Below are positions 1-64,000 of a stretch of DNA of 64,000 nucleotides, piece after piece (the stretch's first letter is position 1; each line of letters starts with the position of its first letter). The stretch covers positions 7,841,135-7,905,134 of the forward strand of contig NC_135255.1 of assembly GCF_964204865.1 (NCBI RefSeq), given 5' to 3'. A program made the translations under genes and the position numbers. This DNA is from Styela clava (taxonomy: Eukaryota; Chordata; Ascidiacea; Stolidobranchia; Styelidae). The notes beneath the pieces were generated by a model. The model was not told where the DNA came from. It searched no databases and saw nothing but the letters and a program-made list of their open reading frames with translations.

Positions 1-3000
1 ATTTTGCTGATGAATTCACATTGATGACTCCTATGTACTCACCCGCACCTACTCCTGCAATAACACCTCGAACCTTCAAGGTACTTGCTATTCTTTATTT
101 TTTTTGGGTGGGGGGGGGATAACATTGTGAAGTAAAATTTGTGATATGAGAATTTATAATAATTTGGAAAATTGGAGCTGTGTTTTACGTTTTAGCATTT
201 GGGCTGATTTCTTGAGTTGAAAATGGAGTAATATTGTCAAATTTTTCATTGAGAGTGAATTGCGAGTTTTAGGGCTCAAATAATTTTGAACCATGCAATA
301 GATTAGGTTTTAATTCAGAATTTAGATCTAAAATTTTTGTCAAGCCAAAGTTAGTTTTTTGTGTAAAAATCTGAAATGCAAGCAATCAATTATAAAATGA
401 CTCTGAAATTTAAAGTCACTCAAACTAACGATCTGTAATTTCAATTTTAATACTGTTAAAATTTGACAAATAATTTTGACACTGATATCTGTCAGAAATT
501 GTTCTGTTGATATGTCAGGGGTATGCAACCTGCAGCCCACGGGCCAAATGCAGCCTGCGCAACCAGTTTTAAATTTGAAAAAATCTAGTATGTGCGAGTA
601 ATTCTAATTTCTTCACGTTGCAAAGCCTATATCTGAGCTTGTGCAAAGCCACAACTAATGTCATAAGATCAATAATCAAATTTTTGTGCCTGCTACTACT
701 AGAAAGCCTATGTTAAATGAAGATGTGGCCCACGGTTTCACCCAGTTATTTGTATCTGGCCCTCCTGTATTACAGGTTGCATACCCATGATGTATGTAGC
801 CAAATGGAAGAACATTTATGCTCTGAGATCCATTATGTCAATTGACAATGTTATAGGTACAAGGTTATGTTTGCCAATCTAAATTTACATTTGCTCTTAG
901 TGAATTTACTCAGGAAGCAATTTCTATGACCTAACATGGCAATGAGATAAAGCCCACCTATTCACTATATGCCCATGTTTGGTTTCTTAATATTTTTTAG
1001 TAGATTTTTTTTGAATTAATGTAAACATTTCATTATTGACAAGCAATATCCGGTATATTGAAAGATTCTTATTCCTTGTTACGATCGCCAAATGGTGCTT
1101 TCTGCAGAATTGAAAGTTTTTTCATTTCGTCCTTAGGGAATATCTGATATATTATGTATTAATTTCACTTCAAATATTACCCAGGATTCCCTACACTAGT
1201 ATTTGCATACTATCGGAAAATTGTAATTTCAAATCATCTTTTTTTTTTCAAAAAAGGCTCAGATTTATTTAAGATTATTTTAATACTTAAATATAAGTTA
1301 TAAAATAAATTTCAATTCTAAAAAGTCATAAATAGGGCAATCTTGTTTTTTTTTCAAATTATTCACAATCGACTTGTTATTTTGAAATTCCATGCTTTTC
1401 CGGACCATATTAGTTTCAGTGTTAATGTTAAATAGTTTCCGCAGACCTTATATTTTTACTGAAAACTCGTAACTTCACTCAGAGATGAGTCTCCTTCATT
1501 ACTGTGTGAGTGCGCTTGGACCTTGCTCTGAGAATTTTCTTCAAGAAATAATAAAACAAAGTTGCTTTATTGTGATACAAGACTAAACTACTGTCATATG
1601 TCAAATTTACGAGTGCATGGAAACTCTATATGACAGGGGTCGGCAAACTTTTGTCGCACGCGGGCCAAAATTAAGGGTTGCAAGTCATTGGCGGGCCGCA
1701 CATATTTTTAGAAAGTTGAAAACCAAATGGATGATACTTTTTATAATAAAAATCAAGCAGTGATACATCTCTCGAATATGGATTTAATTCCTCGTTGCAT
1801 CTCAAAAAATTCCATTTGAATATTTTTGGCGACATGAACTTTATTGCGTTTTGTTGCCACTTGTGAATTATATACTTCTTGTTAGGTTATATCATAATTT
1901 AGTCTGCACAATAAATTTTGTTACGTAAAGAATATAATCGTCAAAGCAGCTGTTTTGTTACTATAATTCAGTGAGGCGTAGTGGCCCGGATTATATTACT
2001 CCGGCCTGATCCGTCCCGCGGGCCGTAGTTTGTCGACCCTTGCTATATGACATAACGTAGAAGATTGATTTAATAACCAATTCTTTGAACATTATTTATT
2101 GGGATTGTCGGAATTTGATGAAAATGTAATACATCTATATTTTCAGGGTTATTCTTTTATGGCACCATCTGTGATCTTCGGAAAACAAAACGCCCTCAAT
2201 GGAGACATGGCGGCTCTTATGCAGCCCCCGAAGAAGGCGTGTCGTCCAACAACCAATCAGCTTGCTTCCATGCTAGGAGAATCCGAATTTTTCAAAATGT
2301 TTTCAATCGACCTTTCCGAAAAACCTCTCGGTGACGGAAGCTTCTCTATATGTAGGCGTTGTACTGAGAGGTCTACTGGTAGAGATTATGCTGTGAAAAT
2401 CGTCAGCAGAAGGTAAGCTTATGGTTGCAATTCTGTTAACAATGTGTAACTGGGATAAGAGGATTTTTTTCTATACTTATTCTTGGGAAAGGAACGATGA
2501 TAAGGCTTAATCATGTGATGTGGTCTGTTATTGGATTAATTAACCAGTTATTTGTTTCAGATGCGCGGACCTAATGAAAAATTATTCATCATTTTCTTCT
2601 TATTCAGTAATTTTATCATTTTACCCTAAATATTTTGTATTCTGGAACATTTTAAAACCTTCCTATTTTGTTATAGAATACATGATACATGATGTGATAT
2701 GATATGCTGAATTTCACTGACTAGCATTATTGTTACATTGCAAGTGGCCCAGTTTTACTATTATACCAATGAGTTTTGAAATTGATTGGACACAAAGTGG
2801 ACCTTTTGGTTGTTCTACCAAAACGTTATTGTACCAAAACTCGGCATCGTTTCATTTTTGAGTTTATTGATAAAATTCTTCATCTGAAATTCTTAGGTGG
2901 GATGTAAGATCACAACAAGAATTACAAGCGTTAGACTTATGTCAGGGACATGACAATATTGTGAAACTACACAGTGTTCATTATGACAAAGTATGTTCTT

Positions 3001-6000
3001 TTTATCCTATGTTTATAATAATATTATACCAGTATGCAAAGACATTTTAATCCTGGATTCAACCGTAATATAGCCAATCATTCAGTCAATAGTTTTTTAC
3101 AATCATAGTTGAACAACTGTTTTTAATTGCAGTTACTACGAATTATTTGATTTATTAAATCACTGGGGATGGCATTTATGATATCTGGATGGCCAGGAAT
3201 AACCGAAACCAAATCTTCAAACATCGAATATTGCATAATTTACCCAAAATTATGTCCAGCTAGGAACATGCATAAATTTCTTTTGTGATAAATGGAATAA
3301 AATTTTACATTACTAAGATTGAATAATGCATGAGATTTTATTAATTTTTTCTATTTTCCACAGTTATTGAAGCTGTCGATAGTTTATTGTAACCAATTTA
3401 GTTATTAATAATATTGTGCAATTTGGAATGTAACAACCTATTTGCAATTGCACCAACTTCTTTACTTCAGAAATAATTTGAATTCAATAACATCTTTTTG
3501 GTATTATTATATTAGTCCTTTATTTATTATTCAGCTTCACTGTTACATTGTTCTTGAGTTGTTGGATGGAGGGGAATTACTTGCAATGATCAGACAGAGA
3601 GGATATTTTACAGAATCGGAAGCAAGTTTAATTCTTCGTCAAGTTGCTTCTGCTGTTGCTCACATGCATTCTAAGGATGTTGTTCATAGGGACCTAAAAC
3701 CCGAGGTATATATTTCAGTGTAGTGTAAACTTGAGTCATTTATCTGACTTGAGTTGGACTCGAATCACTATTTGACGAAAAACTAACAGTGACTCAGGTC
3801 ATGTGGGTCATCAAAGTGGAATTGCTTGGACTCGCACTCAATCAAACGCCAGTGAGACTTAATATTTATGTGATTGACTCAAATGACACTTGACTATTGA
3901 CTCGGGCTTCAGTGACTTCTGCTTGATGGCGGACTATAGTGACGGAAAAGTGGTCGGCCGACCTTGTAGGGGTCGCTTGTAAGTCTTGCCCACACCCTTC
4001 CGATTATATTTCATGATTTTTGTTTGTTCGTTTATTCTTACTGCAATGTGTACTTATATGTAATGAAATAATCGGAAATTATCTATATATCCCCAAATTT
4101 GTATAATCGTCTTTATTAATAGAAGAATTCAAATATTTAAAATAACAGTATTTTGTTTGAGAATATGCTCTTTCTGATTTTAATTTTTTTTTTTACAAAA
4201 TTTGACAGTAATCATGACTTTGTTGCATAGTATATGTACGGTATTTAGATTATCAGGATTGAAAATTATGTTTTACATACATTTTTATATTAGCCATTCT
4301 GTGGATCACTAATTTATGTATTAGACCGCTGAAACTCATGAAAGACAAAAACGTTTAAGTTAAGTGCGTAACAAAATCATGAAAGCTCATAACTTATTTT
4401 AGCATGGAAATTACGGTAACGCCAATCGACTTCCGACAGATCGGTTCACCTCAAAGGCATTTCCTGTAAAATAGACTGGCCTCATGAAGCTTTCAGTTTG
4501 TAAACAATGTGCTGAAACATATTCTTCATTTCTGTTACCTTTTTGTATGGCAAATTCCAATGTTTTTTATATCTTGTGACCAAGGGCAAGCCTATGTGCA
4601 AGGTTATTGCAAATACGCAGCACCTTCAAAATGGGCATTTCACATGAGGTACTTTTTTTAGAACATTGTGTTTACAACTTGCGATGACTCAAATGGAAAT
4701 AATTCATCTAATACTCACAGAAGACTGAGAAGAACCAGCAGTAGCATCAATACTAATATGCAAGTATGTCATTATTTATTCAATGTTTGGATGTCACGTG
4801 TATCTAACTACTTGTCCTCTAATAATAATAATAAATCAAGAAGACTAGACGAATAATCAAATAAACTAGAGGTCTCCAAACTTTTTAAATTCGCATCACA
4901 TCGGAAAGAAAGTATTCAATTTTATTATGGTTGAATTACGTCAAGAAGTTTTATAATATATACCTACTTATTCAATCAATAAGATATGTGAGCTTTTTTT
5001 GTTTATAAACAATCATAACGTGACTGACTGAGATGTGATATGATAATGTTTTGACCTAATTGTGAAGCTAACTGCTTATCATTGCACTGATTTGTTAGTC
5101 CGGCAATCTTAACTCATGGTGGCCCAGTGGTTGAGTGGTATTGCATGTTTAAATCTGCCTACTCCCTCACCCAGAGTGTAATAAATTGAGTAAGCAATGC
5201 CAAACCTGAGTGATTCTGGTATTTCCAAACTATAGTAGCTCCTTACCCAGCACTAGTTGCTTGTTCCGAGTGAAAGTTATATAAATATAAGGTTTGTCTC
5301 ACTGCCAAATTCCATAGGGTGTGATTCATTTTCTCTCGGGATAAAAATATAATAAGATAAGCTTATTCAAATACTAAACAACAGCTCTCGTGGCCCCTTG
5401 ATGTCAGGTTCGTCTTAACGAACCCAACTACCTATTAACTTCTCAATCAACTGGCTTCTGGTGAGGCTATCGCCATGTTGTCAAAGACATGGTGGAGGTA
5501 GCATTCAGTTATAGACAATGTGGAGTGAAATATATGATAGTTGATCATTTCAAATAGAGGGATTGAATTGAGACTGATGTTATAACCATGCAATGGTTAT
5601 GTGAAGCACTCCTTGCACATTCACACATAATTTCAGATTACTATTATGGAAAGAACACCAGTTGAAATAAGCAAAAGCAACTATTTTTCCCAAATTAAAA
5701 AAGTTACATCTTCACAGGTCAAAGTGGTGGATTTTGGTTTTGCAAGAGTCAGACAGAATTGTCCTAATAATCAAGGTGGAAGTAGTATGCAACCATTGAC
5801 CACTCCAGTTTTTACATTACAATATGCAGCACCTGAAATACTCGATATGACGTTACATCAATCTCCAACTGGAGGGTACGATGAATCATGTGATCTGTGG
5901 AGTTTGGGAGTCATTTTGGTGAGTTGAAAGCAAATACTTTAAATGTGAATATTGCTCTACTTCAATTTTGTGAGTGCATACCTGTTTATTTCAAAAAGAA

Positions 6001-8187
6001 AGTTTTGAACTCTTTGTTGAGGAGGTAATGAATTCAGAATTCCAAAAATTGTTTATCCCTTTTGAACAATTTGAGTTGATCTTCAATTTTTGGAACTCCT
6101 GGTGTGTGTGCCAGGTTAGGGTTGGGCCATAATTTTATTCCAATTTTTCTTACTTTAGTTCTATTACGATCCGGGAACTGTCTGTATTAGCCAAGTGAAT
6201 ATACCCCCTGACCATCGGTTTCAGTCCCTTTACACAACTTGATGTGAAGTAGGCGAACAAAATTAGTTACCTCCATATTGGTACACACATTTTGGAGCGC
6301 CCAATTTTTAATAGCATTACTAACAAAAACCACCTTTCATAATTTTTGATTTTCACATATCTGTTGATATTCATATAGTGCTCAATTTCAACAATAAAAT
6401 TTGCCTATTGTTTAAAATAACTTGAAAATATGAATCTGCTCTCATAATGCATGATACTATCTTTATTACAGTATGCCATGCTGTCAGGCGAGATTCCATT
6501 CATGAATCAAGGAAAGAATCTATGTGCTGCAGAAATAATGTCAAGTATACAGAAAGGAGAATTTTCATTTCATGGTGATGCCTGGCAGAATATATCCATT
6601 GAAGCGAAAGATCTTGTTAAAGGTGATGTGCATTTCATGTACAGTATATGCATTTCAATGGTTTTCTTCATCTTTATTTATATATATTTTGAGCTGATGC
6701 TTATAGCCAGGGCGTAGGCAGGGGGTTGAGGCTCGGAACTGTGGGATGTAAAAAAAGGCTTTTTTCTGTATCATTCATAGCAGATTATCGTAGCTTGAAA
6801 TGCTTTTTAGACACTTAAGACTCATGAAAACCCATGTTATCTGATCTCGCTGGTTAATATGGTGTAACTTAGCAATTAGAAATTCCAGAACTCCCATTTG
6901 AAAATTCCTCCAGAAGTGTGTTTTCCAATATGAACTAGTTTTGTTCGCCTACTTTACATCAAGTTGTATAAAGGGACTGGAACCTATGGGCAGGGGGTAT
7001 ATTCACTTGGCTAACACAGACAGTCCCCGCACTCGTAATAGAACTAAAATAAGGAAAATCGGAATAAAATTATGGCCTAACCCTAACCTGGTACACACAC
7101 TAAAGGAGTACCCAAAAAAGTCGCTTGAGAAAGGGAAAAAATACTAGGCTGTGAGTTCAAAAATATTAAAGCAGCGCATAATCTCTTATGATGTAATTAA
7201 TTTTACCTAACATTACTTTCAGGTTTGTTAACTGTCAATCCAACAGAAAGGTTAAAAATAAGCGATGTTTTGAAATCATCTTGGATATCGGGATCAAGCA
7301 CCCCGAATACCCCATTACTCAGCCCAGGTGCAATACCTGGAAGTCCGCGATCGCAAAACTCATTTGCTGTCACATTCAAAACTCTAAATCGTGTTGCAAG
7401 AAAAGGTTTCCAGCTTTCGGAAGTCAATAACGCTCCGTTAGCGAAAAGAAGAAAAAAGAAACGCAAACACAGTGGAAGTACAGAAACGAGAAGTAGCTCA
7501 GATGAGAGTAGTATTTCACACTCTAGTGGTGCTGGAGAATCGGCAAGCACAACTTCATCATTGGTGATGATCAAGGAGGATTCTTCGCAAAGCAACATCC
7601 CTTCTACTTCATCTTCCTCCTCATGCTCCTCAACGGAAGATAACAACTCAATGAGGTCTTCTTATGTAACTGATACTCTAACGCCAGAAATCAGTGCCTC
7701 AAGGGATAATTCTGTAATTAAGACATCGGTTACCCATGATTCGTCTCTTTCGAAGCGTCCTCGTATATCTTCTTCATCTCAAGATGTTGTTTACGTAAAA
7801 ACAATCCAAACTCCACAAGATGTCAGTATTGTCAGTAACGAAGTCATACTTCCTTGCGAAAACAGTAACAATTCACCCCCTATATTTGATCTGAATAATA
7901 ACAACACCCTACCCATCAGTAAAGATCACTGTGAAACCCCTGAGAGGTCATCACCCATTAACATCATTTCTCCGTCCCAGTTTCTTAATGTTCCAACAAT
8001 AACTGTGCAGGAAAATAAACAGGAGGAGAATCCTGGTGTCGTAACTCCTTCAGATTCGGGGTACCAGAGTATCAGGTTAGGTATAAGTCTCAGTAGCACG
8101 GAGGGTAGCCCACCTTTTTCTGTTATTGATAATCCTAGTAATTTGACTGGAATAAAAACTCAAAATGTAACTTCAAATACCAGGTAG
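1..8187 (+). CDS. RPS6KA5: MSK-type ribosomal S6 kinase (RPS6KA5/RPS6KA4 family), 3' part
   Basis: Eight coding exons are visible: (3)-80, 2147-2412, 2897-2990, 3535-3705, 4662-4763, 5718-5918, 6472-6622 and 7223-8187 (TAG stop). All are bounded by GT-AG and the phases agree, giving about 675 residues; the N-terminal AGC kinase domain lies upstream of the window. Exon 2 opens with GYSFMAPSVIF, the MSK hydrophobic motif. The C-terminal CaMK-like kinase follows: glycine loop LGDGSFSIC, AVKIVSRR lysine, HRDLKPE (end of exon 4), VDFGFA (exon 6), LTTPVFTLQYAAPEIL activation loop and SCDLWSLGVIL. The tail carries a basic PLAKRRKKKRKH motif, a likely nuclear signal, then a long Ser/Thr-rich region. 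In vertebrates MSK1/2 act downstream of ERK and p38 and phosphorylate CREB and histone H3 in the nucleus. Exon 5 adds an Asn/Ser/Arg-rich stretch between HRDLKPEN and DFG. The sequence cannot separate MSK1 from MSK2. Confidence 0.93.
516..789. mobile_element. short hAT-like MITE in MSK intron
   Basis: The left end CAGGGGTATGCAACCTG and the right end CAGGTTGCATACCCATG are inverted repeats with one mismatch. Subterminal GGCC-rich motifs resemble the other CAGGGG-ended hAT elements in the window. The flanking 8-bp sequences are only partly alike (tgatatgt and atgtatgt), so the target duplication is decayed or the right edge is off by a few bases. Confidence 0.6.
1634..2042. mobile_element. hAT-type MITE with perfect 8-bp TSD
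   Basis: This 409-bp element starts CAGGGGTCGGCAAACTTTTG and ends TAGTTTGTCGACCCTTG, imperfect terminal inverted repeats. It is flanked by identical 8-bp duplications, ctatatga, at 1626-1633 and 2043-2050. The 8-bp TSD and CAGGG termini are hAT hallmarks. It has no coding capacity and lies in the MSK intron just before the hydrophobic-motif exon. Confidence 0.88.
5117..5366 (+). mobile_element. degenerate tRNA-derived SINE-like repeat
   Basis: The segment starts with TGGTGGCCCAGTGGTTGAG, which fits a Pol III A box. It ends with a tctcgggataaaaatat motif resembling the 3' end of the better preserved SINE at 17005-17347. A clear B box is not visible, so this is an old or divergent copy in an MSK intron. 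Confidence 0.4.
6096..6298 (-). mobile_element. MITE, family with AGTGTGTGTACC termini (copy 1)
   Basis: A roughly 200-bp repeat whose reverse complement matches the copies at 6907-7111 and 20037-20241 almost end to end. The shared core includes ttacatcaagttgt, cctatgggcagggggtata and ggctaacacagaca. The outer ends (ctcctggtgtgtgtgcc and ggtacacacattttggag) are imperfect inverted repeats. Confidence 0.65.
6711..6835 (+). repeat. interspersed repeat fragment (GGCGTAGGCAGGGGG type)
   Basis: It begins ggcgtaggcagggggttgag. The interior (ctgtatcattcatagcag, then cgtagcttgaaatgcttttt) reappears in diverged form at 8691-8805. Two copies 2 kb apart show a dispersed repeat; its class is not clear. 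Confidence 0.5.
6907..7111 (+). mobile_element. MITE, AGTGTGTGTACC family (copy 2)
   Basis: Same family as 6096-6298 (opposite strand) and 20037-20241. It runs from cctccagaagtgtg to ggtacacacactaaaggag. Copies 1 and 2 sit in opposite orientation in successive MSK introns. Confidence 0.65.
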
Positions 8188-10992
8188 TAGGTTAAGAAGG
8201 CCTGAATTCCAATATATGTGTGAAATGAACTGCCCAGATGGCGGAGTTGTTAGGTGTATATTCTTTATAAAAAATGTTATAGGATTTTTTTCTGTCTTTT
8301 AGCTTAAATACTGCTTATTATTGATGAGATGACATATTTAATGGGGGTCGGATTCATGATTTTGGACTAATTTAAAATTGTATCTCTTGAGCTACTCTGG
8401 AATACCATAAATATTTTGCCAAGTTGGGGACTGTTCAGTGTTCACTCATAATACCTTTGTGGCAGAATTTCAATTTACTGCCAAATTTGTGTTTGAGTGT
8501 GGACTATTAAATCAATATGATGTGCTTGTCAAATTTTTATGGTCGTTTTCTGTAAGACACTCATCTGCTATGATAGCGCTGCAATGTAATCATTCCAATG
8601 TTATTATTAACTGTTGCATCAGTACTAGTAGAATAATTAGTATTCTTAAAACACTGAATCTTATGCTTCTATTTTCTTATTCTAATTAGAGGCGTATCCA
8701 GGGGAATCCCCCACCCCCCTTTGAATGTGAAAAATAAGAATATTTCTGTATCATACATAGCAATTTTCGTAGCTTGCGACGCTTTTTAGACCTTCAAAGA
8801 CTCCTTATTTCCTGTGGGGTTGAAGTGAACCCTCTCTATCCTTTACTCTTGAATCTACAGATCGAGAATGTTTCCCTAAAAATTTTTGGTATTTGAATAT
8901 CCCTACATGTACTTTTTATCATGAAGTTGTGCCGAGTGACCTTCCCAATGCAAATTTGATTAGAATTTTCATATATATCCCAGAAGAGTTGACAACTTAA
9001 CAATATGGTATATTATGACTTCTCATCCAGTTCTTAACAATCCTATCAAAAAGCCCAAATGATGTTGTAGTTGCTATAACTGTGCTTCATCGGCACGGTC
9101 CATCTATGCCCATGCTTGGTAAAGAATATTTTGCAACTTGCTATGTCAATCTGGTAGTGTCTAACATGCACCCCTATGCACTTAGTTATTGCGCTTTATT
9201 GGCTTTGATTTTATTATTCTTTTAATTATTGTTTTGAATTTAAATAATGTACATATATATTATATGCCCTAGTGTTTAATTTTTTTGTACTATTTTTCTG
9301 TGGAAAGATGTTTTCTGTAAGTTTAATTCTGTACGCCCAGTTTATTTATGGGCCATATTGTACTGCTTATTTGCCTGATTAAAAAGATTGCATTCAGAAA
9401 ACAATCTAATTTTATGGCATGACATATGCTAGTTTTTCCTCGCGCATTATGCTATGAATTAACATAATAGATTGCATCTAGTAATTAATTATACCTCCTT
9501 CTATTAAAGTACACGCGGAACAGAATTTTAACATATTTTTTAGATGTTAGTTTTAACATCTTCATTTATTGGTACTGGTTGATAAGTGCAAAATCGTTAT
9601 TAAAACTAAAAACTGGCCTGAAAATATATAAAAATGTTGTAAGAATTTACACTATCAAGATGACTGGTTGATTAGAATACTTGCACTTAATTTATGGTCG
9701 AGTCACGATATATTATATCAAATTAAAACTAGACTCATATTTATGATACAGATTAATGATTTAATTATCTCAGAATGATAAGACAGGGTCAAGAATGCTA
9801 AATTGTGCATGAACCTGAGAATACTGAGATTTCCATTCAATATGAGTTTCGTTTTTATCAAGGGTTGTCTTGCAAAGAAGTTAATTTCAAATAAATATAT
9901 CTGTATTTGAGAATTCACAGTGCAAATGGTAAAGTTGAGAAATAAACATTGGCTTTCAACATCTTGATTATTTAAACAGAACTTCGCATAACACTGGTAT
10001 TAAATATGCAAAAAACATCGATTTTTTAACTGGCTTTCATAGGCATCCTAAGTATAAAAAATATCCTGAAATGGGAAATAAAAATTGTTTATTGTGTTTA
10101 CATTTATCACCAAGGTGATTTTTTCATTCAATTGTTAGTTTCTGTAATAAATCCCCTTTGTTATAAAGCAATGTAAGGTGTTAAACTTTCGTTATTTACT
10201 ATTGTTATTTACTATTGTTATTGTTTCATTCTTCTCCAGTTGGAAGAATACATTATCACGGCCACACGTAGGATAGCAATGAAGTGCACTGTCGCCCGAG
10301 TTATACTTTATATATTTGGATAAAGTCATTCAAGTATAAGTTAATTTGTATCTGGCCGGATGTGATCCTTGCATATATTTTCACTCAATAATGGTTTATC
10401 GAATAAAAACAGTTCATTTAATTCGCTTTTTATTCAGCCTATGCTTGGTGAATAGAAATGTAATCCCGATACTAAGCAACTTAGTAAATATATCATGTTG
10501 TAAAATTACACTATATTTTTCTCTCTTGTAGACGAGAACTCTTATTGTTTTTGTTTTTTTAATACTCCACCATCGTTATTTTTTGATTTGCTTTGTGACG
10601 TATTGCCATTAAAACAAATTTTCAATCCAGCATTTCACTTGTTACGTCACTGATTTTATGGGTTATGATCAGTAAAAGTTTACGGCAATTCACGGGCGTG
10701 TTGTGGTCAAGCCTCATAGACAACTCTACTGTACTGGATGGATTATAGTGTCAAGTGGGTGAAATTTATATTTGCGAAAAGCTTTCATGCGAAAGTTTGT
10801 TGCGTCACACAGGGCTACGATGGGAATTGTGAGGTACATGTGTAGAAGACAGGTTATGCATGGTCAGGTCGTGTATTATCCGCTTGGTTTGTTCCAAGAA
10901 ATGTTGTCTGAAGGCGCTTAGTTAGGGTAAATATGTCGTTTCTTTTAGATTTACAGGTTTGTTTCCGTATTCCCGTGGAAGTTATTGAAACG
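8188..10992. other. MSK 3' flank and intergenic DNA
   Basis: Apart from the repeat at 8691-8805, no conserved coding signal was found. It is AT-rich and presumably holds the MSK 3' untranslated region. No polyadenylation site could be singled out. Confidence 0.5.
8691..8805 (+). repeat. second copy of the GGCGTAxxCAGGGGG repeat
   Basis: ggcgtatccaggggaatccc followed by ctgtatcatacatagca and cgtagcttgcgacgcttttt parallels 6711-6835. It lies about 500 bases downstream of the MSK stop codon, probably in the 3' untranslated region. Confidence 0.5.
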
Positions 10993-11250
10993 CTTGGCAA
11001 GAAGATTCACCAAGCGTTAGAAATACGCGTGCTTCCTCGCGTATATTTGTCCCGTAAAAGGTCGAATTCGGTTGGTTATGTGCGAGATGATTGCTAGACA
11101 CCCCGTCGTCGTGGAGTAGGATGATTAACGGTGACGGTTTACCCTACCATCAAGTCCATGCATATCAAATAACTATGTAAGTATTCACATTACCCGGAAA
11201 GCAATGGTCACCGGACGAGAACCAGTGGTTCTTATCAACACTTAAGACTA
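10993..11250 (+). mobile_element. diverged copy of the tRNA-derived SINE
   Basis: The order of motifs matches the SINE at 17005-17347: aagcgttagaaatacgc, ggttggttatgtgcgagatg, attgctagacacccc, caagtccatgc, then a ggtcaccggacgagaacc tail. The A and B boxes are degraded. This is an old copy. Confidence 0.6.
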
Positions 11251-11375
11251 GATAGCGATCGGAGACCGCCGACTTATCGATCTGCGGTTTCGATTTCTTC
11301 GCTCTGACTCAATAGCGACACCATCAATAACTCGCTAATTATACGACATAATTCATCCAAAATCAACAGGCAACT
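11250..11375 (+). repeat. fragment of an inverted-repeat element family
   Basis: cggagaccgccgacttatcg, then aatagcgacaccatcaataa, ctcgctaattatacgacata and attcatccaaaatcaacagg, match one arm of the complete palindromic element at 33974-34524. A third piece is at 31335-31530. Confidence 0.5.
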
Positions 11376-14116
11376 TTGAAAAGTGAAGCAAACGTGCTAA
11401 ATAGGCGAAAATTGGAACATGACATGAAAATTTTCGAAACGGTAAGGTAACCTGGAGCAGTTGAATTTAGTCTGATGTCAGTCGTCAACAGCGCGCCCCA
11501 CATTCAAAAATTTCGGTACAGGCCTACAGTTGATCTATTGTGCGTGCAGTAGGCTAATCTTGAAATAAAACAAGTGTAATTATGGAACAAAACGCAGCGA
11601 AAACGCCAGGTGAAACTGACAAGCAATAGTACGACCATACGCAAAGATCCTGCTATATATATAGTAGCCTACTCACAACCAGCCAGGCATCGACAGAGCA
11701 TTGGTTACACCGTAAATAAATACTAATACACAATTGTAACGCTTCAGGCTTTTCAGATGCCTTGTTTTGAATCACGCGCAACCACATTTCATCATTACAG
11801 TTTGACATTTCTTCGTCTCGAGTACACGATACAATTAAAGCCTAAAAGTTGTTTTTAGCCAACTTTTTTTTTTCTAAACAGGCATTGTGCATTTTAGACA
11901 GTAACTTCTTGTCACTCTTTTATATTATATATACATACTCCCAAAAATCAAATTATATGCTGATCAAATGTGCTTGATGGTGTTGAATATATATATTTTG
12001 CTACCTGTGGACGAATGGCTTTTCAGTTATCGTATCTAAGTCACGTAGCTTTTATTTTACGAATCGCTTCGGTCTGGTGAATTTTGACATTTGTATAGAA
12101 AATAAGTGAAGCTGAAAGACCTTCAAATAACATATTGTAAAGATTGTCATATTCGGATTCGAAATCCTAGTAGTCATATATATATTGTTTGGTTTGCTTG
12201 TCCGTTACCAGGTTAGTTCAGCGTTTCCCTGACGAGACGAGAGACATCGTTGCTGACTTTCAGATTCATATACAAAATGCATCAAGTACTCCTTCACATA
12301 GATTTTACGATATGGATCCCAAGACTCCCGGTTTCAGAGAAATCACTGTAAAAAAATATAGAAAAACGAGGCAGTTTCAAATAGATTGATGAAAACTTCA
12401 AGACAGTTTGAATTAGAATAGCCTACTTAGAAAATTTGTGACACAAAAAATGATTCATGCTAAATGATCCGGCGAAGGTAAACAACTTGCAAACTAGAAG
12501 TGAACGTTATGAGAATAACATAGGATAACAAAGTTTAGAATAAGACACAGTCAGCTTAAAATGAAACTAAGAGTATTCAATTAGATGATGTATGTAGTGT
12601 AACATAGGAGTACATAATTTATGAAAATAGATGTTAGAAGTTTGTATACTTCATGCTCAATTTCCCACATTAATAAACCCCAAGCGGTCTTGTAAGTTGA
12701 TGAGACAATTATGAATATGAATAAGACTCTGTTTATGGGCATTGTGATGTTAACTTCGCATCAGGGTGGTTTGAGCCATTTTCACGAAAAAACACTAATA
12801 ATGGCAGCTTTACTACAAACATGTTGCTACACGTAACTCGTAAATATTTCAATATTGTTTGTCTGACAATGCTTTCGTTTATAAAAATGTGTCATCATAG
12901 TCTGAATTGAATTGTGTAAATTAGCCGTAGGTAACGATAGGTACTTGTATTTATTATCGTAATACTTTTAATATTTATGTCTTTATTATTTACTGTTGTA
13001 TTAGAGTGAAGAGATAGTCTTGAATTTTTAATTGCACAAATTGTTTTTAAGAAATACTATTCAGTTGAAAACTAGGCTACGAAGAAAAGGTTTCTGCCTA
13101 ATGCGTCAAATTTAGCAATAACAACATAAACAAGTTTCCAAAATGATTCAGTATCGTGAAATAATTTATCTAGTTTCTATTGGATATTACAAATAAAGTC
13201 AAGATAGATATTTTACGGCATAATTTTTTTTTCAGTTTACGATTTTCATTAGTGAACAATGTTTTCTATTTACAAATGTATTACACGTGAAATTTGGAAT
13301 GTTTGTAGGCGTGATTCAACACACAGTAGCCATCGTTTCTGACATAATGCAAGGGTACGAAAGCCCAGTGAAGTAAGAATGTTTGGAGCGCGCGTTAAGT
13401 CAAAATTCAAAAGTGAAAGATATTTCGCTAAACTATTGCACTACAGTTGTTGTTGAAGTCACAATTTGCGGTTCTCAACTATTACCAGTGATGTATGTAA
13501 AATGCGGTTCAGTGATTCATTCAACCGTTAAGACAAACTGTGCCGTGTCCTTTATTATAGGGATCTGTCGTATTATTTGTGCATACCTTCGTAAACAATG
13601 ATAAGTTGGGTTTTTTACCGCATTTTAGTCTACAGCCATTCACAATGTTCAGCTCCCAGCTTGTGTCAATATAAATAGGTCAGTCATACTCGGGTATATG
13701 CAATGTGTTGCGAGAGAAGCATTTTCAACCATTAGATCGTGGCAGAATTTACGTATTATGATGTTTTGAACACCCTGAGTAATACAAAGTGAAATTCTCA
13801 TCCCATTAACTAGAACGCTTCATTTTTCTGGTCAAAATTGATCGAAAATAATACCCCAAGGCGAGGATTTGCATAGATTCCGCAGGTACAATTACACCGA
13901 TACCGACTTCGGGCAATGTCGAAGTTACTATAATAGTAGCCGTGTTTGCGGTTAGACCAGCATTTGAGAGGTTCAAACAAAGGACAGTGTAGTTTTATAC
14001 TGCATAGTTGTCATAAGCCTAAAAGATAAAAGTTTTTTATTTACATATTTTAGCTACTATATTGTGTAGATTTGTAACGTCAAGTGCGCCGGTCGTCATA
14101 AGAAGGCTCCTCCACT
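11376..14116. other. gene-poor stretch upstream of the CALHM gene
   Basis: A 178-base open segment at 12212-12389 follows a plausible acceptor (ccgttaccag) and ends in TGA with non-repetitive, codon-like content (its C-terminal residues include DMDPKTPGFREITVKKYRKT). No partner exon with matching phase was found, so an orphan terminal exon is only a possibility. The rest shows nothing recognisable; the CALHM promoter must lie near the right end. Confidence 0.3.
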
Positions 14117-17100
14117 ATGGCTCAGCTTTTTGCTGCGTTTGGTATGTTTTTTATTTTATCTATGTATTCTTTTAGTTTCCTTCGAGAATTTGAATAACAC
14201 TTTAACATAACAGTTGCAAATATGTGATAGCGTCGTCTATTAATTTTTTGTCAGCAAGCCCCGTTAACTTTTTGAATACTATTTTTGAAACTCTAGCGTT
14301 GCGCCCAGTGAAGTAAATAATCTTGTATTAGGATTTGACCACGCCTTGATCACATCGATACATCCAAAACGGATGATTACTGATGCATGGTATTCATTGC
14401 TGTATAAACTTATAAACTTTCGTTAAATTATAGAATTCATTTGACGAAAGCGAATATTACGCATTATGGTGCACGATTTTCGACACGCAATGTTTGTACT
14501 TCATGCTCAATAAAGGCTCATATTGTAGTTCAATTGAGAAATATCTAAACACAAACGATTCAATGTCAAGTCGAACTATAATTAAGAAGTTTAGGCTGAT
14601 GGAAAACCCTGTTATTAACACCGAAAATAAAACCACTTACCGGTTGTCGTTTCCGCCTCGGGAAACGAATTATTATGCGATTAAAGATAATCATGGCCAC
14701 GACTTTTAAATATGCCAAAACTTGTTAGCATTGTTATTATTAAATACTGTATTAATTTTAAATAAAAATGAACCCCAAAATGGCAAGCATAGCATGTATA
14801 GTAATGGTTTTCTCATTGGCCATTGACATTTTTTCATATATATACATAATTAGCTATATTTACAGTGACTGATATACTATAGTATAATTTCATAGCAAAA
14901 AGAAAATTTGATGAGGAAAGACCAATACCAAATATGAGGTTTTCTGCAATATTGACATGGTATATTAGTCGTGGTTGCCCGCTTATAAATTGTTTGAATG
15001 GCTTCTCTCAGTTCTCATGGCGCCCTACAACACCTTACAATCACAAAATCTTTAAATTGGGTCGTTATAAGCACACATATTTTTGGTAATTTCATGGTGA
15101 TACAATACGTTAAAGTAGAACTCGAGATCTAAAAACCATATTAGCACTTATCAAAATATAGGGGCAGTTATTGGAATTATGTTACACGATAATTGTGACG
15201 TTGCCTCATTATTTCGCTGAAATTAAAATGTACATAGTCTTCACTCTATCAACACTTAGCAGTCCATTCAAATCGATCCCATTTTCAGCAGTAAATGGAT
15301 TACTGATATAAATTTGATTCGAAAGTAAGTTTGAAGTCTGGATATAGAAAAAAAGTTTAGTTTCACAAGACCATATCCTCGGAAATATATAAATAAATAC
15401 GTATATATATGAATATCTTCCATTTTCAAAATCGAATAATTTATATTTATTACACAGGAAAGTTTGGAGCGAACAACAAAGGTTCGATCCAAAACTTTGG
15501 AATTGTTGGAATAACAATTGGTTCTGAGGAATTGATGAAATTCATTTTCTTTTTCTGTCCATGTAGTCGTCCCATGAATGAGGTAAGAATTTTTTTTTAT
15601 CTGGGAATTGTGCAATACACGCTAAAGCATTGGTTGAAAATATACAGTAGAATAACATTTAAAAAACATTGAAAGATGTTGGCAGTGGTCGTCACGCACG
15701 TCCATGTTCCAACAAAACGGAAATTTTCTGATGGCGTTTTAATGACATATAGAGCCATAATTAAGTTTGCAAGAGGCGTTCTATATTATGCAATTGATCG
15801 ATAATTTTGAACCCGATGTGGAGCACATTTTTGAATTCGGCTCTTGAGATCCCCATGTATTCATATGGAGCTAATAGTTTCTAATTTTCCCAGATTTACG
15901 GTGCCACATTCATCTGGGGACCAGCTGCAATCCTGTTGGTCGTTGGGTACGTTGTCAATAGAAGAACATGGAGGTTAACAACGGGTGAGTTTTCCATGAA
16001 ATGAAAAGCCAGTAAATAGTTTGTTGAATCATGCAGTTTTATCATCAACATACTAGAAGTACTAGAATCTTTTATGTGGATAGGCTGCAATCTATATTTA
16101 GCCTTCATATTTATCAATGCTTCGGAAAAGGTTCTCAGTCAATGCTACATGGAGTTTCCTTTCTGTAATCTAGTCTATGCAAAAATATCGCCTGCTATTG
16201 ACAAGTTTGGGACAAGTAGTCGAATATAAATAACAGTGGGTTTGTCTCGATTGTAAAACCGAAAGAATTTGACAAATACACCAATCGCTGAAATGTTGGG
16301 AACTTTTATTGCAACACAAAGAATCTTCACGCTTCGTTGAACATTAAAGAAATTTGCTAAACTACAAGGCCCAAATTATGTGAGAAATATTCATAGAGTC
16401 GTCGAAATACTCCACAACTGTCGATAATTCGGTTTCTAGCCATTCCTTAAATATTTCGTATTCGAGATGGCCCGGATGGGTTGGAAACGTGTACGACAAT
16501 CTACCTGGCGATGCAGTGATTTCTATTACGTTTTTTTCTCCGTTTGTCGTTAAATCAAAAATAATCTATACACTTACATCATAGTCGATATCGGAAAACA
16601 TACAGCAATATATATATATGTATTCCATTTGTTAAATAATTTATTGCAATATTAATATTTGTACAAAACTGACGAAAGCGCATAATACGCTTTACAGTAC
16701 ATCAAACGCCGCACATAAAATATAGTTCAGATTAAGTTCTGAAAATAACAGAAATTTTCAAATTGTTCAGTGCCGAATAGCTGAGTACGGCATTTCACGT
16801 ATCGTGTTAATATTACCACAGATTTTTATCCTCAATACAAGCAGGGAAAGTCCATACCTTTAAGTAGGAAATTATCGCTGCGTGTGATGTTATCAAACTA
16901 ATAACCCACGCATTTCATGTGGTTAAACGTCGTTGCAGAGTGATTCTTCCACGATATGTTTCCGTTCTTTCATAATTAGAGTTACTCATTTTTATCATCG
17001 GCGCGGCGGTGTGGCTCAACGGGCTAAGCGTTAGGAATACGCTCGCCACCGCACCTCTAACTACTCCGCGTGGGTTCGCAGGTTCGAATCCCATGCAGGG

Positions 17101-20100
17101 ATGGTTATGTGCGAGAGGATTGCTGGACTCCTCGCCGTCGTTGGGTGGTTCACGTAACCGCTGGTCAGTTACGGCTTTCTCCACCACCAAGTCCATGCTT
17201 CCGAAAACAAACAATACAGTAAAAAACTAATCCCATACCCGACTTGGAATGGTAACCGGACGAGAGGCCGTGGTTCGCCATATGGATAAGCCGTCTTATC
17301 GGCTTTCCTCTCCCCCGGGATAAATATGTAAATCCTATCCTATCCTAAATCAGTGCCCGCTTTTCGTGGTCCTTATCGGGGTGAATTAGTTAAACAATAT
17401 TGTCCAATAAATATAATATTCACAATAGGAAGTTAGCAAATTTTATTTCTTTTCAGGGATGTGTAATCGGACTCAAGGCGTTGGAAAAGGATGTAAACGA
17501 GTTTTCCATTTTATGTTTATTTTTCTAAATATAACGATGAAAGCAATTCTAGCACCGGCAACATGGATCGTCATATCGTTTCTGAAGGTCAGTGTAGAAC
17601 AAATCACTTTCACGTACTTTCTTGGCATTATTCCCTGTTCATTTATTTCTTATTTGGAGATTCTAAAGTAGCATAGGATATTTTTTCCAGTTGCTTCGTT
17701 TAAATTTCGATGAGCAACGCGTGGGAATATGAAAAAATGTTTACTATGAACGAATGAAATACTTGCGAATTGATTCGTATGTTGAAAAATGTTGTCATGT
17801 AAAATAAAATAAATTGAATAGTGTTGATCTCACATTTTAGCTGTTTGAACATGTGACCAACTCTTCACGGCTGTGACGGTTTGAAATTAACGGTACACCA
17901 AAGCAAATTGGATGTTCTTGGCATAAAACTTCAGTATAAGTCAAAACTTTTCAGTTAGCAACTGTACGGATCTGACTATGTTGTGTTTCCGAATATGACA
18001 TCTGATGGTGCCGTTGAAGCCTTATAGTTAAAGTTATAAACATTCCTCTGTAGACAATTGCCTATCGCAAGATAATATATATTCATTATATTTTACACAA
18101 CATTAATTCAAACTATATTGTAGGGTGATTACTACGCTTGTGCAGCTTGGCCTAGACCGGATGATCCCGGAGTAGAAGAAAAATTCAGTCTTGCTCCGAA
18201 CACCACCATACCCCCGCCCTGTTACTTTAAGTAAGTATAGGCTACTTTGGCTCGTCATAACTATTGTTAAATTTTGTAGCAAAGCTACGAATAATTGAAT
18301 ATGCTCAAAATAGATTATATCGCTTCCAAGCTATATTCATATGGCTAACGGTACTTTTCGACAAACAGTGTATTATTTCTTTTACTCGATTTTATTTTTT
18401 TAATCAGCATATTATATATATATTTATCCGTGTTTTTGTCAAATACAAGTCAGGTTTTTAAACGTAGCTTATTCAACTTTTGTATATCTATTGACGAAAT
18501 TTAGTAATTTTCAATTTTGGTACAAAACCATCCCGTACTTATCGCAATAGGTGACCGTACATTTGAACCCATGTGTATATCCGCGGGTTCAATCTATATG
18601 CGGGTGCTAAAACCCATGGGTATAGGGTTAGTATGGGTTCAAATATCCGTAAAACAAAAAAAAATACCATAGGTGCAATAGTATGCAGGTGCAATTGTCG
18701 TGGGTTCAAATGTACGTAGGTTCAAATGTAATGGAACCATCGCAATACACTAACGATTCGCTCGCTTACTGTTCCATAGAAATAAGTGAAGCGAATATTT
18801 CGTTGCACAATTAGGTATACATACCGTCAATTATTTCCAATTTTCAAAAGTATTTGGTCTAAGATTAATGTTGTGACAGCCCACAACAGCACGGGTGGGT
18901 TTACTATTGCGTTGATTCCCATTTTAAGCTTTGTACTTACATTATGTATAAAAGGCATATAAGTCAATTTTATCGTGTTATTGTTAAATAAAACTATTTT
19001 TACTAACGTTTATTTACGGCTTTCCATTTTTCTACGCATTGTTTTCTAACATCCTTTCTCTTCTGTTCAACAGAGCAAAACCTGTTCCATTCGACCGCAG
19101 TGTATCCGAGAGTATTGCTCGAGATCTTCGAGCTTATAGTCACATTGTTGGTTGGTGGTTTTTGACATGGGCTCTGATGCTTGGTGTGTTCTTCATGTTC
19201 GTATTTAGATGCTTATCGAAATATTCATACGAGCAAGGAAAATACATCGATAAGTAGGTTTCTATACTGAATTATTGCATCATTCAAAATATTTGAATTT
19301 TAGGATATACGTAGGTAATCAACCGCAATTCGTAACATTTTTGATGATTTGCTGTGAGGTTGGGCCAGGAACGGTAGACCGGCAAGAGTCCGTGGTTTTC
19401 CATATAGTTTAATTAGTTTCGGTATATATAGCTTTTACATCTTTTTATAAATAAATAAAACCTCATCGTAAATTAGGTAATTGATGGCTATCAAGCTATG
19501 AGATTGCAATGCAAAATGTTTAATATAAAACATGTAAGGCCAAGTAAAAACACATTTGACGAACGCTGTACTATGTTTAACTGAATATACGCCTGCCTTG
19601 TTAGTCTTACTGAAATATCTTTTTACCAGAGCTGCCAAACATTGATTAAACGCTCGTTTCTTATCTAGATACCGAGCGAATGAAATGTCTCTGTTTGAAG
19701 AAGGTTTGGATACAAAAGCAAAAGCTCAGGCGAAAATTGTTGTTGATCAGTTCTTCAGCAAACCTAGAAGCAAGGAGGAATGGGATCAAATTGCGTCCAT
19801 CAATGATAAAGTAAAACAAGATTGTTGTTTTCAACTCCAATTACATCCCTAATCATTGGCGATAATACTAAAGCATATATATCTCGATTTTTGAAATAAT
19901 TATTTTTAAACTTGTTTTGGGTATTTAAATGGACGCTCCAGTTACATCCCTAATCATTGGCGATAATACTAAAGCATATATATCTCGATTTTTGAAATAA
20001 TTATTTTTAAACTTGTTTTGGGTATTTAAATGGACGCTCCAGAAGTGTGTATATCAATATGGAGGTAACTAATTTTGCCTACTTTACATCAAGTTGTGTG

Positions 20101-21301
20101 AAAGGACTGAAACCTATGGGCAGGGGGTATATTTACTTGGCTAACACAGACAGACCCCAAACTCGTAATAGAACTAAAATAGGGAAAATCGGAATAAAAT
20201 TTTGGCTTAACCATGGCCTGTTACACACACTACGGAAGTACTTTTCAATGTAGTATAATATATATGTATCAAATCAATGTATTCCAGGTCATGAGAAGCA
20301 AGCGTGGACGTCCTATCTACAGTCCAATGCATAAGTTTGTCAATAAAGAACTTGTCGCGTTGGAGCTGGCTCAAGATGATATCGTCACTGATTCTGCAAA
20401 AAAGAAGCACCATTTGTCAAGTTTGATCAAGAAAAAGAAACGTAAGTTGTATTGAATTCTACGATATCTGTTACTGATGTACTGCCAAGTATGTTACATT
20501 GCTGGTGTGCTCTACAGAATCTATGTCTCATAATTAGGAAAAATATCTACCAATTGGCGCCAGGTAATTGAAATGGCGAAGGTGATCAATATGATATCAT
20601 CCTGATAAAATATAAAATTAGCCATAAATTATTTTGAGATTTTAAATTTTTCTTCAAATTGATTGATATGAAATATATCTATAAATAGTGAACAAATGTA
20701 ACTTATTTGAGTACCCACTACTCACTGAAAGTATACCCTTAAAATTTTTTCCATTTTAGCTGCAACAACTGCTGGTTCGAAGTGGCCAACCCCAGGCAAG
20801 TTGAGCGCTGGGACAACCGCTCCACCTCTATCTGCCACAAATAAACCACCTGCTACAGTACAAACGAGTAGAGGTCCAGCTCCTGCTGCCATACCTATGG
20901 TAGCCATGGCGACTGGACGTAACCGCACCGTCATTCAGCAGCCTCGTAAACCTGTTGAAATGCACGAAGGAACACATGCATCTGTAGTCGAGCAGCAGCA
21001 ACCAAATCAGGATGTAGATAATGCCCCACCTGTACCGGCAAGAGATGATCAAAATCTTGCAGAAGGAATTGAAAATGATCCCATTATGGAAGCCAACGTT
21101 CAAGACCGAAGCTCTTTATTGCCTCCAGTGGCAAATCTGGAAGAAGACCCAATCAAAGAAGCCAACATTGTCGAACAAGCAGACTTTGCCAGGCAATCGA
21201 TGGAAAACCTAAATGCTCATGACGATGTAGAAATGAACGGAGATAACGATTTCCAAGCTGAAGGAAGTGATGAAAATGACTCCCAACCGCTTCTCACATG
21301 A
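14117..21301 (+). CDS. CALHM: calcium homeostasis modulator (CALHM) family channel
   Basis: Nine exons join in phase: 14117-14141, 15458-15582, 15894-15984, 17457-17587, 18124-18230, 19074-19253, 19669-19810, 20288-20441 and 20760-21301, encoding 498 residues. CALHM proteins form large-pore, voltage- and calcium-regulated plasma-membrane channels that pass ions and ATP. Family marks: short N-terminal helix MAQLFAAFGKFG; TM1 about 19-41 ending in CPCS with Cys42 and Cys44; TM2 52-71 followed by NRRTWRL; TM3 about 98-123; extracellular Cys130 and Cys157, which would pair with the CPC cysteines; TM4 about 184-205. The cytosolic part after residue 210 is helical, then turns into a Pro/Ala- and acid-rich tail coded mainly by exon 9. 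That tail is long for the family. The assignment rests on TM pattern and cysteines; the paralogue cannot be named. Confidence 0.92.
17005..17347 (+). mobile_element. tRNA-derived SINE, well preserved
   Basis: A Pol III A box (TGGCTCAACGG, 17012-17022) and a perfect B box (GGTTCGAATCC, 17081-17091) head a roughly 340-bp unit ending in atcctatcctatcct repeats. The A-to-B distance of 69 bases fits a tRNA with a long variable arm (Leu or Ser class). The body carries gttatgtgcgagaggattgc and ccggacgagaggccgtgg, shared with the diverged copy at 10993-11250 and a tail fragment near 19355-19415. It sits in CALHM intron 3. Confidence 0.85.
18550..18738 (+). repeat. GTACATTTGAACCC-unit repeat (copy A)
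   Basis: The element is built from repeated units such as gtacatttgaaccca, gggttcaaatgtacg and gggttcaatctatatg. Its ends are roughly inverted (ggtgaccgtacatttgaac and gttcaaatgtaatggaacc). The reverse complement of the whole unit recurs at 48288-48474, and a relative lies at 45111-45330. It falls in CALHM intron 5. Confidence 0.65.
19835..20036 (+). repeat. two-copy 101-bp tandem duplication
   Basis: The block starting ctccaattacatccctaatc is repeated almost perfectly 101 bases later (19936-20036). The second copy runs straight into the MITE at 20037. It lies in CALHM intron 7, 25 bases after the exon. Confidence 0.9.
20037..20241 (+). mobile_element. MITE, AGTGTGTGTACC family (copy 3)
   Basis: It matches 6907-7111 over nearly its whole length, including ttacatcaagttgtgt and cctatgggcagggggtata. 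It ends 46 bases before CALHM exon 8, leaving a short but intact acceptor region. Confidence 0.65.
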
Positions 21302-21461
21302 TTAAATGCCGCGAAGGTGCCACATTAAACTGCCCAACTGCCAGTGTGAGGCAGTTAGAATGATGCAGGTTAATAATATTTCACCCTCATATTCATTGAT
21401 GTACTAACAAACTTTTGAATCGTTGTTGGTAGCAACAATGATTTCATATGGAAGAAATGAA

Positions 21462-21467
21462 AATAAA
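21462..21467 (+). promoter_or_regulatory. polyadenylation signal of the CALHM gene
   Basis: AATAAA lies 160 bases after the CALHM stop and is followed by a T-rich stretch, so it is the best candidate for 3' end formation. Confidence 0.6.
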
Positions 21468-23448
21468 AGTTTATTTGTTAAAGACACTGGACAAAAATGT
21501 GTTTTACGAATTAAATTTTCAATTTTGGAGTGTTCGGTCGCTTTGATTTATATATTGCATTGAGAATAGACGTGATGTTTTAATCCTGATAAATTTATAA
21601 TTTTCTGAAAATGGTAAAATGCGGAAGGAAGCAGCATTGAAACGTAAAATGCAAGCTAGCATATAATATAGAAAAAATAAAATACATCGGCAATGTATCA
21701 GGAAATGCCTTTAAATTGAATATACGTTGGTGGATGACCGCTGTCTCAGCATTTAGGGAAAGTTTCCATTGTTTTCTAACAAAACAATAAATGTTATAGA
21801 GATGATTCAGTTTTGAACAAACAGAATATGGAAATCATAGTTGGCCTAAACTTGATGGTAAGGAACAGGCCCAAACGTCCTCTTTACAAAACCTAGACAT
21901 AGTTTGCAAGCAGCGTAATTTGAATTGTGGACATTTTGTATATTGTGAAAATGAAGCGTCAGAAATTTTAGGTAGTCAAGTGATCATGGCATCTTTATAA
22001 TGATTGTTTTACAGTAAAAATTAGAATATTTCAAAATGCATTTTAATTGGAAGTTAGAGAAATAAACGCAAACTGGGGGGGATTTTTTGTTTTTAGTAAA
22101 TTTTTGACAGAATTAACTGAACTGAAAAACCAACTATTTAAAAGTGACATTCGATGTTTCATTCCTGATTTTGGAATACAAAACATCTGTAATATTTTGC
22201 CGACTCAATGATTGAAATGGAACAACGTTTTCATGTTTGAGCCCCACGCCCACAAGATAGTAAAGAATCTATTTTCTAACGAGTCGTTTATACGTATAAA
22301 ATACTGCACGCATACATGAGGTTGTTTGCAAATAAGCATGTCGTGAAATATGCAAATGGCGTTCAATTACAAGTGATGTCCTCTTTCTTTATTTTCACTA
22401 ATGTGTTAGGAATATTATTTTGCCACCACCCTAAACTAAGATATCAGTGATATTATGAAAAATTTTATAGAGCTCTGTTAGACCAGAGTTCATTTAATAT
22501 TTTTAGTAAGAAATCAATTAGAGATTTGCATATTCTTGGACAATAGCATTATGTAGTTTATGAGAAAGCATAGCATACCAAGTCAGAATTAGTGCATTAA
22601 TACTGAAAAGGGCATATATATATATATATAGCAGGTGAAGGCATCAGGATTCGGATAGCATATTATGTAACCTGTAAAAACTACAAACTGAACTTTTTAC
22701 AGCTCTCACTCCAAAATGAGGGCGTAGAGAGAGAACAGATTTGACATAATTCGCCATGACTTTTCCTTCTGTGATCACGAACCAATCTTTTTCTGAAACG
22801 GTACGAATCGTCTAAGATTGTACCACCAGCGCATTCATGTGGTGTTTCCTCACAAACAATTTCATCCATCAAGTGTGTGGGTACTGGCAAAAATAGTCCA
22901 TTCTGCCCCATGTCCGTAATCATATTTATGTAGAAATAGAAACAGTGGCTCTAGAAACTTGTTTCCATCACCTTCCATGTTAGAAAAAAGTAGGCCTGTT
23001 TATTCGTATATAGACGTAAGCTAAAGTGTTCAGTTCTGGCATTCGGGATAGGCAGAATTTAATGACATAAAAAAAATTCTCAACACAACACGAATAGATC
23101 GTTTTGCTAGATTTTTGTTGTGGTTTCAAATGTTGTTGTCGTGGAAACAAAAATCATTTTATTTTAAACTACGTAACGAATAGCTTTCAAAATTCTATTA
23201 GATCAAAAGGAAATGTATCTTAAGAATAGTTTTAATTTTCATACTTTGAATTCTTTTTCTGGGCTCATCTTGATTTATTCTGTCTTCCGTTTTTGTGTTA
23301 TAATATGTCATCAAAGGGGTTTTCTACTGAATAATTTTGTATCATGTGGTATGGAGTAGTAAAAGGCTATGCGCTATAGAATAACGTTAATTTCGTGTTT
23401 ACAGTGACCAACATTGTAACAGGATTCATTTTATTGCCCACAGACAAA
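21468..23448. other. intergenic DNA with one possible small ORF
   Basis: Mostly featureless. The one item of note is an 80-codon minus-strand ORF, listed separately at 22681-22923. Confidence 0.4.
22681..22923 (-). CDS. possible small cysteine- and Arg-rich peptide or terminal exon
   Basis: Eighty codons from ATG to TAG. The sequence holds five cysteines (including ELCQICSLS and SESCKK) and two dibasic stretches (FRKRL, DHRRKSH), which would suit a processed secreted peptide. There is no signal peptide, so if real it is either the last exon of a longer gene or a chance ORF. No family was recognised; the cysteine spacing does not match insulin or relaxin. Confidence 0.25.
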   Translation of the reverse strand: MITDMGQNGLFLPVPTHLMDEIVCEETPHECAGGTILDDSYRFRKRLVRDHRRKSHGELCQICSLSTPSFWSESCKKFSL

Positions 23449-24288
23449 ATGAACTCCAATGTAAACCACACTTCTTTAACCGGTCCATCAGAAGTCTCAG
23501 TATGGAATATCACTATAATTGTTTCACTCATTGGCAGTGGAATCTTACTATTTTCCGCAGGATTTCTTTTTTTAGTCTCTGTCCAGGATGCTCTCGGAAA
23601 CAGGTAAAAATTAGAAAGATTGTTTATGGTATTGATTTACTTATCAGCTGTACTTTTCTTTGTTGTACTGTTTCACTTCGAAAGTCTGTTTAAACCAAAA
23701 ATTAGAATGAACAAAATAACATATGGACACGGGGTCGCGGTAGCATTGGGCACCAGGAATTTCTCACTTCACATTGACAGCACGTACTACGCTGAACGAG
23801 TATAAAAGCTTATTAAAATCTATAATCGTTTTCGTCTAATTATCGCCTATTTACAAATTTGTAACTTGAAGAAAATTATCACATCATTCAAAATTTGAAA
23901 AAAAAAATGTAATCAGCTTTCCCAAAAATTCAAACGTGGTATCCTAAACAGTATCATCCTAGTTTCAACTTTTTAATTCATTTCCAAGTTTTCTTTCTTA
24001 TTTTGCAATATTATTTTACTCAACAATTGTACTATTTATTATTCAAGGCGACGACGAAACATCGTTGCACCAAGAGTTATGCTTCCCGTCTATCCTGTAA
24101 TGAATCCAGCTTTTCCACCCAATCAAGAAAATATTGGAATGAATAATTTACATGAAGTGATTGAACAAGCTGGTAATCATTCCATTGCTGTTCAAAGAAG
24201 TTCTTCTTACATCTCAACAAACGGATACCTTGCTCCATTGTCCGAAATATCACTCGACAGTGTAGAATCATACGACGATGGCGAATAA
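23449..24288 (+). CDS. small single-pass membrane protein, unknown family
   Basis: Two exons, 23449-23603 and 24048-24288, join in phase 2 to give 131 residues. An acceptor-like site 45 bases before the ATG leaves room for an upstream exon that would extend the N-terminus. The visible protein has two N-glycosylation sequons (NHT, NIT), one hydrophobic segment at about residues 19-45, then NRRRRN, a positive-inside signal that places the C-terminus in the cytosol. The tail is Pro-rich (LPVYPVMNPAFPP) and ends in acidic ESYDDGE with several tyrosines. It lies 2.1 kb after the CALHM gene on the same strand. No function is assigned. Confidence 0.6.
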
Positions 24289-24322
24289 GCTATGTGGATT
24301 ATACTCATTAGACATCAGCAGA

Positions 24323-24328
24323 AATAAA
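24323..24328 (+). promoter_or_regulatory. polyadenylation signal of the small membrane protein gene
   Basis: AATAAA 35 bases after the stop at 24288, overlapping a second aataaaa. The closeness supports 24288 as a real gene end. Confidence 0.6.
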
Positions 24329-24421
24329 ATAAAAAATCCTGTGACATTGGCAGTAGTTCAACAATTTATACTGTGCATTACAAAGTTTGTTATATGAAAT
24401 GCATATTGTCATTGGTGTAAT

Positions 24422-24576
24422 GGTACCAACGGAGTATGTGAACCAAGATAGCAGTTCGGGGACTAGTCAAGTGACTCCCGTAGTATTTGTACCTGAAATT
24501 ATGGCCTAAACCTAACCTGGTATACATATACTACGTTCCGTGTCCGCCATCTTGGTTCACATACTTCGGGAGTACC
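24422..24576. mobile_element. MITE with AGTATGTGAACCAAGAT termini
   Basis: The left end cggagtatgtgaaccaagat and the right end atcttggttcacatacttcg are inverted repeats near the element edges. An internal ggcctaaacctaacctggta piece is shared with the 6907-7111 family, so the families are related. Confidence 0.65.
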
Positions 24577-25806
24577 GGTGTAATTATATCTACAACTAAC
24601 TGTGATCAAACAAGCTTCCGTTATAAACGGATGTATGAAATTTTCCGCTATAATAAGTACCAATTGGCCAAATGATATTTCGGAATGTCTAAGCAAAAAA
24701 ATGTTTCAAGTTGAAATCATTAGTCATCAATTGCTTGATCAAAATTGAGAAATTACTCAGGTTGACTGCGATGCTTCGCTTACTCGATACATGTCGAATA
24801 TTACCAGTTTTTATTTATGATGAAATGCGTATTGTAAAAAATTGAGCTTTCAATAATTTTGTGAACCAAGTTACTTATATTTCGTGCATACTTCTACTGT
24901 GGGTCAATTTAGTAGAGCAGTTACACTACGTCGCACTTGTTTATATTTGACGTGTAGATTAAAATGAAGTAAACTATCAGAACGTGGTGTTAGGAACCAT
25001 TGGCTTAGCGGTTTCATGCAAATGAAACGAGTGTCCCGATAGTTTTCTAAGGCTATTCTCTGATGCTGACGGTCGAACAACAGTCACGTGACACACATTT
25101 CTATATTGTATTGGTTTATGGCTTCTTATTTATATCAAATAATTTCACTCATGTACATCAACAGTTCAGTCAAATCAAGTGTACATCACAATTCAGCCTC
25201 ATCCTGAGCCTTTCAAAGAATATGCTAATAAATAATTCTTTAAAATAAAACCTATTAGATATAATAAAGAAACTTAGGATTGCGTTGGTAAATTGCCCCC
25301 TCAATTATACTCTGCCAAGCGCTTTCAATATTTGTAGTCAAGATAGAAGTGGGAGCCGTTTTTTATTTTTGTTGGGCATGGCTGATTTAGGAAGAATGAA
25401 TTGTATATAACACAACTTTTTCGCTAATAAAGAGTGGAATAAATGATATTTTAACTTAAGTTTACTGTAATAGTCCGACAGCTCTAACTATCTATAGTAA
25501 TATCACCAGATATGAATGCTCGAACGATAAATTATAGCAAATTATAAAATACACAGAAATTTTGTTATGTTCGCATAATTTTAAACCTGAAGTGTGACTA
25601 GATTCATATTGGTGTGATCTGCTGTATTGATGATATTAATTACATGTCATAGCTAATCAATTAAACTCCAGCGCCGTCGAAGAAATCCGGTTATCGCATG
25701 ATTACACACTTTTTCATTGGCACTTAAAAGTGCAGGAAAAAAAGAATTACGTAATGATGGCAAAAATTGTAATTAATGCGTGTAAAACTTTGAAGCGAAA
25801 TTAATC
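24577..25806. other. intergenic DNA
   Basis: AT-rich sequence between two convergent genes. No coding, RNA or repeat structure was recognised. Confidence 0.4.
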
Positions 25807-27444
25807 CTATTTGTCATTGTGAGCAATATTTGTTGAATTGTAAAGGCATACTGATACTTTTCCGTGATATTTATCACAAGTAACAACAGGTTCCCATAAA
25901 TCTGATTTGTTGTCGTCAATTTCACCTTCATTCGCGATCTCTCCTCCGAATACATATACGGTATCACCCACTACGCACGAGCTAGAGTGAGATCGGCCGC
26001 GTGATATGTTACCAGATTTTGTCCATGTATTTGTATCTGTATCGTAGCGTTCCACTGATTTCTGATTTTTTCCAAAAGCTGATGACTTTCCCCCGATAAC
26101 GTAAACGTTTTCATTAAGAATGACGGCAGTTCCCCAAGAACGGCGCATATTCATGGGTGCAATCGATGACCAAGTATCAGTTAATGGGTCAAAGCGTGTA
26201 GCGACTTTGCCAGTATCCCAACCGCCCATTGCATAAATTAAATTATCCGAAGCTGTGGCACAAAACCCATCGCCTAAAAGACAACCATCAATGTTTTCTA
26301 CCAACTGTTCGTTTTTAGGGTTATACCAACACGTTTGAAATTTGTCAATGATGTAAACGCAGTCTTGGAAGCTCAGAAATTGCGACCAGCGATTTGGTTT
26401 TCGTTGCAAATGAACTGAATTTTTCCATGTTTGTCCATTCCAGATAAATAAAGATCTTTCTTTTAACATGCATAGATTTCCACAAATAGAAGTCAACTTG
26501 ACGTCAACGCTTTTGCTGACTTTGCAAAGTTTTACATACGTACCCCATTTAGGATGAAATATTTCTACGAAGCCAGAAGGTTTGTTTAGAATAGCAATCT
26601 GAGTTTCCAATTTGGGGGCATGTCCGGATGTGTTTGAGAATTCGGTTTTTACCACATTGGTTTTCATTGATTTAGCGCCATTCAAACTTGTATCATCATT
26701 TTCTTTCTGCGAAAAAGTACCTAATTCATTCATTAACTCAGCCACACCTGTATCAATAACAACTTTACGCGGTTGCAATGATATACATGCGTTTGTGATC
26801 AATGTTGGCAATAACTTCATGCGATGTTTCTCAAATTTCAACCATTCGAACAACGCCCTGCATTTGATGACATTTGCATTTTCTATATTCAATGGTATAG
26901 TTCCTAATAACCTCGTGAGATCTTCCTGATTTGAGTTTAAAAATGATTCAGTGACAATAATACGCTCTGTAGCATCCATAGCGAAGTCTTCAAAAAATGT
27001 TTCGCCATATTTTCCTCCATATGTTTTTACCAAAAACATAGCAATGTGGTATATTTCAATTGACGATATGGTACGTTTTAAAAACTTGAAACAGAGTTCG
27101 CTTAGTCCGTTCAACTGCATGAAGTCAGATGCATGCAAAACATTTTCAACATTATCCAAAGTGATGTTGGCAACGCTGCTGTACATATAATCTATGCACT
27201 GTTGAACCGCTTCCACGTGCAACTTATTCATCATGACGATTTTGTTATCTATTCCACTTTCTTCCATGAACATTTCTTCAAAGTATCTAGTTGAAGCAGC
27301 TAACACTATTTTGTGTACGTAAAAGGATTGTCCTCTACACCTTATAGTAAAATCACACAAAAGTTTTTTTTCCTTCATTCTTTTCAAATTTATCAACAGA
27401 GCAACGGTGTGACTCGATTGCAATTGTGTTCGACTCTCGTCCAT
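25807..27444 (-). CDS. BTB-BACK-Kelch (KLHL-type) protein, intronless
   Basis: A single open frame of 545 codons. The N-terminal BTB domain (about 12-125) has the family pattern with LLCDFTIRC, YVHKIVLAAS and YFEEMF, including the Asp31 and His44-Lys45 positions. BACK follows at about 130-235. A poorly conserved linker leads to kelch blades from about 290: IYAMGG near 408, YVIGGKSS with ERYDTDTNTW, and YVFGGE. KLHL proteins usually recruit substrates to cullin-3 ubiquitin ligases, with BTB binding CUL3 and kelch binding the substrate. Fewer than six blades are easy to see, so part of the propeller has diverged. The lack of introns among multi-exon neighbours suggests retrotransposition of a spliced mRNA, though intronless KLHL genes also arise otherwise. 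The substrate is unknown. Confidence 0.9.
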   Translation of the reverse strand: MDESRTQLQSSHTVALLINLKRMKEKKLLCDFTIRCRGQSFYVHKIVLAASTRYFEEMFMEESGIDNKIVMMNKLHVEAVQQCIDYMYSSVANITLDNVENVLHASDFMQLNGLSELCFKFLKRTISSIEIYHIAMFLVKTYGGKYGETFFEDFAMDATERIIVTESFLNSNQEDLTRLLGTIPLNIENANVIKCRALFEWLKFEKHRMKLLPTLITNACISLQPRKVVIDTGVAELMNELGTFSQKENDDTSLNGAKSMKTNVVKTEFSNTSGHAPKLETQIAILNKPSGFVEIFHPKWGTYVKLCKVSKSVDVKLTSICGNLCMLKERSLFIWNGQTWKNSVHLQRKPNRWSQFLSFQDCVYIIDKFQTCWYNPKNEQLVENIDGCLLGDGFCATASDNLIYAMGGWDTGKVATRFDPLTDTWSSIAPMNMRRSWGTAVILNENVYVIGGKSSAFGKNQKSVERYDTDTNTWTKSGNISRGRSHSSSCVVGDTVYVFGGEIANEGEIDDNKSDLWEPVVTCDKYHGKVSVCLYNSTNIAHNDK

Positions 27445-28114
27445 TTCTATTTATCTACTAAAATTATATGGAATGTATACATATCTTGATATATATATCG
27501 GAAGCGATACTAAAATATTGTTTATATATCGAATTACAGTTTTGTAGAAACTTGACTTGTGTTATCATACCCTCCATAAGATCAGAATTATCAAAATAAG
27601 GTATCACATTTGCAGCAAATATAGTTAACACAATCTACAAATAGGCAGATAGTAATGTTGAATAATGTAATGTAATCACTTCGGGGAAAAAATTAATTAG
27701 GCAACGCACATATCAGTAATCATTAGATTAATGATCTGTTTTATGATATAACTAGCGATCTATACGATGAAACAAAGAAAATATATAAACGATAATTTGA
27801 TAGTTGCGTCTTAATTTCCAATCTTTCGTATGTAATAAAACGATAACGATGGAAAGTAATAACAACTTGAGACGAAGATTTATTAATACCTTTTAATGGC
27901 TTTTACAATTTTCAATCGTTTCACAATTTTGAAACTGTAAAGGGAGTTTATGGACACCCTGTATTGTTCCTATAAACATTTTTCTATCATGAAACAATAT
28001 GAGTTGCAAATAAATGATATGTTATAATATATATGTATTTATTTATAAACATACGTGACTACAAAAATGACACGAAGTTTCAACATCCATGCATATAAAT
28101 ACCCATAGTAACCT
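27445..28114. other. upstream region of the kelch gene
   Basis: AT-rich with no recognised element. It should contain the kelch gene promoter on the minus strand. Confidence 0.35.
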
Positions 28115-28960
28115 TTAATCTAGAAGAAGGTAAGATAGTAAGTGATTGATCACGACCACGCACGCCGCAAAATGTTTTCTATGAATGTAAAAATTACCTC
28201 GTGACAGGATGGTGATATGAATCCATAAATCAACAAATTTAAAAGCAGAGTATATTATGCCAAGGATCATATAACGCAAATAACAAGAGATTGAACAGTA
28301 CAGTACCTTCCAAATATAACTTTCTGTCTGGTCGATTGACATTTCTGGGTAGAGGTTCTAACCTTCACACTACCATATTCATATGAAAAACATGCCAAGA
28401 TATTATACTTACCAAGCGCCACGTTACTCTCAAACATGAAGGTGATTGCTCACCAAACTGTGGGATAGCTATTGTTTGAAATAGAGAAGTGTGACCAATC
28501 AGTACCGTATGACCATCAGCAAAATTTAGGATTCTAGCGGGTCTCCTACTGTACCCGGGAAGTATAACGCATTTGCACGGAGTCCAGCTGTCAGCTGCTT
28601 TCTTAAGCAAGTCATCAATGAGCATCAGACAAAGTTTGATTCACTGTGGTGACGGTGACTTTCTACTTGATACGTCTATGGAGTATACTGTTTTATGGAA
28701 TATTGGCAACTGCTGAATCAATTGTAAAATCATATATATACAAATTTGTACAAACATACCTTGATTTATTATTATTGCAATGGGGTCAATAACAAAGAAA
28801 TCAGTTGGGTAAATTTCAATCACCCAGTGTGCCTTTTTCTCAGAATCTTTTGCATATATATATATATAGGCGGATATATATAGGCGCAATATGCTTGACT
28901 CAAAACTGTCGAGAATAAAAGAGTTGCAACGACCACTGGCATGCATTGTTCGCCAGCGTC
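28115..28960 (-). CDS. possible multi-exon gene of unknown function
   Basis: Three exon-like minus-strand segments can be spliced in phase. One near 28860-28765 contains KKAHWVIEIYPTDFFVIDP and ends at a G|GTATGT donor. The second, about 28595 to 28413, contains ILPGYSRRPARILNFADGH and ends at a strong G|GTAAGT donor. The third begins after ctacccag at about 28344 with MSIDQTESYIWK. Codon content is non-repetitive. Neither a start nor a stop exon is certain, and an upstream acceptor choice is needed to avoid an in-frame TGA. No homologous family was recognised. Confidence 0.35.
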
Positions 28961-29119
28961 AGAAAAAATCATAAACCAATATTAGGGATGCTTATAGAGA
29001 ACTTGCACGGGTCACATGACTTTGTTTACTTACTGAACGGCAAAAAAACAAAAACGTCCATTTGGCTGCTGTCAGTTGCAAGTCGGATTATACGTTTCCG
29101 TTTTATTTGGCTGTTGAAA

Positions 29120-29272
29120 ATGGTTATTTCGTATTGTTCCGTTGGCTGTACGTGTAGTATAGAGTATAGACAACGAAATGGATCTTAATTTATATTCCAC
29201 TGCAAAATGTGGACATCATCTATTGGTAGGACTGCTTGGTGTCAAGTCCGAAGTGCTGTACGCAAACAGTGA
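29120..29272 (+). pseudogene. THAP-domain fragment with in-frame stop
   Basis: The frame starts MVISYCSVGCTCSIEYRQ, which fits the first C-x(2-4)-C half of a THAP zinc finger. After RNGS comes TAA; then, in the same frame, KMWTSSIGRTAWCQ, the THAP tryptophan segment. The middle block between them is missing. This is a broken THAP domain. THAP domains occur in P-element-type transposases and host regulators. Confidence 0.6.
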
Positions 29273-29335
29273 AACACAAGCGAGATGACTTCTTGGCCTG
29301 ACACCAAGCAGTTCTGCCAATAGATGATATCCACA
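29207..29335. repeat. 38-bp inverted repeat within the THAP fragments
   Basis: The arms 29207-29244 and 29298-29335 (starting atgtggacatcatctattgg and ending atagatgatatccacat) are reverse complements with about three mismatches, separated by 53 bases. Each arm encodes the same THAP segment, MW-SSIGRTAWCQ, on its own strand. Confidence 0.85.
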
Positions 29336-29420
29336 TTGAGCGACGTTCCGGATCTTTTGAAAACAGTGGAACATAACTGAAGATCCAATTCGGAAATTTA
29401 ATAAAAGAACCCAACAACAA
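29220..29420 (-). pseudogene. second THAP-domain fragment, opposite strand
   Basis: The minus-strand frame contains FSKDPERRSMWISSIGRT and, after it, SSRLCFTVCVQHFGLD, matching the central and C-x2-H portions of a THAP domain. It overlaps the plus-strand fragment head-on. Probably a remnant exon of a P-type transposon or a THAP gene. Confidence 0.6.
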
Positions 29421-29882
29421 CCGTATTTAATCAGTGTGAAGAATGCGACTGCTTCCTTCCAACGAGATCTTGCATTCGTGGCTTAATGTTGCTTAATTAA
29501 GCTCAAACGCAAATCGTGTTCTACGTTTAATCGATTTCGGTGCTTTGATTTTAGCAAACTCAAAGCACTAAAAGTTAAGCTTTCAAAAAGATTGATCATA
29601 CGATATTTTTCTTTTGTGTTTATCAGCCATTTAATAAATTGTAATTATCAATATGACGGTAGCCTGAAAAATGGGGCTTTGCAGTAAAAGCAACGGCCCC
29701 TGTACAGTACATTTAAGACACAATAACGATTTACTTTAAAATATAAATTACTGCCGTTAAGCAATAGCCTTATTATAAAAGAAGTCACTCCAATTCGAAA
29801 TATCGAAACTTGCTAGCCTATGTAGCGTTATTCAACTTAACAGTGCAGACTACACGCTGTTGAGTATTTGTGTCATATAGAA

Positions 29883-30967
29883 CAGGGGTGTCAAACATGC
29901 GGCCCGCGGGCCGCATGCGGCCCCAGTGAACTTCCAATGCGGCCCTCGAACGCTTAACAATAATTGTAATATTTTGGAAGTTTTTTTTTCATCTAATTGA
30001 TTATTCACACAAAAAAAAGGACAATTTACAGAAAGTAGTTTTGAAAAATTAATTTTTTTTGTTTGTTTTCAATTTGACCCAATTATGGATACACTTCAAG
30101 CTAGCAAAAAAGAACACGAAGAAAGTGGCATTTTCAAAAATGGGGGTTGCAATATTTCTGTATTTCTTAAAATTCTAAAGCACATTGTTCAATTTAGCGC
30201 ATTTCTATCAGCACAATAAAAGAATACAATATAAGTAGACAATATCAGAATAAGCTCATCAGTCAATATGACAAATTTGAAGATCAACTTGGAATAGAAT
30301 ATTTTTATGTGTTTATATATATATTATTATAATTAAACAACTACCTAGTTACTAAAAGTCAATATATATACATCATAACCCAATCGGTCATATGCCACGT
30401 GGTGCCACTGGTAGGAAATGTATGGTCCGAAAAATCAGTCATTACTTTTGTTAACAGTATAACCGATAATCATGTGACCCCGTTAATTAGAGTTGGTACT
30501 GTAAAATCATTTCAGCCCGATATTAGTAAGCTGGTGGCACAAAAGAAATGCCAAACGTCAGGACATATGTAATGAAAAAAACATTGAGTTTATTCGTTAG
30601 TATTTTTGGGGTATATATTTAGATTAAGTCATTTTTATTATGTATTATTTTTTTTTATCAAATCGTTGTTCAAAAATGTTTCGGGTAGTTGTAAAAAAAA
30701 CTTGGATTTTTATAATAAATAAATTTGCAATAATAGTAAATTACCAAGAAATTAATATGTAAACGTCATTTGAAATTTCAGAAAATACCAAAACTTTATT
30801 CGGTTATTCAATTGCATCCCAATATAGGTCACAAACTACACATATCTAAAAATATGCTATTAAGTTAAGTATACATTATCAAAATATATCAAAAGCTGTT
30901 TGCGGCCCTTTGCGCAATTCCCAAAATGCAATGCGGCCCTTGAAAACCCACGAGTTTGACACCCCTG
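29883..30967. mobile_element. hAT non-autonomous element with perfect 8-bp TSD
   Basis: The ends CAGGGGTGTCAAAC and GTTTGACACCCCTG are near-perfect terminal inverted repeats, with GCGGCCC-rich subterminal repeats at both sides. Identical 8-bp duplications atatagaa flank it (29875-29882 and 30968-30975). The 1,085-bp interior is AT-rich and has no transposase frame. Confidence 0.95.
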
Positions 30968-31139
30968 ATATAGAACACTGTTTTTCACACGGACTAAATT
31001 TGTGATTATGATGTCATAATTGATTTATCGTAATTGCTCTTGATATTACCTGTCTGCGTGCATGTTATTCATTCTTTTGTTTGAAGTGTCTAGCGTTAAG
31101 CCGAGAAGTCACACACATAATAAAAGAAAAGACAACGAT

Positions 31140-31216
31140 GGGCACTCGGCGACCCCAGAAATATTTGATGCGACCCCACTTGGGGTCGCGACCCACACTT
31201 TGGTGATCACCGCTCT
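31140..31216. mobile_element. hAT terminus relic
   Basis: The sequence cgaccccacttggggtcgcgacccacactttggtgatcaccgct has the subterminal GGGTCGCGACCC palindrome and CCGCT end typical of hAT termini. The matching opposite end was not found within the window. Confidence 0.45.
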
Positions 31217-31334
31217 ATATAATCTTAATATGGACAGCACGATTAAATCATCGGATGTCTAGAAAATATATGTACCTATTTGTCTAAAATGCTACTCTAG
31301 TCTAAATGATATGCCAAGATAATCACTAATTACT

Positions 31335-31530
31335 AATTAAATAATAACTCGCTAATTATACAACATAATTCGCCCGAAATCAATAGGGTTCTGGTCCGAG
31401 ATAAGATGGATGCACATGCAAAATCGGGAGCAGATTCAATCTCGCTTTTGTGAGATATCGCGTGCATCTAACAGACATACAGACAGACAAATACCTATCA
31501 ACATACTTACCGATTAAAATCGAATTCGAA
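31335..31530 (+). repeat. fragment of the inverted-repeat family seen at 33974-34524
   Basis: aataataactcgctaattat, then ggttctggtccgagataaga, atggatgcacatgcaaaatc and gagatatcgcgtgcatctaa, match one arm of the 33974-34524 element. Confidence 0.55.
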
Positions 31531-32055
31531 TCGAATCAAAATTTCAAAGCAATTGGTCCAGTATTCGAAGAGAAAAGCGATTTTTTAAAAATGGAGACGG
31601 AGACAAATAACAATAACTACAAAATTTTGAAACGATCGTTATGTCCATTTCGAGTCCAACAAGTATTGAGTGCTTAAATTTGCAAATACACATTTGTCGT
31701 CTTTGCTGCTTTGCAATCACTTCTGGGGACACTGATTCCCCACTTTTTGTTTCAAACACGATGTCCATTGTGATGTCACAGACTTATGGGCCTGGGATAT
31801 CACACTGACTGCAGAGGTGTAGTATATATTTACGAGCTGACGCTGCCTTTTTGCCAGAGAAATTTATAAAGTATGCCAGTCCGCTTTTAAATGCTGTTCC
31901 ACGCTTTTATATTGAAAGGTAGATAGCGTTAGGTAGGTAGAGCGTAGACAAAGAGGAACTAAGTTTTAGTTATCAGCTGTCAAATTTAGCCTTTGACATA
32001 CATTAACGGTAGGTATATATTTTTACGTTTTCATCTCTGTAATAATAATTTCGAG

Positions 32056-32285
32056 ATGCCTCCTAAAAAGAAATTGAAAAATGACAAATCTTATGTTAAG
32101 TTAGGGTTTATCATGATAAATAAACGCAGGTGGGGAAGAGGTGTTTTTCATTATAGTGCTATACCACACCGCGCACTGATTTTTTGTTGTGCCCTTTTGA
32201 TGTTTCATTTAAGTGCCGCGAATCAATAAAAAAAATTGCGAGGGGTCCGTCATGGAACTTTTTTTAAAAAGTTCGGGAACCGCTG
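32056..32285 (+). pseudogene. hAT transposase N-terminus fused to a 3' terminal repeat
   Basis: The frame from ATG 32056 reads MPPKKKLKNDKSYVKLGF, resembling the start of Charlie/ZBED-like hAT transposases, and stops at 32227-32229. About 55 bases later comes a hAT-like end, gttcgggaaccgctg. The catalytic region has been deleted, making this an internally deleted derivative. The 5' terminal repeat could not be placed. Confidence 0.45.
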
Positions 32286-33886
32286 TTCTATACCAACTCG
32301 TCTCTCAAAAATCTTATCCTGAACGACGCTGGAACAGGTAGGCTACCGCACGGCAAGTTACCAGTAACGGTACCAGGGTAGCCTACCCGGATCGCCTTAG
32401 TATTCCCTGGTTCTGCGACGATGATGATCACGCGTCCTTTCTCAACTTGAATCGAAATACCAAATCATTCGAGTCACTGTAGTATTTACCCTCTCCATGC
32501 CCCTTTATCTTTTAGCAATGAGGAAAATCTGATCTTTAGTGAATGCCATACTTTTAGGTCACTAATGATAATTTTTCTTTAAATTTTCTACACTCTGATT
32601 CCCTTGTTTTTCCCTTTACCAGATGTTGCCTTAGTTAGTGCAACTTCGGTCCGGATGAGACTAATTCTGAGATAGGGCATATATATGTTGTTGAATATGC
32701 AATACTTTTTAACATGGCCTGTATGTTCATGTATTAACAATTGTTCTACTAGATTGCTGAAATGACAAATCCTCTAGTAATGAATATGAATCACATCACT
32801 TGTGCATACTTTATGTCACGTCTCCGTAACTGGATGTTTACAACAAAATTATCAGAAGCCAAACTCTTCCGTCCTCGACTTTATTATATACAGCATCTTA
32901 ATATCATCTAATTGTACCTTATGTGACATAAGGAACTTATAAACTACATTATCTGCTCGACAAACCCACCTAATTGGCAAAACAGAACAGACCAACAATT
33001 ATCTAGTTTATTAACGGAAATCCATTCAAAAGAAATATGTTGCACGTGCACCTATGCAACACTAATTTTAGAATTTAAAGTCACTCTCTCATGAAACCAC
33101 ATAAACCTTCCCAGATTGCAATCAATTTATACAGCTTCTGTATATACTGTTCCTTTTCTCGTCCTCAGATATGACGATTTTGCTGTATATTAATTGGTAT
33201 AGTTATCTGCAATATAACCATTGTTCACCAGCCCGACATGAACACCAGAGACCGCAGCTTGAAAACAACGCTTACAGCGTGGTCAGGCGGCGCCAATGAA
33301 AAATAGCATCGAACCGACCAACTTAAAATACGGTAAGTCCATTTTGTGTTCAATAAAGCGCGAGAGATAAGAAATGGAACAAATATTCTGAAAAAAAAAC
33401 GAAAATGTAAAGAAGGACAAGAAATAGGAAATGGAACAAATAGTCTGAAAAAAAATGGATATGTACAGTGTTGCAATGGCAATGATAGCTCGTATGATAG
33501 GAGAGCTTTGTAATTCCATTTTGGACTGATATTTATTACTTTCATAAATTGAAGTTTAGAATTCGATTGATAAATAGGGCCTATAGCCGAACTACTTGTT
33601 CAAAATGTTCAGCAATGCTCCATGCAAGCTTGTACCAATGGTTATGACCAAAACGCTGTTTCAACCTTTGCCAAAGTTTACATGACTTCTATTTTCCTGA
33701 GACTCTTTAAGGTTTTTACATTACCAAAGATAGCATTATTATAATAGAGAACGTGGGCAGATCTTTTGAATCTTCGCTTCCTTCCGTTAAAATGCCGCTG
33801 TCTGATACTCACATTTCTGCGTGAGCGTTCCCAAAATATAAATGTCCTATGTAATATGGACCAGTTGTGCACCATAAGGACTAGGA
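32286..33886. other. intergenic DNA
   Basis: No gene or clear repeat was recognised. Minus-strand ORFs around 33225-33545 have low-complexity, Phe/Ser-rich translations and look non-coding. Confidence 0.35.
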
Positions 33887-33973
33887 CAGAGGTGGGCAAT
33901 CTTTTTCGGCTCGCGTGCCAAGATCGGCTAAATTTAACGACAAAATTCTCCCGCGTGCCGACCAAAATTAAAA

Positions 33974-34524
33974 ACGAGAATATAGGTCGGAGACCGAAGA
34001 CTTATCGATCGAAAGTTAGGGGATCCCCAAAACAGCGCTCTTACTCTATAGTGACACCTTGTGTCCTGTCACTAATTAATTAATAACTCGCTAATTAGAC
34101 GACATAATTCATCGAAAATCAATAGGTTTCTGATCCGAGCTATGATGAATGCACATGCAAAATTTGGAGCACATTCAACCTCGTTTTCGTGAGATATCGC
34201 GTGAATTAAAATCGATAAGTAACAAAGCTTTGCTACTTTCAAAGCAAAATACACAATAATAAACCGTTTCAAGCATGTTCCAACAGATTCACTATTCAGG
34301 AAAATACCAGTCCGGCAAATAGATTTGATTACATTTATTACTTATCGATTTTAATCGGTAAGTATGTTGATAGGTATTTTTCTGTCTGTTTGTCTGTTAT
34401 ATTCACGCGATATCTCACGAAAACTAGGTTGAATATGCTCCAATGCTGCAATGAATATGCTATGTTTTGGGAGATCCCCTAAACTTCGATCGATAAGTCT
34501 TCGGTTTCCGACCGATATTCTCGT
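33974..34524. mobile_element. palindromic inverted-repeat element nested in the hAT
   Basis: The left end acgagaatataggtcgg and the right end ccgaccgatattctcgt are inverted repeats. The arms continue as gaagacttatcgatcgaa against ttcgatcgataagtcttc and then gtgagatatcgcgtgaat against attcacgcgatatctcac. The whole 551 bp can fold. No convincing target duplication was seen. Confidence 0.75.
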
Positions 34525-35001
34525 TATTATATATCAGTGAGACTTCCGCTGCTTCATTACCGCTGATAGAGATTTAACATTGGGTTCATATTCTGCAACC
34601 ATCAAAGAAATACACGAATTGCTGGTTTCATCTTTCAAGCTACTCCTGTTACGAGACTAAATAAAGTTGAGAACTGAGATTCACAAGCTTATGTAGAAGA
34701 AAACATGAAGAGTAATGCAGTTGTAATTTTTAAGACACAAAAAATTTTCATATAAGCTGTACAACTTCATAAATCACGCAGAAATGAGAAAAATGGTGGT
34801 ACAGACGAACTATATTACGTAAGAATGTAGCCAAATGAATGCTGCGCTCTTCTCGACAAAATTTCTCGAGAGCTCACTCATTTGTTACGTCATAATATAT
34901 TTTTGTAGCCCTATGACAAAAAGAGTTTAAATAAATAACGGATTGTTAACAGACAATAATTAATAAACGAACACCTAGTTTCATCAGATAATTCAGACCT
35001 C

Positions 35002-36499
35002 TATGGTGGACCATCGTTGTCATGCTTAAAATTGAAAAAAAAAAATGAAAAATAAAATAAAAAACTTAAAATAAAAGTAAAATAAAAAAAATAGTTGTGA
35101 AAAAACATAAAAAAAATATAAAAAAAAACAAAAAAAAAATTAAAAATAAAAACGAAAATAAAATAAGAACAAAATTTAGAAAAAAAAGATTAAAAAAAAA
35201 AAAGTGAATAAAAAAAAAATACAAAGGTTGACAACGATGGGCCGCCTCGTGGCCCATCGTTGTAACGCATTTTTATTTTGAGAAAATTTGCTTCGGCTTG
35301 GGACCAACGTTGTCACGCATAATCCTACGCACACAAACGGTGTTTCCTGTGTTTCTAACTCACTACTGATTTTCTTGAGCAATATTCAATAAATTCAAAA
35401 CGAAAATGTTCTATAAATTCTCCATGCTACAAATTCAACTAGAGGTAATATATTTATAATAATGATAAGAGAATATAAAATTGAGTACGAAAATTCGGGA
35501 AATTTGTTTTTACGTGTAGAAGGTAATTTATTGGAGAATGCTGCTCAGCTGTCCGGACACTCTTGCGATACCGGTGCCGTCTGACCTTACCTGTACCCAT
35601 GCAATCAGTCATGAAACGAATGAGAGATACGGATAGTCTAGCTAGTGGAATATAGTGAATCGAGGGATGGATTGAGCGCAGCCAGTTACAGGTTGTGCGC
35701 AATAATAATTACCAGCATGGTACCGGTTATTGTATTTGTCATGAGGGTACGGTACCGGTACAGCCAATGGCGCGTCAAACTTTTTTGCTGATAATGGTGC
35801 TCCTTAAACCTAACTTTAAAATAAATTTTTGGGGATAAATAAATCATAAGTTAGATGTTGTTATAGACAGATAGACTACCTACCGTGCGTGAGACTAAAT
35901 AAATTCAAGTACCGTAATAGATGAATGTTTGAACATCAATATTCAAGTTAACCAACAAACTCACTCTTGTGTTGCATGTCTGTTGTGATAATCTTAAGTA
36001 GACAACAAACAGGCTTGAATATTATGGCAACGTCCAAGGCCCAATGGTTTCATATCAAGAGTGAATATACCACTTTAATAACATGTTGATTGTTCATTTA
36101 AAAGACTTACAGATATACCGGTACCGGTACATTTGAGATCATATCTAAAAATGTCCGACGAGTGGAAACATGATGAGCAGTTGGGAGCTGCGGGGAAGAG
36201 TTACGTTAAAGACGGATTAAAAAGACAAGAAAAGCTTAATTTTTTTAAGAAGAGACAATGCGTGATATGGTGGGAGCCTTTGTATTTTTTTTTTATTCAC
36301 GTTTTTTTTTTAATTTTTTTTTTTATAATTTGTTTTTATTTTATTTTCGTTTTTATTTTTAATTTTTTTTTGCATTTTATTTTTTTTTTATTTTTTTTTT
36401 AATGTTTTTTCACAACAATTTTTTTATTTTACCTTTATTTTAAGTTTTTATATTTATTTTTTTTTCCAATTTTAAGCGTGACAACGATGGGCCACCATA
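35002..36499. mobile_element. foldback element with TATGGTGG ends, copy 1
   Basis: Termini TATGGTGGACCATCGTTGTC and GACAACGATGGGCCACCATA form inverted repeats. A 6-bp duplication, gacctc, flanks it (34996-35001 and 36500-36505). Next to each end is a long A- or T-rich tract. The interior includes accggtaccggtac motifs and an open segment at 36151-36270 starting MSDEWKHDEQLGAAGKS, of unknown origin. It lies inside the hAT element 33887-36607. Confidence 0.85.
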
Positions 36500-36607
36500 G
36501 ACCTCAGAGTCTTAAAACTATTTATCTAAAGAAGAATGATCTCGTTTCCGAGGCCTCGCTCGCGTGCCGAATAAATGCGCTCGCGTGCCAGGGGTTGCCC
36601 ACCCCTG

Positions 36608-37773
36608 GACTAAGATAAAGTGGGAGGTGGGACCAACATGACGGGCTGGTCTATATTGGGATGCACTTTGCGCATTTGTTAACTTTTCCCTTATAACGGT
36701 GAAATATAGAGGACCTCCCTTACCCCAGAGTCATGACGGATCCTAAAGTGCTAATTGCATTCTCCTAAATTGTTAATTACACATCCTTTAGGTGTCAAAG
36801 CAGCCCCCCCAATTCGTCAGGTTCACAAAATTTCGATTCAGCGCTGATTATTGAGAATTTTTTCTGTGTGTTGACCAGGCCTGATTACAGTGTGTTAGCA
36901 ATTATTACTTATGCCCATAACAGGTTTGATCTAGTAATAATTGGTAAGCTTTGCCTACGAACGAGAGACCACGTGATGAAAGAAAACACGCTTGGAATTC
37001 ATACAATGGGTTTCAGTATGATAAAATGTTTGCTATGTGCAGAGCAAATGTATCTAAGTTATATCCCGCAACCTAGAGGTGTGTAACTGTTTATATTTAC
37101 ACAAGGAAATAGTGTTTACGTAGAAAGAAGGGATTTCATGGTATTCTAAACGGACCATTGTGTTATTATAACCTTGCAATGAAAGATGGTTATGACTTCA
37201 TAGAGTGTAGATGGCGAACAACTACAATGACATATCTCGTTTGATTTCGATTTAAAATGTCTCGTTGAAATGAGCTAGTAAAGCCTAGTGCAGGGAAATA
37301 TACAAATCTTTTATATTGCATCATTGTATACTACAGCACACCGAAGAATAAAAAGTTCCACCCCTAAATTTTGTTTTACATTTTCATTGACCCCCCCCCC
37401 CCATTTCAAAAAGCCAGCTATCACTCAGCAAATAGTCCCACACAAATAGACTGAATAAATTCTTTCAAAATATATCTCAATAGTTTTAGCGTGAACAGAA
37501 GACTGTATATGACGTCCTATATTATAGTAAATAACACGCTGTGTTTACAACTGAGCGATAATGTTGGATCGATATCTCTGGTCTGGGGGTTTATATCTAA
37601 CTTGTCATTCACGGCTTATTTGGATAAGAAGGTTGAACACAACACACTGAAATAGACAATTCTCTTGTATCACTACTATATTTACTACAGTCGGTACAAT
37701 ATGAAGCAAAGTCTCGAAAATTTTTATTTCGAGAGTGCTTGTAACGAAAGGAAGTCTAGATACCTCTCTCTAG
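36608..37773. other. intergenic DNA between transposons
   Basis: No gene was recognised. A C-run (ccccccccccccc) near 37390 is the only low-complexity feature. Confidence 0.35.
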
Positions 37774-39289
37774 TATGGTGGCCCATCATTATCACGCGTA
37801 AAAATTTAAAAAAAAAATGAATGAGCGAAAATAAAAAAATAGTTGTGAAAAAACATAAAAATAATTGAAAAAAAAAAAGAAATAATTAAAATTAAAAAAA
37901 AAAATGAAAATAAAAACAAAAAAAACGAAAAAAAAAAATTAAAAAAAAAATTGGATAAAAAGAAAAGAACAAAGTTGACAACGATGGTCCGCCTCGTGGC
38001 CCATCGTTGTCACGCGTTTTTATTTTAGGAAAATTTGATGCTGCTTGGGACCAACGTTGTCAGGCTTAATCCTACACGCACAAATGTGTTTCTTGGGTTT
38101 CTAACTCACTACTGATTTTCATGAGCAATATCCAATAAATTCAAAACGAAAATGTTCTATAAATTCTCCATGCTACAAGTTCAATCACAAGCAATATATT
38201 TATAATAATGATAAGAGAATGTAGAATTGAATACGAAAATTTGCTTTTACGTGTAGAACGTAATTGAATTGGATAATGCTGCTTAACTGCTCAGTTGTCT
38301 GGACACTCGAGCGATGCCGGGACGGTACCGTCTGACCGTACCGGTACCCATGCAATCACTCATGAAAGAATGGGAGATACGGATAGTCTCGTAGAATATA
38401 GACTACTGAAACACTCTCTGCGCCTGCCCCATACCGTACAGCCGTAACGTACCGATCTAGAAAAATCGCCCGTGCTCAACCATTTATTTCAATCCATACC
38501 TCGACTCACTATATTCTACTAGGATCGAGGTATGGATTGAAATAAATGGTTGAGCACGGGCGATTTATCATTTGTCTGGATCGGTACGTTACGGCCGTAA
38601 GGTATGAGGCAGGCGGAGAGAGTGTTTCAGTAGTCAATATTCTACGAGACTATCCGTATCTCCCATTCTTTCATGAGTGATTGCATGGCTACCGGTACGA
38701 TCAGACGCAAAGCGACTATAACCGACTATCGGTATTTGGTAAGACGGTACGGTACCAGCATCGCGAGTGTCCAGACAACTGAGTAGTTAATCAGCATTCT
38801 CCAATTAAATTACCTTCTACACGTAAAAACAAATTTTCCGAATTTTCGTATTCAATTCTATATTCCCTTATCATTATTATAAATATATTACTTCTTGTTT
38901 AACTTGTAGCATGGAGAATTTATAGAACATTTTCATATTGAATATTGCTCAAGAAAATCAGTAGTGAGTTGGAAACCCAGGGAACACATTTGTGCGCGTA
39001 GGATTATGCCTGACAACGTTGTTTCCGAGCAGAAGCAAATTTTCTAAAAATAAAAACGCGTGACAACGATGGGCCACGAGGCGGACCATCGTTGTCAATC
39101 TTTTCATTTTCTTTTTATTCAATTTTTTTTTTTGGGGTTTTTTTTTTAATTTTTTTTTTTTAATTCTAATTCTTTTTTTCATTTTTTTTTTCAATTATTT
39201 TTATGTTTTTTCACAACTATTTTTTTATTTTCGGTTTTTTATTTTATTTTTATTTTCAATTTTACGCGTGACAACGATGGGCCACCATA
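37774..39289. mobile_element. foldback element with TATGGTGG ends, copy 2
   Basis: A 1,516-bp near-complete palindrome. Its ends TATGGTGGCCCATCATTATC and GACAACGATGGGCCACCATA are flanked by the 6-bp duplication ctctag (37768-37773 and 39290-39295). The arms fold back to a centre near 38500-38522, where aatcgcccgtgctcaacc meets ggttgagcacgggcgatt. The arms share their sequence order with copy 1, including the A/T-rich tracts and a second inward gacaacgatgg...cctcgtggcccatcgttgtc motif. Confidence 0.9.
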
Positions 39290-39295
39290 CTCTAG

Positions 39296-41408
39296 TAATC
39301 TCGCTCGCAAGGCGACTAATAAAACCGTTCGGTAGATAGCTATGTGTTGTGTCTCGCGTATTTGAACGGCGGGGAATTAACCTTCTTTAATGGAGGTCTC
39401 AATAGTTGCTCAGATTGTCGGAAGGCATAGGGTTGACAATGGACTCGTGATGACGACCCTTCTTTGCCGAATGGGTGATACTATATATTTTTCTAATAAG
39501 TAACAGCCGAACTGTAACTTAGCCGAAGGGTCAAACTCAAATGGAATAGATTGATGAAATATGACGAAAAACATATACTGTATATATAGGTATATGAATT
39601 TACGAGTATGCAACATTTAATCAACATTGTTATTCATAATGTTGAATGATCACAACATCAACATATATAAATAGCCATTAAAAAAAAATTTTTTTTAAAT
39701 ATTTGTCAGCAAAAAAGTTCAAGATTCCATCTGGAAGTTTTTATGAAAATAGTGATAACAGAATTAAAACTCGAAAAGACTTATGTTGTCACACATATCA
39801 GAGGTATTATTACATTATATGGCTGACGAATACGATGCTTCCGTTTAAGCAACTTCTAATATTACTCATACTTAGTCGTTCTAGTCATAGTTAGTCGCTT
39901 TAGGTATGAGAGGCCTTCCTGTATGTGGCCCGAGATATACTTTAATTTAACTCCTCTATGATTAGGCAAGCTCGAGTGGATTTAGATCACATAAAAAGAA
40001 AACGTAAACCATTTGGCGATTGTACGCCCACTATAAATATACCAATTTGCCTACCGGCATTGCAATACTGACGTGTTGGCATCTTCCGTAGTGAATGCGA
40101 TAGATTGTGGGATGGAGGATTCATTTTGAATAGAAACGTAGATTGCCACCGGAAGGTCGGTTTTTAAATATTCATGGACATAACAGTGATTTCATAGATA
40201 TAAGGTCCATGTAGGGTCCTGTTTTAGCGATAGATCTTTTAACGATCTTTGGTTAATTTTGATAAAATAAGACTATGCAAAAATCTAATGAAAATCGGTT
40301 CTGATAACCACGGTTATCTATAATCTCTGACAAAGGAGACTGACGGACATGACTTGACCTGTTACGTAAGCATCTGTAACGTCGCCGGTTTCAGCTACTG
40401 TGGGGCCCCCGTGCGACACGGATTGCATGTGGTCCAATGTTAAGAATTGCCCAGCGCGGGGCCCACTGCGGCCGCGCAGGTTGCAGTGGCCTGAGGGTGG
40501 TACTGTCTATTTTTAAACATCTAACCGCTAAGTCATAGCAACGAGTTTGCGGAAAAACACGACGAACAAACGTTACGCAGGCAGTCACGCTCGACGGAAT
40601 AAAAAAATAAATTTTAGGAAGCAGGTCCCATGGCACTCTGAGAGAAGCTATTTATCCCCAACAAAAAGTCGCTCCGACAACAAAACTGCCGTATTCTACG
40701 GACCATAAAAGCATCTTAAATCCTGTTTTTTTTTTCTCCCAAAAGTCGATCAAGCGTCATATATATACGCTGATGCGCCTATTGTATGGATCAGTAGTGA
40801 TTTGTGCTTTATTGTCTTTACCAATTGCCTACCGATAGTATTGTTTTCATAAACAAACCACCGTCTTCAACTTCCTAAAAGCCATTGCGTCTTATTGTCC
40901 GATGCGCATCGTGTATATAAAAAAACAAGCTAAGCAATTTATTTATAATGCGGTGCGCCTTCAGGTCCGTTAAATACCGTAACAACAAGGATTTAGCAAA
41001 ACGATCCATATCAACACTACGTTTCAAATAAATTTTCTGTGATTTTTTTGAAATACTCCTTGTAGTTTTCCGTCTGTCACATTACTGAAATTAATTCGTA
41101 ACGCAGGGGATTTCCAAATCATACAGTGACGTCACACTGAAAAGTGCGGTTTCACTTTACATAAACTTGAAGACTTTTTCATTCTATATAGAATGTATAA
41201 CTGCAATGACGAAGTAATTATGTAGGGCTGATACATGATCACAAGGGTAATGATAGAATTTTTTAATAATTTCCACTCGCGATTTCTTTTTACTCAGCGC
41301 TAACTTCATACCTATATATATATATATATATAATCAGTGTAAATATTACTACATTTCCCGACTAAGAATTTTGCTCAGAACAAAAGGTTTACAAATCTTA
41401 AAAACAGA
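39296..41408. other. upstream region of the first ARRDC gene
   Basis: No gene was recognised. A GC-rich patch at 40390-40500 stands out from the AT-rich surroundings. A tatatatatata run at 41314-41333 lies 75 bases before the ARRDC start codon and could overlap the promoter. Confidence 0.35.
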
Positions 41409-44400
41409 ATGGGAAAATTATCAATGTTTGGAATTACATTGGAAGGGAACAGAACAGTATATTTCCCAGGCGATTTCATTAAAGGACAGGTTTTGATTCA
41501 AGTAACTGAGCCAATGAAGATGAAAGGTAAGACGTGGTGGTCTTGCGGTTCTTTGAAAATAATAAATTTTATAAATAATGTAGGTATCATGTTTTGATTG
41601 GAGTGAAAAACGTTGTGTGAAAAAGCCATTTATATAGCTAACCGTCACTGCAATAAAAAAAAAAGAATATATTTTTTTAGCATTCGCCACTCAACATCAC
41701 TAAAAAACGCATGCCAGTGAATTCTATTTTTTTTCATACTACCGAAAGGTATCAGTTATCGACTTTCTGATTAGCAGGATTTTTCCTGAGGGTCCGAAAC
41801 TTGGGTTATCTTAATTAAAGACTGATTCGTAAATAAGACAAATCAATTTGAAAAATATTTTCGATACCGGAATAACAATTGGGCAGCATGTCCTGTTTGG
41901 CAAAAGCAAGTAAAGTTACGTTGTTTTATGCCCGAACCGCGAGTTCTCCTGTAAACGGGTTGGCAAAAAGTGTTTATTAATATATATGTGATAAATATGT
42001 AATACCGTGTAAAGGTTTGGCCAACTCGTGGTCAAATATTGACATATTGAACATAAAATTCTTTCCAGTAAAAACAGTTTTACTTCTGTAGAATTTGACA
42101 TTGTGTATCTTACTTATCAGTAAATCTGAGCTTAAGATAGATTGTTTTTATTATTCCGAGAGTCAATTCGTCAGCAACGAAAATAAATGAGTGGTTGTAA
42201 TAATATCTTGGCTGCAGTGGGTTGCGCGACTCCGTGTCATATCCTATTCCTGAATATTTTCCGGTTTCGTGTGTAGATTTTCATTGTTTGAATATATCGA
42301 AGTTACTGGAACTCACTGGCATAGTAGGCAAATGATTTAATAAAATGTCCTCACCATACCATGCGTTATTTATAGTGTATATTTATGCTTATTATATGAA
42401 AATTGTACCATTTCAAATCAATATCGAAACATCCAAAACAAAAATTGACATAAATAGGCTAACACCTATTTTATAACGTTATTTGTCCTATCCGTGTCCC
42501 GAGGTGTACATGTATTGACTAATTTTCCTTATTCATTCCTACTGTTCAGCTATTAAAATCAAGTTTGTCGGCAGAGCATACGTTCATTGGTCTGAAACAC
42601 ACACAACAGGATCAGGCGAAAATCAACGAACCGAAACTCGACATTATTCTGCAACTGAGAACCTATTCGAACAGACTGTCATCGTACACGGAGAAGGTAA
42701 AAAGTGCAACAAACAGTGGTATAATTCAGCATTATAATCTACCCCAATAAGAAAACTGGGTTGGGCGCAAATACTTACACGTGGAAATTTCGTTATAGCC
42801 TGAACTTTAAAAAAAATTAATATGATCTGCCAATGAAATTTTATATAAGTATATTGTATTTCTATTTACGTAGGCGCCAATGAACAGACTAAGCTTCCAC
42901 AAGGACAACATGTGTTTCCATTTCAGTATCAATTGCCGGCTCCACTTCCGTCGTCTTATGAAGGTAAGGACATCAATTTTCCATATTGTAGCGTAAACAA
43001 AAATAAAGGCACAATACGTCGAGTTTAAGGTGCCTAGTTAGAATGGAAATCGCGACTCATCCGGGCCCTGCCTCGCAAAACAATTCATTCTATTCATACT
43101 CCCGACACAATCAGCTTAATTAATACAAATTGGTATGCGTTGGGAAGAAAATATATTTTTTAACAATAATACACGACAACTAAGAGTTTTACATTCATTA
43201 CACATTTAGGCGTGAGCTGCTATACGTGAGCTTGTTTAGTGTATAAAAACGATTAAAAGGCCACTGATTTTTTATTTGATATTCGCGAGTCGTGAATCAT
43301 CTTATTATCAAAATTAATTTTTACGATTTTTATCGTTTTATATCTAAATACCCATCAGTTATCGCTATTTTATTTATGAAAACATGAAGAGCGACCCACG
43401 TTTCATTGTTACCTCCTAATACGGAACATGGTTGACAAGTAGTAGATGTTTGAAATTGGCGAAGTACTCTCCGAACTAGGACTCACGGCGTCATGCCTTT
43501 TACCTTCGGTGCACTGTTTTAATTGTATATATCGTTAATCTCCCGATGACCAAAGTGACTATGTTTATAGTCACTTTGCCGATGACAAAATCATCGCTGA
43601 CCATGTGTAACGTCTCACGTGACGGCCGTCATGTATAACGTAACCCGTGATCATACCAATTGCATGACGTAATTCCCACCGCCTTGACGTTTATAGATAC
43701 AACCTTGAAATTCCGGGATTTTATCAAATATTATTCCCGACGCATGCGGCCCGCGTGCCAGGGTTTGTACCACTCTGTTTTAAGTAATTGTAAATGAAGT
43801 ATATGTTTAACAGAATAAATAAAATCAATAAAGTTCAACGAGCAATTTCAAATAAAGTAAATAAGAACGCGTGGAAGGCATTCACGTTCAAACTTTGAGA
43901 TACTATGCCGCACGGTGATTTACACTCCTTCGTCAAACTAACCTTTGTAGAGAATTCTTCCATCTATAAGTACTGAAAATTGGAAATATATTGATCCATT
44001 GGTTGCGAAGAAGAGCGATTTTTTTCATAAAAACAATATAGTAATACGATTCAATGGTCAATATTGTGTCCATTAATAAAGAGAAAAGTCGGTTAGGGCG
44101 TTAGGCTATTAAAGACCAATAATGGCCAGTGTTGCGCTTGAAAAATGTTATCTCTGTTCTCTCTTGAATACCCGCTTATATCCCAGTCAAACATTTCTAA
44201 TCAATCGCACTTCTGAAATTTTTTTTTTTTACTTTGTGCCAGTTGTGTTTTACTTCTAATAAAAATTGCTTTTTGAATTTTAGCTACAATATATATGACC
44301 CTAGTTAGCATTTTTCAGACAGCATTGGATACATTAGATACTGGGTGAAAGGAACAATTGTGAAACCATGGAAATTTGATAAACATACAACGCGAGGGTT

Positions 44401-46419
44401 TACTGTTCTTGATACATTAGATCTGAACAACATTCCAAATATTTTGGTAAGTTTGATTTTTTAAGCAACAAGCATTAATAATAGCAAACAGAGGGAAGAG
44501 CAAAAGTATCGACTATTAAATATATTATTTCTATTGAACGACAAAAACAAATCAGCCAAGTTCAGGAAATACTCATTTTTAGTTTGTTAACATGTTCATC
44601 TTCAAAATATTGCAATCGTGGGGGTGGCAAATAAATGAAAATGTCTGACCCAGTTTGGCAAGGTGCTGCGGGTTTGGATTTGGTAATGAGATTCATTTAT
44701 GTCAACGAAAATATAAGCAAATTTCCGGAAGTATGTGTACCAAGATGACACGCAACCTGAACACTAACCTGGTACACATACTATGTTCAGGTTGTGCGCC
44801 ATCTTGATACACATACCTTGGGAGCACTGAAAATTTCACATCATTTATTCTCCTCTGCTAACTCTTTCTGCATTGAACAAGTTATCATCTCCGCGCTTTT
44901 AAATTACAGACTCCTTCTGGACATTCAGACACAAAAACTCTTTGCTGCTGGTGTTGTACGAGTGGGCCGATCGAGGCAGAATTTCACACTGACAGATCTG
45001 GTTACGTCCCAGGGGAATATATTTTGATAAATGCTGCCATCACTAATTCAAGGTATTAATTCATGCAACCAATTAGCTATCAAAATGTATTCTACTATTT
45101 ACTATTTTACGATGACGATACATTTGCACCTGCGTACTTTTGCACCTATACATTTCCACTCATAGTTTTCAGCACCCGCGAATATTTGCGCAGATATACA
45201 TTTGAATTCACGAACATTTGCGCCCATGTACATTTGCACCCACGCACACTTGCACCCACGGACATTTTCACCCGCGAACATTTGCATCCACGTACAAATA
45301 AAGGTACGTGGCTTCAAAGATAATGGAACCCTGTTTTACTAATACTATTTTCTGTAACGAATACTGCCACTTAGTGTTAGTTGGTTTGATATCTTCTGCT
45401 AAATAATGTTCATGTCAATCTTTTGTATTTTTGTGACTCAGTAACAGCAAAGTTAAATACACGTCTGCACAGTTAATGCAAAATGTGACGTATCACGCAA
45501 CAACCAAGACAAGGAATGATTCCCGAGTTGTCAACACAATAACTGGGCCTGGAGTTGGTAAACGTGCGACTGAAAATTGGACTAACGAAAGACTTCAGAT
45601 TCCCCCGCTACCCCCCTCTGAACTACTACACTGCAGAATTATTGACATATCTTATTCTGTGATTGTAAGTATTCTTAGTACATTATCAAATTTATTTCAG
45701 TCTTTTATGTAAGTCGAGTACATTATAGATCAAATCATTTTCACCATACGCTGCACTGGCTCAGTATATTTATATTATAGTTAAAATTATTTTCTGCACA
45801 ACCACTATTATACAGCAATAAACCAAAGTATTTTCATATAAACAATGACTAAAAACGAACTTGAAAACAAAAAAAATTCTATTGAAATAATTTTCCTATC
45901 TGGAATTAACAGAAATTCCCACGTTTCATATTCTTGTTCTTATTTTCAGTTCCAGGCTCACCTGAGAACATGTGCCGTTGACATGCGTTTATACGCACCA
46001 ATCACAATCGGAACCATTCCAATTCGCAGTTTACAAATGTATGGGAACCAGCCCCCCCAACCAATTGGTATCGAACCACTAGCCGTAACACCAAGCGCTC
46101 CTCCAAACGAAAGTTTTCCACCCAACCCCTTGCCGAATCCAGAGCAAGCAACAAGCGCTTATCCTACGCCGGGAACTTTTAATCGTAAGTTTAGTTTTGT
46201 ACTTTCATTTGACTCCGTAAAATAATTTACTGTAAAAATAGTTCTGTTTATATTACACATTGTTTAATTACAGTGCCCCCTCCCTCATACGCATCAGCAA
46301 CCGGGGGTGGAGCAATAATAAAAGATGATGATGATGGATATACAATGGGAGACACATCCTTCACACCTCAGTATACTTACTACGATTGGAATCAATCGAC
46401 TTTCACTTCCAACAAATAA
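41409..46419 (+). CDS. ARRDC: arrestin domain-containing protein (alpha-arrestin, ARRDC1-5 group)
   Basis: Eight exons join in phase: 41409-41526, 42550-42696, 42874-42963, 44319-44446, 44910-45052, 45442-45664, 45950-46184 and 46274-46419, giving 409 residues. The N-terminal arrestin fold starts GKLSMFGITLEGNRTVYFPG and includes VGRAYVHWSE and GYIRYWVKGTI. The C-terminal arrestin domain begins around TLCCWCCTSGPIEAEF, a cysteine-rich motif conserved in this family, and extends to the ITIGTIPI strand at the end of exon 7's folded part. The tail is Pro-rich, with PPPSY at the start of exon 8, a PPxY motif that binds WW domains of Nedd4-type ubiquitin ligases. These adaptors work at plasma and endosomal membranes in receptor ubiquitination and trafficking. 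Only one clear PPxY is present; some relatives have two. A second paralogue starts at 51061. Confidence 0.93.
43551..43578. repeat. 12-bp perfect hairpin in ARRDC intron 3
   Basis: caaagtgactat, gttt, atagtcactttg form a perfect 12-bp stem with a 4-base loop; gatgac also recurs just outside both arms. About 200 bases downstream, ccagggtttgtaccactctg (to 43777) looks like a hAT terminus, so the hairpin may be part of an old element. Confidence 0.7.
44722..44826. mobile_element. very short MITE with GTATGTGTACCAAGATG termini
   Basis: About 105 bp with termini gtatgtgtaccaagatg and catcttgatacacatac. Inside, caacctgaac and gttcaggttg form a second hairpin. The ends match the family at 24422-24576. 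It lies in ARRDC intron 4, 85 bases before exon 5. Confidence 0.75.
45111..45330 (+). repeat. GTACATTTGCACCC-unit repeat in ARRDC intron 5
   Basis: Repeats of acatttgcacccacg-like units (for example gtacatttgcacccacgc, then acacttgcacccacggac) fill most of the segment, which ends in gataatggaacc. It is related to 18550-18738 and 48288-48474 but has GC where those have GA (TTTGCACC against TTTGAACC). Confidence 0.65.
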
Positions 46420-46710
46420 GTACTTGACGACAGAATTTTTTTTATAGTTTTATAAATAATAGTGCCGCTTCCGAAGAAGTCAAAGAGAAGAGTGTATTTA
46501 GCTGTTTATCCTTATATTATATATATATATATCGGTATTTTTCTATAAATGAGTCCTATTCTTCATGCTCATATATATTGAGTTTATTTGTTTTATTATT
46601 GTTATTATATTCACATACTATTAAATTAATGTTCTATTTAATTTCTCTCAGAGCCATATGGCATCATAGGGCAAACCTTAGTGAAATGACTATAGTCCTG
46701 GGAATACACT

Positions 46711-46731
46711 GTCATATATATATATATATAT

Positions 46732-46763
<32 letters not shown>
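46711..46763. repeat. AT dinucleotide microsatellite
   Basis: Runs of (AT)n interrupted once by acac, about 300 bases after the ARRDC stop codon. Confidence 0.95.
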
Positions 46764-46764
<1 letters not shown>

Positions 46765-47025
46765 CTGATTGTTAGGTGTGCGCAGCCTTCTTAAACTTTC
46801 GACATGCTAAACTTGATTGTGAACTATGCCAGGACCGCTCTGTACAAAAAACAACAAAGATTCCTCAAAACTAAAAACGATCAGATGGGAATAAATATCG
46901 CCGCATACTTTCCATATATGTGAATATATTATATTGATAGAGAGAACTATTTATCAAACACAGTAGGCTACAATGTATATAATAGTCGATAATAGTCGAG
47001 TAGCAAAGGTGAACTTTATATAACA

Positions 47026-47464
47026 CAGGCTTGTCCATGTAACATATTTTTCTGTCCCATGCTATAGCAATTATGCCTGTCCCATCCATCCCATAGGATT
47101 CCCATTGGAATAAAATTCAATAAAAATTGTAAATTTAGGTTTAGCGTCTACTAAATTGGACAACATGCATGTACGAAGACATACAAAACAACAAAATTTA
47201 CGGACTTAGTTAACATTATATTCATAACTATTATACATGTGTCTATCAGCCCCTTCACGAAGTATATTGTTGATGCTGAATATATTTTGCTCTTTATACC
47301 TAACAAGAGAGCTATGCTCAAATATATGAACACGAAATCCATAGCAAATTGTTTTACCATCATTTCCTCGAAAATCATACGGTTTTCGTGCCCCATGGGA
47401 AATACAAATGTGTGCTGTCCCATCCTATGGGACGTTTCCCAGGGGATTCCCATGGACAAGCCTG
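47026..47464. mobile_element. hAT MITE with perfect TIRs and 8-bp TSD
   Basis: The termini CAGGCTTGTCCATG and CATGGACAAGCCTG are perfect 14-bp inverted repeats. Both flanks read atataaca (47018-47025 and 47465-47472). The subterminal regions contain several gtcccat and cccatgg motifs. It is 439 bp long and non-coding. Confidence 0.95.
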
Positions 47465-48287
47465 ATATAACACTTCTTACTCTTCACCCACTTTCTCTAC
47501 ATTTTTAAAATCAAGACATCAATTTTTCTTATTACACAGTTTAAATTTGTAAATACTATATATCTTGCACATATATATAATAAAGCACAGTTTATATATA
47601 TCTTGAATTTTTCTACCCCTTATATACTTTCTCTATCTGTCAAATTGAGGTTACAGCTATATTCAGGAGTTAGTCATGCATGGAGAGCGTACATATTATC
47701 GAGAAGTTTTATCGTTGATTAATATCTTCGATACGACTTAAATATGGATTGGCTTGAGAGATTTTGATAAATTTTCTTTCCGTGCTTGAGGTATAGCTCA
47801 CCAGATATATTTTTTAAAAAAGTCATAAAAACAATAATGATGAAAAATAATTGGAAACATTGTAACTTGGTGTTGAGAATCACAAATATCTCAAACTAAA
47901 GAGATATTTTTCTATTCCAATGATTCATATGTAAAAGTTTTAAAAACATATCCATAGACTTCCACAAAGCATCAAACCCGTCATTTACCAGTAATTTAAC
48001 CGATCTTCATTTTTGGCGAATGATTCCACATCAAGCATATATATTTATACTCGCTTCCCTTATGAATGCAATTGATGCATTGCGTTTGATTCTCTTACAT
48101 ATTGAACCCCATACAATCCATAGCATATCTTATTTAGCCTACTTCCATTGTGAAATTCTTGGGCAGCCTTACTGGTAAGATGGATACTACATAAACCAGT
48201 AAGTTCAACAATAAGTTCTTAATAACAGCGATTTTTCCTTAATGAAATCTAGACCATATTTGTGCAACCACTCTCATATTAGCAAAC

Positions 48288-48474
48288 GGTCCCATTACAT
48301 TCGAACTCACGTACATTTGAACCCACGACAATTGCATTCTACATACTATTGCACTTATGAAAAAGTTTTTTGTTTTACGGTTATTTGAACCCATACTAAC
48401 TCTAACCCGGTTTTAGTACCCGCATATAGATTGAACCCGCGAATATACACATGGGTTCAAATGTACGGTCACCT
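48288..48474 (-). repeat. GTACATTTGAACCC-unit repeat (copy B, inverted)
   Basis: The reverse complement follows 18550-18738 unit for unit, from gtgaccgtacatttgaaccc to gttcgaatgtaatgggacc, with moderate divergence. Two full-length copies 30 kb apart show a discrete mobile unit. Confidence 0.7.
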
Positions 48475-51060
48475 TGGCAAACGGTTCACAGTAAAAATGT
48501 CATCATAATTTTCGGACATAATAAATAGGCTACTCAACATTTTAAACTTGTGTAGCGAATGTGCATTGTGTAACTATGGATTATAATGTATTTAACCCTT
48601 TTATATTAATAGCATGTAATATTTCACAAAATAGGCCGCATTATGTTTCTAATGCATTCGCTCCATGTATCGCCTTTCTCGTTTCGACCAATTTGATGAC
48701 GTATCGTTTCCGGTTTGCCGAGAATGCTCTATAATATTGTGTTTTTTGTTTCACTCGTGATATGACCGTAATCTTACTGCATTAAGAATTAAGTGTGTAC
48801 AATTTTATATGTATTTGGAATTTGGATCGTGCATCTTTTCAATAATATACAACAATCAACATCGTGTGCTTAACATCACCTGAGGGAATCCAGATTGGAG
48901 TCACATTCCATAAAAGGTGAAATTAATAACGTGGGAATCGAACTTTAAATATTAGGGTGAACAGTCTTTATCCCTAAGACCGCATCTTGTCTCCCTATAC
49001 TTGCTTGGATTCCACTGAAGCTCACCGTTTTGCATAGGAAAATTTTGGCAATCACTATTCTATTCAATCAGACACAATGCTTGCTATTTATTTTGCACCC
49101 AGACATAATTACTGATTACTGGTATAGAAACATAAGCGTAGCCAGGGGGGTCGGTCATGAACCTTCCACATTTTCAAAAGTACCGTCAGAAATTTTGCAT
49201 GTTGTTAAATTCAATATATTTTAACATTTTCAGCTACATGTTTTGTTTCATTGTCCAATCAGTTGCTTTATTGAATATGTAAAAAATTGCACAAAAGTTA
49301 CACCCAACCTTACTTAGTAGATAAAAAAAATATAGTAAAACAAGCATGACTCTACAGGACGGCAAATCCACCATGCACTAACAGTACGTTGTGTTGTGCT
49401 GTAAATTTTTGCGATGGTACAGTAGGAGCCCATAATATTTTCTGGTGCAGTAGCTGAACTACCCCTCTATGTGTTGCTCAAGTTACTTAATGTAACACTG
49501 GGGATCCAATAATGCCAATAGTGTGCATATTGTATGTGACACTACAGGATATTTTTCCACTTCGGAATAGCGGCATCTATCATCTCTTAAAATCAGTAAT
49601 CAGTAGTTTATTTCACACCATACTTAAAATAGGCACAAACATACAAATTGCAATAAATCAAATTATAAATTGGCCATATTTCAGGGTGAAGGAGACGCGA
49701 GAAACCAATACTGGTTATCGAGCATCCGCACCTATAAAATAAGTCTAACACTATAATATAAAAAAATAAATAAAGAACGAACTAAGTTTAAATAAATTGA
49801 GGAAAATTCTGGTAATAAATCGTTAAATGGGTGAAGAAATGTTCTACAGCACCGCAAACATTCAAACTTTATTAACTTAAATCCAGTGCGTCAATTCCAT
49901 ATGAAATAACTGTACCATACAATCAAACACTTTCTGTCAGGAATCATCACAAAATATGTCAATTATACCAAAATTTCTACATTTCAGGCAATTTTTTATA
50001 AACCATCAATAACTCGGGTGAAATTTTAAATTGTTCGATGAAATGAATGCAGTCCAATAAAATTCCAATGTCCTTTGATATCAAAAATAAAAAAAAATTA
50101 CTTTCACTACACTTTTTAAAAAATTGATGGAATTCAACTTTTGCTTGGAATGGCCCAAATACATTTGTGCACCACTGGTTTACCAATAAAGTTCACAAAT
50201 TTAAACGTGCACAGTCCTATAAGTCAACACTCTAACTTCGCTAACGTTGCTCCGATTTCGTCTATAGACGGTATTAGTATTCATATAACATGAGCAAAAT
50301 AAGCCACTTGTACAAATAAAAATGCTTCAGAGAAAATTTATGTATTTTCCTCGACATTTGAGCCCTAAACTTATCAAAATCACATTCCTATAGACCTAAA
50401 ACACCGCCGTAGAAAATGCGAAAAGACGGACAACTCACCAGGCCTCTCTGTAGTCGAGTTGTCCGCCTCCCGTTTAAACGATGGTAAAAATAATTCCACC
50501 TCTCACTCATCGTGAAAATGGTAGATTTTCTTTCGTTTTTCCTTGGAATCAATAATCATATTATTGTTGTTTCACAGACCAACGGACAAGAAAAATCGCG
50601 TATTCGTAGAAAGTGACATCTATGTGGTGTCATAATTGGAATAGTATTAAATGCCCCATCACAATACTGAGGTCAAATACAAATCAAATTGATCGTTACA
50701 ATAATTAATATAGTGATGTAGCTTACTCGTTATTAAGCGCCGTTATTAAGCTTATTTTGGAACAGACCTGCAGGCGACTAATTTGGTCTTCACGGGCGAC
50801 TTATTAGTGCCCGCGGGCAACGGGTTGGTGACCCCTGCTCTAATCTTTTTGACTGTTTTCTCCTCTGATACAGTGATAGGAATTTAAAAAATACTGTACC
50901 GTAATGATTATGAATTCTGCTACGAGATGCACTAAATTCTTATGCAGGCCAAATGTCAAACTCACAACTACTTTGGCTTATTACAGAATTACATTATTGT
51001 TTTAGCCTAGTTATACATTGTTGCTTTCTGTAGATTTGTTTAGGATTTTCCATTACAAAT

Positions 51061-51178
51061 ATGGGGAAGCTTACACAGTTTGGATTATTGTTCAATGAAG
51101 AAAGAGCTGTTTATTTCCCTGGAAATACTATTAGTGGCCAACTTGTAGTTCAACTCAGCAGTCCTATGGAAATGAAAG
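51061..51178 (+). CDS. ARRDC: second ARRDC gene, first coding exon only
   Basis: ATG to a G|GTGAAC donor gives 118 bases, the same length and phase (1) as exon 1 of the ARRDC gene at 41409. The residues MGKLTQFGLLFNEERAVYFP parallel that gene's MGKLSMFGITLEGNRTVYFP, and both exons end in MEMKG/MKMKG. The two genes are a tandem duplication about 9.5 kb apart. No further exon is visible before the antisense retroelement starts, so intron 1 either contains the whole element (at least 12.6 kb to the window end) or the gene was cut by it. Confidence 0.85.
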
Positions 51179-51377
51179 GTGAACAAAGTTGTTACTCTTA
51201 CTTTTTTTATTACAGGCTTTCAATACTTCAGCACCATGAACCTCGATTTTATAAACCCTTGGTTTGATACAATTTCAGCTCTACCAATTCATTACAGAAA
51301 TTTCGGCAACACTACCGGTATTGGCTCTAGTTCACCTTCCAACGTAGTCCGGTTTAGTTATCACACACTTTGATCGT

Positions 51378-54300
51378 TTAAAGCGACGTCCTCAGAGATT
51401 GGGTTCTGACGTTCATCAAGTCCCTTGGGATAGGTCCTTCGCATAGCAACACGTTTGGATTAGGTGTTTTTATTATCAGGAACCCTGCCTTTCTAAGCGC
51501 AGCTGGCTTAACTGAAATTTCCACCCGTTTTCCTCGAACCTTGTATTTCGGTTTTCTGCTGAGATGAATATACTTTCGTCCTCGCGATTCCAACCCAATT
51601 TGCCATATAGAGTTTAGGTTTTCCACGCGCGTCACATGATATAGTGTTTCATTACCAGTATATTCATTGTATTGTGGCGTCGTTCCCCGCGTATGCCCAT
51701 AAGCTGCTGCTAGCCCATCCTTAGTTACAATAGCCCTTTCGCTATCTCGCATTACCTCTTGGATGTACATTACGTCGCAGTTAATGCCACTCTGTTCCTG
51801 TAGTACTTCCTGTAAATGCTGCCAAGAATGAAAACCTTCCTTTGCGACAGGACAATCTGTATGTCTGCAATGAGCTATCAAGACGCGTTGAATTTTTTCT
51901 TTTTTCTCTCGTGCAGCGAGCTTCTCCCCTTCTTTTTTCGTTGTCGTTTCAGGTATGGCCCACGCGCCAGTTTCTTTGGGCGTGAATGCCATCTCAAGCC
52001 AGAACGAACGAGACAAACCATCTGACGTAAATACCTCCCTTGTAGTTCGATGTATTACTTTAGTTATTTGGAACCCAGATATATGATTCAGCCAGCGTTG
52101 AATTAGCATGCGCGGGCTGGGGTTTTTTGCATTGTCTTTCATTCGCTTTAGCAAGCCAAAAACTCCCATGTTATCTGTTATAACTGTAAAGGGCATAGTG
52201 TGTAAGATCGATAGCCACTTATCCAAAGTTTGTTTTAGGGCCTTAAGTTCCTTCGTGCAGGGATCGTATGCCCTTGCCGCAGGCGTATTCCACTTCTGGC
52301 TGTAGTATGCTATTGGGTAGACTGAGGTAAAGGGCGGTTCTTCTTCTTTGTTTGTTTGAAATATAATTGCTCCAAACCCGTTTTCGGAGGCATCTGTTTC
52401 CACAAACAACGGGAGATCAGGATTTATGTGATACAAGACCTCCGCGCTATTCAGCTGCTCTCTAGCGACTTTATAATCTTCCAATAGTTCTTTAGTCCAT
52501 AACACTGGTGTAACCCTTCCGCGCGTAGCCGGAACGTTTCCCGTTAGAGCATCAAATTTTGCCAGTTTTAAGCTAAGTTTCGGGATATGATCTGCAATGT
52601 AGCGTAGGGCTCCAATCCAACCCCTTAATTCGTATACATTACGCGGCGGAGTCAATTCTTTCAAGGCCCTCAATCGTTCTGGTTGTACTTCTATTTTCTT
52701 ACCGCTCAATGTCGCACCAAGTAGATTAATTCGTCTTTTTCCGATAAAACATTTGTTTATGCTGAGCGTTAATTTCATTTTAGCTAATTGTTCAAAGGTT
52801 ATTTGAAGCAGTATTAGATGATCCTCCACAGTTTTGGTACTCAGAAATATATCGTCAATGTATGCTTCTATAGGTGAGGCCTTTACCTCGTCAAGCCGCT
52901 TGCAATTATTCATGTGTTTTCGATATAGAGCTGTAATAGGTTCTACGACGCAAGCTTGCATATTAGCTGAGAAGAGGGCCACGGCGGTCTTAAGTCCCAT
53001 CGGGAGTTTTCGCCAGCGTAGATGTTGACCTTTGACCGCTATGCCCAAAAAGGTCCTACTGTCTTCAACTACATCACAATGAAAGTATGCCTTTTTTAAA
53101 TCAAGGAGTGACAAGACCTCTCTTCCTTGCGCCATTTGCTTAATATCGGGGATTAACGCTGGGGCGATTTCAATAGATTTGATGGCAGCATTCAATGGTT
53201 GGAGATTTTGCACCACCCTCCATGATTGTTGCCAGCCAGTTTCTTGCTTTTGTCGTTCGTTCATTTTTTGCGGTACCACAAATATTGCCAATTTCCATTC
53301 CGCAAATCCAGTCTCTATTACTCCGAGATCTAGAAAGTTTTTTACGGCTTCTTCGAGAGCTTCTGATTGTTCTTTTCCTCTCAGGTTGTATGGTCCTGAG
53401 ACAAAGGGTTTTACAGTGGGATCTTTTAGTTCGATGTGACACGGATATTTCAGTTCTTGTTTAGACGATAAATGACCCCTCAGATCTTCCAACTCTTTGG
53501 CATAAGGTTGATACACTTGCCTCCATTCTTTTTCTGTTATTACTGTGTTTTCTGGTGAATTGAGTTCAGGCGGGACGTAAGTTTCCCCAGCAAGAGCTAT
53601 CGCTTCGTCGCTGAGCTTCTGCAGTTCGCTTTTTACTTTGTGCGGTGTTCCCTTTTTCAACACGTATTCGTTCACTGGTCCTTTCATGACAACTCTTTCG
53701 TTTGATATAGGTATGACGGATGATTTTCTTGCACTTCGTGCTTCACCCCGGGGGTCCGAATCTGGCTTTCTACTAGCTCGTTCGGATTTTTGACCCCTGA
53801 AACTTCGTTCTCGGTCATTAGTGTTTCGCAAGCCAATACCACTGTTAGGCCTTGCGCGCTGTTTCCCCGCCTCGGTACATTCCAGAGGATCGTCACCCTC
53901 TGGTTCACCGGCTGTCATAACTAAATTGCTCATACATGACGATGGATTGTTCATCTCCGTGACCATCGTCGTTAAGGCTTGCACCGGTCCCAACCATTTG
54001 AACCCAATTATGTTTAATGGTATGCCCTGTCCCGTTGCAAATGGAACTTTGAGCTCTCCCATGTTTATAATCATCAAGGAATTAATTTGGCAAGTTCCTC
54101 CTATTCCCCTTACATTCACTGTAAAAGGTTGACGGTTTTTCCAACTATTGGGATAAGATTTTTCGGCGGTTTGCCTTGTCATTAAGTTAGGCAAACTACC
54201 CGTGTCTGCAAGGAACATAGTTCCAGTTTTGATATCCCTTAAATACATCAATTCACCTCCAAATACATCGGTAAGGCTTATACCGTCAGTTTTTTCCGGT

Positions 54301-54401
54301 TTTCCCAAAAAGGTGAATAGAGGTAAGGTTTCATTGTTTATGATTTTTTCATATTTACAAGGTACCACTTTATCCGGAAGTTGCCGCACCGGATCAGACA
54401 A
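51378..54401 (-). CDS. pol: Pol: aspartic protease, reverse transcriptase, RNase H, Tpt1/KptA-like 2'-phosphotransferase
   Basis: The frame has 1,007 codons counted from a TTG at 54401, but it opens upstream and is most likely reached by -1 frameshifting from gag. Domains: retroviral-type protease near residues 45-140 with FLADTGS (Asp66); a charged Ser/Arg-rich linker at 160-265; RT at about 330-570 with LLDLKKAYF (Asp434) and YIDD (514-517); RNase H at about 650-800 with acidic residues Asp670, Glu718, Asp743 and Asp794. Residues about 835-1000 carry a Tpt1/KptA-like domain: CRH near 845-847, YGHT at 901-904, LYHVTRVENLNSIWQIGLE from 920, GRKYIHLS at 941-948, and VLLCEGPIP near the end. No integrase core or zinc finger is visible. 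RT sequence suggests the Ty3/retrovirus side of LTR elements. Protease, RT and RNase H residues are all present, so the enzyme looks active by sequence. Confidence 0.93.
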   Translation of the reverse strand: MSDPVRQLPDKVVPCKYEKIINNETLPLFTFLGKPEKTDGISLTDVFGGELMYLRDIKTGTMFLADTGSLPNLMTRQTAEKSYPNSWKNRQPFTVNVRGIGGTCQINSLMIINMGELKVPFATGQGIPLNIIGFKWLGPVQALTTMVTEMNNPSSCMSNLVMTAGEPEGDDPLECTEAGKQRARPNSGIGLRNTNDRERSFRGQKSERASRKPDSDPRGEARSARKSSVIPISNERVVMKGPVNEYVLKKGTPHKVKSELQKLSDEAIALAGETYVPPELNSPENTVITEKEWRQVYQPYAKELEDLRGHLSSKQELKYPCHIELKDPTVKPFVSGPYNLRGKEQSEALEEAVKNFLDLGVIETGFAEWKLAIFVVPQKMNERQKQETGWQQSWRVVQNLQPLNAAIKSIEIAPALIPDIKQMAQGREVLSLLDLKKAYFHCDVVEDSRTFLGIAVKGQHLRWRKLPMGLKTAVALFSANMQACVVEPITALYRKHMNNCKRLDEVKASPIEAYIDDIFLSTKTVEDHLILLQITFEQLAKMKLTLSINKCFIGKRRINLLGATLSGKKIEVQPERLRALKELTPPRNVYELRGWIGALRYIADHIPKLSLKLAKFDALTGNVPATRGRVTPVLWTKELLEDYKVAREQLNSAEVLYHINPDLPLFVETDASENGFGAIIFQTNKEEEPPFTSVYPIAYYSQKWNTPAARAYDPCTKELKALKQTLDKWLSILHTMPFTVITDNMGVFGLLKRMKDNAKNPSPRMLIQRWLNHISGFQITKVIHRTTREVFTSDGLSRSFWLEMAFTPKETGAWAIPETTTKKEGEKLAAREKKEKIQRVLIAHCRHTDCPVAKEGFHSWQHLQEVLQEQSGINCDVMYIQEVMRDSERAIVTKDGLAAAYGHTRGTTPQYNEYTGNETLYHVTRVENLNSIWQIGLESRGRKYIHLSRKPKYKVRGKRVEISVKPAALRKAGFLIIKTPNPNVLLCEGPIPRDLMNVRTQSLRTSL

Positions 54402-54419
54402 CTTCCGTACTAGTTTAAA
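54375..54419 (-). promoter_or_regulatory. -1 ribosomal frameshift signal between gag and pol
   Basis: On the minus strand the heptamer TTTAAAC (54419-54413) lies in the gag frame as T TTA AAC, directly before the gag TAG stop (54412-54410). After a 5-base spacer comes a perfect 9-bp stem, CGGAAGTTG (54407-54399) with CAACTTCCG (54383-54375), around a 15-base loop. The pol frame is exactly -1 relative to gag. Heptamer, spacer and stem together match the established retroviral frameshift design. Loop bases ATCCGG could also pair with CCGGAT at the stem base, so a pseudoknot or an alternative fold is possible. Confidence 0.9.
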
Positions 54420-57295
54420 GATGAGTTTAGTCCTTGTTGCATATCATGTTCAGTCCAACCATGTTGGACATAATAGCAAGGAGCTGTTTTAGTTTGGGTA
54501 AGTGGCAAGTTCCAATGCGTCCTATTCTGCCAATGAGTTTTATCTCGGCTTTTGGGTCTAAATCCAAAGTATAGCTCACACAGATTTGCCCTTTTTTCTA
54601 ATGTTGGGGACCCTTGAGATATGAGGTATTTGTTTAGGTCATCAATGTCGCGCAATGGAAGTGCTAAAGGATTATTGCCGCCTAGGAAATCGGACCATTT
54701 TTCCTTGCATTCTCGTCGCAAATTGTCTGGCAGTTTTCTTGTTCGCGGCTTGATTACCCAACTTCCCTGTTCATCCTTTCCCAGGACCTTATCCGTGACC
54801 CACAATATAGCTTTAACCAGACACGAGCTTGAAATGTGACCAGGACTTTTACACAAGTAGCAGACTGATAAAGATTGACCATTTTCAGGTGAAATGTACA
54901 GTCCTAATGGTTCAAAGATGTTGGACTGACTCAAGAAATTGTATGGCTCACCTTGTGTTTCCGCTATTCTTGCGGCTTCGCCTATGCTACTTGGAGTTGT
55001 TTCTTGTTGGGTTAACTGCTGGCGTTGAGGAGAAATTTGTTGCTCTGATGTCTCTTCGCGAGGTGGCGTGTTTCGTGGATTCGCGTAACGCTCTTTTCGC
55101 TTCCACGGCTTGGCTTTTTCTTTCGCTTTTCTTGGTAGAGTGGCTCTCTCACGTAGATTAGGTGCTTCATTGCTCCTTGTCGTTTGGCCACCCGAAACAC
55201 CTGGAGGGTTCATCATTCTATTACTTAATAATTGATTACTTTGGACATCAGTGGGGAACTCTTTAGTAGACCCAACGTATGCGTGCAAAAGCCTTTTGTT
55301 ACCTTCTTCATAGGGTGTTTGGCGCAATGTTTTTTCCATCGCCGGCTGGATATTATATACGTTTACCGGAGGTGGTGTATATGTTTGTTGTAGTGCTGGC
55401 ATCGAAGTTACTGGATACGAAGAGGTTCTGGAATACCGATCCATCTTATTTGTTACTCTTACGGTTTGGTCATCTAATAGTTCAGAGTTCCAGAATTTTT
55501 GTAGATCTGTCGCCACATTTCTCCAGGTGAAATGTTCTCGTCCTTGTAGCAAAATTCGCAATGTTTGGGGAAGTTTTGCTCTGAGATTTCTGAACAGGCG
55601 CATGCCATCTGGATCGGCCATAATTTGTTCATCGATATCAATATCCATTTCTCGTAATACCCCATGTATAGCGAGCATGGGCCTTTCTTTCCAACTATAA
55701 TTTAAGGCAAAGTCATTTATCACCTTCTCGTTGTTAGCGATGCCTTGTGGATGAGTTACCGCCAACAATTCCATGACTGTTTTCCAATTAGGGCGAGGTA
55801 CGTCAAACAAATCGGCTATTTGTTCTGCATCCTCTCGGCGGTTCGCTTCAATTAGCTTCTTTTGTATCGCGTTGGCCAGTATTCTGTCCCTTATTGTGTC
55901 GCCTGGACCATGTTCGATAAATGTCATCGCGTCTTCTAGCCACTTCAATAGATTTAATCTCCCAGGATTCTTCATGATAGCCATCATTTCGTCCACGTTC
56001 ATGGGTTTGGAAGAAGTAGCCAAGGGTTGGTACGGTGGTTGTGTAATTTTGACGAAATTCGGCTGCGATGGTCTTTGAGCATACCGTTCTTCTTCTTCGG
56101 ACGACGATGATGATGAAGGAGTCTCGGTATTACTTGATAAGTCCAAATTCGGGTCCGCTTGCAAGGATCGCTGAAACTCTGGGTCTTGTTGCAAGAACTG
56201 TCCATTGGCAAGGGATATCACGTCAAATTTTGGGCCTCCTTGCAGGGAGAATTCTTGAGAAACTGGTCTTGTTTCCGACGATGGCGAACGAGACAATTCA
56301 GTTCTCGTCAGCACTCCATTTTTTAGCTGCGCCCTTCTTTGCCTTCCTCGAGTTAAGCGTACGGTGGGATATTTTTTTGGACTTGGTCCCAACCTTATGG
56401 AGCTTAGTTCTTTAGCTTTTGTATAATCGGGAGCCGGTATTACCATTTGAGGCGTTGTTATTTCTGCCTCTTGATAGGGACCTTTCCCGTCACCTCTGGC
56501 TGTTCTTGAATTCAATCCCAACCGTCTTCTATTTATTATTGCTGACCTTTCGTCTGCTGGAGTGGAGAAAACAGGAGGCGGTATAAGCTGCGCCCTTTGT
56601 GAGTACAGCATTTTAACTCCGTAGGGATCCTCGCCTGGTGTAGTTAATAATCGTCCTTGACGTATCCTTTTATCGCTGACCACATCTACACCTTCGATTC
56701 CAATCGGGTAAGCGGCCATTTCATGTTGCAACCTGGGGTATATAGTTTCTATTTCTTGATGGTCTAGTCCCTTTTTCACGACCAACCTTGGGCCATTTGG
56801 GGTATCTGGGTGAATTGGCCAGGAATTCATCGTGGGTGTTCTGGAAACAAGTGTGGCGGGGTATGATGGTGGTTCTGAAGACGGTGGTGCCGACGGTTCA
56901 ACAGCCACTGAATATGACTTCGTGACGTCTGCTTCACTGGTAGACATTTTGTATAACTTTCCAGCATTGTATTCGTTTTTGAGTACACCTTGAAGTTCTT
57001 CCATCGTGATTTTTGCGCTGGCTTTCTTTGCTGCTTTTTCAATGGCTGCTAAATCGTTCTGGGCCATTTTTACATCTTTCGTTGCCTGTTTAAGTTCTTT
57101 TTTGGCATGGGGAAGGTCTTTTTGTATTTGAGTAAATAGTTTTTGTTTATCAAGTATATCTTGCTTAAGCTTTTTTTCAGTGGCGCTAACCTCTTTATGT
57201 CTTTCTTGGGTATGCTTTATTAATTTCATTTTGTTATTAAGTTTAGTTTGTTCACGGGACGCCTCCCCTTTTTTTCGACTAAACCAATTGGGCAT
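54410..57295 (-). CDS. gag: Gag polyprotein
   Basis: 961 codons from ATG (57295) to TAG. The N-terminus is MPNWFSRKKG, basic and without Gly2, so no myristoylation signal. Residues about 15-100 form a Lys/Glu-rich coiled coil. At 134-137 and 142-145 lie PSAP and PPSY, the two classical late-domain motifs that recruit TSG101/ESCRT-I and Nedd4-type ligases for budding. The middle (about 430-600) is the likely capsid region (MNVDEMMAIMKNPG onward). Residues 812-825 form a CCHC zinc knuckle, CYLCKSPGHISSSC, with C-x2-C-x4-H-x4-C spacing, the nucleocapsid mark. The product is large for a Gag. The stop is preceded by the slippery heptamer that gives access to pol. Confidence 0.92.
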   Translation of the reverse strand: MPNWFSRKKGEASREQTKLNNKMKLIKHTQERHKEVSATEKKLKQDILDKQKLFTQIQKDLPHAKKELKQATKDVKMAQNDLAAIEKAAKKASAKITMEELQGVLKNEYNAGKLYKMSTSEADVTKSYSVAVEPSAPPSSEPPSYPATLVSRTPTMNSWPIHPDTPNGPRLVVKKGLDHQEIETIYPRLQHEMAAYPIGIEGVDVVSDKRIRQGRLLTTPGEDPYGVKMLYSQRAQLIPPPVFSTPADERSAIINRRRLGLNSRTARGDGKGPYQEAEITTPQMVIPAPDYTKAKELSSIRLGPSPKKYPTVRLTRGRQRRAQLKNGVLTRTELSRSPSSETRPVSQEFSLQGGPKFDVISLANGQFLQQDPEFQRSLQADPNLDLSSNTETPSSSSSSEEEERYAQRPSQPNFVKITQPPYQPLATSSKPMNVDEMMAIMKNPGRLNLLKWLEDAMTFIEHGPGDTIRDRILANAIQKKLIEANRREDAEQIADLFDVPRPNWKTVMELLAVTHPQGIANNEKVINDFALNYSWKERPMLAIHGVLREMDIDIDEQIMADPDGMRLFRNLRAKLPQTLRILLQGREHFTWRNVATDLQKFWNSELLDDQTVRVTNKMDRYSRTSSYPVTSMPALQQTYTPPPVNVYNIQPAMEKTLRQTPYEEGNKRLLHAYVGSTKEFPTDVQSNQLLSNRMMNPPGVSGGQTTRSNEAPNLRERATLPRKAKEKAKPWKRKERYANPRNTPPREETSEQQISPQRQQLTQQETTPSSIGEAARIAETQGEPYNFLSQSNIFEPLGLYISPENGQSLSVCYLCKSPGHISSSCLVKAILWVTDKVLGKDEQGSWVIKPRTRKLPDNLRRECKEKWSDFLGGNNPLALPLRDIDDLNKYLISQGSPTLEKRANLCELYFGFRPKSRDKTHWQNRTHWNLPLTQTKTAPCYYVQHGWTEHDMQQGLNSSLN

Positions 57296-57670
57296 TGTTA
57301 GTCCTTAATTACTTTAAATATTTAACGTTATATTATTGTTATTGTATACATGCAGTGCCAAATCTTCTTGGCGTTACTCTTCTCGGACTGGTTCTCTGGA
57401 CTGGTATTCCGCTTTTTCCGTTGTTATTGAGTGAAGTGGCTGGTTAACTATTCGTTATTAATATAAAAATTACTTGCAATTTTACGATTCCCTTTTTATC
57501 TTGCCGCTTGTTGTAAGGGTCGTTTGTTGCCTCGTTCTCTTTCGATTGGAGTCTACCTCTCTGCTTTTTCTTTTTTCGTTTTGGTTGTACGCAATTCTTT
57601 TGCCAGTCCCGACAGGATTTTGTTTTTGCTTATTTGGCTCGAAACGTTCCCTTCCTTGTTGTCTTCTTCG

Positions 57671-57695
57671 ACTTGGGTCTCAGAACGACCCAAGT
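57671..57695. repeat. 9-bp perfect hairpin in the proviral leader
   Basis: acttgggtc, tcagaac, gacccaagt form a perfect 9-bp stem with a 7-base loop. Its place in the gag leader makes it a candidate packaging or dimerisation structure; this is inference. Confidence 0.75.
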
Positions 57696-57977
57696 TTTCC
57701 TAAGCCTAGTACGTAGCCTAAATCTTAATACAACCAAATACTCCAATATTAGTACAGTTATATAAATAAATAAAATACAATATAACCATACTAACACACA
57801 TTTAACATTTTAAATACGATAAAATGATTTACTAATTTGTTTTTGCATCATAAAAATTGTTATAAACACAATACAAATTTCTTAAAATAGCATAACACAC
57901 TTAAGATAAAATTCGGAATATGATATAAGATATCTTAACATCATTATACTGTTTTTCAAAACTATAACGTTGGGTCA

Positions 57978-58428
57978 AAAGCAAAGCGCCTATCAGGAAT
58001 TAACCATAGACCGTCAGGCTCCCCGTAACCAATGTTAGTTTCCCACTGAACACCCTTATTACGGTGCCTTGATCCCAGATCATTAAATAATATATAAACA
58101 AAACAATATAACGTGTCAGACACCATATATCCTATTTTTTTTTTAAAGTGATGCACACATTTAATACGGTAACCTATTTCAAATTTATACTGAAAAACAC
58201 TTGATCATATTTGCGAAGTATTAAAAAAAATACAACATGCACATTTGTAGATAGTTTCAGTATAGTTCCTTAATATTCTCAACACGGGGCATGGGGTGTC
58301 TTGTTGCATAAAAAACAACACTCGAGTTCAGTGCAGGGCTTCTATCAGGAATTTCCTTTAGACCGTCAAGGCCCCTCCCAGCATTGGCTTCCGCTATGCC
58401 CACCTAACACGGTGCGTTACTACCCGCA
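57978..58428 (-). repeat. diverged ~90-bp direct duplication in the leader
   Basis: Block 57978-58068 and block 58329-58428 share an ordered set of motifs: ctatcaggaatt, tagaccgtca, a cattgg/aatgtt stretch, and acggtgc. The copies are about 350 bases apart in the same orientation. Both leader copies are conserved more in motif order than in intervening bases, which hints at RNA structure. Confidence 0.6.
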
Positions 58429-58463
58429 AACAAACATTCCCTCCCCCGGTTAAAAAATAGAAA

Positions 58464-58482
58464 GACCGAGACGAAGCCCCCA
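58464..58482 (-). promoter_or_regulatory. primer binding site, tRNA-Pro-like
   Basis: The minus strand reads TGGGGGCTTCGTCTCGGTC directly after the LTR end. The first eight bases and the following CGTC match the tRNA-Pro primer site of gammaretrovirus type, with a one-base insertion and further differences. The tRNA identity is tentative. Confidence 0.5.
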
Positions 58483-58485
58483 GTA

Positions 58486-58830
58486 TGTTATAGAGATTTT
58501 TGGGGTTTAATTAAACACACCCCACAGGGGGTGGGGTACATTCAATTTGCCCTTGATTACTCTTGGGTTCATTATCGTTGTCTAGGACAAAATAATTCCA
58601 AAAAAATATATGAGATAAACATCATACATTATTAGCAACATACAAAGACATCAATGTTCAAAAAATTCTCAACTAGTATAGTCAAATCTTATTTTAAAGT
58701 TTCGATGTCTTAACAATTTCAAAAAAACATAAGTTACACGTATCCGCCATTTTGTTTTTTCGTTGTGGCCGCCATTTTGGTTTTTCCTTTGTGGCCGCCA
58801 TTTTGTTTTAGATGCGGCGATCAATAGTAT
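58486..58830 (-). mobile_element. LTR, 3' (U5-side) edge and adjacent part
   Basis: The minus-strand LTR ends ...CTATAACA at 58486, three bases before the primer site. Just inside lies a small hairpin, ACCCCAC/GTGGGGT (58519-58537). Three CCGCCATTTTG repeats lie about 260-320 bases inside. The other LTR edge could not be placed because no second copy is in the window; the true LTR probably extends further right, up to at most 60860. Confidence 0.5.
58744..58805 (-). promoter_or_regulatory. three tandem YY1-like sites in the LTR
   Basis: CCGCCATTTTG occurs at 58744-58754, 58769-58779 and 58795-58805, spaced 25 and 26 bases apart within a ~25-bp tandem unit. On the transcribed strand this reads CAAAATGGCGG, which matches the core of the YY1 zinc-finger motif. 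Likely enhancer or silencer sites for proviral transcription. Confidence 0.6.
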
Positions 58831-60860
58831 TGGTTTGTATCAAGAATTTTTAGCTGTTTCTTTTATTATTTTTTATGGGTTTTAATGTACAAATTGAAAC
58901 AGCACCATTAAATAGTCACATTAAGTATGTGGTTATAACTTCCACTATATAATTAATAAAAATAACTAAGGTTTACGACTCATCATATTATAAGTACATG
59001 AGAAGGCTTCAAGTCTTTCCTTAGGAATTTCTCTGTTACGAAGGGCACCGGCTTATCGTATGAGTAAGTCAAACGTCCGGTTAGTTCATTAATTAAAGAT
59101 TCAAACTTACAATTTACATTCATATAATAATAAACAAGTTACATAAGTATATAGGGTAGTATAAAATCAAATGTTGAGTATACCAACACAATAAAAATAT
59201 AAACAATAATGGTAATAAACTACAATTACATTTACATTATTGTCAATGGTGAGCATAAGTCGTTACAATTATTCCTTTAAGCTTATTGTGCAATTCCACA
59301 ATACATTCGTGTGGTCTATTTATTTATTATTTTATTTTTACTGACCAACCAAACTTGGGCATCCCATATTTGAATGACGTAATACCATAAATGCGTATTA
59401 CTTCCGTGGTCACTATAATACACTATGTCCATACATGATCTATGTTATTTCCTATATTAAGTTCCGCCTGGCAAATATGCTCTAGCATAACTTTTAATAT
59501 AAGTCCCACGATCATCCTTGATCTCATGATTACATGATATTACATTAACTATTAATCAATGAAAATATACCAATAATAATAAAACACCATACGTCAGAGC
59601 CAGTTACAAAGTTAAATGGAATAAGAAAAAATAACAAACTTCAAATATACTTGGTTATACATGAGTCATTTGCAAAGAATTTTTTAATAACTGGGAGTCA
59701 TGGGAATACAAGTTACGGAAGCCATTAAACCAACGCAGCTGAATCTATTTATAAATTTCCTATCTGGGAACTTCAGCAATGCATTAGTGATTATCCATGG
59801 GAAAACATGTTTTCTTGGGCTCTTAAGGGATTATCCAGCTTTTTACGAGATAATAACTTTGCAGCGTTGATGGAAAATATTTAATTCTCTGCCAATTCTC
59901 ACGACGTGCAAAATCTATTTTCCCATAAATTTAATAACCATTTGATAAGGCAATATCAGGTTTGCAAAATATAGCATAGCACCATGTACTTTACGATCAG
60001 CCAACAATTTCCTGAAACTCAATGTGGGAAAATTTTGACAATACGTCAACTGTTTGTGATTTCCTATGTCCCATAACAATATTAATTTTTATTATGTAAG
60101 GCAATTGGAGGATTGTGCATTCCCAGACTCTGCCTAAAATTCTCATATAATTTCGAAAATTAAAACATATCTGAATTAGGTAACTTTCCTTATTTCACAT
60201 AAATTGTTTAATAAATTCCTACAATTCTTTATAGGTCTCAACAGTTCTACAGTTCTAGTAAAAAATTATACAATTAACTTCAAACATAATCTACGTTTTC
60301 AAAGTTTACCAAAGTCATTCTGAGTTTGTATCTATATAATCATTCAATAACCGTTCTTTTAATCGAAAGATTCTGATTAATGAATTAAAGTTCGGATGAA
60401 AACTTAATAAATTTGTAACATCACCAGTGAGTCCATTTAGTTGAAGGTTGTTCGTATGATATTCTTTTAATGCTTGAGTCTGGATAGAAGTTGCAGTTGA
60501 GTTCTCAACATCTTTCTGATATGTAGGCTGAGTTGTATAAGTTCCATTTGTTTCGGTTGCTTGTTGAATATTTCCAAGTCTTTTGCTGGTTGTACACAGT
60601 AGTTGATATTCGTTTGCCATGGATGCCCGATGTTGACTGACTTTCTCAGGCCAATATTGGTCACCTTATAACACATCTGATGGGTGTATTTTAAACTTCA
60701 ATTCTCGAGGGATCAAGCATCGCTACCTTATATGGTCGCGTTGCGCAATTTTATAAAGGTCATGACGTATTCGATTTTCATCAAGTCCAGGAAGTTTTGG
60801 GCGTCACTGGGGGTTTGCAATTTATTCCGAGAGTCTTTGACAATTTACCTAGATTTATAT
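58831..60860. other. sequence between env and the placed LTR edge
   Basis: AT-rich. It must hold the remainder of the LTR and the 3' untranslated part of the upstream provirus, but no polypurine tract or LTR start was clear. It contains the small ORF at 60315-60620. Confidence 0.4.
60315..60620 (-). CDS. possible small accessory ORF downstream of env
   Basis: 101 codons from ATG, 240 bases after the env stop on the same strand. The residues are mixed and polar (MANEYQLLCTTSKRLGNIQQ start), with no membrane segment or known motif. Its position between env and the LTR is where complex retroviruses place accessory genes, but a chance ORF is equally possible. Confidence 0.3.
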   Translation of the reverse strand: MANEYQLLCTTSKRLGNIQQATETNGTYTTQPTYQKDVENSTATSIQTQALKEYHTNNLQLNGLTGDVTNLLSFHPNFNSLIRIFRLKERLLNDYIDTNSE

Positions 60861-63272
60861 TTATAATATTGCTATAGCAGCCGTTTCGGCACCGTCTTTT
60901 ATCATTTTCTTTATTTCGTGGTGTTTTTGCCTGTTTTCAATATTTCGCCAACCTAATGGGCTTCCTGTCTGAAAGTAAGGCGGCAGCTGTGCTTTTACAG
61001 GGGCGCAATTTGGGTGATTCTGGATACAGCAGCACATTGTTATAAGAATCACAACCACGATTGCAATCGGTATTAATGCTTTTAGGAAAGGCGAGAATAC
61101 CCCACCAAAAATTCCACCGAAGAAATTTCCTACCGCCTCCCCCCCGGTTTTGAAAACATTCCCGACTTCTCCGAGTCCTTTATTTACTAGGTTCATAGCT
61201 TCATCCACTATGTTAGTGAAATTTAAATCTAATGTCATATTAATGTGTTCGACCGATATATTTTCGAAGTCCCATTCTGACGTGTTTACTAATATTAGGG
61301 AATGGTTTAAGCCACTCACCCACAATTCATTGGCTTCGTTTAGTTCTCTGTCTGCGCCTTGCATACCACGTCTCATTTCCTCTGCTTGCCTTACATTGTT
61401 CTGAATCGTTTGGTTTGCCTCCTCCTCTACTGCTGTTAGAAGTCGGGCGTATTCTTTCAAATGCAGGATACCATCTTTTACCCGTATTAAATACGCCTTG
61501 GTTTTGTCAAATAATGGTTTTGCCGTTGAATTTTTCAAAACGTGTAACACTAATTGATTCACCTCTAACTCAGCTACAGACATGGCTTCGATTGTTTGGA
61601 ATTCATGCAGAAACGTATCCAACTCCCGTAGTAATAATCGCTGATTCTGGTCAATTTCTCCCTGTAAGAAATTCCATTCCTGTCTTCTTAATTCGCGCTC
61701 TTTAACCATTTGAAAGATGACCTCACTTAGCCGTTGATTCTGAATAAAAGTCGATCGGGACAATTCATTTAGTCTTGACGCAACTTGTCTTAAGGCCTCT
61801 TCATTCTGGGCAAACCTCGTGTTCACCTGTCGAGTCATTTCGTCAATTCGATCGTTAATTTCGCCAATAAGGGTTCTTGTGTTTGCATAATTTATTCCTG
61901 CAAATATTAGAGCTATTGCCTCAAATATAAAGCGTTTATTTCTCCGGGCAGGAATTCCTATTCCGGGCACACTAAGCGGATCTTGCGCGTTCCGACTTGG
62001 CCATTTGCCTCCTTTTAGCATAAGAGGTGGGGCCGGGAACTGAGTTCGGTTGCGAGCAGGGTCATACTTAGTTTCGTCCCAGAACCGCATTTTTACTTCC
62101 ATACTCCCGACAGGGTATTGACATTGTTCATTTCTTTCAATTCGTCGCTTACATTCACTGTCCCAGTGCAACATGGACGGATAGGTGTCATATAACACCA
62201 TAGGTCCATGTTTTTGTATCACTTCCCCATCGTGAGTCCAATTAACAATATGAGTTGGCGCGATCCACCTAATTTTCTCATTCCATTCCGGGAAATCAAA
62301 ATCACTTGGCCATATGTTAGTGGATACCGGCCAGAAGGTCTCATTCAGAACCCCTACGTATTTTGTAGTGTTTCGAATTGACACGCTGTTATGTTCATCA
62401 TCGACTTCTTGTATTAAAAAATCGCCTTCTAGGGGTTCAAATATTAAATCGTGCCCGGTAAACTGATACCGAATTCGGTTCATGTAAGGGGACAGTCCTT
62501 GTTTGTCTACGTAGTTAGTTAAAAATGTCTGAAGTATACCTTTGTCAAAATCCATTACTTCGACGCCACCTTCTGTCCCACGATATTGAATTGCTTTTGT
62601 GACTTGAGTTGTTACATCGACTGTTGCGTAAAATTGTAGCAATCGGATCACCATAGCTTTATACGCCGTGAAGGTCGTAAGCATTAGATTGGTCATCGTT
62701 TGGACGTGTTTATTGCGCCTTTTGCTTGGTTGCGGCGCCCATTGCCATGCAAATCGGAAATGTTGGCCTATAGGTCGCCTATACGTTTGATTTTTATAAA
62801 GAAGTGAGCGTTGTAAATCAGGCTTTATCCAGGCAATTCGCCGTTTGCACAGGCACTCCCGTTCTAGCATGATAGGACTTTCCCAATATTTTCCCTGGGG
62901 ATAATTACGTTGTTGATAAGTTTTCTCTTCCGCAACCACATACCCGAAATTTGAGGAATAATAGAGAGCCGGAGTTTTATATACTTTGTCGCCGTCACTT
63001 ACGTTCCAGCAGTTTTTTAAATCAATTTGTTCCCATGGAGTAGATGGATCTGTCAGTTCCCAATGCGTGGCGTTTAATTGACTCGCCTTGATCAAGGTAC
63101 CCTCGTTCAACGAGGCCACGCCCAAATTTAACTCTCCCATAACACAGAAGACTTTTTCCCTCGACAACAATACCATAGCACATAAACCCAATGCGACGCC
63201 AACCCAATTATTGTTAGTACGAGAATTAAAAACGTGCACCATTCTGGATTCATCGGAGGATGGGCCGGCCAT
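60861..63272 (-). CDS. env: Env-like class I fusion glycoprotein
   Basis: 803 codons from ATG. A hydrophobic segment at about residues 23-37 can act as signal peptide or anchor. The surface part has many sequons and paired cysteines. A furin-type site, ARRNKR (442-447), is followed by a hydrophobic, fusion-peptide-like FIFEAIALIFAGI and then a long heptad-like region (about 465-560). Near the C-terminus a Gly/Phe-rich stretch leads to a membrane anchor at about 729-748 ending in Cys-rich MCCCI, and a 53-residue tail with PPYF. The cleavage-fusion peptide-heptad-anchor order is that of class I viral fusion proteins; the cleavage context resembles F-type proteins of insect errantiviruses and baculoviruses. 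No retroviral CX6CC or immunosuppressive-type motif was seen. Family placement is inference. Confidence 0.8.
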   Translation of the reverse strand: MAGPSSDESRMVHVFNSRTNNNWVGVALGLCAMVLLSREKVFCVMGELNLGVASLNEGTLIKASQLNATHWELTDPSTPWEQIDLKNCWNVSDGDKVYKTPALYYSSNFGYVVAEEKTYQQRNYPQGKYWESPIMLERECLCKRRIAWIKPDLQRSLLYKNQTYRRPIGQHFRFAWQWAPQPSKRRNKHVQTMTNLMLTTFTAYKAMVIRLLQFYATVDVTTQVTKAIQYRGTEGGVEVMDFDKGILQTFLTNYVDKQGLSPYMNRIRYQFTGHDLIFEPLEGDFLIQEVDDEHNSVSIRNTTKYVGVLNETFWPVSTNIWPSDFDFPEWNEKIRWIAPTHIVNWTHDGEVIQKHGPMVLYDTYPSMLHWDSECKRRIERNEQCQYPVGSMEVKMRFWDETKYDPARNRTQFPAPPLMLKGGKWPSRNAQDPLSVPGIGIPARRNKRFIFEAIALIFAGINYANTRTLIGEINDRIDEMTRQVNTRFAQNEEALRQVASRLNELSRSTFIQNQRLSEVIFQMVKERELRRQEWNFLQGEIDQNQRLLLRELDTFLHEFQTIEAMSVAELEVNQLVLHVLKNSTAKPLFDKTKAYLIRVKDGILHLKEYARLLTAVEEEANQTIQNNVRQAEEMRRGMQGADRELNEANELWVSGLNHSLILVNTSEWDFENISVEHINMTLDLNFTNIVDEAMNLVNKGLGEVGNVFKTGGEAVGNFFGGIFGGVFSPFLKALIPIAIVVVILITMCCCIQNHPNCAPVKAQLPPYFQTGSPLGWRNIENRQKHHEIKKMIKDGAETAAIAIL

Positions 63273-63400
63273 ATCATTTAGTTTTTTTTTTTTAGTTTGT
63301 AACTTTTATTTAACAATAGTCTGTAAAACAAAATTCAAAAGTTCATGGTTATGTACAACACGGCATGCCTGTTTTATTATTACTTCATTTACAGTTCCAA

Positions 63401-64000
63401 TTAGTTCGCTGAGAAATTGCCATTTCGAGACTGTAGGTAGATCTTTTCAGCCTCCATGCAATCTACTTTCAATAATTTTTGGATAGCAAATATAACACTC
63501 TCAGGTAATAACACATCCGTTTCGAGTTCATAGTTTATTAGTGACCATATGGGGCTGCTGCAGGATTGCATTGATTTAGGTCGAAGATAACTCAACGAAT
63601 AAGGGTTGAACTTACGAGATGTATGCCGTCGGGTTCTCATTGGGCGAGGTGCCTCACTGCGCGAGAGTCGGGTCCCTCCCCATCGAGTGAACATTTCAGT
63701 ACATTGTTTCAGGTATCTCAGCACGTTTTCTTGTTTCTGTTCGTCTTTGAAGAACATACGAACACAGGCGGCCTCCCACACTCGCTGCATGGCTTTATTG
63801 CTAAATCCTCTGTCGAATTGAGTTAGTCTATCTGACTCCCTCTTTCCACACCAGATGTCATGTAGGTGGCTTTCGCAATTTCCTGTGATGACGTAATCAT
63901 AGACTCTTTCTCTCAATTGTTTCTGACGTTCTTCCCGACTGGTCAATAATGGTAGCGATATTTCTTCTCTTGTCACAGAGTTGGGACGATTAGACGGTCC
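63401..64000 (-). CDS. unidentified ORF upstream of env, partial
   Basis: The frame is open from the window edge (64000) to a stop at 63401, at least 199 residues, 128 bases before the env start. It is charged and helix-rich at first (SREERQKQLRERVYDYV), has WCGKRESDRLTQFDRGFSN, then a basic stretch (PRPMRTRRHTSRKFNP), then an acidic-hydrophobic end. No integrase, chromodomain or zinc-binding motif was recognised. Its place just before env is where the end of pol or an accessory gene would lie. The N-terminal part beyond the window may reveal what it is. Confidence 0.65.
   Translation of the reverse strand, partial: GPSNRPNSVTREEISLPLLTSREERQKQLRERVYDYVITGNCESHLHDIWCGKRESDRLTQFDRGFSNKAMQRVWEAACVRMFFKDEQKQENVLRYLKQCTEMFTRWGGTRLSRSEAPRPMRTRRHTSRKFNPYSLSYLRPKSMQSCSSPIWSLINYELETDVLLPESVIFAIQKLLKVDCMEAEKIYLQSRNGNFSAN

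What the first reader, a model, noticed from the sequence alone, without database searches (positions are those of the whole stretch)
51404..51899. Tpt1/KptA-type RNA 2'-phosphotransferase domain fused to the end of a retroelement Pol
Seen: after RNase H, pol residues ~835-1000 follow the Tpt1/KptA motif order, with CRH and a GFHSWQHLQEVL-like turn, then YGHT, then LYHVT...SIWQIGLE, GRKYIHLS, and a final VLLCEGPIP strand. Known: Tpt1/KptA enzymes use NAD+ to remove 2'-phosphates left at RNA ligation junctions, and some can ADP-ribosylate RNA ends. Inference: the element may repair or protect RNA, such as a cleaved primer tRNA or its genome, or blunt a host RNA-cleavage defence. I do not know whether this fusion has been reported.
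Basis: partly seen in the sequence, partly recalled or inferred. Interest (0 to 1): 0.95.

Follow-up and report, generated by a model that had tools for sequence, protein, structure and literature searches.

The report
Retrovirus-like transposon with RNA-repair enzyme
The odd tail on this viral-type polymerase is related to Tpt1/KptA enzymes, which strip 2'-phosphates from RNA, and the gene sits in a young 14.7-kb mobile element that carries retrovirus-like gag, pol and env genes but inserts like a DNA transposon, with its own bacterial-type transposase in place of a retroviral integrase.

Summary
Pol residues ~835-1007 (window 51378-51899, minus) are a Tpt1/KptA domain: Pfam PTS_2-RNA E=8e-8, a model whose best PDB matches are KptA/Tpt1, and the catalytic Arg-His-Arg-Arg tetrad in 12 of 12 divergent Pols. 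No LTRs and no integrase were found. Seven near-identical copies in the own genome define a 14.7-kb element running past the window's right edge, with inverted terminal repeats, 8-bp target duplications (6 of 7 copies) and, at the far end, an IS1595/Merlin-type DDE transposase. Between the ends lie orf2, env, gag and a -1 frameshift into protease-RT-RNase H-Tpt1. Two divergent families in the same genome repeat the plan. Env shows purifying selection among the copies; for gag-pol only low variability is shown. Best reading: an integrase-less, virus-like reverse-transcribing element that inserts by a Merlin-type transposase and carries an RNA-processing enzyme in Gag-Pol. Activity, particles and an RNA intermediate are untested. 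The listed rows of nine paper searches showed no such element.

The parts
51315..51322 (.). left copy of the 8-bp target-site duplication CCGGTATT (right copy at L021:2028-2035, outside the window)
51323..51347 (+). left terminal inverted repeat; 18 of 25 bases match the right end
   Evidence: 0 of 100000 shuffles reach 18
51378..51899 (-). Tpt1/KptA RNA 2'-phosphotransferase domain, Pol residues ~835-1007; tetrad R846, H847, R889, R942
52074..52499 (-). RNase H domain (D670, E718, D743 identical in the six Pols aligned)
52707..53231 (-). reverse transcriptase domain (YIDD; D434, D516, D517 identical in the six Pols aligned)
54084..54221 (-). aspartic protease region with DTG motif (weak Pfam match, E=0.24, below cut-off)
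51378..54443 (-). pol reading frame, stop to stop (1021 codons); no integrase domain found
54375..54419 (-). -1 frameshift signal: TTTAAAC directly before the gag stop, 5-nt spacer, perfect 9-bp stem CGGAAGTTG/CAACTTCCG
54410..57295 (-). gag-like ORF (961 aa); N-terminal coiled coil by eye, CCHC zinc knuckle sub-threshold (E=0.005)
57296..60860 (-). mostly non-coding part of the element between env and gag, more variable between copies than the ORFs; holds a 101-aa ORF of unknown role at 60315-60620
60861..63272 (-). env-like ORF (803 aa): N-terminal hydrophobic stretch, single RNKR cleavage-type site (residues 444-447), C-terminal transmembrane segment, 14 N-glycosylation sequons
63282..63310 (-). 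AATAAA followed by a run of 12 A between orf2 and env; run length differs between copies
63401..64000 (-). 3' part of orf2 (452 aa in all; continues outside the window in L021:1-759), with PWWP3A/B C-terminal domain, E=1.7e-12; largely deleted in one of the other copies

Best explanation
This is a young, virus-like mobile element of 14,705 bp. Its left end is at window 51323 and its right end 2,027 bases beyond the window. It integrates as DNA: an IS1595/Merlin-type DDE transposase acts on terminal inverted repeats and leaves 8-bp target duplications. It also encodes a retroviral-type set: Gag, Gag-Pol made by -1 frameshifting (protease, reverse transcriptase, RNase H) and an Env-like glycoprotein. 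No integrase was found in Pol; its end is a Tpt1/KptA domain instead. Most likely the element (or its virus) copies an RNA genome into DNA inside Gag particles and the transposase, not an integrase, inserts that DNA. The Tpt1 domain, delivered into the particle as part of Gag-Pol, would use NAD+ on phosphates of the packaged RNA: removing 2'-phosphates left at repaired or cleaved sites of genome or primer RNA, or ADP-ribosylating 5'-phosphate ends. Shown here: domain identity and fold, conserved tetrad, element ends, target duplications, transposase, frameshift signal, recent copies, selection on env and low variability of gag-pol. Inferred: RNA intermediate, particles, enzymatic activity and substrate.
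Against: No transcript, particle or enzymatic data. No terminal redundancy was found that would let a linear RNA regenerate both ends, so the RNA-to-DNA step needs a circular or longer template that was not shown. Among the copies gag and pol together have 10 non-synonymous to 6 synonymous sites, no different from neutral (p=0.25); without env the whole set is 13 to 10 (p=0.05). The Tpt1 part (3 to 2; 0.91%, p=0.09) and orf2 (3 to 4; 1.2%, p=0.20) are not significantly less variable than non-coding DNA. One copy (C1) lacks about 750 bases of orf2. The Tpt1 part is as divergent between Pols as the protease and more so than RT and RNase H (mean identity 28-36%, 29%, 44% and 47%). The conserved Lys and the Gly of HGT are lost in 12 of 12. 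One of the seven copies has no matching target duplication. The C9 family shows no canonical slippery site at its gag-pol junction. In the C2 family env follows pol, and neither ends nor a transposase were found in what was fetched. Inverted-repeat scans of the C19 and C9 flanks also give chance hits of up to 16/25.
Confidence: 0.58

Rival explanations
1. DNA transposon with retroviral cargo: the element moves only as DNA, cut and paste by its Merlin-type transposase. Gag, Pol-Tpt1 and Env serve other ends (for example packaging or cell-to-cell transfer of the DNA or of transcripts), and reverse transcription is not part of copying.
For: Inverted repeats, 8-bp duplications and an IS1595-type transposase explain the insertions seen. 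No LTRs or terminal redundancy. Replacement changes in gag-pol among copies are not fewer than neutral.
Against: RT and RNase H active-site residues are identical in the divergent Pols aligned, gag and pol (before Tpt1) are less variable than non-coding DNA and have no indels in the aligned stretches, and the frameshift signal is intact. That is unexpected if RT activity were idle.
Confidence: 0.25
2. The Tpt1-like domain is no longer an enzyme but an RNA-binding or assembly module; the winged-helix RNA lobe holds the genome or the primer.
For: Divergence, loss of the conserved Lys and of the Gly of HGT, and no measurable selection on it among the copies. Foldseek and VIA also align the N-lobe to La/LARP RNA-binding modules.
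Against: All four tetrad residues and the NAD+-contacting His and Thr are kept in 12 of 12 divergent Pols. The tetrad is essential in yeast and bacterial Tpt1 and in human TRPT1 (PMC6333775 and PMC6582358, passages).
Confidence: 0.13
3. Two unrelated elements nested in one another: a Merlin transposon interrupted by an LTR-less retroelement, or host genes beside a retroelement.
For: On the window alone it looks so: orf2 matches a host-type PWWP3 domain and has a poly(A) signal.
Against: All seven copies share both outer ends, and three divergent families have transposase, env and pol-Tpt1 between their own ends.
Confidence: 0.03

Closest known systems
Tpt1/KptA/TRPT1 RNA 2'-phosphotransferases (PF01885)
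   Same: Fold, two-lobe order, Arg-His-Arg-Arg tetrad, H and T of the HGT motif
   Different: The solved relatives are free-standing proteins of about 180-220 aa; here fused behind RNase H in a retroviral-type polyprotein. Conserved Lys and the Gly of HGT are lost, and H-x-RH-x-x-C is constant in the elements
KptA domains in polyproteins of RNA viruses (Beihai picorna-like virus, Botrylloides leachii nidovirus)
   Same: A KptA domain embedded in a viral polyprotein, suggested to process viral RNA ends (PMC9503650, passages)
   Different: Those are positive-strand RNA viruses. In the 12 passages shown, KptA is never tied to a reverse transcriptase; the words retroelement, reverse transcript- and retrotranspos- have 0 occurrences in that paper's main text
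Merlin / IS1595 (IS1016) DNA transposons
   Same: PF12762 transposase, inverted repeats, 8-bp target duplications
   Different: Merlins carry a transposase gene only (recalled); here about 12-16 kb with gag, pol and env
Caulimoviridae / Metaviridae (Ty3) reverse transcriptases
   Same: Protease-RT-RNase H order. Best PDB match of RT-RNase H is 8r0s 'Enzymatic polyprotein' in three of three searches (E=3e-21 for the window; recalled to be the cauliflower mosaic virus enzyme), ahead of Pr125Pol and Ty3 chains. Like caulimovirids (recalled), no integrase
   Different: A separate clade in the RT tree, which held no caulimovirid (98/92); Env-like gene, transposase and Tpt1
Kuafuorterviruses (PMC11673190, parts 1 and 2 of 3 of the text read)
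   Same: A recently recognised, overlooked animal lineage of reverse-transcribing elements
   Different: They have LTRs, integrase and I/V/LADD in RT; in this element none of these was found
Walleye dermal sarcoma virus 2H domain (PMC9503650, passage)
   Same: A retrovirus with an RNA-end-processing domain
   Different: A 2H phosphoesterase, not Tpt1, in an ordinary retrovirus

Membership tests
Tpt1/KptA | Significant profile match to PF01885 | tested here: met
   33.0 bits on the tail against a cut-off of 26; above cut-off in 8 of the 11 Pols scanned
Tpt1/KptA | Arg-His-Arg-Arg tetrad | tested here: met
   12 of 12 Pols, aligned to the host's own Tpt1
Tpt1/KptA | Winged-helix RNA lobe plus ADP-ribosyltransferase NAD+ lobe | tested here: met
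Tpt1/KptA | HGT motif | tested here: inconclusive
   H and T kept in 12 of 12, G in 0 of 12
Tpt1/KptA | NAD+-dependent removal of RNA 2'-phosphate | not testable with these tools
   needs protein
LTR retrotransposon / Retroviridae / Metaviridae | Long terminal repeats | tested here: not met
   No direct repeats between the flanking parts; ends are inverted repeats
LTR retrotransposon / Retroviridae / Metaviridae | Integrase in Pol | tested here: not met
   No integrase family in Pfam scans of the window Pol, P0001-P0005, C19, C9, P0059, P0060 and P0062; C19, C9, P0059 and P0062 were scanned as partial Pols
LTR retrotransposon / Retroviridae / Metaviridae | Aspartic protease-RT-RNase H homologous to Ty3-like enzymes | tested here: met
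   RVT_1 4e-16, RNase H 9e-20; protease by DTG motif only in the window copy, RVP E=7e-6 in P0060
Merlin / IS1595 transposon | IS1595-type DDE transposase | tested here: met
   PF12762 3.8e-16 (window family) and 1.2e-17 (C19). The C9 family's transposase was not scanned but is 49-51% identical to these. Aligned D, D and E in all three; that these are the catalytic ones is recalled
Merlin / IS1595 transposon | 8-bp target-site duplications | tested here: met
   6 of 7 copies, plus one insertion each of the C19 and C9 families
Merlin / IS1595 transposon | Terminal inverted repeats | tested here: met
   18/25, 21/25 and 18/25 in three families
Caulimoviridae | RT clade membership | tested here: inconclusive
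   Best solved relative is 8r0s, but no caulimovirid was in the tree
Kuafuorterviridae | LTRs, integrase and xADD RT motif | tested here: not met
   no LTRs, no integrase found, YIDD/YMDD (PMC11673190)

The most novel reading that the evidence does not exclude
A new class of reverse-transcribing virus-like element of animals. Retroviral integrase and LTRs are replaced by an IS1595/Merlin DDE transposase acting on inverted repeats, and the Gag-Pol polyprotein delivers a catalytically active NAD+-dependent Tpt1 enzyme into the particle to repair or cap the RNA that is copied. It would be a pararetrovirus-like replication cycle joined to bacterial-type DNA transposition.
Probability: 0.5. Interest if true: 0.96.

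Novelty: categorically new. Interest (0 to 1): 0.9.

Why it matters
It joins two mechanisms normally kept apart: RNA-based copying by Gag-Pol and DNA-based insertion by a transposase acting on inverted repeats, with an Env-like gene on top. That makes the question whether a reverse-transcribing element can swap its integrase for a transposase directly testable. It also places an enzyme of the Tpt1 class, whose role in animals is unclear, in a setting with a limited set of possible substrates (the contents of a Gag particle). Repeat finders that rely on LTRs would miss such elements or mistake their parts for host genes; here orf2 looked like a host gene until the copies were compared.

Tried and rejected
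Rejected: chance similarity (12 of 12 tetrad). Host Tpt1 captured recently or read-through into a host gene: the host's own Tpt1 (L001, E=1e-54) is far more canonical, and the fusion recurs in 11 other Pols. Ordinary LTR element: repeats searched three ways, none found. orf2 as a neighbouring host gene: I first read it so; the copies show it lies inside the element. Membership of the kuafuorterviruses: text read in part, does not fit. Tpt1 as a remover of 2'-phosphate roadblocks to reverse transcriptase: as I read PMC6456296 (passages), primer extension in tpt1-deleted yeast passes the 2'-phosphate junction, while the exonuclease Xrn1 is stopped by it; so this role is not supported and protection or repair of ends is preferred.

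Led nowhere: the tail alone as a protein query (405 candidates, 0 hits); viral contigs with Pol, the Pol alignment and the Env alignment (3, 17 and 83 pattern matches, 0 relatives); genome contigs with the Tpt1 alignment (no stretch conserved enough, no scan run); tRNAs and Rfam in the window (none). The stem after the slippery site folds, but the 91-nt piece is not unusual (z -1.3; 20 of 200 shuffles fold as well). Searches for the transposase, Pol and orf2 across the genome did not complete, so copy numbers of plain Merlin relatives, and Pol relatives without Tpt1, are unknown. A primer-binding site was not tested. The host taxon was not identified. Of the 69 proteins returned, P0061 and P0063 are fragments that end before the region and P0069 is a fragment of the N-terminal half; they were left out of the tetrad count. 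The remaining 58 show no PF01885 in the precomputed column but, apart from P0039, their sequences were not looked at for a weak tail. P0002 is cut off after the third Arg. The tree kept 59 of 72 candidate rows (rows with no phmmer match or a match of 300 aa or less dropped) and held 10 of the 12 Tpt1-bearing Pols, not P0062 or the C2 family; P0039, a long branch, joins beside the Tpt1 clade and may be misplaced. The expected share of non-synonymous changes weighted pol twice and is approximate; one search used 0.75. Polymorphism was counted only where a copy was fetched: 858 of about 2,886 bases of gag, 600 of about 1,359 of orf2 (49 in the C1 copy), about 1,989 of about 3,033 of pol (561 in three of the six compared copies), none of the transposase. 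The deletion in the C1 copy's orf2 breaks the alignment and is not among the nine indels.

Full report

Is the domain kept as an enzyme? A search with residues 300-1007 of Pol returned 58 proteins, five of them relatives at 38-46% identity that carry the domain behind RNase H and show no integrase in Pfam. A second search with a profile added P0059, P0060 and P0062. With three other families of the same genome and the window this makes 12 divergent Pols. [quoted passage not shown] the Gly and the Lys beside the second Arg are kept in none. That Lys is said not to be essential in the Runella and yeast enzymes. Between Pols the domain is about as divergent as the protease (mean pairwise identity 28-36% and 29%) and more so than RT and RNase H (44% and 47%).

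What carries it. The window shows no LTRs. The own genome (376.6 Mb, 379 contigs) answered two searches, with PF01885 and with Env. The Pfam family found 15 places: the host's own Tpt1 (E=1e-54), seven with the same 1021-codon frame (the window among them), and others. Stretches from six other copies align to the window at 99.4-99.8% from about 51321 to the window's end and at 99.2-99.9% for about 2,027 bases beyond it; one of them, on C1, lacks about 750 bases of orf2 across the window's edge. At both ends the homology stops sharply. The ends read GGCTCTAGTTCACC... and ...GTGAACATGCGCC, an imperfect 25-base inverted repeat (18 matches; 0 of 100,000 shuffles reach this), flanked by exact 8-bp duplications in 6 of 7 copies: CCGGTATT (window), CATGTGCT, GTATTATA, GGACTTCC, CCGTACGG, TACAAATC; the seventh, on C2, has TTAAAGTT/TAATAACG. 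About 220 bases inside the far end is a 317-aa ORF matching DDE_Tnp_IS1595 with E=3.8e-16. Merlin transposons are related to the IS1016 group of IS1595, and both make 8-bp duplications (PMC10045372, passage).

Gene order. In transcription sense: transposase; orf2 (452 aa, with a PWWP3A/B C-terminal domain); env-like ORF (803 aa); 3.6 kb of mostly non-coding DNA; gag-like ORF (961 aa); pol. Pol follows gag in the -1 frame. The heptamer TTTAAAC stands directly before the gag stop, followed after 5 nt by a perfect 9-bp stem; a 91-nt fold is not exceptional against shuffles (z -1.3). C19 has GGGAAAC in the gag frame ahead of its gag stop; C9 shows no canonical site at its junction. The Env-like proteins of three families share one R-x-K-R site, a C-terminal transmembrane stretch and 13-15 glycosylation sequons; no Pfam family supports the name (window Env scanned, best E=0.53), so 'env' rests on layout. 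'Gag' rests on position, frameshift and a sub-threshold zinc knuckle.

The plan is old. An Env search of the genome gave 19 matches: 7 at 100% identity, and divergent ones next to divergent Pols. The C19 element (10440547-10456298) has duplication GATCCAAA, inverted repeats 21/25, a PF12762 transposase of 305 aa about 210 bases behind its end, another 275-aa ORF, env and pol-Tpt1. The C9 element (5432731-5444742) has AATATTTT, 18/25, a 331-aa transposase, env and pol-Tpt1. In the same scan the next-best hits were 16/25 (C19) and 13/25 (C9), and a reversed partner gave up to 15/25 and 13/25. Transposases are 45-51% identical, Envs 38-41%, Pols 51-66% from RT to end. A fourth family on C2 has env behind pol-Tpt1; its ends and any transposase were not found in the 7 kb fetched beside it. 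In an RT-RNase H tree of 59 rows, 10 of the 12 Tpt1-bearing Pols were present; with the fragment P0061 they form a clade (98/92) apart from the Ty3-type rows, many of which carry integrase domains, with the long branch P0039 beside it. By score the closest solved RT is 8r0s 'Enzymatic polyprotein' (recalled: cauliflower mosaic virus), ahead of Pr125Pol and Ty3 chains; a Ty3-type control prefers Ty3.

Is it alive? Among the window copy and six others, distinct polymorphic sites number 32 in 5,859 covered coding bases and 76 in 3,748 non-coding (Fisher p=5e-11); coding changes are 15 non-synonymous to 17 synonymous (p=7e-4, approximate), and the 9 indel events in aligned stretches are all non-coding. 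Split by gene the picture is uneven. Env is clearly constrained (0.37%; 2 to 7, p=0.001). Gag (0.70%) and pol before Tpt1 (0.35%) vary less than non-coding DNA (2.0%), but gag-pol changes are 10 to 6, as expected without constraint on replacement. The Tpt1 part (0.91%; 3 to 2) and orf2 (1.2%; 3 to 4) are not significantly different from non-coding DNA, and orf2 is largely deleted in one copy. So recent spread of intact copies is shown, selection on Env is shown, and selection on Pol-Tpt1 rests on conservation between families.

How it probably works. Shown: insertion as DNA with 8-bp duplications; a transposase of the matching type; conserved active-site residues in RT, RNase H and Tpt1. Inferred: Gag-Pol-Tpt1 enters particles; RT copies packaged RNA; the transposase inserts the DNA. 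How RT restores both ends is open; joined ends in a DNA circle, read through into a terminally redundant RNA as in pararetroviruses, would solve it (speculation). For Tpt1 two chemistries are known: 2'-phosphate removal, and ADP-ribosylation of 5'-phosphate ends of RNA or DNA. KptA domains also sit in polyproteins of a picorna-like virus and a tunicate nidovirus, where processing of viral RNA ends was proposed (PMC9503650, passages). I think repair or capping of RNA in the particle is the likeliest role (about one in two); a direct roadblock-removal role for RT is not favoured by the yeast data.

Novelty. Searches (Tpt1/KptA with retroelements; new or integrase-less animal lineages; Merlin/IS1595 with retroviral genes) of the open-licence library listed no such element. 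I saw only the listed rows (20 of 26, 20 of 1,094, 20 of 1,140, 20 of 25, 1 of 1, 15 of 156, 15 of 142, 12 of 93 and 1 of 1) and parts of six papers: passages of PMC9503650, PMC6333775, PMC6582358, PMC6456296 and PMC10045372, and parts 1 and 2 of 3 of PMC11673190. Repbase, subscription journals and preprints outside the library were not searched, so priority is not certain. The kuafuorterviruses have LTRs, integrase and xADD and are a different lineage.

Noticed in passing
window 63282-63400: orf2, with a host-type PWWP3A/B C-terminal domain, ends with AATAAA and a run of 10-13 A (length differs between copies) immediately before the env start. It looks like the 3' end of a host mRNA captured through reverse transcription. 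The C9 family has no ORF there and C19 a different one.
   Followed up: partly
P0004 (ENA protein, 361-kb contig): This Pol-Tpt1 runs on into an Exo_endo_phos domain (E=5e-7) cut short at the end of the protein; possibly a further captured nuclease.
   Followed up: no
L045 / L043 (G000 C2:5187-5191 kb): A fourth, more divergent family with an intact 1077-codon env frame lying directly behind pol-Tpt1, the retroviral gene order, unlike the other three families.
   Followed up: partly
L016 / L026 (G000 C1 copy): This copy lacks about 750 bases (window 63450 to about 64197) inside orf2 while its env frame is intact; orf2 may be dispensable.
   Followed up: partly
L011/L024 (G000 C2 copy near 23.37 Mb): The only one of seven near-identical copies without a matching 8-bp duplication.
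   Followed up: no
window 57296-60860: This non-coding part is about four times as polymorphic among copies as the ORFs taken together and holds seven of the nine indel events (the other two are at the poly(A) run); a packaging or regulatory role was not examined.
   Followed up: partly
window 57981-58375: Two 43-nt repeats (74% alike, 352 nt apart) in the element's non-coding part.
   Followed up: no
Pol residues 844-850 (about window 51852-51872) and the 11 related Pols: H-x-R-H-x-x-C stands at the start of the Tpt1 motif; the extra His and Cys are constant in the elements' Pols and absent from the host Tpt1.
   Followed up: no
window 46714-46764 and 18549-18738/48288-48474: A 50-base inverted self-match (92%), and a 190-base inverted repeat pair (89%), both outside the element.
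   Followed up: no
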